Source: a virus
IMG/VR virus record: IMGVR_UViG_3300036780_000084
Location: 1-40,716 of that record
Reading direction: 5' to 3' (one strand)
DNA: 40,716 nt
Shown: positions 1 to 40,716 of the stretch, one piece after another
Layout of the letters: each line of letters opens with the position of its first letter
Position numbering within the stretch: the stretch's first letter is position 1
Program-made: the position numbers and the translations under genes
The notes under the pieces: generated by a model
The model's database searches: none
What the model was told of the DNA's origin: nothing
What the model saw: the letters and a program-made list of their open reading frames with translations, nothing else

Positions 1-1348
1 CGCCCGTATAGGAATATTGGGGAATGGCAAGGGTCTGTGGGCCCGTGGTCGCGCCGTTTCCACTTAGGGAAATCAGAATCTTCCCGGCCGTGGTGCATAC
101 GATGTCGAGCCGATAAAAGACGCCTTCAACCGGGGTGACTCCGGTGTCGAAGAGGTTCCCTTGCGTGTTATTGCGCAAGTACGTGTTCGGGATGAAGTTC
201 GAGACAGCCTCAAACTTTAAGGTGGTATCGCCAATGGCCGCAGTGTGCGCGGTCGCGGCATGAGATTCCGCCACGCCCGAAGGATTGTTAAGCGTCAGGG
301 TGGTGCTCGAAGAGGCTATGCAGGTGAAAATGCCGTTGTTGGTCCCACCCAAGAAACCGGCGATGGTTATCTTTTGTCCTACATAGGCCAGCAACCCCCC
401 GCCCGTGATCGTTCCGGTGTAAATGGTGTTGCCGCCGCTTGCATTCGCCGCCGCGGAAAGTACCAGGCTCGCGCCCTGGTCCCGGTCGTATCGCAAGCCG
501 ACAAAGCAATTCGGGCGCGTTCCGGTCGTGGCCATTGTCGGAAGCGATTTTGATTCCCATCCGAAGAAGCCCATATAGAAGGCGACCTTCGGCAAAACGG
601 GGGAACCTGAAAACGCGGTATCGTCCGTAGCGATGGGATCTAAGCGATTAAACTGAAACACCCATGTGCATTGCCACGGGGGAGCATCAAAGAGCGGCCA
701 GATATTCGCCCAGCCGGGGTTTGCCGGGCTTGTCCCCGCGGCATTTTGCCATCCCGGGCACATGAACCCAGCTTTAGAGGCCGTGGCATCCGGAAATATT
801 TGAACGCCCGAAAAATAGGGTGACGGGAATGTCGCCCAGCCGCCGAGATTGTCCGAGCTGCCGGGAGAGCTCCAGGTCCAGTTAAGCCTTCCCACGGTCC
901 CGGCGGTTATGGAGCTCGTCGGTTGCGGCGGGGGAAAGTCGTCTCTCAAATAGAAATATGCCGGGTCTGTTTCCCAGATCGTCGCGCCGTGGATCAGCCC
1001 ATCGCCCAAGGAGGGCGGAATCACGACGGGCGGAATCGCTGCAACGGCCGCGGCGGCTACGGGCACGGCGACGCTCTTGGCCGCGGCGACGATGCCCGGG
1101 ACGCCGCTCGGGCCTGGCGGCATTACTCGGTAGCCGCCGATGCCGCCCGGATAGCGCGTGGGCATGATGTCGGGCGTTAGCTGCATCTGCTGCGGAATCG
1201 ACGCGGCGTAGAAGGGGCCGGGCCCAGGGGGCCCGGCCGGCGGCGCTGCACTCGGACCAGGTGAAGGCGTCGGGTCGATCGGCGCCCAATTCGGCGGCAA
1301 GCCGTCGTTTGGCGTGCCCGGATCAACCAACCTCGGAACGCTAGACAC
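1..1348 (-). CDS. Tail appendage / LamG-like structural protein (C-terminus beyond left edge)
   Basis: A GTG start at 1348 overlaps the TAG stop of the nozzle gene (TAGTG). 449 codons stay open to the left edge, so the gene is partial. The N-terminus is proline-rich (residues about 9-45), followed by an alanine/valine stretch and then a W/G-rich beta-sandwich-like region (from about residue 120) that resembles concanavalin/LamG-type appendage domains. A 70-residue module (nt 236-476) is closely related to one in the nozzle protein next door. Position directly after the nozzle gene suggests a tail appendage or fibre. The frame at base 1 is one step off the partial gene at the right edge; if the genome is circular both may be one protein of about 572 residues. 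Structural role is inferred from context; no receptor-binding motif is visible. Confidence 0.7.
   Translation of the reverse strand, partial: MSSVPRLVDPGTPNDGLPPNWAPIDPTPSPGPSAAPPAGPPGPGPFYAASIPQQMQLTPDIMPTRYPGGIGGYRVMPPGPSGVPGIVAAAKSVAVPVAAAAVAAIPPVVIPPSLGDGLIHGATIWETDPAYFYLRDDFPPPQPTSSITAGTVGRLNWTWSSPGSSDNLGGWATFPSPYFSGVQIFPDATASKAGFMCPGWQNAAGTSPANPGWANIWPLFDAPPWQCTWVFQFNRLDPIATDDTAFSGSPVLPKVAFYMGFFGWESKSLPTMATTGTRPNCFVGLRYDRDQGASLVLSAAANASGGNTIYTGTITGGGLLAYVGQKITIAGFLGGTNNGIFTCIASSSTTLTLNNPSGVAESHAATAHTAAIGDTTLKFEAVSNFIPNTYLRNNTQGNLFDTGVTPVEGVFYRLDIVCTTAGKILISLSGNGATTGPQTLAIPQYSYTG
236..476 (-). repeat. Duplicated NASGGNT module, copy A (in appendage gene)
   Basis: Encodes a module beginning LSAAANASGGNTIYTGT and ending NPSGVAESHAATA. 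It matches copy B at 3230-3446 at protein level over its whole length, and the DNA is also clearly related, for example around the NASGGNT and NPSGVAE codons. This indicates duplication or exchange between adjacent tail genes. Confidence 0.75.
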
Positions 1349-4300
1349 TAGAGCTCCTGATACTTTCGGCCGAAGATCCCGAAGCTGATGAGCTCGTTTC
1401 GCACCGTGTCGGTCGAGCCGAAATCAACCTTGAGCCGGATCCGCCGGCCGAGAGCGACTTGCATGGTCTGGCTGATGTAGAAACGGTCGGGCCAGTAATT
1501 CGGCGTGATGGCGTTTCCTTGATAGGCGATCGGCGGATCGAAAACAAATTGCGAAAGCAAATTCCAGCTCGGGCTCGGCGTCGGATCGTCTATGACGAAA
1601 GAAACGAGCGGCTGGGTTCCCACGGATTCAAAATCCATCTGCACAAAGTCGATCGCCGCACGCTGGCCAGGCGAAACGAGCGTGATGGCGCCGATGTCAA
1701 ACCAGGACGAGTAGGCCGAGCCATTGTCGCTATAAACGCTCGTGTCGCGTTTGAGAATCGGCTGATTGGTTCCCGTGCCGCCCACGAGCAACTTGCGCAC
1801 GCCCGGCGCCGTCACGAGAGATTGAACCATTTTGCAGCCGCCTACGATCGCAGCCCTGGGCGACCAGACGGAGACATTCTCGCCGCTCACGTCGGCGCCC
1901 ACCTGGTGGGGATTCAGGCGAAACCATTCGCTTGAGCCATCCGCGATGTAGACCGCATTGTCCGTTCCGGATTCATGCACGGTCACGTAGGCATTCGCGG
2001 CGTTAAAAGCCTTGAGCTTGTTGCCCACGGGGAAGCCGGATCGAGCGAGCTGCAAGGATGGGTTGAGGATCCAGAATTGCGAGTCGCTCGAGAGGAAGCA
2101 GATCTCGCCGCCGATCACGTCCCAGGCGTTATAAGACAGCAACCCAACTCCGGGAACCATTGTCGTTGCGTAGAAACTCGAAGTCAGCGGGCCACCGTAG
2201 ATGCACTCGAAATCCGTCGTGGTCGGGCAGATCAAACCCGCCGGCGTGTGAATGCACGCGGTGACAGTCGACTCGAACGGGAAATCGTCATCGGGACTGA
2301 AAGCCTCATTCGGGTTGCCGGTAAGCACGTCCGGGCCGCCCGAGAAATACACCGTGTTTCCGACGGCGCCGAATACGCGCTGGAAATGAAGCTTGCTACA
2401 AAGCGGCCGGAAGGCGGCGAGCGGCGGATCATTCGCATGGTTGATGGGCGCGCCGATGAAGTTATCGAGCCCGGGGAAGTTAATCCCGCTCACGGTTGAT
2501 GCCACGTCGGGCAAGAAGTCTTTGAACTGCCAGGGCTGCGCGACGCCGCCGATAGGTTTGGGCGCCGGGATTTCGATGAGCTCGAACATATTATCGACGC
2601 CCCCGCCATCGCCATCCCTCCAAATAACGATCGTGTCGACCTGGGGATCCGTGGATCCAAAACCGGCCACGGTGTTGACGGCGCCGGTGGTGTTGGGAGT
2701 CGAGAGCGTCGCGGCCGGCGAAGCGGTTGAAACGGCGCCGGTGCCGCCGCCCTGATAAGCGCCGAGCGGGGTCGTGAGTCCCGGGACATTGCCGAGCGGA
2801 GCGAGCGCCCCTTGGGTGTTCAGGTTGACGAAAGTCAGAAGCGCGGTCGTCACGTAATCGTCCGTCGCCTCGCGGCATTTGAACGAGTACGCGTACACGT
2901 GGCTATTCGTCCAGGTGATTGATTGAGCCGAGAAGGCCGCGGCGCACGTCCAGGTGATTCCCGAATCCGTCGTCGTAGCTCCCACCGTCGTCGCCCAGGA
3001 AGGGGCCACGCTGCCGGATTTCCCGCTCGAGGTGACAAACTGAACGAAGTTCGAGCCGATCACCGAAGCGCCGCCGAAAGCCTGTGAGCCGAGCGGCGGG
3101 GCGAATCCCACGGCCGGCAAATACCATTGGGTCGCGGCCGCCCACGTAACCGGCGGGCCCACGCACGCCCAGCTCGTCGTACCGTCGGCCGTCTGCGCTC
3201 CGTAGGTTGCGCCCCAGGGATTGAATACCGCGGTCCCGGCATGAGTCTCGGCGACGCCCGAAGGATTCGCCACGACGAGCTGCGTCGACGAGCAAGAAAT
3301 GACTTTGAAAGTCCCGTTGTTTGCCGAGGTCGTAAAGCCCGCGATAACCGCGTTGTAATTCGCGAGAAAAACGGGTGCGAAAGTTCCGGTATAGGTGGTA
3401 TTGCCGCCGGATGCGTTCGCGGCCGCGGTCAGCGTGGCGGTGGTTCCGGGTTCGATTGTCGCGCTCGAGCCGTTCGTCAAGCACACTTGCATATTGGTGC
3501 CGTCGAAGATGGCCGAGAACGTCGAGTTGCCGTACACCCAGGCGATGAAGCTTGTTGACGCGGACCAGGCCGACGGGCCCAAGCAAAGCCACGCGAGCTG
3601 ATTGTCGGTGGTGATGGATCCGATGGCTTGCGAAGTGATTCCCGTCCAGGGCGTATAGCTTGTGTTGGCCGTCGTTCCGGCTGTCGTCGCCCCGAGTAAA
3701 TAAATCGCCTGTCCGTTGCAAAGAGTCCCATTCGCCGCGATGTAAGGCGCGACGGGGAAGCAGATTGCCGCGTTGATTTTGCTCGGATCATTCCCCGTCG
3801 ACGGCTGGATGTATTGATTAAAAACCGTGTTCTTGCTCCACTGCGTGACAACGCTCGGCGTTCCGCCCACAACCCCCAGGGGCATCCACTTGCCGCCGCC
3901 CGAGTACTCGGCCACGCGATTCGCGCTGTACGTCGTGCCGCTGGCTGAAATGTTGAGCGTGAAAGCCGGCCGCTTCGTCCCGCTCGTCCAGGAGTAATTG
4001 TGCGAGTTGATCCAAATCGCGTTTGTCGCCGGATCGTAGATGGCTTGCCCGGACTGATAGATCGTCGACGCGGACCAAAGACCGATCTGGCCCTGAGAAG
4101 TCCAAACCACGCTTCCGTCATTCGTCGTCGTGCCCGCCCCCGTCGAAAAGAGCGGCGCGCCATTGCCGCTCAAACCGATCTGCGTTGAATTGTTTGCGAG
4201 CGCGTTCACCGAATAGAGCTGCTGAGTGTTGCCGTTGCCGTCGACGATGAGCCCCATCGTCGAAAAAACGGTGGATGCGGCCCAGGCCACGGCCGAAGCG

Positions 4301-4842
4301 CCCGAAGCCACTACCGTGACGGTCGGCGCGGTCGCCGGAGATGCGATCCCCCAAAGCCAGCTTGTTCCGTTCGGATTCCCAGGCGTGTACTTGAGAAGAT
4401 CTACCCCGTCACCGTAATAGAGCGTGTCGGCGGCGCCGACGAAATAGCCCTGGCCGGCGCCCGCGGACTTCGTAAAGATCTGAGTTTTCGTTCCGTCCTG
4501 ATTGTCGACATAAACCGCGGTTGCGGTGTCGATGATTACCTGAACCGCTCCGCTCGAGAGCTCGAAGGAAAAAGCCTTGTCGGGCGCCGTCGGATAGGTC
4601 GTCCCTGAAAATGTCGTCGTGCCGAATCGGCGAATCAGGGTGAGCTCATTTGAGAGCTCGACGTTGAGCCCGTCCCAAAGCACGTCCTGACGGCCGCCAT
4701 AGAAGCGCGCGGTAACGACGTTTGAGGGATCGTGAAAGACATGGCGCTGGGTCCAGAGTCCGGTGAGGGTTGCGGCGACGAAAAGCGACGCGTACTTCGG
4801 TTGCTTCTGCGGCGGCGCCTGGCTGAAGGCTTCCGCGGCCAT
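1348..4842 (-). CDS. Large tail protein, nozzle-like (tail tubular B type), 1164 aa
   Basis: Start ATG at 4842 overlaps the stop of the preceding adaptor gene (TAATG). Residues 1-170 (with NVVTARFYGGRQDVLWDG) and 700-1164 look like the beta-propeller body of a podovirus nozzle protein (T7 gp12 / P22 gp10 type). That function is inferred from size, gene order after the adaptor, and extended beta-rich sequence. Residues about 185-650 are a run of degenerate modules, each opening with W-[AST]-x-[ASN]-T/H-x-[YFW] and several ending in T-x-D-G/S-x-x-x-W. They occur at about 186, 256, 335, 426, 567 and 644. Such modules resemble carbohydrate-binding repeats common in uncharacterised phage tail proteins. 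Residues 470-540 carry an extra module inserted inside the fourth repeat and shared with the next gene. The protein is longer than T7 gp12 (about 800 aa) because of the repeats. Confidence 0.7.
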   Translation of the reverse strand: MAAEAFSQAPPQKQPKYASLFVAATLTGLWTQRHVFHDPSNVVTARFYGGRQDVLWDGLNVELSNELTLIRRFGTTTFSGTTYPTAPDKAFSFELSSGAVQVIIDTATAVYVDNQDGTKTQIFTKSAGAGQGYFVGAADTLYYGDGVDLLKYTPGNPNGTSWLWGIASPATAPTVTVVASGASAVAWAASTVFSTMGLIVDGNGNTQQLYSVNALANNSTQIGLSGNGAPLFSTGAGTTTNDGSVVWTSQGQIGLWSASTIYQSGQAIYDPATNAIWINSHNYSWTSGTKRPAFTLNISASGTTYSANRVAEYSGGGKWMPLGVVGGTPSVVTQWSKNTVFNQYIQPSTGNDPSKINAAICFPVAPYIAANGTLCNGQAIYLLGATTAGTTANTSYTPWTGITSQAIGSITTDNQLAWLCLGPSAWSASTSFIAWVYGNSTFSAIFDGTNMQVCLTNGSSATIEPGTTATLTAAANASGGNTTYTGTFAPVFLANYNAVIAGFTTSANNGTFKVISCSSTQLVVANPSGVAETHAGTAVFNPWGATYGAQTADGTTSWACVGPPVTWAAATQWYLPAVGFAPPLGSQAFGGASVIGSNFVQFVTSSGKSGSVAPSWATTVGATTTDSGITWTCAAAFSAQSITWTNSHVYAYSFKCREATDDYVTTALLTFVNLNTQGALAPLGNVPGLTTPLGAYQGGGTGAVSTASPAATLSTPNTTGAVNTVAGFGSTDPQVDTIVIWRDGDGGGVDNMFELIEIPAPKPIGGVAQPWQFKDFLPDVASTVSGINFPGLDNFIGAPINHANDPPLAAFRPLCSKLHFQRVFGAVGNTVYFSGGPDVLTGNPNEAFSPDDDFPFESTVTACIHTPAGLICPTTTDFECIYGGPLTSSFYATTMVPGVGLLSYNAWDVIGGEICFLSSDSQFWILNPSLQLARSGFPVGNKLKAFNAANAYVTVHESGTDNAVYIADGSSEWFRLNPHQVGADVSGENVSVWSPRAAIVGGCKMVQSLVTAPGVRKLLVGGTGTNQPILKRDTSVYSDNGSAYSSWFDIGAITLVSPGQRAAIDFVQMDFESVGTQPLVSFVIDDPTPSPSWNLLSQFVFDPPIAYQGNAITPNYWPDRFYISQTMQVALGRRIRLKVDFGSTDTVRNELISFGIFGRKYQEL
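3230..3446 (-). repeat. Duplicated NASGGNT module, copy B (inside nozzle gene)
   Basis: Encodes residues about 470-540 of the nozzle-like protein, from LTAAANASGGNTTYTGTF to NPSGVAETHAGTAVF. It interrupts one of the W...TxDGxxxW repeat units: the unit starts before it (WSASTSF) and finishes after it (TADGTTSWAC). Paired with copy A at 236-476. Confidence 0.75.
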
Positions 4843-5570
4843 TAAACCACCCGCGCTTGGTGCGCCTGTTGCACGCGTAGCTGCGCGGCAATGGCCTGTA
4901 GGTCATTGAACATCGCTTGCGAATACAGCATGGCCTTGGTCATTTCCGAAAGCCCTTCGGCCTTGCTGATGAGCGCCGCCATGCCGCGCTGGCGATAGAG
5001 GCCGGCGCGCGAGTCGTCGTTGACCTGAAACACTTCGGCCAGGAAAAGATTATTGAAAATGTCCATGTAATAGGTGGGGATGTTGCACTGCGTGAACCAG
5101 TCCTGCGTCGTCGCGGTGAAAAGCGTGGGAACTTTCTGGTAGGTCGAGACGACCGTGTAAATCTGATCGGGCGCACTCAAGAAGCGCAAGCCGATGCTGG
5201 TCCCCGGAGTAACGAGCCTCACGCACACCGAATGCGGCCGCGCGCTTTGCTCCGAGCTCTTGCCGAGCACCGATGAGTTGTAGACGTTCGGGACGCTATA
5301 GCTTTTGCTGTTTGCGTCGGTGAGCGTCACCTTCTCGAGAAATCCGAAGTTCGCAATATTCTCGGTGTAGTCCTGCGTGCCGGCGACGGTTGAAAGGCTC
5401 GAGTCCTCGGCGCGATTGGTCGGCCAGGTGAGCGGCGGATTGAGCATAAACGTCACGACCATGTTCGCGATCGTCATCGCCGGCTCGCTTCCCGTCGCAG
5501 AAGTGAGCGGCGCGTAGCGCGCGGTCATGGCGCGGGACCAGAGAATGGATTGATCGAGCGTGTAAGCCAT
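4842..5570 (-). CDS. Tail/adaptor-like structural protein, 242 aa
   Basis: Start ATG at 5570 is preceded by GGGGGAG at suitable spacing. The protein has a beta-rich core (TVAGTQDYTENIANFGFLEKV near residue 60) and an alpha-helical C-terminus (LFLAEVFQVNDDSRAGLYRQRGMAALISKAEGLSE). This pattern resembles small head-tail connector proteins of podoviruses. It lies directly upstream of the nozzle-like gene with overlapping stop/start, and downstream of the larger adaptor-like gene at 5911-7026. The role as adaptor or tail tubular A-type protein is inferred from position and fold impression, not from a diagnostic motif. Confidence 0.6.
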   Translation of the reverse strand: MAYTLDQSILWSRAMTARYAPLTSATGSEPAMTIANMVVTFMLNPPLTWPTNRAEDSSLSTVAGTQDYTENIANFGFLEKVTLTDANSKSYSVPNVYNSSVLGKSSEQSARPHSVCVRLVTPGTSIGLRFLSAPDQIYTVVSTYQKVPTLFTATTQDWFTQCNIPTYYMDIFNNLFLAEVFQVNDDSRAGLYRQRGMAALISKAEGLSEMTKAMLYSQAMFNDLQAIAAQLRVQQAHQARVV

Positions 5571-5671
5571 CGGCTAGTTGCTCCCCCGAAAAGGGCCTTT
5601 GCGGGCTCCGCTGTGGGAAAATGGGCCGTTTTGCGTAGCGTCAGAACGCATTATTTGGTACCTTCCGGCCT

Positions 5672-5914
5672 ATGAAGAAAAAACCTGGTGGTTCTACCCC
5701 CCGGAAGTCGCCAAAACGCGTTCTTGAGCACATCCCCATTTCGATGTCGAAGCAGGTTCGGCGCAAGTGCGGATACCCTCCGTGCGGTAAAAGTTTCCAT
5801 CCGCGGCGCTACTGGCAACGGTTTTGCTCCGACAAGTGCAAGGCCGACGATTGGAAGTCTCACCATCCCGTTGTGTACGATCCGCATCCTTTCAAAGTCG
5901 CTCGTTCGCGCTAA
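5672..5914 (+). CDS. Small zinc-ribbon protein, 80 aa, antisense to the late operon
   Basis: Start ATG at 5672. The sequence contains RRKCGYPPCGKSFHPRRYWQ followed by RFCSDKCKADDW, giving four cysteines (about 33, 38, 52 and 56) that can hold a zinc ion; basic residues flank them. It lies alone on the plus strand between two minus-strand structural genes. Its TAA overlaps the TAG of the 371-residue adaptor gene by 3 bases (ctaa at 5911-5914), so the two genes meet tail to tail without spacer. No Shine-Dalgarno is visible; a weak TTGCGT is present at 5631. Function unknown; a DNA- or RNA-binding accessory role is a guess from the cysteine pattern. Confidence 0.6.
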   Translation: MKKKPGGSTPRKSPKRVLEHIPISMSKQVRRKCGYPPCGKSFHPRRYWQRFCSDKCKADDWKSHHPVVYDPHPFKVARSR

Positions 5915-7026
5915 GTAACCGGGCCGCCGAAGGGCCAGTAAGGACCCAGGTTGCCCGAGTTGCGCGAGCCGCCGGCGCCGATGATGGTCCGCTTCGGCCG
6001 GATCTTCCGCAGCTCGAGCTCGCGATCCGATTCCCGCTTGAGCGAGAGAAGAGATTCAATCCACGCTTTTTTCGCCGGCAAATAATTTGCCCGGGTTTTC
6101 GCGAGCGGGTTGAAGCGATAGCACTCGGCCACGCAGCCGTCGAGAAACCGATGGTAGAAATCGTCAGTCATCGGAAAAAGAGTTTGCGTCGAGAGGCTCG
6201 TCGCGCCCGTGAACTTCGTCGGCTTCATCTGGCCCACGAGATAAACCTGCCAGACTGTCCCTGTCTGGCTTGGTACGGGCGTGAGCCGGATGCCCTGGCC
6301 GTAAGGATCGACGACGGTCCACTTCACCGTGCCGTCTGTTACCTGGGTTCCGGCCGGTGATGCCGGGGCCGCCGAAGGCGGGGATCCGCCCGTCGTCCCG
6401 TAGGTTGTGAGCACGAGCAAATTCGCGTTCGCGTCGCGGATTTGCAAAATGGGGTTCTGCGGCATCGGGGCGCCCGAAACGAACGGCGTCGAGATGAGTT
6501 GGTTTGCTTGCGGGTTGTTTCCCCAGGTCGAATTGCCGGTGATGGGGGCGCCCCAGGTGCCGTAGTAGAGCAAATTGTTGGCGAGATAGTTCGCGCGTGC
6601 GAGCGGCTGAACAAAAACGGAGTTCGATACATAGCCGCCCGTCGACCGGCTTTGGTTTCGGCCGACTTCAATCCAGGACTGAGGTTTCGGCATGCGCGGG
6701 TTATTGATGTCGATCGCGATGCCTTCCTGGAGCCAGGCGAGATTTGTGGTGCTGGGGTCGCCGTCGACGGCCGTCATTCCCGGCTGGCCCACGAGCGCGT
6801 AATCCTGCTGCCAGGAGTTATAGACGAAAAGCGGAAGGTTGAATTGGTTCCACTTCCACGGGAACATGCCCTCGCCGCCGCAGAGATCCTCCATCGTCTT
6901 GTTGGCGACGGAAATGATGGGACGGACGGTATAGCCGGCCTCGTCCCATCCCGGATCGAGATCCCCGTGAGCGACGAGATCATCGAACAAATTCTGGAGC
7001 GTTATCTGACTCTGAGAAGAGGCCAT
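5911..7026 (-). CDS. Head-tail adaptor-like protein, 371 aa
   Basis: I start it at ATG 7026 (MASSQSQITLQNLFDDL), which overlaps the TGA of the upstream HNH gene (TGATG). The frame is open further upstream but lies inside that HNH gene. The N-terminal third carries FPWKWNQFNLPLFV, similar to the W-rich segment of podoviral adaptor proteins (T7 gp11-like). Around residues 230-265 a segment ending GTQVTDGTVKWTVV matches the closing half of the W...TDG...W repeat seen in the nozzle protein. The C-terminal helix region (YHRFLDGCVAECYRF) is typical of connector proteins. Together with gene order it probably forms the lower neck ring. Family assignment is tentative. Confidence 0.6.
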   Translation of the reverse strand: MASSQSQITLQNLFDDLVAHGDLDPGWDEAGYTVRPIISVANKTMEDLCGGEGMFPWKWNQFNLPLFVYNSWQQDYALVGQPGMTAVDGDPSTTNLAWLQEGIAIDINNPRMPKPQSWIEVGRNQSRSTGGYVSNSVFVQPLARANYLANNLLYYGTWGAPITGNSTWGNNPQANQLISTPFVSGAPMPQNPILQIRDANANLLVLTTYGTTGGSPPSAAPASPAGTQVTDGTVKWTVVDPYGQGIRLTPVPSQTGTVWQVYLVGQMKPTKFTGATSLSTQTLFPMTDDFYHRFLDGCVAECYRFNPLAKTRANYLPAKKAWIESLLSLKRESDRELELRKIRPKRTIIGAGGSRNSGNLGPYWPFGGPVT

Positions 7027-7577
7027 CAGAACACGCTCGCATAGAAAGCGATCCGCCTCACGTGACTCAGGAATTCGGTGTGGCCGAGAGCTCTCTTCAT
7101 GTAGTTGCAAATCGAACAGCAGGAAACCGAGTTTGAGAACGTATAGCCTTTCAGGTTGTCGCGCCGATCAATTCCATTCCAGAAAAGCTCCGTTCCGCAT
7201 GGCCGCTTTCCCTCGCGGGCGAAAACTTGCTGCGGCTTCCTTCCACAATAAGAGCAATCTCTGCTGCCCGCGAATCGGAATTCCTCTACCGTAAGATCGA
7301 AACCTATTCGCCTTGCTCTGGCGTTATCGCGGTACTGGCGAAATCGGTATCGAAGGGCGGCTTCCCCGTCAGGCAGAATTCTGAATGCTCGTCTGTAGCA
7401 ACCGCAACTTTTCGTTCGCCCGCTTGCAAGCCATGAAGTGCGGACATGAGTCTCACGGCCGCATTCGCACCGACAAATCCAGAAAGTGCCCGTACCGCGC
7501 TTCTCGCGTCGTGGCGATCTTCCGATGACGATGAGCCTTCCGATTTTGCGGCCCATCAGATTAAGGGCTGCCGTCAT
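7026..7577 (-). CDS. HNH endonuclease, homing type, 183 aa
   Basis: Residues 8-62 form a cysteine-containing DNA-binding module (GRKIGRLIVIGRSPR, then FWICRCECG and SCGCYRR) common at the N-terminus of phage HNH proteins. Residues 105-165 form the nuclease part, with C108/C111, the core NGIDRRDN (134-141) and C153, C154, C157-N158. Start ATG at 7577 follows GGAG. The stop overlaps the start of the adaptor gene (TGATG), so the gene sits seamlessly between capsid-region and neck genes. It probably acts as a free-standing homing endonuclease. The N-terminal module is related to that of the nuclease at 39468-40004. Confidence 0.85.
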   Translation of the reverse strand: MTAALNLMGRKIGRLIVIGRSPRREKRGTGTFWICRCECGRETHVRTSWLASGRTKSCGCYRRAFRILPDGEAALRYRFRQYRDNARARRIGFDLTVEEFRFAGSRDCSYCGRKPQQVFAREGKRPCGTELFWNGIDRRDNLKGYTFSNSVSCCSICNYMKRALGHTEFLSHVRRIAFYASVF

Positions 7578-7593
7578 ATTTCGGCTCCGCTAC

Positions 7594-8145
7594 TTATGCC
7601 GCCGGGCTTTCCCTCGCGTCGGAATCCTCGGGCTCAACGCGCTCGATTCGATACGCGCGGCTCGTGAGGTCGCGCGAGTTCTCGAAGCTGTAGAAAAACT
7701 CGTTGATCTGCTTCCAACTCTGCCGCGTCGGATTCGGGATTCTTTCGCCGTGGCGGATGATGTACTCCGACCTGTCGCCGGGCTTCCAATCGAAGCGGCA
7801 TTTGCCGCAATAGATCCGCACGCTCTTGTCCGAGAGATAGTCCTTATGGAGCCCGCATCGTTTGGTTTGCGGGATAACGCCCACGCGGTGATTTCCGAGC
7901 AAGTGATCGCAGACTCTTTGAATCCGGGCGGCTCGCGCCCGGTCGTTTGCTTCCTGTTGGTGCAACTGCGCGAGTGCGACTTCTTGCCCCTGTTTCTTGC
8001 GCTGCGCCTCGGCGCTCTTCTCGGCGCGTTCCTCAAGTGAGATCCGCGCGAGCGTGGTCATCGGATCTTCGGCCTTGGGCTTACGCGGCCGCTTGGCCTT
8101 CGACGGAATTGCGGTGGTTCTTACTTCATCACGCAGCTTTGACAT
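7594..8145 (-). CDS. Unknown phage protein with C/H-rich zinc-binding segment, 183 aa
   Basis: The chosen start is ATG 8145 (MSKLRDEVRTTAIPSKAKR), preceded by GGGAG; an upstream in-frame ATG at 8160 overlaps the previous gene more. Residues 20-60 are highly charged and probably disordered or helical. The middle holds CDHLLGNHRVG, RCGLHKDYL and YCGKCRFDW, a set of cysteines and histidines that could bind one or two zinc ions. It is located between the major capsid gene and the neck genes, overlapping the 199-residue gene by 17 bases. Function is not recognised. Confidence 0.7.
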   Translation of the reverse strand: MSKLRDEVRTTAIPSKAKRPRKPKAEDPMTTLARISLEERAEKSAEAQRKKQGQEVALAQLHQQEANDRARAARIQRVCDHLLGNHRVGVIPQTKRCGLHKDYLSDKSVRIYCGKCRFDWKPGDRSEYIIRHGERIPNPTRQSWKQINEFFYSFENSRDLTSRAYRIERVEPEDSDARESPAA

Positions 8146-8728
8146 TTTGATTTCTCCCATTGCGGTACAAAAAGAGTTCGCGCCTGTAGATCCTCGAGAT
8201 CGTCGCGACGCGCGGCGCCCCGAAAATCTGATGGGCTCGCTCTTCGGTGAAAACCCCGTTTTTAATCAGCGCGAGTACGGCACTGCGCCATCCGATATCG
8301 CGGAACCCGCTCGGAAGATTGGTCCGCGGGTCGATTCGCATGAGCGACCATTCCCACATGAGCGGCACTTGGATGGAGACCATCGGCTGAAACTCGCCGC
8401 CCGTGGGCGTGGACGTCAAGACGAAGAGCGACGCGCTTCCGTCCTCGAGCTGCGAGTCGTGGCTGAAACAAGTAAGCCCGGCCGTCCGGAGCCTCTTCAT
8501 AAACTCGGCCGCCGGCATGATGTTGACGCGCCGGCCGGCGGGATCGGTGAGCAAGAGCTGGTCGCCATCGCGGTAGGCGCGGCATTCGGCTAACAGATTC
8601 TCGCGGCATTCTTTGCGCCACTCATCGACCATCGCCCGGTAATCTTTCGGGAAGCGAATCCAGTCGGGCGTGCCGTGCTTCAACACGCCTTTGACGAATT
8701 GGGCGATTTGCCTTCTGTCAACGGCCAC
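8129..8728 (-). CDS. Unknown phage protein, 199 aa
   Basis: GTG start at 8728 follows a GGGGGG run. The first 60 residues are basic/aromatic (RRQIAQFVKGVLKHGTPDWI) and the rest is mixed alpha/beta without recognisable motif. It follows the major capsid gene after a 130-base gap that includes a perfect 7-bp hairpin, and overlaps the next gene. A head completion or capsid-associated role is possible from position only. Confidence 0.65.
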   Translation of the reverse strand: MAVDRRQIAQFVKGVLKHGTPDWIRFPKDYRAMVDEWRKECRENLLAECRAYRDGDQLLLTDPAGRRVNIMPAAEFMKRLRTAGLTCFSHDSQLEDGSASLFVLTSTPTGGEFQPMVSIQVPLMWEWSLMRIDPRTNLPSGFRDIGWRSAVLALIKNGVFTEERAHQIFGAPRVATISRIYRRELFLYRNGRNQNVKAA

Positions 8729-8790
8729 AGCTTGCCCCCCGTGATACAGTTTTACTTTAGGTACCTGGCGCGTGGGCTACCAGAGATCTA

Positions 8791-8808
8791 CGATCGGCCC
8801 TCCGATCG
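8791..8808 (-). terminator. Hairpin after the major capsid gene
   Basis: On the minus strand CGATCGG-AGGG-CCGATCG forms a perfect 7-bp stem with a 4-base loop, 51 bases after the capsid stop. No T-run follows, so it may be a weak or Rho-assisted terminator or an RNA-stabilising end that raises capsid mRNA relative to downstream genes. Confidence 0.4.
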
Positions 8809-8858
8809 CCCGCGCGCCCCCTTCCTTCAACTTCCACTTCGCACCGTGCTGCTTTTGG

Positions 8859-9896
8859 TTAGGCCGTCAACTGCGGGATCGCGTCAATCCACCGGGTTCG
8901 CGCCGTGCCTTGTGTGAACGGCGGTGGCGTGAACACGAGGTGCGCCCGGGTGGCCACCCAAGCGCCGATCGTGCCGGTCGGATCAAAACTGGTTCCCGGC
9001 GCGTCGGTGACGATGTTGGTCTTGATGGTTTTCCAGTCGGCGTCACCAAATTGCGTGTCGCCCGGCACGCGCATGACGAGCATGAGGTATCCGTACTTCG
9101 CCTGCATGTAGGTCCGGTAGCCGGTCTTGCCGCCCGAGAGCGACGGGGTTGACGTCAGGAACGGAGTAATGCCGAAACTGACGCCCAGCCCGGGCCCGAT
9201 CTCCATGCGCTTCCACTGGCTCGTGACGCCGGCGACTTCTTCGTATTTGCGGATGTCGGAGTACTTCCAGAGATCCGCGATCGAAGCATTGACAGTCGTC
9301 GAGTTCGCGATGTCGTTGAGAAGCAGGGGAGAGATCTGGCCACCATAAAGATCGCCCTTGATCGGCATCGCCGGCAAGTTGAAGAGCTGGCTCTTCATCG
9401 TGCGCAGCGCGTTGATCGTGAGCAAATAGGCCGGGGATCCGCCGGAAATGAGCGCGTTCTGGTCAACGGTGGTATCCGTGTTGGCCTGAGCGTCCAGCCC
9501 GACATAGGCGAGATTGTTGATGGTGATTCCGAGCTGATAGCCCAGCAGCTCCGCGGTCGACCGGGCCTGGTCCGGATCGAGCGAGGAAGCGGCCGAAAAA
9601 GCCGACCAGTTCGCGAAGGCGTTGTACTCGGCCACTTGCGCGTTCACAAAAGACTGGCCGAAATATTCCGGGTCTCCGATGACGCCATCGGCCGACGCGG
9701 GGATCGTGTCGGTGATGAGGTCATAGGTGAACATCGTCCGGTTCACGCCGGCATGCAAAGCCTGTTCCCGTTGCTCGGCCGTCCAAACGAAAGCGGCCGT
9801 GTTCGCCATGAGCGGGGGGATAAAATTCGCGTCATAGTGGGTGATCTGCGAGATCAGGTTATTGGCGACATTTGCCGCCGATGGATTTGCTCCCAT
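8859..9896 (-). CDS. Major capsid protein, 345 aa
   Basis: Start ATG at 9896 follows GAGGG. Located directly after the probable scaffold gene and downstream of portal. Composition and layout fit an HK97-fold capsid of the N4-gp56-like type. The N-terminal third is helical, with a mid segment of small residues (AELLGYQLGITINNLAYVG). There is a P-loop-like region PIKGDLYGGQISPLLLNDI where these proteins have a conserved domain, and the C-terminus is beta-rich (YRTYMQAKYGYLMLVMRVPG). It would form the icosahedral shell. The family assignment is by resemblance and context; size and synteny make the capsid call likely. Confidence 0.8.
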   Translation of the reverse strand: MGANPSAANVANNLISQITHYDANFIPPLMANTAAFVWTAEQREQALHAGVNRTMFTYDLITDTIPASADGVIGDPEYFGQSFVNAQVAEYNAFANWSAFSAASSLDPDQARSTAELLGYQLGITINNLAYVGLDAQANTDTTVDQNALISGGSPAYLLTINALRTMKSQLFNLPAMPIKGDLYGGQISPLLLNDIANSTTVNASIADLWKYSDIRKYEEVAGVTSQWKRMEIGPGLGVSFGITPFLTSTPSLSGGKTGYRTYMQAKYGYLMLVMRVPGDTQFGDADWKTIKTNIVTDAPGTSFDPTGTIGAWVATRAHLVFTPPPFTQGTARTRWIDAIPQLTA

Positions 9897-9909
9897 GCTG
9901 CCCTCGTTC

Positions 9910-10806
9910 TTAGCGGCCGGCCAGCGCAGCGGTCAAAATTGCATTGAGCCGCGGATCCTTCATCCATCGCTCGTATTCCGGCCGGTTGTTGTAAAGCATG
10001 TTGTAAGCCTCGACTCGAGTGAGAATGGGGGTTCCTGGTGCGCCTGCTGGTCGCCCCGACGCCTGGCGATCGGAAATTCCGCCTACGGGCGCCGCCCCTC
10101 GCGGTTGGGATGAAGGGGTTCCCGGATTGGGTGGATCATTCCCGGGTGCTGCTGGTGCATTGCCAGGGTCGGGCGGTGGATCATTGCGGGGTGCTGCGGG
10201 CGCCGGCCTTTGCGCCAACTGATCTTGCATGGCCGCGAAAGCTATTTCGAGATTGTCCAGGTCGTACTCGAGCCCGTTGCGCTCGATGTATCCGCGGAGA
10301 GCCAAGCCATTTGCTTCGACGTTGTAGTAGTCGTGCCGATGAAGAGTGATGAACTGGCCGGCGATGCGCAGCCGGCGTTCGCGTTCCGTCTCTTCACCTT
10401 GGCGTTCGACTTCCCCGGCGACCGGACTGACGCGAGACTCTACCACTTTTTGAATCGCGTCCGCGGCTTTTCTGGGATCCTGCACGTCGAGACCGAGCTG
10501 TACTTTCTCTTCTTCGGTCATCGCGGCGGGTTTCAGATTCACTCGCGTCCGCGCCGGCGTGGCCCTTTTTTTGAGTGATTCGATGTGGCGGTTTGCGCGC
10601 TCGAGCGTGCGGGAAACCTCGAGATTGGTGCGGGCCGCTTTGATCGCGAGCTCGCCCGGTGAATCGGCGATCAGGTTGGTCATGCGTGGGCGCATCTGAC
10701 GGTCGAGAATGGGTTCCCCGGCTTCGTCGGTGAGAGGAAAGGAAATCGTGTACTTGGTGACGCCATCGACTACCACTTCTTTCATTTCGATTGTTTCTAT
10801 CGTCAT
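9910..10806 (-). CDS. Probable capsid scaffold protein, 298 aa
   Basis: ATG at 10806 overlaps the TGA of the preceding gene. Highly charged helical sequence in residues 55-190 (ELAIKAARTNLEVSRTLERA, EVERQGEETERERRLRI), a Pro/Asn/Gly-rich low-complexity linker at about 205-255, and a short C-terminal helical segment (EYERWMKDPRLNAILTAAL) that could dock onto the capsid subunit. Scaffold genes lie immediately before the capsid gene in most podoviruses, as here. No protease motif is seen. Confidence 0.75.
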   Translation of the reverse strand: MTIETIEMKEVVVDGVTKYTISFPLTDEAGEPILDRQMRPRMTNLIADSPGELAIKAARTNLEVSRTLERANRHIESLKKRATPARTRVNLKPAAMTEEEKVQLGLDVQDPRKAADAIQKVVESRVSPVAGEVERQGEETERERRLRIAGQFITLHRHDYYNVEANGLALRGYIERNGLEYDLDNLEIAFAAMQDQLAQRPAPAAPRNDPPPDPGNAPAAPGNDPPNPGTPSSQPRGAAPVGGISDRQASGRPAGAPGTPILTRVEAYNMLYNNRPEYERWMKDPRLNAILTAALAGR

Positions 10807-11129
10807 TGCGTTCTAGCCTCCGGTGCTTTTTTCTTTGCTTCCTTCTGCCGCTCGACTTCCTGCTGCTGCAAGAATTCCCAATTCAAAACGACTTCTTTCC
10901 GCAGGAGTTCGAGAAACAATTTCATGGCGTAGGCGACCGAGCTGATGGCGTCGATCTTGACGACGCGCTCGGGATCGTCGGGCTCGACGTCCAGCACGGA
11001 AAGCAACTGCTGGTCGGCGTGCCCTTTGCCGATCCGCTCAAGCAGCACGGTCATTCCCGGATGCTTGGTGATCGAGCCCAGGTCCACGCGCTCGGTCGGG
11101 CCCAGTTTGATCGGGACGTGCTTTTTCAC
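10803..11129 (-). CDS. Small phage protein between portal and scaffold, 108 aa
   Basis: GTG start at 11129 overlaps the portal stop (GTGA), and its own TGA overlaps the scaffold ATG, so all three are translationally coupled. The C-terminal half is a charged amphipathic helix (LNWEFLQQQEVERQKEAKKK). No known motif. A head-assembly accessory role is suggested by position only. Confidence 0.65.
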   Translation of the reverse strand: MKKHVPIKLGPTERVDLGSITKHPGMTVLLERIGKGHADQQLLSVLDVEPDDPERVVKIDAISSVAYAMKLFLELLRKEVVLNWEFLQQQEVERQKEAKKKAPEARTQ

Positions 11130-13222
11130 CCGGCCGTCTCCACGCCCAAAGGCTCGCTGTGATCGAGCAGCAAGGCATGCTCGGTCTGGAGCACGGTGGC
11201 CTTTTCGCCGGCGCGCGCGAGGGCGCTATCGAAAATCTGCTTGTCTTTGTTGGCCGCGGCGGTGGCCTGTTGCTGTTGCGCGCCCGCTGCTTTCTGGGCC
11301 ATGAGCGCGGCCTGGCTGTTCATGTCGCGCCGCTTTTTCTGTTCCGCGGTCATGGGCACGAAAAATTCTTGCGAGAATTTGAAGCCGCTCATCTCGGCGA
11401 AGGTCTTAAACCACTTACTGAAATTGAAAGTCATATCGGCTTCCGCGGCCGCCTGCAGCAAGGCCGGATTGATGGCGATCTGCTCGATCGCGGACAGGAA
11501 TTGAACCATTTCGCGCTTGGGCCCCAGGTGCGCGCCGGCCAGCACTTCGTAGGTCATGCGCGCGTTGCGATACTTCACGTGATCGAAGGCCACCGCGTTC
11601 ATGCCCTTTTCGGTGAGGATATCGCGCATGGCCGAAGTGGGAAGGAGCTGATTGTTGAGCGTGTCCATGATGTAGAGCCACGGCGTGAACACCTGGCGCA
11701 CGATCCGTTCGACGGGCCCATCCAAGCGCGACGCCGAGGCCTGTCCCACGAGCTGCGCGCCGGATCCCGAGCGCATGCCGGTCGTCTGAATGCCGGGCGC
11801 GCCGGCGCCCATCGTGGTTTGCTGATTGGCGCCCGCGGACTCAAGCGACTCCGATTTATTGAATTGCAAGATCTGCCAGACTTCGGGCGGAACCTTGGGC
11901 ATTTCGAGAAGCCCGATCGACTTGCGCACGTCGTCGCCGTCCACCTCGAGCACATCGCCCGTTCCAAGCTGAATATCTTGGGAGAGCGGATTCCAGCCGC
12001 GCAAGCGCGTGAAGGTGGGATGGAGCGGATAGGCGGCCACCTCGAGCGCGAGATTCTCCGTACCCTGGGCGACCATCTGGCGCGTGCCGATAATCTGGCC
12101 CAGGCTTTGCCCGTAGTTGGAATCGCGCACCGGGCGCCACACGCTTGACAGGTAGGTGTGGCCGGTTCCGCCGGCCATGCGCGCGACCGCGGCGAAGGGA
12201 TTTTCCGAGTTGCGAATCAGAACGCAATCGGTCCCATGCCGCAGCACGCAAATGATCGAATGCGCGTCTTGCCTCTCGATGATCTCAAGCGACGCGGCGA
12301 GCGGATCGGCGCTCGTGGGGACGTTCTGCTGGGTAGAATGCACCAAAAACGCGCGCATGCTTTCCGGCATGGTCATCGTGTAGTTGTCGGGCGCCGCGGG
12401 CTTCCTCTCCCTGAAAAACCACTGGAGCAAGACTTGCTTGGAGGGGATCGAATAGCCGGGCGTTTGACGGAGATCGTCAAGCGTGTCCCATCCTCCGTAG
12501 TTCCGCTCGACAACCCAATTCGCGCGGCGGATATCGTTCCACTTGCAGGCCGGATCCGGGAACACGCGCGAGAGATCCTTCTTTTCGATGTAGGGCCGGC
12601 GCACGGCGCGCTCGACGTACTCGAAAGCGATTTCGTCCGATTCCTCGGTGTGGATGATGGTTTGGTAGCCGGTGCCCGGCGACGTGAGTATTTCGGGATC
12701 GGCTTTGCGTTTGAATTTGGGATAGGTGCGCGTCTCTTCCACCCATCCCCATTTGAAGATCACCGTCCCGCGCAACCCGCAATCGAATACGCCGGCCTCG
12801 ATCGTCTCGGGGAAATTCATGTCCTCGAGCTGGTAGGCAAAGATCGCCGTTTTTGCGTCGATGAGATCCTGGGTGGTGCCCGGAAAGGGCCGCAGCAAAA
12901 ACGGCGGATCCTCGTAAAACAGGCCGCCGACGATCTTCGGGCAGATCGCATCGAGCGTATTCGAGAGCAAGAAATTAGGGACGGTGGCCCGCAGGCCGAG
13001 GCCTTGGCCCCAGGGCGAGCTGGCTTGGGGGGACTGGTAGAGAATATCCGAATCGGTCCAGCGGGTGGCGAGATCTTGCTGGGTGACGTAGGCGTCGCAG
13101 GTATCGAGATCGCGCAGGGCGATTGCGAGCGCGGCTTCGTCGGTGAAGAGATAGCCGCTTTTGGTTTCCCGGTAATCGGCCTGGGTGATGGTCGCGGCCG
13201 GCTGAATCACGGTTGCGCTCAT
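11126..13222 (-). CDS. Portal (head-tail connector) protein, 698 aa
   Basis: ATG at 13222 overlaps the terminase stop (ATGA). Size and position immediately after the large terminase are diagnostic for a portal of the podovirus type. Features include tryptophan-rich wing sequence (VIFKWGWVEETRTYPKFKRK near residue 155-175), a helical stem region (TRQMVAQGTENLALEVAAYP near 385), a glycine/alanine-rich linker (TTMGAGAPGIQTTGMRSGSG near 470), and a long Q/A-rich C-terminal helix (AQQQQATAAANKDKQ near 660) that may form a barrel. It would be a dodecameric ring for DNA entry and exit. Confidence 0.88.
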   Translation of the reverse strand: MSATVIQPAATITQADYRETKSGYLFTDEAALAIALRDLDTCDAYVTQQDLATRWTDSDILYQSPQASSPWGQGLGLRATVPNFLLSNTLDAICPKIVGGLFYEDPPFLLRPFPGTTQDLIDAKTAIFAYQLEDMNFPETIEAGVFDCGLRGTVIFKWGWVEETRTYPKFKRKADPEILTSPGTGYQTIIHTEESDEIAFEYVERAVRRPYIEKKDLSRVFPDPACKWNDIRRANWVVERNYGGWDTLDDLRQTPGYSIPSKQVLLQWFFRERKPAAPDNYTMTMPESMRAFLVHSTQQNVPTSADPLAASLEIIERQDAHSIICVLRHGTDCVLIRNSENPFAAVARMAGGTGHTYLSSVWRPVRDSNYGQSLGQIIGTRQMVAQGTENLALEVAAYPLHPTFTRLRGWNPLSQDIQLGTGDVLEVDGDDVRKSIGLLEMPKVPPEVWQILQFNKSESLESAGANQQTTMGAGAPGIQTTGMRSGSGAQLVGQASASRLDGPVERIVRQVFTPWLYIMDTLNNQLLPTSAMRDILTEKGMNAVAFDHVKYRNARMTYEVLAGAHLGPKREMVQFLSAIEQIAINPALLQAAAEADMTFNFSKWFKTFAEMSGFKFSQEFFVPMTAEQKKRRDMNSQAALMAQKAAGAQQQQATAAANKDKQIFDSALARAGEKATVLQTEHALLLDHSEPLGVETAG

Positions 13223-15165
13223 AGGTGGATCCCGGATCCGCCGAAGATTCTCTCCGGGCCCTGGGGCGCCCGGCGCGCGGGTTCGGCCGGCGGCGCCGGC
13301 GGCGCCGGCGGCGATTGAAACAGCGTGCGGTACTCGCTGTCGCTGTGCTGCTGGCGGAACTTATCGCGGAGCTCCTTGGCTTCGCGCGCCTTCCTGTCGG
13401 CGTCGCTTTCGCGCTTCACTTCCGTACCTGGCACGGGCCGGAGCGCGGGAATGAGTTTGGTGAGCCGGCTGATGGCGTCGGGAATGTCGTCTTTCCTCGA
13501 GCGCGAAACCCCGTTGAATCGGGTGAACTGGCGGGTAGTGACATCCATCCAGTCGCCGTCGACAAACCAGAGCCGGTCGTCGTTGATGAGCGTCTCAAGC
13601 GACTTGATGCGGTTGCGCTTGGCGTTGCGGGTCATATCGACGTTCACCCACACGACGACGATCGGTTCTCCGTACATCATGGCCACGCGCTGGATCTCCG
13701 CGGCGAGCAATTCCCAGCCGGCGAATTTCTCGATCTCGGTAAACATCGGCTTCCATTTGCGGTGCAGGGCCACGACTTGCTTGGCCACTTCGGAGTCGCG
13801 CATCTTCTCGCGGACTACCTCGAGCACGTAGAGCGAGCGGGCGGCCTCGTCCGACCAACCGGCGGCGCCGGCCGAATAATCCGAGCCCGTCGATTCCGAG
13901 TGCGCGGTATCCCAGGCAATGGCGATCTTCCTCACGGACGCGGGCGGCACGCGGGCGAGAGCCACGGTGTGGGCGAGAATCATGCCCTCGTCAAAATGGA
14001 CGGTGAGGTCTTCGGCGGCCGGCTCGTTGAGCTGCTGGCAACGGAAGGTCTTTTCGTTCCGCCGGCACTTGCCGATAAGCGATTTGAAATTCAGCTTCTC
14101 GGGGAAGTACAGATCAACCATGTGCTCCTGGAGCTGCTTGAGGGGCACATCGGCGAATTCGGCCTTGACGGTCCAGGCCGCCCGGCAGAGATATTTCATC
14201 CCGTTGGTATCGGGGTACAGGCGGAAATCGTCGATGCGGGTGCCGTACCAATCCTCGCCGAAATAGCGCGTCCCCAGGTGATCGCGGAAGGCCCACTCGT
14301 CGGGCCGGTTCTGCGATACGTTGTCGTAGCGGTCTTTCAGTTTTCCCCGGGTGTCCTCGGTGTTGGAATTCTCTTCGTTCACGATGTCGTCACCCTTCCA
14401 GACGTCGCAGTGCCAGCCGGCGATCGCACCGTCGATCGAGTTCACCCACAGCGTGGGCGTGCCGGGCTGGGAATGGACGCGGGCGGGCGTGGTGAGCGGA
14501 GAGAAGGTTTCGCCCTCGGCCGAGTCGATCACGTACTCGGGGAAGAGCGATTGAAACATGGTGTAGCGCGCGCCCTCGGGCTTGTTAAAAAAGCCCTTCA
14601 CTTCTTTGAGGAACTTCCTTGAGAGCGCGCCGGAGCCGGTCATAATAAAAATCCGCACGTCCGGCACATTGAGCATCCACTGAACCGAGTCGATCTTGTT
14701 GGCCGTGGATTTGTAGGCGCCGGTGGGACAGAGCAAGAGCATTTCTTTCTCGCGCTCCTGCCTGTCGATCGCGTGGCGCACTTCATCGAGCGTGTAATCT
14801 TTGTGATACACGCCGTCGAAGTTTTTGGGGACGAACATCGAACACATCTCGCGGTGGACGTGTTCGACAAAGCCGGATCCGCTCTCGGGCGTGGCAATCA
14901 GGTCATGGCCCAGCCAGTAGAGATCCTTGCGGGCGCGGTCGCGCCACTCGATCCAGGTACGAAAATCGAGCCGGTGAATCTTGTGGGTTTTGCGGTGGAG
15001 GGGTTTGAGCTCTTTGAGCGGCCGGCATTCGGCCTTGTAGTAGAGCTCGCCGATGTCGGCGCCGCCCTCGAGAGTGAGTTCGGGGAATTGCTTGGCCCAA
15101 GCATTCGAGCGTCGGTCGCGCGGCTTTGGCGCGGCCGCGGTTTCTATGGCCTGGGCCTTCGTCAC
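13219..15165 (-). CDS. terL: Terminase large subunit, 648 aa
   Basis: ATP-driven DNA packaging motor and nuclease. The ATPase half has a deviant Walker A (LLCPTGAYKSTANK, residues 144-157), an adenine-binding region, and a Walker B-like WHCDVWKGDDIVNEEN (251-266). The nuclease half has acidic clusters AWDT (D419), FTEIEK (E477, E479) and DDIPDAIS (D559-D563), typical of the RNase H-like terminase nuclease. The C-terminus is proline/alanine-rich. ATG at 15165 overlaps the upstream stop, and the TGA overlaps the portal start. No small terminase is recognised upstream; one of the small genes at 15162-16076 may fill that role. Confidence 0.93.
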   Translation of the reverse strand: MTKAQAIETAAAPKPRDRRSNAWAKQFPELTLEGGADIGELYYKAECRPLKELKPLHRKTHKIHRLDFRTWIEWRDRARKDLYWLGHDLIATPESGSGFVEHVHREMCSMFVPKNFDGVYHKDYTLDEVRHAIDRQEREKEMLLLCPTGAYKSTANKIDSVQWMLNVPDVRIFIMTGSGALSRKFLKEVKGFFNKPEGARYTMFQSLFPEYVIDSAEGETFSPLTTPARVHSQPGTPTLWVNSIDGAIAGWHCDVWKGDDIVNEENSNTEDTRGKLKDRYDNVSQNRPDEWAFRDHLGTRYFGEDWYGTRIDDFRLYPDTNGMKYLCRAAWTVKAEFADVPLKQLQEHMVDLYFPEKLNFKSLIGKCRRNEKTFRCQQLNEPAAEDLTVHFDEGMILAHTVALARVPPASVRKIAIAWDTAHSESTGSDYSAGAAGWSDEAARSLYVLEVVREKMRDSEVAKQVVALHRKWKPMFTEIEKFAGWELLAAEIQRVAMMYGEPIVVVWVNVDMTRNAKRNRIKSLETLINDDRLWFVDGDWMDVTTRQFTRFNGVSRSRKDDIPDAISRLTKLIPALRPVPGTEVKRESDADRKAREAKELRDKFRQQHSDSEYRTLFQSPPAPPAPPAEPARRAPQGPERIFGGSGIHL

Positions 15166-15356
15166 TTCTTACCGCCGAAGTTCACGGCGAAATTCCCCAT
15201 CTTGGCCACGTGGGGATTATCGGAGTGCTTCGCTTCCTCCTTGAGAGATTCGGGCAACGGATCGGAATCCGAGCCCTTGAAACCGTGATGCCGGGCCCAC
15301 GCGTGAAGGCCGCCCTTGCGCAAATGAAAAATGGCTCGGTGATGAGAATCCCTCAT
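15162..15356 (-). CDS. Small conserved phage protein before terminase, 64 aa
   Basis: The preferred start is ATG 15356 (MRDSHHRAIFHLRKGGLH), preceded by GGGAGG; a GTG at 15386 is possible. The sequence RAIFHLRKGGLHAWARHHGF plus the ending NPHVAKMGNFAVNFGGKK resembles a common small phage family with an R-x-x-RKGGLH core and a C-terminal FA-rich segment. Function is unknown. Its stop overlaps the terminase start. Confidence 0.65.
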   Translation of the reverse strand: MRDSHHRAIFHLRKGGLHAWARHHGFKGSDSDPLPESLKEEAKHSDNPHVAKMGNFAVNFGGKK

Positions 15357-15378
15357 TGGCCCGCCCTCCCGATATCGT

Positions 15379-15642
15379 TCATTCACCGCCGCCGGTGGCC
15401 TTTAGGTACTCGCCGACGTTTTTCTGTTTCGCGGAGATGCCGGCCGCGGCGCTTTTCGCCTCACCCGACAAGCCGGCGTCGTCTTGCCGGGCCGCGTGTG
15501 ACTGCGAATATTTGTACTCCGGATGGGTTGTGGGCTTGGGCGCGAACATACTTGGCTCTTGGCCCTCAACCGATTTGGTGAAATCCTTGGCCTTGGCCAG
15601 CGCCTTTTTCGCGCCGGCCAGGGCATCAGCTCCGCTCGCCAT
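15379..15642 (-). CDS. Small alanine/lysine-rich protein, 87 aa
   Basis: ATG at 15642 is preceded by GGGGGAGGCG. Alternating A/K helices (ALAGAKKALAKAKDF; AKSAAAGISAKQKNVGEYLKA) suggest an amphipathic helical protein, possibly nucleic-acid associated. No known domain. It is part of the compact run leading to terminase. Confidence 0.6.
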   Translation of the reverse strand: MASGADALAGAKKALAKAKDFTKSVEGQEPSMFAPKPTTHPEYKYSQSHAARQDDAGLSGEAKSAAAGISAKQKNVGEYLKATGGGE

Positions 15643-15644
15643 TT

Positions 15645-16076
15645 TTAGACGCCTCCCCCAGCTCCGGCTCCCGCGGCCATGCCGCCACCCGCGCCACCCG
15701 CGGCGCCGGCTTGGATCGCTTCGGCTTCACCCTGGTTGGGCTCCCCAAGATGCTCTTCCATCGAATCGTGGGCCGCATCGAGATCCGGCAGGGCGTGTTC
15801 GATGTCTTTTTTGGGATCGCCTGACTCGTGGTGATGCTTCATGGTGATGGATCCGTCGCGGTGGTGGTGCATGGTGGTGCTGTCGTAGGGGTGGTGCCGG
15901 CCGTGCTTTTTATGTTTTTCCGCCATGTGTGACTCCCCGGGGTTTTCTCGGTGGTGCGCGTGCTCGGGCAAATGCTTGCCCTTCGTCGCCGCGTCCCACT
16001 CGGCAAGAGCCTTCTTCCCCAGAACCTCGGGGTGGGAATGAAGGTAGCCTTGCTGGGCCTTCGATTCAAATGGCAC
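15645..16076 (-). CDS. SKAQ-motif / histidine-rich phage protein, 143 aa
   Basis: I place the start at GTG 16076, inside the last codons of the endonuclease VII gene. From there it encodes FESKAQQGYLHSHPEVLGKK and GKHLPEHAHH, a short SKAQ...HPE...LPEH family frequent in phage head-gene clusters. After residue 50 comes a histidine-rich segment (HHPYDSTTMHHHRDGSITMK) and an acidic helix (ALPDLDAAHDSMEEHLGEPN). The C-terminus is a glycine/alanine tail. An internal ATG at 15926 with GGGGAG could instead start the histidine-rich part alone (93 aa). Function unknown; histidines may bind metal. Confidence 0.6.
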   Translation of the reverse strand: MPFESKAQQGYLHSHPEVLGKKALAEWDAATKGKHLPEHAHHRENPGESHMAEKHKKHGRHHPYDSTTMHHHRDGSITMKHHHESGDPKKDIEHALPDLDAAHDSMEEHLGEPNQGEAEAIQAGAAGGAGGGMAAGAGAGGGV

Positions 16077-16431
16077 GGTGCTGTTCCAGATACTCTCTCG
16101 CGAGATCGCAAATCGAAGGATCGTCGCCAAAGATTCCGAGCGCCATATTACACCGTCGATGCAAAACGCCTCGTATGCGGCGGCTCCCGTGGTGATGGTC
16201 GAGCACCGGCCCATTATCCGGCGTGAAGGGTTTGAGGCAGAGCTGGCATACGGGGGCTTGGGCGATACGCGAATCGTACTCGTCAAGCGAAATCCCGAAA
16301 TTCCGTTTGACGTTTTTCTTCCTGGCGACCTCCGGCTTCTGTTTACGCGGCGGCCTCTGCTTGTCGTAGCACGGCTGGCAGAGGCCCACCGCGTAATGCT
16401 TTCGTCGAAGGTGGCACTTCGCTTGGGGCAT
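16066..16431 (-). CDS. Recombination endonuclease VII-like nuclease, 121 aa
   Basis: Start ATG at 16431 follows AGGAAG. Endonuclease VII/HNH hallmarks are visible: C62-x2-C65 (CQLCLKPF), the catalytic DHHH at 78-81 (core GPVLDHHHG), then RGVLHRRCNMALG with C94-N95. An additional N-terminal C6/C18/C21 cluster is present (CHLRRKHY, GLCQPCY). T4 endonuclease VII resolves branched DNA, but many short phage members are free-standing homing or packaging-linked nucleases. It sits between a structural-like gene and the SKAQ gene and overlaps the latter by 11 bases. Confidence 0.85.
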   Translation of the reverse strand: MPQAKCHLRRKHYAVGLCQPCYDKQRPPRKQKPEVARKKNVKRNFGISLDEYDSRIAQAPVCQLCLKPFTPDNGPVLDHHHGSRRIRGVLHRRCNMALGIFGDDPSICDLAREYLEQHRAI

Positions 16432-16438
16432 GGACTTC

Positions 16439-17023
16439 CTACTCGCCCATCTGGAACAGGCCCAAGGCGCCGACATTGAGCGCATCGGAAACGGCGAAGG
16501 TGACGCCGGCCACAAAGTTGTAGTTGGTGGTCAGCAGGTTAACTCCGGTGAGATCGGTGAGCGTGAGCGACTGGCTCGCGCCGTTGAGAGAAAAGAAGGC
16601 GTTGAAAATTTGCATCACGCCGCTTTTGGCGTCCGACTGCAAGAACGCTTTGAAGGCCCAGGGATAAAAAGCTGCGGTGGTTAGAGACGCCGCCGAAGCC
16701 ATCGTGGCCATCGTGGTATTGGAGGTCGCGGTGAGCGAGGTGCCTTCCTGGAAAACGAAATTGACGGTGGGCGACGTGCCATGCACAAAGACATAGCCGG
16801 CCGCGCGGACTTCGACGATCTTCTGCTCGAACTGCCCGGTGCCGGGTAAAAGCAGGTTGGCCGGCGCAAGCGGCGCCGTCGGCGCCGGGGATCCGGATCC
16901 GAATCCGGCCGGAAGCCCGGTTGAGTTGGCGAGAAGGTTCGGGAAAAGTTTGGCCACGGTGCCGGTGCCGCCGACAAGCGACGGATTCTGGCCCCGGACT
17001 CCCGCATCTGAAAACACGTTCAT
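16439..17023 (-). CDS. Putative virion structural protein, 194 aa
   Basis: First gene of the late block. Start ATG 17023 follows AAGGAGACC; upstream frame extension is not needed. The sequence is serine/threonine/alanine-rich with beta strands (TVNFVFQEGTSLTATSNTTM; LNGASQSLTLTDLTGVNLLT) and ends in VSDALNVGALGLFQMGE. Composition resembles head decoration or fibre-type proteins. No motif identifies it. The leader between 17142 and 17024 holds three short hairpins, including GATGGG-GAA-CCCATC just before the ribosome-binding site. Confidence 0.6.
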   Translation of the reverse strand: MNVFSDAGVRGQNPSLVGGTGTVAKLFPNLLANSTGLPAGFGSGSPAPTAPLAPANLLLPGTGQFEQKIVEVRAAGYVFVHGTSPTVNFVFQEGTSLTATSNTTMATMASAASLTTAAFYPWAFKAFLQSDAKSGVMQIFNAFFSLNGASQSLTLTDLTGVNLLTTNYNFVAGVTFAVSDALNVGALGLFQMGE

Positions 17024-17142
17024 GGTGGTCTCCTTGGTTTCTCGATGGGTTCCCCATCGCGCTCGAGGGTCTCCCGAGCGCAAAGGAGCTACGGCACGTC
17101 ATTGCGGGGTACTGCCAGTACTAACGGCTGAGAGATGCTGGG

Positions 17143-17162
17143 ATTATAAGCCCGGCTGTCAA
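17143..17162 (-). promoter_or_regulatory. Promoter-like hexamers before the late block
   Basis: On the minus strand a perfect TTGACA (17162-17157) and a perfect TATAAT (17148-17143) lie only 8 bases apart, not the usual 16-18. TATAAT may serve as the -10 element of the late promoter with no good -35, or the pair may be a non-standard site. It lies about 120 bases upstream of the first late gene. Confidence 0.4.
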
Positions 17163-17168
17163 GCGGGG

Positions 17169-17248
17169 AGGGCGCCAGGTCGGATTTGAACCGCAACCTT
17201 CCGCCGGATTCATCGGCGGCTGCACAGGCATTGTGCTTCAAGCGCCCC
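17169..17248 (-). tRNA. tRNA-like element (degenerate; anticodon loop GAA, Phe-like)
   Basis: The minus strand contains GGTTCAAATCC, matching the T-loop consensus. It also has a stem-loop CGCCG-ATGAATC-CGGCG with a 7-base loop, U at the turn position and GAA as would-be anticodon (17211-17209), a GCAC/GTGC hairpin in D-arm position, and GGGGCGC/GCGCCCT ends able to form a 7-bp acceptor. Against a standard tRNA: the D-loop lacks GG, the D-arm is preceded by five rather than two bases, the T-stem has mismatches, and total length is 80. A TACAAT -10 box ends 6 bases upstream (17259-17254). It may be a decayed tRNA or a tRNA-mimic RNA. Confidence 0.4.
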
Positions 17249-17706
17249 GCGGTATTGTACGCGCGCGATCGGCGGTGTGAGTCCACTTCTCCGTGTTTGC
17301 CACATCGCGGTTTTTCGGAAAATTTTTGGCCCCTTTCGCGCCTCCCCTCCCCGCGTTCGGCCGCCTCTTCTCCCCCGCCCCCACCCCGCCGCCTTACCAC
17401 CCACACGAATTCCACGCAGGCCTGAAAAACCCTGCGAGCGGAAGAATCAGGGGAGGTACCACCCTATTCCAGCGCGACCCTCCTTGGGGCGGCCCACCCG
17501 CCGGCCGGCCGTTTTGGGAAGCATTCTTTGTGTCCTACAAGGCACGGTTTCGCCCCTGAAAGGACGCTATGCCGCTAAAGTGCGGTTATGTTGGGAGCGA
17601 CTTTCGCCTGTTCCGCGTGGCTTTCCCGCAGTATTCCCGCGCGACTTCCGGCCGATCTGGAAAGCTTCCCGCGCGAGCTCAACGCGAGCCGAGTGTTTCG
17701 CGTCAA
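17249..17706. other. Stretch without a convincing gene
   Basis: About 460 bases between the tRNA-like element and the first weak gene candidate. It holds a C/T-rich run near 17338-17400. A 62-codon plus-strand frame starts at ATG 17569 behind AAAGGA, but it is rich in Arg/Ser/Pro and several overlapping frames are equally open. I see no tRNA, repeat array or mobile element here. Confidence 0.5.
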
Positions 17707-17973
17707 TCACATCGGCCGGTCAAATTTCTGCATTGCGTCGCGGGCGATGCGGGTTAGATCGACGGTGGAATTAAATACGCGGTAGTCAGTTCCGGTGAGG
17801 GTTGAATGGGTGGTGAATTGGAAGCTTAGGGGGTTATATGTTGCCGAGAGAGGCAAGGTGCTGATTCTAGGCGCGTTAGTGGAAGTGGTGCATTCGTAGC
17901 GTTCCAAGTGAATGTGTGCGGGCTCGATTGGCACGTTTGAGTCGATTCTGAGTTGCGCCCACCTTTTTCCCAT
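17707..17973 (-). CDS. Possible small protein, 88 aa (uncertain)
   Basis: Frame from ATG 17973 to a TGA at 17707. Residue use is plausible for a real protein (polar, with THSTLTGTDYRVFNSTVDLT and a final helix RIARDAMQKFDRPM), and local GC is lower than in neighbouring genes. There is no clear ribosome-binding site and no recognised domain. It lies divergent to the plus-strand island and could be its regulator, or a spurious frame. Confidence 0.3.
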   Translation of the reverse strand: MGKRWAQLRIDSNVPIEPAHIHLERYECTTSTNAPRISTLPLSATYNPLSFQFTTHSTLTGTDYRVFNSTVDLTRIARDAMQKFDRPM

Positions 17974-17995
17974 AGTTGCGAGCGATTCTCAATGT

Positions 17996-18015
17996 GTCTC
18001 ACCCGAATGTGAGAC
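17996..18015. promoter_or_regulatory. Perfect inverted repeat, operator candidate
   Basis: GTCTCAC-ccgaat-GTGAGAC is a perfect 7-bp dyad with a 6-base centre, followed a few bases later by a further half-site TTTGAGAC. It lies between the possible minus gene at 17973 and the plus-strand gene at 18128. Size and symmetry fit a dimeric repressor site; as RNA it could also form a hairpin. Confidence 0.45.
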
Positions 18016-18080
18016 TTTGAGACGGTTTGGGCCCGATCTAAAGGGGTTAGCTCGCGGCAACTCGATTGCAAGCTGTTCTG

Positions 18081-18120
18081 TGTCCGTGAGAGTCCAACTC
18101 TCAAGCGAAGCGGACAGGAG
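18081..18120 (+). promoter_or_regulatory. Structured leader next to the ribosome-binding site
   Basis: Two nested stems: TGTCCG (18081-18086) pairs with CGGACA (18111-18116), enclosing TGAGAG-tccaa-CTCTCA (18087-18103). GGAG (18117-18120), the ribosome-binding site of the gene at 18128, abuts the outer stem. Such an arrangement can modulate translation initiation; this is inferred from sequence only. Confidence 0.45.
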
Positions 18121-18127
18121 AAATCAA

Positions 18128-18499
18128 ATGGTTTATTACAAGGTGGGTGATCGCGTGGTACAGCGTTGCTTCGGTGACGCCCGACACGAGCGGACAGTCC
18201 GCGTCGCGTCGCGTTCGACTGACATTAAAAACGGACGGCCGGGTTTCGACGGCTACTTGGACAATGGCTGCTCCGTGTGGGGTTATGATGAAGACATTCA
18301 CTCGGTGCTAGGCCAATTTCGCGGGCTCGTTTCAGAGCGCGCGCGCGTGGTATCTGCCGAGTGTGACGAGCAACTCGCCACGCAATTCAACATTCCGGCC
18401 GTCTCCATCCTCACGCACCATGCTCTGAGACTCGGTATGACACGGGAACGCTTTGAACAAGTCCGCTCGCTAATCGAGCGGGAAACGCACGGGAATTAG
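18128..18499 (+). CDS. Unknown protein on plus-strand island, 123 aa
   Basis: Start ATG 18128 after GGAG at good spacing. The frame is open further upstream but without a ribosome-binding site. N-terminal half is beta-rich (VYYKVGDRVVQRCFGD; GFDGYLDNGCSVWGYDEDIH), perhaps an SH3-like fold. C-terminal half is helical (QFNIPAVSILTHHALRLGMT). It heads a three-gene plus-strand unit. Function not recognised. Confidence 0.65.
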   Translation: MVYYKVGDRVVQRCFGDARHERTVRVASRSTDIKNGRPGFDGYLDNGCSVWGYDEDIHSVLGQFRGLVSERARVVSAECDEQLATQFNIPAVSILTHHALRLGMTRERFEQVRSLIERETHGN

Positions 18500-18502
18500 G
18501 CC

Positions 18503-18595
18503 GTGTTTGACCTCTGGTTCTGGCTTTGGGTGTGCGCGTTTGCTGGGCTCGATCTCTTAGTCTGGCTTCGCGCGGAGAGGATGTGCTGGCAATGA
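18503..18595 (+). CDS. Membrane micro-protein, 30 aa
   Basis: GTG at 18503, three bases after the preceding stop, encodes a peptide rich in W, L, F and V (start FDLWFWLWVCAFAGLDLLVW) with a basic end LRAERMCW. It forms one transmembrane segment. Its TGA overlaps the next ATG (ATGA), as with other genes of this genome, which supports translation. Role unknown. Confidence 0.5.
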   Translation: MFDLWFWLWVCAFAGLDLLVWLRAERMCWQ

Positions 18596-18813
18596 CGACG
18601 TATACGGTTCTCAGGCAAGTGGACGCGTGGATTAACTACGAAGCGATGGTCGAAGCGGAGTCACCCGAAGAGGCAGCACAGATCGCTTCCGAAAAGGATA
18701 GTGAGCTCACTTGGACACAAAGCGATGATCCGCAACAATTCGATCACCGCGAATTCTACACGCTAGACGAAGAGGGTTCACCGATTGAGTCAACGAAAGT
18801 CGAAAGCTATTAG
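18592..18813 (+). CDS. Small acidic protein, 73 aa
   Basis: ATG 18592 overlaps the stop of the membrane micro-protein. Sequence MTTYTVLRQVDAWINYEAMV, then EAESPEEAAQIASEKDSELT. This matches a common small alpha/beta fold seen in phage and plasmid proteins with a VxAxSxEEAxxxA helix. Highly acidic, so it could mimic DNA or bind a host protein, but nothing is diagnostic. Confidence 0.65.
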   Translation: MTTYTVLRQVDAWINYEAMVEAESPEEAAQIASEKDSELTWTQSDDPQQFDHREFYTLDEEGSPIESTKVESY

Positions 18814-19099
18814 GGGTAGCGCGACGCCCGGAAGAGCGCGCAAACTCACAGGAGCACCAACCGCGTATCTGGTCGGAACGAGCGGCCGCGGCGCCCACGC
18901 CCGACTTTTCCCGCATGCCGACGGGCAACGTCCGCGAAGCTTTACAGGCGCTAGAAGTCGAATTGCTTTCCGTCTGATCTCCGCAGTCGATGCACTCCGC
19001 ATCCTGCGGAGCGTGCGGCTCGCAACCGCCACGGGCTGGGACGTTACGCCGGCCCTCCAAACTTCCCCGTGCGTCCGTGCGACGCGAACCCTCCCGGTT
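18814..19099. other. Convergent intergenic region with hairpin 18995-19011
   Basis: Lies between the plus-strand island and the end of the minus-strand early block. CTCCGCA-tcc-TGCGGAG (18995-19011) is a perfect 7-bp hairpin that could act in both directions as a terminator, although no T-run follows. Frames open through this segment are Arg/Ser-rich with no ribosome-binding site, and I regard them as spurious. Confidence 0.4.
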
Positions 19100-19375
19100 T
19101 TAATTTCGCGAGTGTTTGTCTGCGGCTTTCAAACGCATATTGAGGAGGTTGTGCGCGAGCATCTCTTCGGCGATGAGTAGACCTTGGTCTGCATGATTGA
19201 CGGAGTAAGCGCCGATGCACTCAAGCCCGGACAGGACAATATCGGCCTGACTGATCGCCTCGGGATGGTGCGTGCAAACCGTTCTCCAGCGGCCGTGGAT
19301 CCGGCACATGGTCAAGCGGTGGGGTTGGTCGGTGAACTCTTCGCCACACTGCGAGCATTTCCAGGGTGCTTCCAT
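19100..19375 (-). CDS. Small zinc-finger-like protein, 91 aa
   Basis: ATG 19375 after GGAAAGGA. The N-terminus has CSQCGEEF followed by HRLTMCRIHGRW and VCTHH, a C2H2/C4-type zinc site (C7, C10 and downstream C/H). The remainder is a helical domain (SQADIVLSGLECIGAYSVNH; GLLIAEEMLAHNLLNMRL). It overlaps the 3' end of the upstream gene by 64 bases and is the last gene of the early block. Function unknown. Confidence 0.6.
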   Translation of the reverse strand: MEAPWKCSQCGEEFTDQPHRLTMCRIHGRWRTVCTHHPEAISQADIVLSGLECIGAYSVNHADQGLLIAEEMLAHNLLNMRLKAADKHSRN

Positions 19376-19629
19376 CCGCCTGAATTCCTTTCCCGCGCAC
19401 GACGCTCGGCTTTGGTCTGACGCTTCCCGCGAGCGCGAAGGAGCGCGACGTAATGGGCTCGCTTCTCGGCCGAACCCTCAAACTCTGGCGGGACCGGCGC
19501 ATCCCTGGGCGCGGTAATTTTCGGCCGAAAGCCGACGGGATCGTCGCGCTGTGCGGCGGTGCTTCCCGGCAGGGCCCGTGCGATCTCTTCTTTGCTGGGC
19601 CCGTCGCGTTTGATCTTACGCGCTCTCAT
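19312..19629 (-). CDS. Basic small protein, 105 aa
   Basis: ATG 19629 overlaps the TAA of the preceding small gene (TAATG). Starts MRARKIKRDGPSKEEIARAL and ends in a strongly basic helix (RAHYVALLRARGKRQTKAER). Probably nucleic-acid binding. No known domain. Confidence 0.5.
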   Translation of the reverse strand: MRARKIKRDGPSKEEIARALPGSTAAQRDDPVGFRPKITAPRDAPVPPEFEGSAEKRAHYVALLRARGKRQTKAERRARERNSGGWKHPGNARSVAKSSPTNPTA

Positions 19630-19805
19630 TATCGCGGCGCCCGGGCCCGAAACATTCGCATGTATCTGCGGTTGTACTCCCGGCGGCGATGGGTCTGTTC
19701 CGCGCTCTGTCGACGCCACCGGCGGCGCCGGCTGATCCTGGAATAAATCGCGCGCATCACGGGACGAAGATCCGGGCACAGCCTGTTGAGTATTCGCTGA
19801 TTCAT
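19629..19805 (-). CDS. Very basic small protein, 58 aa
   Basis: ATG 19805 overlaps the TGA of the 53-residue gene (ATGA). The sequence begins MNQRILNRLCPDLRPVMRAI and continues with arginine clusters (RISRRRRWRRQ, RRREYNRRYMRMFRAR). It belongs to a chain of coupled small genes. Possibly binds nucleic acid; unproven. Confidence 0.5.
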   Translation of the reverse strand: MNQRILNRLCPDLRPVMRAIYSRISRRRRWRRQSAEQTHRRREYNRRYMRMFRARAPR

Positions 19806-19963
19806 TTCCGGCGCCGTTTGCGCTTGGATTTCTCGGGCGGCTTCGGCACCTGGTCCGCAATGACGTCCTTCCCGAAAATGCGGTCCCACGTCGACTGACT
19901 CACGCTGGTCATGGGCTGGAAGGTGGCCTTGCGGGCGCCGCCGGCCAAAAGATCTTTTCTCAT
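19802..19963 (-). CDS. Small protein, 53 aa
   Basis: ATG 19963; the ribosome-binding site AGGAG lies within a GAGCTC-cag-GAGCTC dyad just upstream, so initiation may be modulated by RNA structure. Product begins MRKDLLAGGARKATFQPMTS and ends in a lysine/arginine tail (KSKRKRRRK). Coupled to the next gene by stop/start overlap. Function unknown. Confidence 0.5.
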   Translation of the reverse strand: MRKDLLAGGARKATFQPMTSVSQSTWDRIFGKDVIADQVPKPPEKSKRKRRRK

Positions 19964-19985
19964 GCTCGAGCTCCTGGAGCTCCGC

Positions 19986-20025
19986 GCCGGCTTCCCCTTG
20001 GGTGGCAGGTCCGTGGGAAGCCGGC
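19986..20025 (-). terminator. Strong 11-bp hairpin between small genes
   Basis: GCCGGCTTCCC (arm 20025-20015 read on the minus strand) pairs perfectly with GGGAAGCCGGC (19996-19986) around an 18-base loop. It stands just after the stop of the Ig-like gene. No T-run follows, so termination or mRNA protection are both possible. Confidence 0.45.
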
Positions 20026-20040
20026 CTCAAACGCGGAGTG

Positions 20041-20631
20041 CTACTTCTTGACCGCGGCTCTTTGTTTTCCCGCGGCGGGTGTGGCAGTCGCGGCGGCCGT
20101 TGTTGCCGGCGACGCGCTGGTGGCTTGGTCGAGCATCTGGAAGCCGATACTCGTTGCCGGCGCCGGTGGCGGCGGTGGTGCGACGGCTGCTACCGTCACC
20201 TGTTCAGTCCCGCTGATTTGCACCGGCGGATCCCCAGGGTTGGCGCCGGGCGCGAGTCCTGTCGCGTCCAGGTTGAAGGTGGTTCCGGGATCGGACACGG
20301 GAGCTGAAACCAAAAATTGCGAGCCGGTCGTGTCTCCGGGGTTTGGTTGAATGACGATCTCGGGATCGTCGGCTGTAAGTTCCAGGTCGGCCGGCGAAGC
20401 AAAGATGCTTCCGGCTGGCAGCGGGACGAGCTGCACAAGGATGGGCGGCCCTCCAGCAACCAAAGCAAATGCGGATGTGGACATTCGGTTAGCCTCCAGG
20501 TCGACGAGCAAAAGCGATTTTGCGGGCCTCGGGTGCGATGCCAATAGCTGGTAGAGAAACTCCTCGAGCTCCGTGAAGAGCTCGTAGATGCGGTGAAAGT
20601 GCTGGGGCTTCTCGTGCGGCAGTACTGACAT
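20041..20631 (-). CDS. Ig-like/beta-sandwich protein with possible dual starts, 196 aa
   Basis: The long form starts at ATG 20631 (MSVLPHEKPQHFHRIYELF) behind GAGG. A second in-frame ATG at 20484 has a better site, GGAGG eight bases upstream, and would give a 147-residue protein starting MSTSAFALVAGGPP. Residues after this point resemble a bacterial Ig-like domain (DLELTADDPEIVIQPNPGD, FLVSAPVSDPGTTFNLDATG), followed by a proline-rich linker (APPPPPAPATS) and an alanine/threonine tail ending in KKs. The 49-residue N-terminal part is helical. Ig-like proteins in phages often decorate particles; the early location here makes that uncertain. Confidence 0.55.
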   Translation of the reverse strand: MSVLPHEKPQHFHRIYELFTELEEFLYQLLASHPRPAKSLLLVDLEANRMSTSAFALVAGGPPILVQLVPLPAGSIFASPADLELTADDPEIVIQPNPGDTTGSQFLVSAPVSDPGTTFNLDATGLAPGANPGDPPVQISGTEQVTVAAVAPPPPPAPATSIGFQMLDQATSASPATTAAATATPAAGKQRAAVKK

Positions 20632-20669
20632 TTTCGCGCCTCGCAGTCTGTTCGATTCTAAACGTCGAG

Positions 20670-21104
20670 TCAAGCAATGCCAGGATCCCCGGCGGTAATC
20701 GTTAGGATCGCGCGGGGTGTCGCGTCAAATCTCTTCTCCATCACGACGCTAACGACCTGGGCGTCATCTTTGAACACCGTGCCGGTGAGCGCGTCAAGTG
20801 CGCTCCGGAGAAGCTTGTCGAGATCCGGCTTGGTCATTTTGGCCAGGACGCTCTTGCGCAGACTCTTCGGCCGGTCGAAAAAAAAGGTACAGCTAACCGC
20901 GATGGGCTGGCCCGCAATAGGATCAAGTTTCCGGTCGGCCATCGCCTCGGCCGCGGCGCCGGCGATCTCCTGCTTCCACGGTTTGGTTTTCTTGTTGTCT
21001 GAGGTAATCACGGCGTGGCGCATGCCGGTTTTATAAAACGCCCGCATCGAGCCCTGCGGGACGGGCGTCCCGTAGATGATGAGCGAGAGACTGATGAGTT
21101 TCAC
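20670..21104 (-). CDS. rusA: RusA-like Holliday junction resolvase, 144 aa
   Basis: GTG start at 21104 overlaps the stop of the upstream gene (GTGA). It has the RusA core KPDLDKLLRSALDALTG (residues 92-108) and FKDDAQVV (111-118). D94, D96 and D113/D114 correspond to the catalytic aspartates. The N-terminal IIYGTPVPQGSMRAF and FFFDRPKS strands are also typical. It cuts four-way junctions during recombination-dependent replication or before packaging, probably partnering the RecT-like protein at 23689-24843. Confidence 0.92.
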   Translation of the reverse strand: MKLISLSLIIYGTPVPQGSMRAFYKTGMRHAVITSDNKKTKPWKQEIAGAAAEAMADRKLDPIAGQPIAVSCTFFFDRPKSLRKSVLAKMTKPDLDKLLRSALDALTGTVFKDDAQVVSVVMEKRFDATPRAILTITAGDPGIA

Positions 21105-21400
21105 TTCTTGGCCTCGCCGGCGGTTCTGGTCGCGGGATTGATCGCCGCGATCACTTCGGCCAGGTGAAAGCTGTCGTCGTCGGTGATCTCCTGCGAGAGA
21201 AGCACGTACTCGGAAACCTGCTTTTCCTCGCAGTCGACGAGCGCGTATTCCTCCTCGAATTTTACTTCTTTTTTGACGCTCCCCTGGTCGTAGCGATTGG
21301 TCGTCTCTTCGACGATGCCCGTCGGCGTTTTCTTCTTGAGAAGGTTCCGCTGCACCGTCACCATACGTTCGACTTTCTGCTTGATCGTTACCGTTATCAT
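21101..21400 (-). CDS. Unknown protein, 99 aa
   Basis: ATG 21400 (MITVTIKQKVERMVTVQRNL) follows GGAAGG. Beta-rich and charged, with a conserved-looking acidic stretch (KFEEEYALVDCEEKQVSEYV). It overlaps the zinc-ribbon gene upstream and RusA downstream. No known domain. Confidence 0.6.
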   Translation of the reverse strand: MITVTIKQKVERMVTVQRNLLKKKTPTGIVEETTNRYDQGSVKKEVKFEEEYALVDCEEKQVSEYVLLSQEITDDDSFHLAEVIAAINPATRTAGEAKK

Positions 21401-21639
21401 ACGTACACCTTCCTTCCCAAAAGTTCCGGGTGCGTCCGCGCGAGTGATGCGTTGCACAGATCACAGAACCAGGTCTGCAAATAGGGCCCGCTATTGTTCC
21501 CTTGCCTCATCTCGGCGCCGCAGAACGGGCACCTAACTTGGAGAGCCCGCAACGTGCCAGTGCCCACGCCCGCATTGGAAGATCGCCCCAGGCCGGCCGA
21601 GTTGCTTGGCGGTGCTGTCGGCGATTTCTTTCGAGACAT
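21397..21639 (-). CDS. Zinc-ribbon protein, up to 80 aa (start uncertain)
   Basis: The core is RCPFCGAEMRQ and WFCDLCNASL, a CxxC...CxxC zinc ribbon. ATG 21639 follows GAGGGAAG, but the first 34 residues are low-complexity (SPTAPPSNSAGLG) and overlap another zinc gene in a different frame. A TTG at 21552 would give a shorter protein starting just before the ribbon. The stop overlaps the next ATG. Confidence 0.55.
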   Translation of the reverse strand: MSRKKSPTAPPSNSAGLGRSSNAGVGTGTLRALQVRCPFCGAEMRQGNNSGPYLQTWFCDLCNASLARTHPELLGRKVYV

Positions 21640-21769
21640 AAATGCTTCCCTCGCACCGTCTTTGCCGGTTTTCCATCTTTTCCACAGGTTTTTCCACAGG
21701 CGGCCCGTCGTGCGCTTTGTGGCGTTTCAGGGACTTACGGGGCTTTTCCACATGACGACGTGATTTCAA
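21533..21769 (-). CDS. Small zinc-binding protein with basic N-terminus, about 78 aa
   Basis: Read from a TTG at 21769 behind a GGGGAGGGGG tract, or from ATG 21676 for a 47-residue form. The C-terminal part RRCEGSIYVSKEIADSTA plus FQCGRGHWHVAG resembles small phage zinc fingers of the pattern C...YxS...A...C..C/G.WH. The N-terminal part is lysine-rich and contains a PVEKPVEK repeat whose codons form the DnaA-box-like sequences. It overlaps the zinc-ribbon gene by more than 100 bases, unusual for this genome. Confidence 0.45.
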   Translation of the reverse strand: MKSRRHVEKPRKSLKRHKAHDGPPVEKPVEKMENRQRRCEGSIYVSKEIADSTAKQLGRPGAIFQCGRGHWHVAGSPS

Positions 21770-21849
21770 CAATCCCCCTCCCCTTGCCTCTCCTTTTCCT
21801 CCCCCCTTACGATCCCCCCGCTTTTTCCTCTCCATTCCCTTCCCCCTTG
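21678..21849. other. Candidate replication origin: three DnaA-box-like sites and a purine tract
   Basis: TTTTCCACA occurs at 21678-21686, 21690-21698 and 21744-21752. All match the relaxed DnaA box TTWTNCACA in the same orientation. Next to them (21773-21849) the plus strand is almost pure C/T; the minus strand has G-runs (GGGGGG twice, GGGG, GGGGG) able to form a quadruplex. The boxes lie in a coding region, so they could be partly a codon effect. With no phage replicase visible, a host-DnaA origin is a reasonable hypothesis. Confidence 0.3.
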
Positions 21850-22094
21850 TCGACGACGGCGGCGGGCGGCATCTTCGTCGTCGGAAATATCCCACTGATG
21901 CGCGTCGCGAAATGATGGCCGATGCTGCTCGCCTGACGGAAGTCGCTCCAATCGGGCGGCAGGAAATTCGCGTACTGGTAGACGGCGCCTTCGGTCTGGC
22001 CCTTACGCGGGTGGAATTCGATCTCGAGAATCTGGAGCTCGGCGTCGTAGCCGATTGTGCGAATCACCCTGCTTTGGACATCGTCGCGTTGCAT
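21807..22094 (-). CDS. KTSC-domain protein, 95 aa
   Basis: ATG 22094 after AGGAG. Residues 8-65 match the KTSC pattern: SRVIRTIGYDAELQILEIEF, then VYQYANFLPPDWSDFRQASS and IGHHFATRI (S...I..igYd...L.v.F...Y.Y..vp...f..A.S.G..f...I). The C-terminus is glycine/glutamate-rich. KTSC proteins are small nucleic-acid-associated proteins, some fused to lysyl-tRNA synthetases. A second one is at 32204-32440 on the other strand. The segment 22095-22272 upstream has an open frame but no start codon. Confidence 0.75.
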   Translation of the reverse strand: MQRDDVQSRVIRTIGYDAELQILEIEFHPRKGQTEGAVYQYANFLPPDWSDFRQASSIGHHFATRISGIFPTTKMPPAAVVDKGEGNGEEKAGGS

Positions 22095-22272
22095 CTATCT
22101 CCTTTTTTCGGCCGCACGCCAAGAGGCACCCGGAAAGCACGTCGCCTCTTCTCGGGGCGAATAGGCGCGGCCGAGTCGTGTTGCCTCGGCGTCGAACGCC
22201 TTTCCGCTTTCGCTATCGCCCTGTAGTCGTCGGCCCTTGCCGGCAGACTCCCGGCGGGCGGCCTTTTTTGGG

Positions 22273-22668
22273 TTATGCCTGGCCTTGCTCGGAATCGCCG
22301 CCGGGCGCGTCGGCTTCGTCGTCTTTGGTTTCGACGTTCTTCCCGCCCTTCGAGATCCGCACTTTGACCTTTTCCTTTTCGGTCAGCACGGCGATAAACA
22401 CGCCGCCGTGGTGGTAGGTCGTTTTGTGGTTTTTGTGCATGGCGTTGAGTAGGGCGTTTTTGAGCTCGACTTCCTCTTTGCCGATCGCCTGGCGCTGGTC
22501 CCGCTTCTCGGCGTACTCTTCGGCCAGTCCCTCGAGCTCCTGGATGGCTGCATCCTCGGTGCCCGGTAGTCTGGCTTGCTTCGGCTTCCGCACGGGTTTA
22601 GTGAAGTCGGCTGCGGGATCCAGCTTGTTCGTTTTGCGCCGTGCGGTTTTCGTCTCTCTTCGAGGCAT
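22273..22668 (-). CDS. Charged helical protein, 131 aa
   Basis: ATG 22668 follows AGGAG. Starts MPRRETKTARRKTNKLDPAA and has a helical stretch (ELEGLAEEYAEKRDQRQAIG) followed by LNAMHKNHKTTYHHGGVFIA and KVRISKGG. This layout is seen in many phage early proteins of unknown role near recombination genes. The C-terminus is acidic and glycine-rich. Confidence 0.6.
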   Translation of the reverse strand: MPRRETKTARRKTNKLDPAADFTKPVRKPKQARLPGTEDAAIQELEGLAEEYAEKRDQRQAIGKEEVELKNALLNAMHKNHKTTYHHGGVFIAVLTEKEKVKVRISKGGKNVETKDDEADAPGGDSEQGQA

Positions 22669-22704
22669 CTTTCTCCTTTCGTGAGTTGGACTGATTTTAG
22701 AACC

Positions 22705-22747
22705 GTCCCCTTGCATGTGCCGTTCATCGAAGTCATGCCAAGGGGAC
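22705..22747. promoter_or_regulatory. Long bulged hairpin (9 + 4 bp)
   Basis: GTCCCCTTG (22705-22713) pairs with CAAGGGGAC (22739-22747); adjacent CATG (22714-22717) pairs with CATG (22734-22737) with one bulged base, leaving a 16-base loop. It lies in the 116-base gap between two early genes. No T-run follows on either strand, so a regulatory or processing structure is as likely as termination. Confidence 0.45.
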
Positions 22748-22784
22748 CGTAATCCCTCTAGGTTATCGGACACACAACAAACTC

Positions 22785-23144
22785 TCACTTCACCATTCCC
22801 TCGAGTCGCTCAATTTCAGCGATTCGCCGACCGAGCCTGTAACCCAGGTAGAGAGTCTCCACGTGCTGGGAGAAAATTGTCGTCGTGCGTATGGATTCTA
22901 TGAACCTCTTGCCGATGGTATCGGAGTCCCTGGCCCGCTTGGCCTCTTCGATCTTCTCGCCGAGCTCCAGCTCGGACGCCATGAGCATGATGAGTGAAAG
23001 CACAACCTCGCGAGTGAAGGGTTCGGACTCACTAATCACCTTGCAGAAGTCGGGATAGTCGGGCCCGTTCGGAATCCCGAAGTGAGATCCCGCGTATCGC
23101 TTCACCTGTTCCCATACCTCGTCGAAAAGTTTTACGTCGAGCAT
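22785..23144 (-). CDS. Unknown helical protein, 119 aa
   Basis: ATG 23144 follows GAGGGGAA. Mostly helical (FDEVWEQVKRYAGSHFGIPN; ASELELGEKIEEAKRARDSD; RLGRRIAEIERLEGMVK). No catalytic motif. Comes after a membrane micro-protein gene in the early block. Confidence 0.65.
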   Translation of the reverse strand: MLDVKLFDEVWEQVKRYAGSHFGIPNGPDYPDFCKVISESEPFTREVVLSLIMLMASELELGEKIEEAKRARDSDTIGKRFIESIRTTTIFSQHVETLYLGYRLGRRIAEIERLEGMVK

Positions 23145-23157
23145 TTGTTCCCCTCTC

Positions 23158-23271
23158 TCATCGGACGGCCCACCGAAACAGCATAATCGCCACTTTCAGG
23201 CATAGCGCACAGCACACGAGGGCGAATACCGCGGTGAACATACAACCTACGATGTCTTCCAAATCGGGCAT
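23158..23271 (-). CDS. Membrane micro-protein, 37 aa
   Basis: ATG 23271 overlaps the TGA of the upstream gene (TGATG). The peptide begins MPDLEDIVGCMFTAVFALVC, continues with CALCLKVAIML and ends in FRWAVR, giving one transmembrane helix with an acidic N-terminal and basic C-terminal flank (inside-positive). Its stop is 13 bases before the next start. Stop/start coupling supports it being real. Role unknown. Confidence 0.55.
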   Translation of the reverse strand: MPDLEDIVGCMFTAVFALVCCALCLKVAIMLFRWAVR

Positions 23272-23681
23272 CAGTCTTTCATCCACTCGGGCATCTCATC
23301 CTCGGCCGGCGCCGCGGGTAGTTCCCCCCGCGGCGGCCCTACCGGCCGAGCTCGCTTCTCATATCCCTGCTTGGCCCATTCCAGAATCGTGTGCTCGCTG
23401 AACGCGGTGAGCGCGCGGACAATCAGGTCGATCGCGATGTGCGGATCGCCGGCGAGCTCGAAGTACGGCTCCTTGGCCATCTGCATTTCGATCCACTGTT
23501 CCGGGGTACGGCAGTTGAGCCGAATAATGGTCGACTTCTTCGGGTTGGTGCGCTTGCGTTCCCTTTCCGCAACCTGGTCGACGACGTGAATCTTGCTGTG
23601 TAGCGTGGCCTCGTCGCCTTCGGCCATCGCCTTCGCGACTTTGATCTTCATCGCGTTAAACTCGTCGATTAGATCGGCCAT
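23271..23681 (-). CDS. Unknown protein downstream of RecT, 136 aa
   Basis: ATG 23681 (MADLIDEFNAMKIKVAKAMA) with GAGG just upstream, 7 bases after the RecT-like stop. Contains VDQVAERERKRTNPKKSTII and a helical C-terminal half; ends in an acidic tail (AEDEMPEWMKD) like those of proteins that contact DNA-binding partners. It may be an accessory to recombination, inferred only from position. Confidence 0.6.
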   Translation of the reverse strand: MADLIDEFNAMKIKVAKAMAEGDEATLHSKIHVVDQVAERERKRTNPKKSTIIRLNCRTPEQWIEMQMAKEPYFELAGDPHIAIDLIVRALTAFSEHTILEWAKQGYEKRARPVGPPRGELPAAPAEDEMPEWMKD

Positions 23682-23688
23682 CACCGCC

Positions 23689-24843
23689 TCACTTGATTCT
23701 GAATTTCGCCCCTGCCTCTTCAAAACGCCGGCAGAGCCGGCCGAATTCTTGCGGCGTTGCGACGACGGCCTTCGCGGCGTGCTTATAGAACGGCTTCAAC
23801 ATTTCGCGATGCTCGTGCATGAGCGAAGCGAACCCGCTGATCTCGTAACACTCGTTCGCGAGTTTCTTGCACGTGAACCCCGGGAAGTTATCGGGTTGGG
23901 TCGGCTCGTTTACGAGCTCGGCGTCGGTGGGATTGGGCGGATCCGCCGGCGGGGCCTTTTTGTCCCACTGGCTAAATTGTTTGTGCATGTGCTCGATCTG
24001 CGCCGGCGTTTTGGTCTTGAGATCTTCCTGATTCTTTTTGACGAGCTCGGCGAAGGATTCCTTCGCGCCGCGCTTTCCCGCGAGCTGCGCCATCATCACG
24101 GCGAGCTCGTAGGTCTGGCCGGCTTCGGGTAGTGCGGCTTGGCTTCCGTCGGTGATTTCGACGACGCGGCCGGCCGGCGTGACGTCGTAGTAGCCGGTGT
24201 CCATGTCCTCGATCTCCGACTGGTCGAGCATGTGCAACCCGCAGATTGAAAGCGTGGCCCGCCGCTTGGCTTTGGTCTCGGCTCGCATCATCGCGTTTGC
24301 GAGCTCCTTCCCCTGGAGATCGTAGATCTTCCATTCGCTGCCGCTCTTCTTGCGCTTCTTGAGCCACACGATGCCGGTGCCGAAATCCTCGCGGTTCTCG
24401 CGCTTGATGTAGGCCGCAACTTCGACGTGATAAAACTCGCCCTCTCTGAGTTTCTTCGGGTGCGGGTCGAAACCGATTCGGTGGATCCGCCGCAACTGCG
24501 CGGTGCAATCGGCCCGCGCGTAGAGGGTCATTTTGCCCGTCCGCGTGGCGCCGTCGTCCTCGTCCGTGTCTTTGAACACGATGTATTCAAACGGCCTGGT
24601 CATCGGGTTAAGGCCCAGGCTCTTGCAGAGCGATTTGTAGTAGATCAGCCTCTCGGTCGGCGTGAGATTGGTGAGATCCCCGCTTAACAGGAGACTTTCG
24701 ATGCGCTCGGGAAGAGAGAGCGGCCGCTGGATGGCCGTTTGAACGCGTTGTTTCGCGCCTGGCTTGGCCTGGGCGGCTCCGCGGGCCGTCTTACCCCTTC
24801 TTTTCGAGTTTGCGTGCCGCAAATCGGCTTTCTGCTTCGTCAT
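23689..24843 (-). CDS. RecT/Redβ-like single-strand annealing protein, 384 aa
   Basis: ATG 24843 overlaps the preceding stop (ATGA). The N-terminal 40 residues are basic. Then LIYYKSLCKSLGLNPMTRPF (67-85) and the block LANAMMRAETKAKRRATLSI-CGLHMLD (181-206) are characteristic of RecT-family annealases in environmental phages. The GTGIVWLKKRKKSGSEWKIY strand between them is also typical. Such proteins bind single-stranded DNA and promote annealing and strand exchange in recombination-dependent replication. No exonuclease partner is recognised nearby. The C-terminal 120 residues (after an acidic/proline linker) are an extra region of unknown role. Confidence 0.82.
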   Translation of the reverse strand: MTKQKADLRHANSKRRGKTARGAAQAKPGAKQRVQTAIQRPLSLPERIESLLLSGDLTNLTPTERLIYYKSLCKSLGLNPMTRPFEYIVFKDTDEDDGATRTGKMTLYARADCTAQLRRIHRIGFDPHPKKLREGEFYHVEVAAYIKRENREDFGTGIVWLKKRKKSGSEWKIYDLQGKELANAMMRAETKAKRRATLSICGLHMLDQSEIEDMDTGYYDVTPAGRVVEITDGSQAALPEAGQTYELAVMMAQLAGKRGAKESFAELVKKNQEDLKTKTPAQIEHMHKQFSQWDKKAPPADPPNPTDAELVNEPTQPDNFPGFTCKKLANECYEISGFASLMHEHREMLKPFYKHAAKAVVATPQEFGRLCRRFEEAGAKFRIK

Positions 24844-25061
24844 AGGCCCTTACAGGCGCGAGCCGCGTTCGCCGTCATTGTCGCCTCGCGCACCTTGCGG
24901 ACGGCCGCGGTCTGATCGGCACTCGGCGGGGTGTGCGTGACGATGGTCTGTGCCAGGAGAAACCCGGCGTTTCGGATGGCCTCATAGGCGACGAGATCCT
25001 CTTCGCCGTCGGGCGCGTGGTAGGTGAACCAATTCTCAAGCTGTTCGGTCGTGATGGCCAT
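24840..25061 (-). CDS. acb2: Acb2-type anti-CBASS protein (Acb2/Tad1 hairpin family), 73 aa
   Basis: Read from ATG 25061 behind AAAAGGAG. The sequence has the Acb2 signature: WFTYHAPDGEEDLVAYEAIR (residues 11-30), THTPPSADQTAAVRKVREAT (43-61) and TANAARA (63-69). The key positions are YH-P, Y-x-x-IR, PPSxD, R-x-A/V and M-x-ANA. In T4-like and Pseudomonas phages Acb2 binds cyclic di- and trinucleotides and so blocks CBASS immune signalling; that function is established for the family and inferred here. The reading frame continues upstream without a stop, so a longer fused product is possible (next entry). It immediately precedes the RecT-like gene. Confidence 0.75.
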   Translation of the reverse strand: MAITTEQLENWFTYHAPDGEEDLVAYEAIRNAGFLLAQTIVTHTPPSADQTAAVRKVREATMTANAARACKGL

Positions 25062-25262
25062 GTGGCTCCTTTTCGGGCGTTGCGCCCCCTCAGGTTCGGC
25101 AGTCATAAAAATTCGCAAGAGCTCGCTCGGCGTGATGGCGACGGGAGGATCTACAGAACAATCGACGAGCTCGAGCAAGGGTTCGGGCACTCGATTGATG
25201 TAGTCCGCGAGCAAAGTGCAAATCGCCATTCGCTGCGAGTGGGTGATCTTGATTATCGTCAC
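24840..25262 (-). CDS. Alternative long product: N-terminal unknown domain fused to Acb2-like domain, 140 aa
   Basis: GTG 25262 overlaps the stop of the upstream gene (GTGA), so translation of this frame is expected. Residues 1-55 (MTIIKITHSQRMAICTLLAD, YINRVPEPLLELVDCSVDPP) look like a small independent helical protein, but it has no stop before the Acb2-like part. A polar linker (TAEPEGAQRPKRSH) joins them. Either a fused 140-residue protein or two products from one frame are made. I cannot tell which dominates. Confidence 0.6.
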   Translation of the reverse strand: MTIIKITHSQRMAICTLLADYINRVPEPLLELVDCSVDPPVAITPSELLRIFMTAEPEGAQRPKRSHMAITTEQLENWFTYHAPDGEEDLVAYEAIRNAGFLLAQTIVTHTPPSADQTAAVRKVREATMTANAARACKGL

Positions 25263-25438
25263 CCGGCGTCAACCTCGGTGATTCGCGTCGATTTCACGAC
25301 GGGCGATTTCTTCTGCCGCGCGGTGAACCTGGCCGCGCGGTCGCGGTCGATGTAGACGCGGGCGAATTGCTCGCCACTTTGGTAGGTGATCGTGGCTCTC
25401 CAGTGCTGGTGCTTCCTGCGCTTGTCTCTGAACTTCAT
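25259..25438 (-). CDS. Small basic protein, 59 aa
   Basis: ATG 25438 follows GGAG. Begins MKFRDKRRKHQHWRATITYQ and continues SGEQFARVYIDRDRAARFTA. Strongly basic beta/alpha protein, possibly nucleic-acid binding. Its stop overlaps the next GTG. Longer upstream frame lacks a ribosome-binding site and overlaps another gene. Confidence 0.6.
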   Translation of the reverse strand: MKFRDKRRKHQHWRATITYQSGEQFARVYIDRDRAARFTARQKKSPVVKSTRITEVDAG

Positions 25439-25457
25439 TGCGGGTGCTCCTTTCCAA

Positions 25458-25769
25458 TTAAATAAAATCTTCCTCGATGGTGCATTCCGTGTCGTCGGCT
25501 GTGATCGGAAGCCCGTGCTCCCCGCGGATGTCGGCCTCGATTTCCGCCTGGCTTCCGCCGTCCCTCGCTGCGATGTGCATCGCCATGCGCTGGATCTGGT
25601 CGTCACTAAGCTTGGAAACGTCGGCGCGATAGCAGAAGATGTTTCCCTTTCCCCGAAGGCTCGCCCGAATAGGAACTGCGCTCAGGACTTCGATCTTGTT
25701 GGTTCCGAGTGCGTGCTTCCACGTCTCAAAACGGGGCGAGCTCGGTAGTATTTCAACGATCACTTCCAT
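25458..25769 (-). CDS. Unknown protein, 103 aa
   Basis: ATG 25769 follows GGAGGAAA. Begins MEVIVEILPSSPRFETWKHA and has an acidic end (TADDTECTIEEDFI). Mixed alpha/beta, no recognised motif. Overlaps the preceding gene by 10 bases. Confidence 0.65.
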   Translation of the reverse strand: MEVIVEILPSSPRFETWKHALGTNKIEVLSAVPIRASLRGKGNIFCYRADVSKLSDDQIQRMAMHIAARDGGSQAEIEADIRGEHGLPITADDTECTIEEDFI

Positions 25770-25975
25770 GGCGTGGTTTCCTCCACAAATTTGTCGAGCG
25801 CGTCGAGCATCACTTGCGTGGCCCGGAGCCGCTCGCTGAAAATCATTTCCTTAAAGAGTCCCGGCCGGAGCCGCTGGAACTCTTCGCCGACCAGGTTAAA
25901 TAGCTGCACTTCAAAGTCGGTCCACTGGCCCGTGTCGACGCGCGTACCCCGTTGCTCGAGCGGGACGCGTCTCAT
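25760..25975 (-). CDS. Unknown protein, 71 aa
   Basis: ATG 25975 overlaps the stop of the HNH gene (TAATG). Begins MRRVPLEQRGTRVDTGQWTD and is otherwise helical (QLFNLVGEEFQRLRPGLFKE). It may have been directly coupled to the 282-residue coiled-coil gene before the HNH gene entered. Function unknown. Confidence 0.6.
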   Translation of the reverse strand: MRRVPLEQRGTRVDTGQWTDFEVQLFNLVGEEFQRLRPGLFKEMIFSERLRATQVMLDALDKFVEETTPWK

Positions 25976-26337
25976 TAAACGTACCTGCCGTTTCGGTCGC
26001 GCTGTCGGTGCGCGTTTTGCTCTGCGTTCGTCGCCCAGCGGCAATTGCTGGGTTTGTAATCACCGTCGTTATCGGGCCATCTGTCGATCGAGTGGCGGCG
26101 CGTCGGCTTCGGTCCCATATCGGCCAGGAAATTATCGAACTTTCGCCACGGCTCGTGTACCTTGATGCCGCGCCCGCCATATGACGAAAAGCGACCATTC
26201 TTTGGATTCAGGCACCGTTGAAGCATCGCGTACCAGCTTCGATATTCGGAGCTCGTGCCCGAACGTACAGCATGGCCATGCCGGCGATTTTGCCGATGGA
26301 GGAACTCCAATTGCGCGATCTGGCCAGGTGACCTCAT
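25975..26337 (-). CDS. HNH-type homing endonuclease, 120 aa
   Basis: ATG 26337 overlaps the TGA of the coiled-coil gene (ATGA) and its TAA overlaps the next ATG, so the gene fits exactly between two genes. It contains SEYRSWYAMLQRCLNPKNGR, then SSYGGRGIKVHEPWRKFDNF-LADMGP, HSIDRWPDNDGDYKPSNCRW and EQN. This set (YGGRGI, W-KF-NFL-DMG, DR-DNDG-Y-P-NCRW) is typical of small phage HNH proteins related to the AP2-domain group. The nuclease at 39468-40004 shares this part. Confidence 0.8.
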   Translation of the reverse strand: MRSPGQIAQLEFLHRQNRRHGHAVRSGTSSEYRSWYAMLQRCLNPKNGRFSSYGGRGIKVHEPWRKFDNFLADMGPKPTRRHSIDRWPDNDGDYKPSNCRWATNAEQNAHRQRDRNGRYV

Positions 26338-27182
26338 CCCTTTGAATACGCCTTCACGCCGGGTAGCTCGCGCATCACGGCGTCGGAGTCTTTGCGCTCG
26401 CGCGCATATTTAGATATTTCGCCTTCGTTGACGAGGATGAACCGCATGAGCAATTTCTGGCGTGCCTGATCGTTGTTTAGAACCGCCGCGAGATAGTCCG
26501 CGTGGATCCGGGCGCCGCCGTCGGTGAGCTCGGCATAATAATAAGTTTGATTTTTGAAGCCGGGCACACTCGGAATCGAAGGCACGACGCGCACGGTCGG
26601 CGCCGGCGCGTTCTTGGCCTCTTCGGCCACAGCGGCCGCGGTTTGCTTCGCGGCTTCCTCTTCGGCGCCGGCTTCTTTCAGAAGTCGCGCCGCTTCGCGT
26701 TTGCCGATGCGGCCGGCTGCGAGATCCCGATTGATCTCGCCCACTTTCTGACGCCGAGTTTCAGCCGCGGCTTTGTCGGCTTCGCGCTTCTCGTCCTCGG
26801 CCTTTTGAAGTTTGAGCCGGTCCTGTTCCTGCTGTCGGCGGATCTGGTCGGCCTGGGCCTTGCGCTTTTCCTCCGCGGTAAATTCGCGCTGTTTATCGAC
26901 CAGGGCCTTGAGCCATCCCTTCACCGGCGTCACAAGCTGCGAGATCTGGAGCTTGAGCCGCTTGACCTTCTCTTCGGCCGGCGCGAGCTCGGGTTCAAAA
27001 TAGTTTTCAACCGAGCGCACGTAGTTCTCGAAATCCAGCTTCACTCCCGACGCGCGCACGAGATCGTCCTGGGTAGCGATAGCGAGCTCGGAATTGGCCT
27101 TCATCTCTTCGAGCCGGTGGTTGAAAATTTCGATCGCCGTTTCGTTTGGAACGTCGATTCTCACCATGTCTTGATTCTTCAT
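26334..27182 (-). CDS. Coiled-coil early protein, 282 aa
   Basis: ATG 27182 overlaps the preceding stop. Residues 60-195 form a long charged coiled coil (RSVENYFEPELAPAEEKVKR; KQREFTAEEKRKAQADQIRR; EKREADKAAAETRRQKVGEI). The C-terminal 80 residues are a compact alpha/beta domain (YAELTDGGARIHADYLAAVL). Similar proteins occur next to recombination genes in many phages and may be nuclease inhibitors or recombination accessories; this is not demonstrated here. Confidence 0.65.
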   Translation of the reverse strand: MKNQDMVRIDVPNETAIEIFNHRLEEMKANSELAIATQDDLVRASGVKLDFENYVRSVENYFEPELAPAEEKVKRLKLQISQLVTPVKGWLKALVDKQREFTAEEKRKAQADQIRRQQEQDRLKLQKAEDEKREADKAAAETRRQKVGEINRDLAAGRIGKREAARLLKEAGAEEEAAKQTAAAVAEEAKNAPAPTVRVVPSIPSVPGFKNQTYYYAELTDGGARIHADYLAAVLNNDQARQKLLMRFILVNEGEISKYARERKDSDAVMRELPGVKAYSKG

Positions 27183-27424
27183 TGTGTCCTCGCTCGGTTG
27201 ATTGCGTCGACCAGGACCGCGATCATGGCCTCGGCCTGGGCATCGGTTAACGCGCCGTCGAGCTGCTTATTAATCCCGACGTTGAATTGCTCCTTCTTAG
27301 GATCCCAATAGAGACTCAACAGCAAGTCGCCGAGGGTGCTGTCTTTCGCGAATTCCCCAGGGTGTTCGCGGCTGAATACGCCGCCGCGCGCGAGCCCTAC
27401 TTTGTCGAGATCCTCTTTGGCCAT
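27179..27424 (-). CDS. Unknown protein, 81 aa
   Basis: ATG 27424 overlaps the TAA of the HNH gene (TAATG). Begins MAKEDLDKVGLARGGVFSRE; contains TLGDLLLSLYWDPKKEQFNV and a helical end. No domain recognised. Its stop overlaps the coiled-coil gene start. Confidence 0.6.
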   Translation of the reverse strand: MAKEDLDKVGLARGGVFSREHPGEFAKDSTLGDLLLSLYWDPKKEQFNVGINKQLDGALTDAQAEAMIAVLVDAINRARTQ

Positions 27425-27825
27425 TACGCGAGATCCTCCGCATTGATTGGTGTCGCCGGCAGTTCGGGCGCCTTGCGCTTGAACTCGGTCCAAAAGTGCC
27501 GATGACAATTTGCTTCAAACTGTGGGCATCGGGTTTCGACGTGTGTGGGGCATTCGCGGTCGATGCAATCGCAGCGGCCCGGGTGGTGCATCTCCATTTT
27601 CGCGAGGGCGATGTGCATCGGGAAAACCCGCTTGCAGACTGCGCACTTCCCGCCGGCTTTCCTGATACAGCGTTCGCGCTGCTTGCTCCTGTCCTTGCCT
27701 TCCAGGTGAACGTGAATGCGGCCTTTCGAGTCCCGCAGGGTGAGGAACGAGCCTTCGTTCTCGAACATCCCGTTGCGAAGAAGCACGCGGGTTGCGGGCT
27801 TGTCCATTCTGAATCCGTGAGGCAT
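27424..27825 (-). CDS. HNH-like endonuclease, 133 aa
   Basis: ATG 27825 directly follows a TAA. Residues 53-64 hold CIRKAGGKCAVC (zinc knuckle C61/C64), followed by KMEMHHPGRCDC (H80-H81) and RCPQFEANCHRHF (N106, H108/H110), an HNH-like spacing with extra cysteines. The N-terminal 50 residues look like a small DNA-binding beta region (FLTLRDSKGRIHVHLEGKDR). Role may be homing or recombination. Confidence 0.7.
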   Translation of the reverse strand: MPHGFRMDKPATRVLLRNGMFENEGSFLTLRDSKGRIHVHLEGKDRSKQRERCIRKAGGKCAVCKRVFPMHIALAKMEMHHPGRCDCIDRECPTHVETRCPQFEANCHRHFWTEFKRKAPELPATPINAEDLA

Positions 27826-28044
27826 TTACTTCATTTCCTTTTTAGCTACAGAGCCATTCCTGAAATTCTGGCGTGGTCGTGTTGTCGACGAAGAGCCAAC
27901 CGGCTGCTCGTTGCTGAACGCCCTCCAAAGGAGCTCGACTTCGACATCCGAAAGCCTCGCGAGTAAGGGGAAGCCGGGCAAGGCGACGCGAATCGAAATC
28001 ACGTCCTCGATGTGTTTGGCCGTTAGCACTCGGATCAGATTCAT
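27826..28044 (-). CDS. Unknown protein, 72 aa
   Basis: ATG 28044 overlaps the upstream stop (ATGA). MNLIRVLTAKHIEDVISIRV, then helical with a basic/polar tail. No motif. Confidence 0.6.
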   Translation of the reverse strand: MNLIRVLTAKHIEDVISIRVALPGFPLLARLSDVEVELLWRAFSNEQPVGSSSTTRPRQNFRNGSVAKKEMK

Positions 28045-28361
28045 GCAAGATGTATCCGGGCCCCATAGTGATCGCTCAACATTTTTTCGTAGCGCGCGAC
28101 TTCGGCTTCGGCTTCATCCGTGATGGCCTGGTAGTACTCGATCTCGCTGATGACGCCCTTGGCTATCAGGAGTTTTGCGAGCGCCGAAGTGTCACAGAGC
28201 GCGGAGTTGATGCCGACGCGGAGATGCTTCGGGCTGTGCGAGCACGTGTCGGGATCCATCTGCAAACGATCTTTTTGGACTTGCATCCACGAGCTCACGC
28301 CCGACTGCATCGCGTGTAAGGCAGCCTCGTATCGCTTGCGGATCTCTTCGAGCTCGCTCAT
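28041..28361 (-). CDS. Unknown helical protein, 106 aa
   Basis: ATG 28361 overlaps the upstream stop. Amphipathic helices (MSELEEIRKRYEAALHAMQS; ITDEAEAEVARYEKMLSDHY) around a central C/H segment (DTCSHSPKHLRVGI). No known family. Confidence 0.65.
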   Translation of the reverse strand: MSELEEIRKRYEAALHAMQSGVSSWMQVQKDRLQMDPDTCSHSPKHLRVGINSALCDTSALAKLLIAKGVISEIEYYQAITDEAEAEVARYEKMLSDHYGARIHLA

Positions 28362-28705
28362 TGGAAGTCCACATCGTTGATGATTACCGCGGTTCCGTAG
28401 ATCTCGTGCGGGAATCCGGGCCTTGCGAGCCTCACGAGTTTGGTCGCCGTTTCATTCACCGGCAGTTTGTCGAGCATGCCGGTGTCGTCGACCATCATCA
28501 CGATAGGATCTTTGTCGCCCGAATTCCCGCGGAGCCTGAGAGTCACCGTGTCGCAGCAAATACATTGCCGCGTCGGCGTGGTGATTTTCTGATACACATG
28601 CTCGAGCGTGGGCTTGGCCAACACGTGCCACATAAACCCATCGGGCTCGATCACCAAGTAGGCGCCGCGCGGCAGAGTCAACGCCTTTTCCAAAAGTGGA
28701 TCCAT
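28358..28705 (-). CDS. DUF3846-like protein, 115 aa
   Basis: ATG 28705 is one base after the preceding gene. The C-terminal half (VMMVDDTGMLDKLPVNETAT, IYGTAVIINDVDF) resembles DUF3846 proteins of mobile elements (N-x-x-A-T-x-L then I-x-G-x-x-x-I). The N-terminal part has YLVIEPDGFMWHVL and a CICC pair. Function unknown. Confidence 0.55.
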   Translation of the reverse strand: MDPLLEKALTLPRGAYLVIEPDGFMWHVLAKPTLEHVYQKITTPTRQCICCDTVTLRLRGNSGDKDPIVMMVDDTGMLDKLPVNETATKLVRLARPGFPHEIYGTAVIINDVDFQ

Positions 28706-28933
28706 TCATTTCCTCCGAAAGTCGCCGGCCCTGGGGCAATCGGTCCAGTGCGCTACCCGCTTCTCGTAATCGCCTTCGACCGCCGGATCCGCCTTGACGA
28801 TACTGAACGGCATGTTGCGCGCGTTCGGCGTGAACCACCATTCAATCGTCGCCCCGCAGCCCCGGCAGTGAGCGTCGCCCTTGTACTGATAGCCGGCGGC
28901 TTTGAGTCCTTCACTGGTGTTTGGTAGCGGCAT
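28706..28933 (-). CDS. Small zinc-finger phage protein, 75 aa
   Basis: ATG 28933. Pattern HCRGCGATIEWWFTPNARNM, then AHWTDCPRAGDFRRK: cysteines at CxxC plus H...C, with the WW-TP-MP core seen in a widespread small phage family. Probably zinc-binding; function unknown. The 5' part overlaps the membrane micro-protein gene upstream. Confidence 0.7.
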   Translation of the reverse strand: MPLPNTSEGLKAAGYQYKGDAHCRGCGATIEWWFTPNARNMPFSIVKADPAVEGDYEKRVAHWTDCPRAGDFRRK

Positions 28934-29006
28934 TTTTCGGGCGCCTGAAAAGCAGAATTAGGCCGATGATAATCAGGCCGATCGAAGAGATCTCTCCGCA
29001 ATTCAA
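28911..29006 (-). CDS. Membrane micro-protein, 31 aa
   Basis: TTG start at 29006 overlaps the TGA of the upstream gene and has GGAGGT four bases before it. The peptide begins with NCGEISSIGLIIIGLILLF and ends RRPKNAATKHQ, one transmembrane helix followed by a basic tail. It overlaps the zinc-finger gene by 23 bases. TTG start makes this less certain. Confidence 0.45.
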   Translation of the reverse strand: MNCGEISSIGLIIIGLILLFRRPKNAATKHQ

Positions 29007-29215
29007 TGCGACCTCCAGGTCGCGGCGACGTAGAGCGTAATCCCCGTTGCGGCGATGAGCAAAAACCAGGTGAGGATGCGGGCCCAGGGAATCGGTTCGT
29101 CTTGGCCGATGAGCATCCGGCCATTCACACAGCGTTTGCAGGGTTCATTGCCCACGTAGCCGTCGACGCAATCTTCGGCGTCACACGGTGCGCTTGTCCA
29201 CGCGTCCACTTTCAT
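29003..29215 (-). CDS. Zinc-ribbon protein with C-terminal membrane helix, 70 aa
   Basis: ATG 29215 follows GGAAGG. The N-terminal half has CDAEDCVDGYVGNEPCKRCV, a DnaJ-type CxxxxCxxG...CxxC motif. The C-terminal half is a transmembrane segment (ILTWFLLIAATGITLYVAAT) ending in WRSH. It presumably sits in the inner membrane with the zinc part on one face. Function unknown. Confidence 0.65.
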   Translation of the reverse strand: MKVDAWTSAPCDAEDCVDGYVGNEPCKRCVNGRMLIGQDEPIPWARILTWFLLIAATGITLYVAATWRSH

Positions 29216-29410
29216 TTCGCACAACCTTCCGTTTGTAACGCTCCTTCAAAACAATCGCGACTTCGGCTGCAATCGAGCGGTGGTTATGCTTCGATTGCTC
29301 GAGAACGAGATCGTAAAGCCATGTCGGAATTTTGGTATATAGACCGCGACTTCTACGCCATCTCGCGCCTCGAAAATTCGTCTGGCCAGAGCTGCCGCTA
29401 CGACCGTCAC
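29181..29410 (-). CDS. Arc-type ribbon-helix-helix protein with interrupted frame
   Basis: The 3' part of this region encodes TKIPTWLYDLVLEQSKHNHR followed by SIAAEVAIVLKERYKRK, matching Arc-like ribbon-helix-helix proteins (strand, then RSxxAEV helix). This frame has no ATG, GTG or TTG upstream. A GTG at 29410, coupled to the stop of the upstream regulator (GTGA), opens a different frame (TVVAAALARRIFEARDGVEV), and a -1 step near 29337-29333 would join the two. So it is a frameshifted gene, uses programmed shifting, or contains a sequence error. It ends 35 bases inside the next gene. Confidence 0.45.
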
Positions 29411-29559
29411 TTGTTGGCCTCCACGTATTTTTCGAGGGCGAACGTGATGATTTCCGAGAGATGCCGCCGGCGTTTTTTCGCTAATTGATCGAGAGCGATC
29501 CGCAGGTCTCTACTGATCCTCGCGGCAATCGTCACTTTGGGGTTTTTGCCTTCGGCCAT
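29407..29559 (-). CDS. Ribbon-helix-helix (CopG/Arc-type) DNA-binding regulator, 50 aa
   Basis: ATG 29559. Sequence begins MAEGKNPKVTIAARISRDLR and continues IALDQLAKKRRRHLSEIITF-ALEKY: a short beta strand (VTIAARI), helix 1 (RDLRIALDQLAKKR) and helix 2 (LSEIITFALEKYVE), the full RHH fold. It would bind DNA as a dimer. No Shine-Dalgarno is present; promoter hexamers end 10 bases before ATG, so the mRNA may be leaderless. A CGTTAACG palindrome lies in the promoter spacer, fitting autoregulation. Confidence 0.75.
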   Translation of the reverse strand: MAEGKNPKVTIAARISRDLRIALDQLAKKRRRHLSEIITFALEKYVEANK

Positions 29560-29569
29560 CTTGGGCGGG

Positions 29570-29599
29570 AGTCTAGCAGCAAGACGTTAACGCTGTCAA
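29570..29599 (-). promoter_or_regulatory. Promoter with embedded palindrome for the RHH regulator
   Basis: TTGACA (29599-29594), 18-base spacer, TAGACT (29575-29570). The spacer contains the perfect palindrome CGTTAACG (29585-29592), a candidate operator for the encoded regulator. Transcription would start within 10 bases of the ATG. Confidence 0.5.
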
Positions 29600-29613
29600 A
29601 CAACTATTTCTGT

Positions 29614-30018
29614 TTAACCGTTTTCGTAGGAAACCTCGAAGTAGTCGGCCGGCAAGCGGTGATACAGGTGAAAGAAGGCGTTTTCGCTGTCCTCGACGAA
29701 ATCAATGCCTCGCCGGTACCCCACAAGCGTGCAGCCTTCGGTGTCGCCGCGGGTGTTCCCGATGTGGATCTCGATCGCTTCAAAGCTTGGGACGCCCTGG
29801 AGCAACGGGACGCGGAAGGGATAGCCCTTCTTGGCCGACCATTTCGGACTGACGGCCAGGCTGGCCCGATAGATTCCTTCCGGGATGAGTTGCACGGACA
29901 AAGGGGGATTGGCGGTGCGCGGAGGCTCGAGCGAATAACAGAAATACACGCCGTCGATCAGCAGCCGGCCGGTAGTCGAAATCGACGAAAAGGTGTCCCG
30001 CTTAACAGTGAGTCTCAT
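29614..30018 (-). CDS. DUF5675-family protein, putative peptidoglycan-active lysis protein, 134 aa
   Basis: ATG 30018 overlaps the preceding stop (ATGA). It shows the family pattern: RLTVKRDTFSSISTTGRLLI, YSLEPPR, LIPEGIYRASL, then EIHIGNTRGDTEGCTLVGYR with H85, N88, D92 and C96. The H...GN..DT.GC arrangement recalls the active site of L,D-transpeptidase-like folds. The gene lies next to holin-like and lipoprotein genes, so a role in cell-wall degradation is plausible, although activity of this family is not certain. Confidence 0.7.
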   Translation of the reverse strand: MRLTVKRDTFSSISTTGRLLIDGVYFCYSLEPPRTANPPLSVQLIPEGIYRASLAVSPKWSAKKGYPFRVPLLQGVPSFEAIEIHIGNTRGDTEGCTLVGYRRGIDFVEDSENAFFHLYHRLPADYFEVSYENG

Positions 30019-30398
30019 TTTATGGTGATTAGCTTCTTGCCCTCGAGCTGGCCGGCCACGTTGGAAAAACTCTTGTCAATGCTCTGCATGTGCGTGTCCT
30101 GCTGATCGAGCCTTTGGCTTACCGCGGTCTGGAACTCGGCGAAGTCAATCTTGCTCACTGTGTGAAGCCCGAAAACGACAAACGACAAGCCATTGCCCAG
30201 GATGAAACTCAGCAGAATAAAAAACGCTTGCTTGTAGAAACCGGAAGCCCCGTTGGCATGGTAGGCGGCGGTGGCTCGATCGCGAACGTCCCGCAGCTTT
30301 TCAGTAAGCATACGGGCCTCGTCCATCGTGACGCGGAGCTCGTTCGAGACGATGCGGGCCTCGGATTCTCGGATCGAAGCCTCGGGGAACCTGTTCAC
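30015..30398 (-). CDS. Single-pass membrane protein, holin/spanin-like, 127 aa
   Basis: GTG 30398 overlaps the preceding stop. N-terminal 55 residues are a charged helix (SNELRVTMDEARMLTEKLRD); one transmembrane segment follows (FFILLSFILGNGLSFVVFGL); the C-terminus is a coiled helix (FQTAVSQRLDQQDTHMQSID). Located between holin-like and endolysin-like genes, so a lysis function is likely but unproven. Confidence 0.6.
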   Translation of the reverse strand: MNRFPEASIRESEARIVSNELRVTMDEARMLTEKLRDVRDRATAAYHANGASGFYKQAFFILLSFILGNGLSFVVFGLHTVSKIDFAEFQTAVSQRLDQQDTHMQSIDKSFSNVAGQLEGKKLITIK

Positions 30399-30604
30399 AC
30401 TTTGGCTTCAAATGGGATTTTGGAAATATCGAACGGTTTGCCTGTCTCCGATTCATAGAGTGCCGCCCCCTTCTGATAGATGCTCAGAAGCAGGGGAACG
30501 ATAGCAGCGGCGGGCTCGACGGTCGCAAGGACCGCGGAGCTGGCCTGGATGATCGAGATAATTAGCGGCAACTTGGAGGGTGACGGATTTGCTGGAGTGG
30601 CCAC
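30395..30604 (-). CDS. Small membrane protein, holin-like, 69 aa
   Basis: GTG 30604 with AGGAGGT upstream (spacing rather long). Two hydrophobic stretches (LPLIISIIQASSAVLATVEP and AAAIVPLLLSIY) followed by a polar end. Size and position fit a small class II holin. Its stop overlaps the next GTG. Confidence 0.55.
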   Translation of the reverse strand: MATPANPSPSKLPLIISIIQASSAVLATVEPAAAIVPLLLSIYQKGAALYESETGKPFDISKIPFEAKV

Positions 30605-30609
30605 GTGGA

Positions 30610-31029
30610 CTATGTACCTCCTTTCGCGGATGCGAGCGAGGAACTTGCGCTCGTAACTTGGTTCATTGCGTTCTGCAAATTGGCGGCGTCGGCCGCGCTG
30701 GCCGTGCCGGCGATCGCCATCGCGTGATAACTGGTCGGCGCGCAAACCAAAGTTCCCGGGCTCGAGCCGGTGACGGGCATCCCGCAGTAGATCCCGTCGG
30801 CCGTATTGTAGGCGTCGATTAGCGCGTTGAGCGCGCTCTTAAAAACGGGGACTTGGCCGGCGGGGACTTGGTTCGCGGTGAGATCGTTCTTCGCCGATTG
30901 AATCGAGCTGTCGGCCAGCATGAGCGTGTCATAGGCGCCCGAATCGAAGGCGTTCGCCGTGCCTGGGTGAATCGTATGTGCGCCGCACCCGCAGAGTAAG
31001 AACGCGACCGCGAGCAAAGTCGATTTCAT
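30610..31029 (-). CDS. Lipoprotein, 139 aa
   Basis: ATG 31029 overlaps the preceding stop (ATGA). Signal peptide MKSTLLAVAFLLCGCG with lipobox ending at C15 (LCG-C; C13 is an alternative). The mature part is helical and alanine/serine-rich (DSSIQSAKNDLTANQVPAGQ; LQNAMNQVTSASSSLASAK). It probably anchors to the inner face of the outer membrane. In a lysis block this suggests an outer-membrane spanin-like function, though no inner-membrane partner is identified with certainty. Confidence 0.7.
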   Translation of the reverse strand: MKSTLLAVAFLLCGCGAHTIHPGTANAFDSGAYDTLMLADSSIQSAKNDLTANQVPAGQVPVFKSALNALIDAYNTADGIYCGMPVTGSSPGTLVCAPTSYHAMAIAGTASAADAANLQNAMNQVTSASSSLASAKGGT

Positions 31030-31265
31030 GGTTTGGTTGCCTCCGGGATTTTTAGGCCCATCGCCGCAAGCGTCCCTTGCGACAAGATCGTCGAATTGGG
31101 GTCAAGGCCACTGAGCCCTTTGACCAGGTTGTACGCGGTCGTTGCCCACCAACCGGCATCAGGGGGAAGTGGGGCGAGATTTTTGGAGACGTAGACGAGG
31201 GTGCGGACGACGCCGCCGCCGGTAAGTAAAGAGACAATCGCAACCCCGATATAGTGTTCGAGCAT
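31026..31265 (-). CDS. Small membrane protein, 79 aa
   Basis: ATG 31265. N-terminal hydrophobic helix (YIGVAIVSLLTGGGVVRTLV), then a polar region (APLPPDAGWWATTAYNLVKG). Could be a holin or membrane anchor; overlaps in another frame with the C/H-rich gene at 31052-31405. Coupled to the lipoprotein gene. Confidence 0.55.
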   Translation of the reverse strand: MLEHYIGVAIVSLLTGGGVVRTLVYVSKNLAPLPPDAGWWATTAYNLVKGLSGLDPNSTILSQGTLAAMGLKIPEATKP

Positions 31266-31405
31266 CTTTCAACCCGATCGTAGAGCCATTCGCGGAGCCC
31301 GAAAACTCGCACCAAATGCCTCGGGCAATAGCAGACTCCGAAACCGGCATCGGTCAAATCCGCGGCTTCCCAGCATCTCGGCCATCCGCAATGCGCGGCG
31401 TTCAC
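31052..31405 (-). CDS. C/H-rich small protein, up to 117 aa, overlapping the membrane gene
   Basis: GTG 31405 overlaps the stop of the FN3 gene (GTGA). The first 48 residues (NAAHCGWPRCWEAADLTDAG; VCYCPRHLVRVFGLREWLYD) look like a genuine zinc-binding domain with C-x4-C and CxC..H. The rest, from about residue 50, overlaps the membrane gene at 31026-31265 in another frame and is low-complexity. The true product may be truncated, or the frame may have shifted. Confidence 0.4.
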   Translation of the reverse strand: MNAAHCGWPRCWEAADLTDAGFGVCYCPRHLVRVFGLREWLYDRVERCSNTISGLRLSLYLPAAASSAPSSTSPKISPHFPLMPVGGQRPRTTWSKGSVALTPIRRSCRKGRLRRWA

Positions 31406-31773
31406 TGAACTGCGGATGTAACTGTCGCCGGAGGCTGAATAGCAGCGGCCACGGGCGCAGTGTATGCCGGCGTCGTAATCTGAATCGTTCCGCTCGGAGT
31501 GGATTCGCCGGCTGCGTTCACTGCGGTCACGTAAAAGCAGCGGGTGGCTCCGTCGGGGTACCCCGTTTCAGAAAAAGTCGTCGCCGTTAAAGGCGTCGCT
31601 GTGACTTTCGCAAACGTCGCGCCGGCGCATGCCGCTTGGGCCTTATACACGTTGTAGCCGGTCGCGTTTGTGACGGCGCCCCAGGTGAGCGTAACTCCGT
31701 GCGTGGCCGTTTGGCCGAAAACTGCGGCCGCGCAAGCAAGGAAAAAGACAGTCCAGAAAATCATACGCTTCAT
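31402..31773 (-). CDS. Secreted fibronectin type III protein, 123 aa
   Basis: ATG 31773 after GAGGGG. Signal peptide MKRMIFWTVFFLACAAAVFG followed by a single FN3 domain: GVTLTWGAVTNATGYNVYKA, TFSETGYPDGATRCFYVTAV, NAAGESTPSGTIQITTP. FN3 domains with this W...GYNVY...YVTAVNAAGES pattern are frequent in exported proteins of GC-rich soil bacteria. In a phage it may act in host-surface binding or in the lysis block; the gene is first in that run. Confidence 0.75.
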   Translation of the reverse strand: MKRMIFWTVFFLACAAAVFGQTATHGVTLTWGAVTNATGYNVYKAQAACAGATFAKVTATPLTATTFSETGYPDGATRCFYVTAVNAAGESTPSGTIQITTPAYTAPVAAAIQPPATVTSAVQ

Positions 31774-31807
31774 TGGTTTCCCCTCGTGGCCCGGATACTA
31801 CCACAGC

Positions 31808-31836
31808 TTGAAAGTCGCGCAAGAGAAGTGTATCGT
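31808..31836 (+). promoter_or_regulatory. Promoter for the plus-strand KTSC cassette
   Basis: TTGAAA (31808-31813), 17-base spacer, TATCGT (31831-31836), followed by ATG at 31845. Transcription would start close to the ATG, suggesting a leaderless mRNA; no Shine-Dalgarno is present. Confidence 0.45.
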
Positions 31837-31844
31837 CCCGCGCT

Positions 31845-32207
31845 ATGCCACTCACCCCACACAATTTTTTCAAATGTGATCTGCTCACCGAGAAGGGCGA
31901 GCCCGATTGCGACGTGAATTTTTACTACGATTCGGGCGGCCCAAATCGTCCACCCCCCAACTGGCCCGACGGGATTAAGGTCGCGTTGACGAAGGTCGTC
32001 GCCGTGACGCATCCCCTCACAGGTCACACTAAATTCTTTTGCTCCGACGGGCACGCGATCGAAGCGATCAAGCGCGGGCAACACATCCCGCCGATCCCCC
32101 AAGAGCTGCCTCGGCTCACGCCCTCGGCCACAGACGCCGACGTCAAAGAAGTCGCGCGTCAAGCGAAGGCGGTCGAAGGGATAAAAGTCGTCGGCAAAGC
32201 ACAGTGA
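31845..32207 (+). CDS. Unknown protein in plus-strand cassette, 120 aa
   Basis: ATG 31845, first gene of a two-gene plus-strand unit inside the minus-strand genome. Contains FFKCDLLTEKGEPDCDVNFY and FFCSDGHAIEAIKRGQHIPP, a few C/H residues that might bind metal. C-terminal helix (DADVKEVARQAKAVEGIKVV). Similar small proteins are conserved but uncharacterised. Its stop overlaps the KTSC gene start (GTGA). Confidence 0.6.
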   Translation: MPLTPHNFFKCDLLTEKGEPDCDVNFYYDSGGPNRPPPNWPDGIKVALTKVVAVTHPLTGHTKFFCSDGHAIEAIKRGQHIPPIPQELPRLTPSATDADVKEVARQAKAVEGIKVVGKAQ

Positions 32208-32440
32208 AAATCGAAGGATCCGCGCACCTGGACTCGGCGGAATACCACGCCGCCGAGCGCCGGCTTCATGTCACCTTCAAAAGCGGGATCACCTACGCCT
32301 ATACGAATGTGCCGGCGGATGTGTGGGAATCGTTTCAAAAAGCCGAGAGCAAGGGGCAGTATCTACATGAGCACATCAAACCGAAATTCCGCGCCTGGCG
32401 ATCAGTCCATCGCGTGAACGGGTCGCCGAAGGAAGGGTAG
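32204..32440 (+). CDS. KTSC-domain protein, 78 aa
   Basis: GTG 32204 overlaps the upstream stop. It matches KTSC closely: HLDSAEYHAAERRLHVTFKS, GITYAYTNVPADVWESFQKA and ESKGQYLHEHIKPKF. The family is small and of uncertain role, sometimes RNA-linked. Its last 39 bases run antisense to the 3' end of an HNH gene. A second KTSC gene is at 21807-22094. Confidence 0.8.
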   Translation: MKIEGSAHLDSAEYHAAERRLHVTFKSGITYAYTNVPADVWESFQKAESKGQYLHEHIKPKFRAWRSVHRVNGSPKEG

Positions 32441-32788
32441 TTTGGCGAGGCGCCCGTCCTCTCGCATGTGGCAACGCCGGCAAAGGATCGCAATATTCGA
32501 CGGCGCGTTGTTCGTGGGATTATCGTCTCGATGATGGCGCTCGGCTCGTTTGTTCCCGCATTTTGAGCAAGGTCCGATTTTCGGATAGAGGCGCCACGCT
32601 CTACTTCTTCCACCTCTATGCGTGAGATTCTTGCCTTTCCATCTGTAATGATCGGAGCCAAATCGCTTCCGCTTTTCGATGTGTTCGGGAGATTGCTTGG
32701 AGCCCAACTTCGGGCCGGGTTTCAACTTTGGAATATTCTCGCCACGTTTTCTGGCGCGATGCCGGCGCGATCGTTCATTGCTATCCAC
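32402..32788 (-). CDS. HNH endonuclease, 128 aa
   Basis: GTG 32788 (DSNERSRRHRARKRGEN), directly behind an in-frame stop. Residues 74-107 hold GPCSKCGNKRAERHHRDDNP and ILCRRCHMRED: C74/C77, H85-H86-D88, N98, C103/C106-H107, a complete HNH. The N-terminus is basic with a KPGPKLGSKQSPEHIEKRKR motif typical of homing nucleases. It ends with LAKLPFLRRPVHAMD, and the same LPFLRRPV peptide ends the neighbouring gene. Confidence 0.8.
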   Translation of the reverse strand: MDSNERSRRHRARKRGENIPKLKPGPKLGSKQSPEHIEKRKRFGSDHYRWKGKNLTHRGGRSRAWRLYPKIGPCSKCGNKRAERHHRDDNPTNNAPSNIAILCRRCHMREDGRLAKLPFLRRPVHAMD

Positions 32789-32804
32789 GCGTCACAGTCT
32801 ATCA

Positions 32805-32963
32805 TCACTCGAATGATGAGTTCACGGGGCGTCGAAGGAATGGTAATTGGGCGTCCTGTTTTTCGCATTCCTTGAGGTAAGTTTCCGCGTACCGGATCAA
32901 TTTGCGTCGATCGCTAGGCTTGGCGGTCCCCACGTGCCGGGTCATCCGCTGGATGTTGAACAT
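32805..32963 (-). CDS. Small unknown protein, 52 aa
   Basis: I start at ATG 32963, two bases after the glycosyltransferase stop (MFNIQRMTRHVGTAKPSDRR); an upstream ATG at 33005 would overlap that gene. Basic N-terminal half and helix RRKLIRYAETYLKECEK. It ends in AQLPFLRRPVNSSFE, duplicated in the HNH gene. Function unknown. Confidence 0.5.
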   Translation of the reverse strand: MFNIQRMTRHVGTAKPSDRRKLIRYAETYLKECEKQDAQLPFLRRPVNSSFE

Positions 32964-32964
32964 G

Positions 32965-33588
32965 TCATGCACGGAGACGATGCGCCTCTGTTGCGGCCGG
33001 TCCATAGAGAGCCTCGAGGGAGAGAAATTCTTCGGGAGTGTAACGCACGTCGATGATGTAAGCCATCCAATCCTCGATCGGCGTCACAGGCTCGCAGAGC
33101 CCGCACGGACAGGGTTTCAAAGCCACCTTGGCGCTCGTCGCGCGGATCCCGTTCTCGCGCATCACCCAGCCGGCCCAGCGATCCTCCGCGGAAGATCCGA
33201 TCAAAGGATTAAACGGCGCCGTCGAAAGAATCCTGAGCGCGCGCCGACTCAGCCAGTAAAAAGCTCCCGAGCAAAAAACATCCTCGCGCTCGTCAAGAAG
33301 ACAGCCGGCGTAATCGCCTTCCGGGATCTCGAGCCGCTCGGTTCTAACGTAGGCGTCATCGTCGCAAATGATGAGCCCGTCGTAATGGTGCACGTTTGCA
33401 TACCAGGCGATCGCACGGGTCTTTGCGACCAGGCCGTTGTAATCGTCAGGCACACCCAGCCGGCGGCCGGTGAAAACCTGGAAATCATATTCGGGCGGAA
33501 GTCTCTTCGCCCAGGTCCGCTCGATGAGCTGCCGGCGGGCAATGTAGGGCCCGTGATCGCACGTCTCGAGAGCCAGGAGGATCTTCAT
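32965..33588 (-). CDS. GT31-like glycosyltransferase, 207 aa
   Basis: ATG 33588. Hallmarks of the galactosyltransferase-type GT-A fold: ARRQLIERTWAKRLPPEYDF (17-36), NGLVAKTRAIAWYANVHHYD (51-70), GLIICDDDAYVR with DDD at 76-78 (metal-binding DxD), CSGAFYWLSRRAL (106-118) and EDRWAGWVM (135-143). It would transfer a sugar from a nucleotide donor. In a phage the target could be a virion protein, phage DNA or the host envelope; the position after the ejection proteins does not settle this. Confidence 0.8.
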   Translation of the reverse strand: MKILLALETCDHGPYIARRQLIERTWAKRLPPEYDFQVFTGRRLGVPDDYNGLVAKTRAIAWYANVHHYDGLIICDDDAYVRTERLEIPEGDYAGCLLDEREDVFCSGAFYWLSRRALRILSTAPFNPLIGSSAEDRWAGWVMRENGIRATSAKVALKPCPCGLCEPVTPIEDWMAYIIDVRYTPEEFLSLEALYGPAATEAHRLRA

Positions 33589-33609
33589 GTATAGACTTGT
33601 ATATACGCT

Positions 33610-36600
33610 CTACTCGGCGAGCGAGAACCGAAAGGCGCGGATCCGCTCACGCATGTCCTGATTCTCTTCGCGGGTTCGCTTTGGCGTCGAGAGCATCCAC
33701 TTGTCGATTTTCGATTGAATGAGCGGCCGCAAAGCGCGGCGTTCGGTCAGGCCGGCTTTGTCCCACACCTGGAACGTATCGGCTAGGCCCAGGCGTGCGA
33801 CGGTGCCCTGGAGCTGTGAAGGGTATTTGTGCGCCTTCCCGATGATCTCCGATGCTTCCGTCGCCGTGAGCTTGGCCTTGGGTCCACTCGACGCCTCGTG
33901 AATCGCCTTCATCGCTTGCACCCGGCCGGCGTTGTCACGATCGACGATGGAGCTACGAAGCGTGTCCTCGAGCCGGTAACGGAGTTGCGCCTTCTCGATC
34001 TCCTTCCCCTCGAGGGGAGCTTCTTCCCCGCGCTTGCTCGCGAATTGATAGGCGAGCGTTTCCGCCGGCGTGAAATGTTTCCGAGATCCGACGCCGGTGC
34101 TCTGCAAAACTTTGTCGAGCGCGCTCGGCTGTGAGATCTGCTGATTCGGGTAGAGCCCCTGGAGCGGAATCGGCGTGATCTGCCGCAGCGTGTCGAAAAA
34201 CTTCTGCGCGTCCGTCACCTTGTGGCCCATCTGATCCTCACCGTAAGCGATCTCGGCCGGCGCCCGCACCATGAGCGGATTGACGCGGTTGGCCAGGAAG
34301 TCGCGCGGCTTCTCAGCGAAGTGCAAGAAATCACCGAGCGTCGTCCGCAAGCTATATTCCCGCTTGCCGTTTTTGGACAGAACCGAGAAGCCGGCTTCCG
34401 GCCGGGTGTCTCCGGAGACCAGGTAATTGATCCCGCGCGCGAGCATCCAATGCGCCACGTTGAAGGCGACCAGGCTCTTGAGCATCGGGCCGCCATGCTT
34501 GCCGGCCACGTCGAGGACCGATCGCCCGGTCGATTCCAGGAAGTCGGGCGCGAGCAATAGCGTTCGCAGCGTGTTTTGCGTACTGGCGCCGCGGCCGAGA
34601 ACCGTATAGTTGAGCCCGCCGAATTTGTTGTTTACCTGCGATGCGGCGATGCGCCCGGCCTGTTCGTCGGTGAGCTCCGGATGCGCGGCCTTGATCTCCG
34701 GCGTCAGCTTGTCGTACAGATCGAACTTGAGCGAAGTAATCCAGCCGTGAGGACCGAACAACTTTCCCTCGATCGCGTGATTGAAGTCCCCGACCAGCGG
34801 GATCTTGTTGATGATGGACTCATGGCCGGCGCCGAGCCCCTCGCTCAGATAGCCGCTGAATCCCGGCCGCGTCGAGGACACGACTACTCCATTGCGAATC
34901 GCGGCTCGCTGCGAATCGGTGAGGTTGTAGTAGTCAATGTCCCTGGGCATAAAAACAAACTTGCGGTTCCCGCCGCGGAAGGGATTGAGCCCGCTTTCGA
35001 GCGTGCGGTTGAGAATCGTCGCCCAATGGAAGGGCGAGAGCGAGAGAAGGTCTGACTTTGCTTCGCTCGACACTTTGAGGATCGCGCGCACGAGAGCGTT
35101 CTTCGGCCGCGTCGATTCGAGAACGGATTCGAGATGAGGCGCGACTTCGGGCGCCACGTAGACGGGCACACGCGCGTTTGCGATCTTCTCGTTTTCTTCC
35201 GCCGGCACGCCCGGAATGCCGGCTTGGCCCTTTTCCATGATGGCCTGTTCCGGGAAGGGCCCTTTGCCGAAGGGGACGATCGCGGTCTCTTTCGGGAGCT
35301 CGTTCGCTTCGCTCGCTGAAACCGGGCGCCACACAGCAAGCCCGCTCGGAACGTAGTCGGATTGCTTCCACTTGTAGTTTGGCGCGCCTGGCCTGGTCGT
35401 CTTGAGAAATTGCGCGTCCTGGGCGCTGCCGCCCATCTCCTGGAACTTCTTGGCCATCGCATCCTGGATCTTCTCGGCCGTCAAACCTTCCTCGGGCACC
35501 GTCACCGAAACGAATTTGCGCATGCGCGGATCGAGAGTAGTCAGCTTGTTCGCAACATCCTCGGGTAAGGTCACTTCGACGAGTCCGGCTTTAGCGCCGC
35601 GGAAGACGCCGCCGGCTTCTTCGACCGTCTGTTGCGGGCCGGCCTTTGCCTTTCCGGCGCCCGCGGCTTCACCCGTGAGCGTGGTTTCCGGCCGGCCGCC
35701 CGGAACTTCATAGATGCGTCCGGATTTCAGGAGCGCATCGAATTTGCCGGCGGCTTTGAGATTCGCGACTTCGGCCGGATCCACGGGCGCGTCGACGGGG
35801 CGCGTAAAACCCGGGAAGAGATGCCCAGGCGCGGCCATTGGCGCACCTTCGTTCGTATAGGATCCGGCCAGCTTTTCGGCCAGGTTATTTTTCGCGATCA
35901 AGTTTGAAACGCGCTCGTGGTAATCGGCGATGAGCGCGACGGCATCTTTTGTCGTGGGCTTGAGCCCCTTCTGTTCCCCTTCGGCGATCGAATCGAATTT
36001 CCTCTTCTTGAGCATGTCGCGATCGCCATCGGTGAGCGTGCTCACAACCGGCTTGCCGGTGTCCGGGTCGATATCCTCGACGTCCCACTTGTGCGGGAGA
36101 TAGTTGGCTTTGCCGCCATCCTCGGGCAAGAGATCGAGCGCCTTCAAGTGAGCGAGATCCGCGGCCAGCTTGTTACGGATTTCGTCGCGGACCTGGATTT
36201 CGGTGTCCGATAGATTTTTCGCGGCGCGGAATTCCTTCGCCGTGTCCGCGGTCTTGGGGTTCGCTTCGGCCGCTTTGGCTTGCGCCTCGAGCACGTTCGG
36301 ATCGGCGCCGGCTTCGATGCTGCGCGCGATGGCGACGCGGCGCGCTTCATCGGGGACCATTTTCCGGTACTGATCGAAGTCTTGGCGCGCTTGCCCAATC
36401 CCGACCTGATTCTCTTCCTGGTAGTCGTGGATCCCGTTTGAGTAATGCTCTTGCGCCATCGCCTTCCCTTTGGGGGAGGCGGCGCGGAGCTCGTTCAAAT
36501 CATGCCCGATTCCTTTGGTGGCCAAGCCGGCCGCGATCGCACCGAATACGTTTTCCGTGGCCATGTCGGAAAAACGATCGAGCGCCTTTTGTTTATCCTT

Positions 36601-37260
36601 GTCGGTTTTCGCGGCGCGGTAGTCGCCCCAGGCCATAAGCATTCCGGGAATGCTGGTGGTTCCGAGATCGTAGCCGTACTTGGTCAGAAATCCGAGATTC
36701 GCGACCAGGCTCGCGCGCTTGACGGCGCCGGCGGCTTGAACTTCCGAGATCCCCGGTATTTTGGCGAGTGCCTCGGCGACGGGCCCTTCACCCATCGAAG
36801 CGACGGCCAGGGCGAGACTGGTGGGAGAGGAAAGGCCCGCAACGAAATTCTCGGCGCCGGTCTTGACGCCTTCCGCGGCGCCGAAAAGTTTGCTGCCCTT
36901 GTTCGCCGCCGCGGCCTGGTCGAAACTTTGTGCCAACTTGCTATAGCCGGGAAACAGGGCGATGTCTCCCAGCTTTTCGACGCCCTCGTTTGACAGGAGC
37001 GGTGAGTTGAGCCAATCCCAAACCTTGCCGGCAATACCCGTAGGTTCCGGTTTGGGCTGCTCACCTGAGCGCGAAATAGCGGAAGTGGGCGCCGCGGCCG
37101 CGAAGGGCTTTGCGGGATCGAATGCTGGAGCCGGCTCGGGCTCGTCCATTACCGCGGTTGACGTGTAAGCAGCACTCGGGTTGAACGCCGGCGGCGCTGC
37201 GGGCGCGGTAGCCGTAGCCGGCGCCGCGGTGAACGGCGCGTTTGGGTCGAAGCCTGGCAT
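33610..37260 (-). CDS. Large internal virion / DNA ejection protein, 1216 aa
   Basis: ATG 37260. N-terminal 65 residues are Ala/Pro-rich with FDPNAPF / FNPSAAY / FDPAKPF repeats. The remainder is mostly helical with NYLPHKWDVED near residue 395 and TLRTLLLAPDFLESTGRSVL near 900, both typical of very large phage internal proteins. It follows a 231- and a 496-residue ejection-type protein, matching the T7 gp14-gp15-gp16 order. No lytic transglycosylase motif is visible at the N-terminus, unlike T7 gp16. It probably forms the periplasm-spanning ejection conduit. Confidence 0.75.
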   Translation of the reverse strand: MPGFDPNAPFTAAPATATAPAAPPAFNPSAAYTSTAVMDEPEPAPAFDPAKPFAAAAPTSAISRSGEQPKPEPTGIAGKVWDWLNSPLLSNEGVEKLGDIALFPGYSKLAQSFDQAAAANKGSKLFGAAEGVKTGAENFVAGLSSPTSLALAVASMGEGPVAEALAKIPGISEVQAAGAVKRASLVANLGFLTKYGYDLGTTSIPGMLMAWGDYRAAKTDKDKQKALDRFSDMATENVFGAIAAGLATKGIGHDLNELRAASPKGKAMAQEHYSNGIHDYQEENQVGIGQARQDFDQYRKMVPDEARRVAIARSIEAGADPNVLEAQAKAAEANPKTADTAKEFRAAKNLSDTEIQVRDEIRNKLAADLAHLKALDLLPEDGGKANYLPHKWDVEDIDPDTGKPVVSTLTDGDRDMLKKRKFDSIAEGEQKGLKPTTKDAVALIADYHERVSNLIAKNNLAEKLAGSYTNEGAPMAAPGHLFPGFTRPVDAPVDPAEVANLKAAGKFDALLKSGRIYEVPGGRPETTLTGEAAGAGKAKAGPQQTVEEAGGVFRGAKAGLVEVTLPEDVANKLTTLDPRMRKFVSVTVPEEGLTAEKIQDAMAKKFQEMGGSAQDAQFLKTTRPGAPNYKWKQSDYVPSGLAVWRPVSASEANELPKETAIVPFGKGPFPEQAIMEKGQAGIPGVPAEENEKIANARVPVYVAPEVAPHLESVLESTRPKNALVRAILKVSSEAKSDLLSLSPFHWATILNRTLESGLNPFRGGNRKFVFMPRDIDYYNLTDSQRAAIRNGVVVSSTRPGFSGYLSEGLGAGHESIINKIPLVGDFNHAIEGKLFGPHGWITSLKFDLYDKLTPEIKAAHPELTDEQAGRIAASQVNNKFGGLNYTVLGRGASTQNTLRTLLLAPDFLESTGRSVLDVAGKHGGPMLKSLVAFNVAHWMLARGINYLVSGDTRPEAGFSVLSKNGKREYSLRTTLGDFLHFAEKPRDFLANRVNPLMVRAPAEIAYGEDQMGHKVTDAQKFFDTLRQITPIPLQGLYPNQQISQPSALDKVLQSTGVGSRKHFTPAETLAYQFASKRGEEAPLEGKEIEKAQLRYRLEDTLRSSIVDRDNAGRVQAMKAIHEASSGPKAKLTATEASEIIGKAHKYPSQLQGTVARLGLADTFQVWDKAGLTERRALRPLIQSKIDKWMLSTPKRTREENQDMRERIRAFRFSLAE

Positions 37261-37263
37261 GGT

Positions 37264-38754
37264 TTACTTCGCTGCTGAAATCGGTTCCGCGCTCGTCGGC
37301 TTCCCGTCCGGGCCGAGCTCGAGAATTTTGTAGCTCACGCCGTTCTGCGTGATCGTGTCGCCCACCTTGAACGGCCCTGGGTTTCCGACGGTGTGCGGCT
37401 TCTGATTGCCAGGCTTGTTGTCGCCGGCGCCGGGTTTGTTGTAGCCGAGACCGAGTTTCCGCAGATTGTCGTAAGCGACGCCGACCTGCTCTTGCGCGTC
37501 GGTGACGTGATACTTCTCGGCGAGATCTTTGTATTGCTGGCTCGACTTGTCGACGTCGCCCGTTTTCTCGTCGATCGGCACGTCCGAAAAATCAGGATCG
37601 GCGCGAAGATCCTTTTGCGCGCCCTGGTACGCCTGGAACGAAAACTGATAGCGTTTGTACGCGTCGCCGCTCAAAGCCTCTTTGTCGCCGGCCATGAGCT
37701 TCGAGTAATCGCCGCCGAGCTCGGAGAGGTGCTGGCGGGCCTTTTTGACCGTCCCTTCATCCTTCAAATCGCCGATAGATTTTTTCGCATCGGCGTAACT
37801 TTTCGCGGCGCGCGCGTTCATGTCTTTAATCTGCGCGACTTTTTCCTGGTAATTGAGCACCCCGAGCGGATCGGTGAAGATTCGCGTCGCCTTCCCGCTC
37901 GAGTCGTTGACGCTGTGCCACTCCGGGCCCGTGTCGGGCACTTCGTAGAGGTGCCATTTCCCATCGCCGCCCAACACGGGACGCGTGCGATATCCGTTGT
38001 TGTGGGCATTTTGGGCGAGGCTGTTGGCTCGCGCGTATTGCTCGAGATCTCCCAGGTGCTCGAACGGCGGCGACTCCTGCCCGGCGATCGACAGCGGTTT
38101 CGCGCCGACGGCTTCGAGCGCGTCCTGGCGATCCGCCTCCTGCTGGCGAAACAAAATGTCCTCGTGGGCGAGCCTGTAATTGCGCTCGTCGTGTTCGTCG
38201 TCCATTTCGCGCATGCGCTTGTCATGCTCGCTGGCCGCCCGCACCGAGTTCGCCTGCTGTCTCGCGTTTTCCTGCTTTCGCGAATCAATTTCGCTGGTGA
38301 CGTTCTGTTGCTCGGCGGTGGCCCGCTGCTTCTCAATGTCGATCTGCTGCTGGCGCTGGTCCTTCTCGGCCTGAAACTCCTTCTGCTTTTGGCGCGCCTC
38401 TCCCGCCTGGCGCGCCGCGGCGCCCACGCCGTAAAGCGCCCCGGCGCCGGCTGGCGCCTTGCCTCCAGCGCCGAATCCCGCGAGCGCGGCATCGACGCCG
38501 GCGACGACATTCTCGGCCCAGGAGCGCGAGCTTCCATTGTTGACCTGGCCGGCGATGATTTTATTTTTCGCGATCTTGACGGCCATCGGTTCCTCGCCGC
38601 CACCGGCGAGCGCGGACGTGGCCTGATCGGGCGCCGGTGAATCGGAGACGTCCGGAGGGGCCGACAAATTCGCCGGCTGGCGAAGGTCTGGATTGGGCGG
38701 TGTGGCATTTCCGCCGCCCGTTGCGAGCATCGTCCGCAGATCGTTTTCCGCCAT
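37264..38754 (-). CDS. Internal virion / ejection protein with long coiled coil, 496 aa
   Basis: ATG 38754 overlaps the upstream stop (TGATG). Residues 115-210 form a Q/E/K/R-rich coiled coil (RQKQKEFQAEKDQRQQQIDI; EHDKRMREMDDEHDERNYRL). C-terminal region is mixed with small beta elements (DTITQNGVSYKILELGPDGK). Gene order and composition fit a T7 gp15-like ejection protein; sequence similarity cannot be claimed by eye. Confidence 0.65.
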   Translation of the reverse strand: MAENDLRTMLATGGGNATPPNPDLRQPANLSAPPDVSDSPAPDQATSALAGGGEEPMAVKIAKNKIIAGQVNNGSSRSWAENVVAGVDAALAGFGAGGKAPAGAGALYGVGAAARQAGEARQKQKEFQAEKDQRQQQIDIEKQRATAEQQNVTSEIDSRKQENARQQANSVRAASEHDKRMREMDDEHDERNYRLAHEDILFRQQEADRQDALEAVGAKPLSIAGQESPPFEHLGDLEQYARANSLAQNAHNNGYRTRPVLGGDGKWHLYEVPDTGPEWHSVNDSSGKATRIFTDPLGVLNYQEKVAQIKDMNARAAKSYADAKKSIGDLKDEGTVKKARQHLSELGGDYSKLMAGDKEALSGDAYKRYQFSFQAYQGAQKDLRADPDFSDVPIDEKTGDVDKSSQQYKDLAEKYHVTDAQEQVGVAYDNLRKLGLGYNKPGAGDNKPGNQKPHTVGNPGPFKVGDTITQNGVSYKILELGPDGKPTSAEPISAAK

Positions 38755-39449
38755 CAGAGTCCTCCCGCAAGGGCCGTCAATCCCTTTTTGCCGCCGCCCG
38801 CTCCAAAGAAGCCCAGCCCGGCGCCGGCGAGAGAGGTTACGCCGCCGGCAATGTCGGATTCCTCTTGGCTCTGCTGCTGCGCGATCGTGTCGGCCTCGCC
38901 GAAAGACGCTTGATTGGCCTTGGTCGCCTCGCCGGCAAGAGCCGTCGGACTGTAGCCGGCCGCGACGCCTTCTTCGGCCGAAAGCGCATCCCTGAAATTC
39001 GAGCGGCCGGTTGCGTAATCGGCCGATGTAATTCCGAGCTGCTCCTGGGAGAGCTCACCCGCGGCCGAAGAGGCCAGTTGCTCCTTGAGCTGCTTATCGA
39101 CGCCGGATTCGGGAAGGTTGCCGCTCGAGCGGCCGGCGAGTTCTCCACCTAAGGCGCGCGCGGCGCTCGCATAGTTTCCGCCGGTGGTGTTGAGTGCGCG
39201 CGTCTCCATCGCGGCGCGCTCCGAAGGACTGAACCCGGTTTGGCTCGGGCCCGCGGCTACGATCGGAGAAAGCGTGCTGTTGAGATGAGCGAGAATCGAA
39301 GCATTGTTCGCGAAGTTCGTTTGGTAATTGGCCATGAGGGTGTTCGTAAAACTGGCCTCTTGAGATTGCGCCTGTTTCTCCGCTCCACTTGGCCCGCATC
39401 CGAAGGCCAGGGGCCCGTACAATTTCAGATAGAGTTCTGCGCGAGTCAT
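38754..39449 (-). CDS. Small internal virion / ejection protein, 231 aa
   Basis: ATG 39449 after GGAGAAGGAG. Ala/Gly/Ser-rich, with hydrophobic N-terminal segment (AELYLKLYGPLAFGCGPSG), central helices, and a glycine-rich hydrophobic end (VTSLAGAGLGFFGAGGGKKG) that could insert into membrane. Size matches T7 gp14, and it is the first of three ejection-type genes. Confidence 0.65.
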   Translation of the reverse strand: MTRAELYLKLYGPLAFGCGPSGAEKQAQSQEASFTNTLMANYQTNFANNASILAHLNSTLSPIVAAGPSQTGFSPSERAAMETRALNTTGGNYASAARALGGELAGRSSGNLPESGVDKQLKEQLASSAAGELSQEQLGITSADYATGRSNFRDALSAEEGVAAGYSPTALAGEATKANQASFGEADTIAQQQSQEESDIAGGVTSLAGAGLGFFGAGGGKKGLTALAGGL

Positions 39450-39467
39450 GGGCTAAACTCCTTCTCC

Positions 39468-40004
39468 TTGCGAACTACGCTCATTGATATAACGGGCGGA
39501 AAATTTGGTCGCCTCACCGCTCAGTGGCCTGCCGGTCGTTCGCGATTCGCCGTCTTCTGGTTGTGCTCGTGTAAATGCGGAAAACTCCGGGTAGCTAGCG
39601 GCGAGAATCTGCGACGAGGCCACATAAAAAGCTGCGGCTGCTTGATGCGCGAGTCTGTTGCGCAGAGGCGAACGACACACGGGCATACGCGCTCTCTCCA
39701 AAGAAGCCCAGAATGGAACTCGTGGGAGGGGATGATAGCGCGATGCACAAGGCGGGCGCATCGCTATTTCAGATACTACGGAGGAAGAGGTATTCGCATC
39801 TGTCGGCGCTGGCGGAAGTTTGAAAACTTTCTCGCAGATATGGGTCCAAGGCTTCCCGGCACGACATTGGACAGATTCCCCGATCCCGATGGCAACTACG
39901 AGCCGGGAAATTGCCGCTGGACCACGCTCAAAGAGCAGCGCGCCAATTGGAGCTCTAAAGCTCATCGTAAAGTTCGGCCCTCAACCCAAATTTGTTCATC
40001 ATGA
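39468..40004 (+). CDS. HNH homing endonuclease inserted antisense, about 178 aa
   Basis: The protein has the HNH N-terminal module GKFGRLTAQWPAGRSRFAVF, WLCSCKCGKLR and KSCGCLMRES, followed by YGGRGIRICRRWRKFENFLA-DMGP, LDRFPDPDGNYEPGNCRW and EQRANW. No ATG precedes the module: TTG 39468 or ATT 39483 are the in-frame choices. It lies on the plus strand in the 505-base gap between two minus-strand genes and runs 50 bases into the 3' end of the acyltransferase-like gene. Its C-terminal part matches the nuclease at 25975-26337, its N-terminal part that at 7026-7577. Confidence 0.7.
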   Translation: MRTTLIDITGGKFGRLTAQWPAGRSRFAVFWLCSCKCGKLRVASGENLRRGHIKSCGCLMRESVAQRRTTHGHTRSLQRSPEWNSWEGMIARCTRRAHRYFRYYGGRGIRICRRWRKFENFLADMGPRLPGTTLDRFPDPDGNYEPGNCRWTTLKEQRANWSSKAHRKVRPSTQICSS

Positions 40005-40350
40005 ATTTGACCAAAGCAGCAGATCCCGATTCCCATCGAACCTTCTTGAAGCCGCGCTTTCTTGCCTCTTCTGCCACAGGCGGATACGCTTCTAGGAGGC
40101 CCCGCACAATCCGTTTCCCACTCACGGGCGGAAACTGCGTGTGCAAACGGGTATTCTCGCCGTCCGATTCTTGCCGGACGAACATAAGAGGTCCCTGGTC
40201 GTCCTCAATCGTGTAACAGGAAAAGGCTCCCGGCGCCGTGCCGGATCCGACGAAAAACGATGGATCCACGCCGCGGTGATCGGGATCTCGCGCAATCCAG
40301 CCGGCGATCGTAGTTGTGTCGAGCGGTTCGGTTCTGCGGAATCGGATCAC
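39955..40350 (-). CDS. GNAT-like acyltransferase-type protein, 131 aa
   Basis: GTG 40350 overlaps the preceding stop (GTGA). Strands and helices fit a small GNAT fold: IRFRRTEPLDTTTIAGWIAR, a middle strand pair (GAFSCYTIEDDQGPLMFVRQ), helix (RIVRGLLEAYPPVAEEARKR) and GFKKVRWES. A clear acetyl-CoA loop is not seen. Such genes often lie among phage structural genes. Modification of virion proteins is possible. Confidence 0.55.
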   Translation of the reverse strand: MIRFRRTEPLDTTTIAGWIARDPDHRGVDPSFFVGSGTAPGAFSCYTIEDDQGPLMFVRQESDGENTRLHTQFPPVSGKRIVRGLLEAYPPVAEEARKRGFKKVRWESGSAALVKFMMNKFGLRAELYDEL

Positions 40351-40716
40351 CAATACCTCGCCAAAAGTGGATTGGGCGTGCCTGTGCCGCCGCCCACGCC
40401 CGGGTTCCAGATAAACTCAAAGAAATTGACGATGAGACTCCGATTTGCAACCGGAGATGCTTCCGTATCGTTGCCGAACATCACTGCGGGAAAGACGCCC
40501 GGGTAGAATTTGAACGTCGCCCCGCCCTGGCCCGTGGTGCTTCCCAGCGTGGCGTCATAGGCGGCTCGCGGAGTCACGTCATTAAATCCCAGCAGCGTTT
40601 TCGTAAAGGACGAGGCGCTTCCGCCCGTCCATCCCGTCACGGACAGCACACTTCCCTGGCCGGCGGTGACGAGATTTCCTAATCCGGCGCCGAAAGCATA
40701 TTGGGTGGGGCCCGCG
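40347..40716 (-). CDS. C-terminal part of a structural protein (N-terminus beyond right edge)
   Basis: Open from the right edge (122 codons) to a TGA at 40347; no start is seen. G/T/S-rich beta sequence (AGPTQYAFGAGLGNLVTAGQ; LSVTGWTGGSASSFTKTLLG; VNFFEFIWNPGVGGGTG). It resembles the end of an appendage/LamG-like protein and could continue the gene that leaves the window at base 1 if the genome is circular; one additional base at the junction would join the frames. Confidence 0.65.
   Translation of the reverse strand, partial: AGPTQYAFGAGLGNLVTAGQGSVLSVTGWTGGSASSFTKTLLGFNDVTPRAAYDATLGSTTGQGGATFKFYPGVFPAVMFGNDTEASPVANRSLIVNFFEFIWNPGVGGGTGTPNPLLARYW

What the first reader, a model, noticed from the sequence alone, without database searches (positions are those of the whole stretch)
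24840..25262. Acb2-like anti-CBASS gene in one frame with an upstream domain
The Acb2 signature (YHAP, Y..IR, PPSAD, ANA) is clear. The frame runs upstream 67 codons without a stop, to a GTG coupled to the previous gene, while an internal AAAAGGAG-ATG could produce Acb2 alone. A fused sponge or a two-product gene would be new for this family and may alter ligand range or targeting.
Basis: partly seen in the sequence, partly recalled or inferred. Interest (0 to 1): 0.65.

Follow-up and report, generated by a model that had tools for sequence, protein, structure and literature searches.

The report
Phage sponge fused to neighbour gene
In one uncultured phage, a small gene that is separate in other phages reads straight into a gene for an Acb2-type immune-signal sponge, which keeps its own start site, so the phage probably makes the sponge alone plus a longer fused form; this is a modest new variant of a known anti-defence protein.

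Summary
The frame is real: window 24840-25262, minus strand, 140 codons, GTG start in a GTGA overlap with the gene before, ATGA overlap with the gene after. Residues 68-140 are an Acb2/Tad1-hairpin protein. The internal AAAAGGAG-CCAC-ATG lies where 64 of 69 distinct relatives start, so it is the family's normal start. Residues 1-67 are a real, previously unnamed phage domain ('N'), not random read-through: a profile of its three relatives finds it with E 1e-15. N stands alone, with its own stop codon, in two other phage contigs. In the collinear sister phage (G014; capsid 86% identical) acb2 is a stand-alone gene and N lies in the next gene downstream, joined to other domains. So the fusion is lineage-specific, made of parts that are separate elsewhere. 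A second, independent neighbour-acb2 fusion that also keeps the internal start exists (L092 versus L089). Best reading: a two-product gene, mostly Acb2 alone from the internal start, plus a minor 140-aa fusion. N's function is unknown; nothing links it to ligand range or targeting. Extra domains on this hairpin are not new (Tad1). A one-base assembly error cannot be excluded.

The parts
24840..25262 (-). Single open frame of 140 codons (GTG start, TGA stop): domain N + Acb2 hairpin
25062..25262 (-). Domain N, residues 1-67 (conserved core residues 4-55 = 25098-25253; T-x-SQ and DCSVDPPV motifs)
   Evidence: leave-one-out profile E 1.2e-15; relatives L015, L100, L017; AF2 beta-alpha-beta-beta-alpha, pLDDT 84
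24840..25061 (-). acb2-like gene proper, 73 aa from the internal ATG
   Evidence: PF24729 E 1.4e-5, phrog_1454 E 1.6e-13, 68-72% identity to stand-alone genes, model pLDDT 93-98
25066..25073 (-). AAAAGGAG ribosome-binding site, 4 nt before the internal ATG (25059-25061)
   Evidence: canonical start site in 64/69 relatives, 54 with SD
25259..25262 (-). GTGA overlap: start of fused frame over stop of upstream gene
   Evidence: same kind of ATGA coupling at the domain-N start in L015 and L100
25259..25438 (-). Upstream 59-aa gene, translationally coupled to the fused frame
23689..24843 (-). Downstream 384-aa gene, ATGA overlap with acb2 stop; shared with the sister phage (no family match)
26334..27182 (-). 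282-aa gene; its homologue lies directly upstream of stand-alone acb2 in the sister phage

Best explanation
A lineage-specific in-frame join of two small phage genes. Domain N and acb2 were separate; here N has no stop and runs into acb2 in frame, while acb2's own Shine-Dalgarno and ATG remain. The gene therefore has two start sites sharing one stop. Ribosomes starting at the internal ATG make the 73-aa Acb2-type protein, which by family knowledge forms a hexamer and soaks up cyclic oligonucleotide signals of CBASS-like immunity. Ribosomes coupled from the upstream gene at GTG make a 140-aa N-Acb2 protein that can be built into the same oligomer through its C-terminal hairpins. Acb2 alone is the main functional product; the fused form is tolerated or accessory. 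Shown: frame, homology, start-site conservation, separate genes elsewhere, predicted hairpin. Inferred: use of both starts, hexamer, ligand binding, mixed oligomer.
For: Acb2 assignment. Internal ATG is the family's start. N is a genuine domain and coding. N stand-alone with stop in L015 (73 aa) and L100 (64 aa); the window's N part is 67 aa, the length of a complete N gene, and ends just where acb2 begins. Sister phage G014 has both as separate genes between homologues of the same two flanking genes. Independent parallel fusion with retained internal start, L092 versus L089. Precedent for phage genes with two in-frame starts sharing a stop and co-assembling products: PMC9430671.
Against: No expression data. 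The internal SD energy is not exceptional among internal ATGs (10 of 141 are as strong). Only one genome carries this fusion, so selection for it cannot be tested. The nucleotide-stacking Phe82 of T4 Acb2 aligns with Ala here, so ligand binding is not assured.
Confidence: 0.55

Rival explanations
1. The contig carries a one-base assembly or sequencing error (or a recent mutation in part of the population); in the real phage domain N and acb2 are two adjacent, slightly overlapping genes and there is no fusion.
For: The parts are separate in the relatives found. G5 (25085-25089) and A4 (25070-25073) runs lie in the junction, and another frame has a stop a few codons inside acb2. The record is a metagenomic contig without reads.
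Against: The frame after the T5 run (25107-25111) still matches the N family (residue A55 is invariant), so the frame is right up to codon 55. Only an error in the short codon 56-67 stretch would do it, and in the frame with a nearby stop the separate N gene would then overlap acb2 by about seven codons rather than the 1-4 bases usual here. Consensus errors in assembled contigs are uncommon (general knowledge).
Confidence: 0.2
2. The 140-aa fusion is the main, selected product: N decorates the Acb2 oligomer and changes what it binds or where it goes, like the N-terminal beta-domain of Tad1.
For: N lies near acb2 in the sister phage too, in the gene right after acb2, joined to a beta-domain of the type fused to the hairpin in L009, so the neighbourhood is repeatedly mixed. 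The start of N is coupled to the upstream gene.
Against: N occurs without acb2 in the L015 and L100 records and was not found in 76 of the 77 other acb2-bearing records searched (many are fragments). The N-Acb2 linker is less confidently modelled. The canonical acb2 start is intact, which a fusion-only gene would not need.
Confidence: 0.13
3. The C-terminal hairpin is a member of the fold family but not a CBASS sponge; it binds another ligand or partner.
For: PF24729 score 25.6 is under the curated 27; Phe82 of T4 Acb2 is not kept; direct comparison with T4 Acb2 is weak; no PDB sequence match.
Against: All 13 aligned relatives match PF24729 at E<=1e-3, best 6e-16; the ligand-binding Tyr (Y8 of T4) is conserved.
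Confidence: 0.1
4. The upstream 67 codons are merely an open frame by chance and only Acb2 is made.
For: 15 of 69 relatives have long open upstream frames.
Against: Leave-one-out homology E 1.2e-15 and aligned start, length and coupling with stand-alone genes.
Confidence: 0.02

Closest known systems
Acb2 (T4 Vs.4; Pseudomonas phage gp24/p26), PF24729
   Same: Short N-terminal helix plus two long antiparallel helices predicted; family motifs; conserved ligand Tyr
   Different: 67-residue N-terminal domain in the same frame; T4 Phe82 position is Ala; Pfam score just under cut-off
Tad1 (N-terminal beta-domain plus the same hairpin)
   Same: One chain with an extra N-terminal domain in front of the hairpin
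   Different: Domain N does not match the phage beta-domain profile seen in L009 (phrog_11049) and is found alone in other phages
Two-polypeptide phage endolysins with internal translation start (PMC9430671)
   Same: In-frame long and short forms sharing a stop, each with its own ribosome site; the C-terminal part is the oligomerising one
   Different: There both products are shown experimentally and the arrangement recurs; here neither is shown
L092 neighbour-acb2 fusion (this study)
   Same: Upstream gene runs in frame into acb2, internal SD and ATG retained
   Different: Different neighbour gene, truncated by deletion; the window's N is full length

Membership tests
Acb2/Tad1 hairpin family (PF24729) | Profile match above the curated score | tested here: inconclusive
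   Window 25.6 bits against 27; nearest relative L017 33.6, L009 46.4, all 13 relatives match
Acb2/Tad1 hairpin family (PF24729) | Short helix then two long antiparallel helices | tested here: met
   AF2 helices 72-78, 87-110, 115-136, pLDDT 93-98; Foldseek BFVD hits named Acb2/Tad1 hairpin, prob about 1, E 0.02-0.03
Acb2 sponge | Ligand-binding Tyr (T4 Y8; Y8A loses binding, PMC12657218) | tested here: met
   Aligns with Tyr14 of the 73-aa protein
Acb2 sponge | Base-stacking Phe82 of T4 Acb2 (PMC12657218) | tested here: not met
   Ala at this position in the window and most relatives; may be T4-specific, not family-defining
Acb2 sponge | Homohexamer that sequesters cyclic oligonucleotides | not testable with these tools
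   Needs purification and binding assays
Tad1 | N-terminal beta-sheet domain in front of the hairpin | tested here: not met
   No profile match of N to phrog_11049 or another beta-domain family; model is beta-alpha-beta-beta-alpha
In-frame two-product phage gene | Internal in-frame start with its own ribosome site | tested here: met
   AAAAGGAG-CCAC-ATG at the family's canonical start
In-frame two-product phage gene | Both products made | not testable with these tools
   Needs proteomics or ribosome profiling

The most novel reading that the evidence does not exclude
A two-product sponge gene: the phage makes Acb2 alone and an N-Acb2 fusion that co-assemble into a mixed hexamer, with the newly recognised domain N widening or retargeting the sponge; N and the beta-domain of the sister phage would be interchangeable add-on modules around the hairpin.
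Probability: 0.1. Interest if true: 0.65.

Novelty: new variant of a known kind. Interest (0 to 1): 0.35.

Why it matters
It shows an anti-immune sponge gene with a built-in second start and a swappable neighbour domain, and identifies a small phage domain (N) seen next to or joined with sponge genes. If both forms are made, mixed sponge oligomers become testable. If not, it is a clear example of how tight phage operons produce accidental gene fusions.

Tried and rejected
N-part against Pfam, PHROGs and NCBIfam: no hits above noise. tblastn in named phages: only chance matches; Streptomyces phage gp34 was checked and rejected (2-3 bits to the N profile). The single genome-contig scan gave two Sua5-like proteins sharing only DCSVDPP, rejected. 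PDB sequence and Foldseek searches of either model: nothing significant. Search for more sister phages through the downstream gene found only G014; through the capsid, three more records, in which neither part was found (two are fragments). RNA fold around the internal start: no special structure (z 0.15). Papers on the Acb2 and Tad1 structures themselves were not held. Weak N match L102 (E 0.008) not accepted.

Full report
What is there. On the minus strand of the window, 25262 to 24840, one frame of 140 codons starts with GTG in a GTGA overlap with the 59-aa gene before it and ends with TGA in an ATGA overlap with the 384-aa gene after it. The window is a 40,716-base IMG/VR virus record.

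The C-terminal 73 residues. They match PF24729 (Acb2/Tad1 hairpin, E 1.4e-5, 25.6 bits, just under the curated 27) and phrog_1454 (E 1.6e-13). Close relatives, PF24729 matches where tested, came from viral contigs: 13 loci with the protein, 80 (partly the same) with the alignment. AF2 gives the short helix plus long hairpin at pLDDT 93-98. Foldseek finds many viral models named Acb2/Tad1 hairpin. The Tyr that binds cyclic dinucleotides in T4 Acb2 is kept; the stacking Phe82 is not (residues from PMC12657218).

The internal start. Of 69 distinct relatives, 64 have a start codon at this place and 54 have a Shine-Dalgarno-like motif before it. Several begin with the same letters, MAIT..QL. So ATG 25061 is where this gene family normally starts. 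By itself the motif is not decisive: 4 of 145 internal in-frame ATGs in this genome have AGGAG or GGAGG in front.

The N-terminal 67 residues. No library names them. A relative was found alone in L015, another alone in L100, and one in L017. A profile built from those three finds the window's N part as the only significant hit in all six frames (E 1.2e-15), and codon statistics favour this frame. The two stand-alone genes have 73 and 64 codons and start in ATGA overlaps; the window's N has 67 and starts in a GTGA overlap. AF2 on four sequences gives a small beta-alpha-beta-beta-alpha domain, pLDDT 84, with no solved relative. Only four members are known, so the family is thin.

The sister phage. 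L017 lies in G014 (42,936 bases), collinear with the window: capsid 86%, portal 67%, terminase 63% identity (protein roles read by eye). Between the homologues of the same flanking genes it has stand-alone acb2 (2501-2719) and then an ATGA-coupled gene (2716-3357) made of a beta-domain (phrog_11049, as in the hairpin protein L009), domain N and a Cys-containing tail. So both parts are at home in this operon but are separate and in the other order. The window's join arose by rearrangement or loss of a stop in this lineage (inference).

A parallel. In L089 a different neighbour gene ends in TAATG over the acb2 start; in L092 that neighbour is cut short and runs in frame into acb2, with the internal ribosome site kept. 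In-frame joins of neighbours to acb2 therefore happen more than once, which favours an accidental origin, while retention of the internal start suggests the sponge alone still matters.

Function, shown and inferred. Shown: sequence, homology, start conservation, predicted fold. Inferred from the family: hexamer and sequestration of cyclic oligonucleotides (PMC12043709, PMC10419184). Inferred: both starts are used and the long form may join the oligomer, as in phage endolysins with internal starts (PMC9430671). Unknown: what N does; its other neighbours (an SMC-like ATPase gene, a small Cys-rich gene; read by eye) do not point to defence.

Doubts. A one-base error in the junction could separate the genes, and no reads can be checked here. 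N's function and any effect on ligand range are untested. The claim that an extra domain on this sponge would be new is not right, because Tad1 has one.

Noticed in passing
L017 2716-3357 (sister phage G014 about 33503-34144): Gene coupled to acb2 by ATGA, made of a beta-domain like that fused to the hairpin in L009, plus domain N, plus a CxCGW tail; could be a partner of the stand-alone sponge (a split Tad1-like arrangement).
   Followed up: partly
L092 2240-2710 versus L089 2106-2504: A second, independent in-frame fusion of a neighbouring gene to acb2, apparently by internal deletion, with the internal start retained.
   Followed up: yes
window 25975-26337: HNH endonuclease gene (phrog_3377, E 2e-34) whose homologue in the collinear sister phage lies at a different place (37034-37348): probably a mobile gene inserted near the acb2 operon.
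   Followed up: partly
window 23689-24843: 384-aa conserved gene after acb2 with no significant match in Pfam, PHROGs or NCBIfam; looks like a DNA-annealing recombinase by eye only; found only in the sister phage.
   Followed up: partly
L087 2498-2956: acb2 hairpin with an unusual C-terminal extension of about 80 residues (153 aa in all).
   Followed up: no
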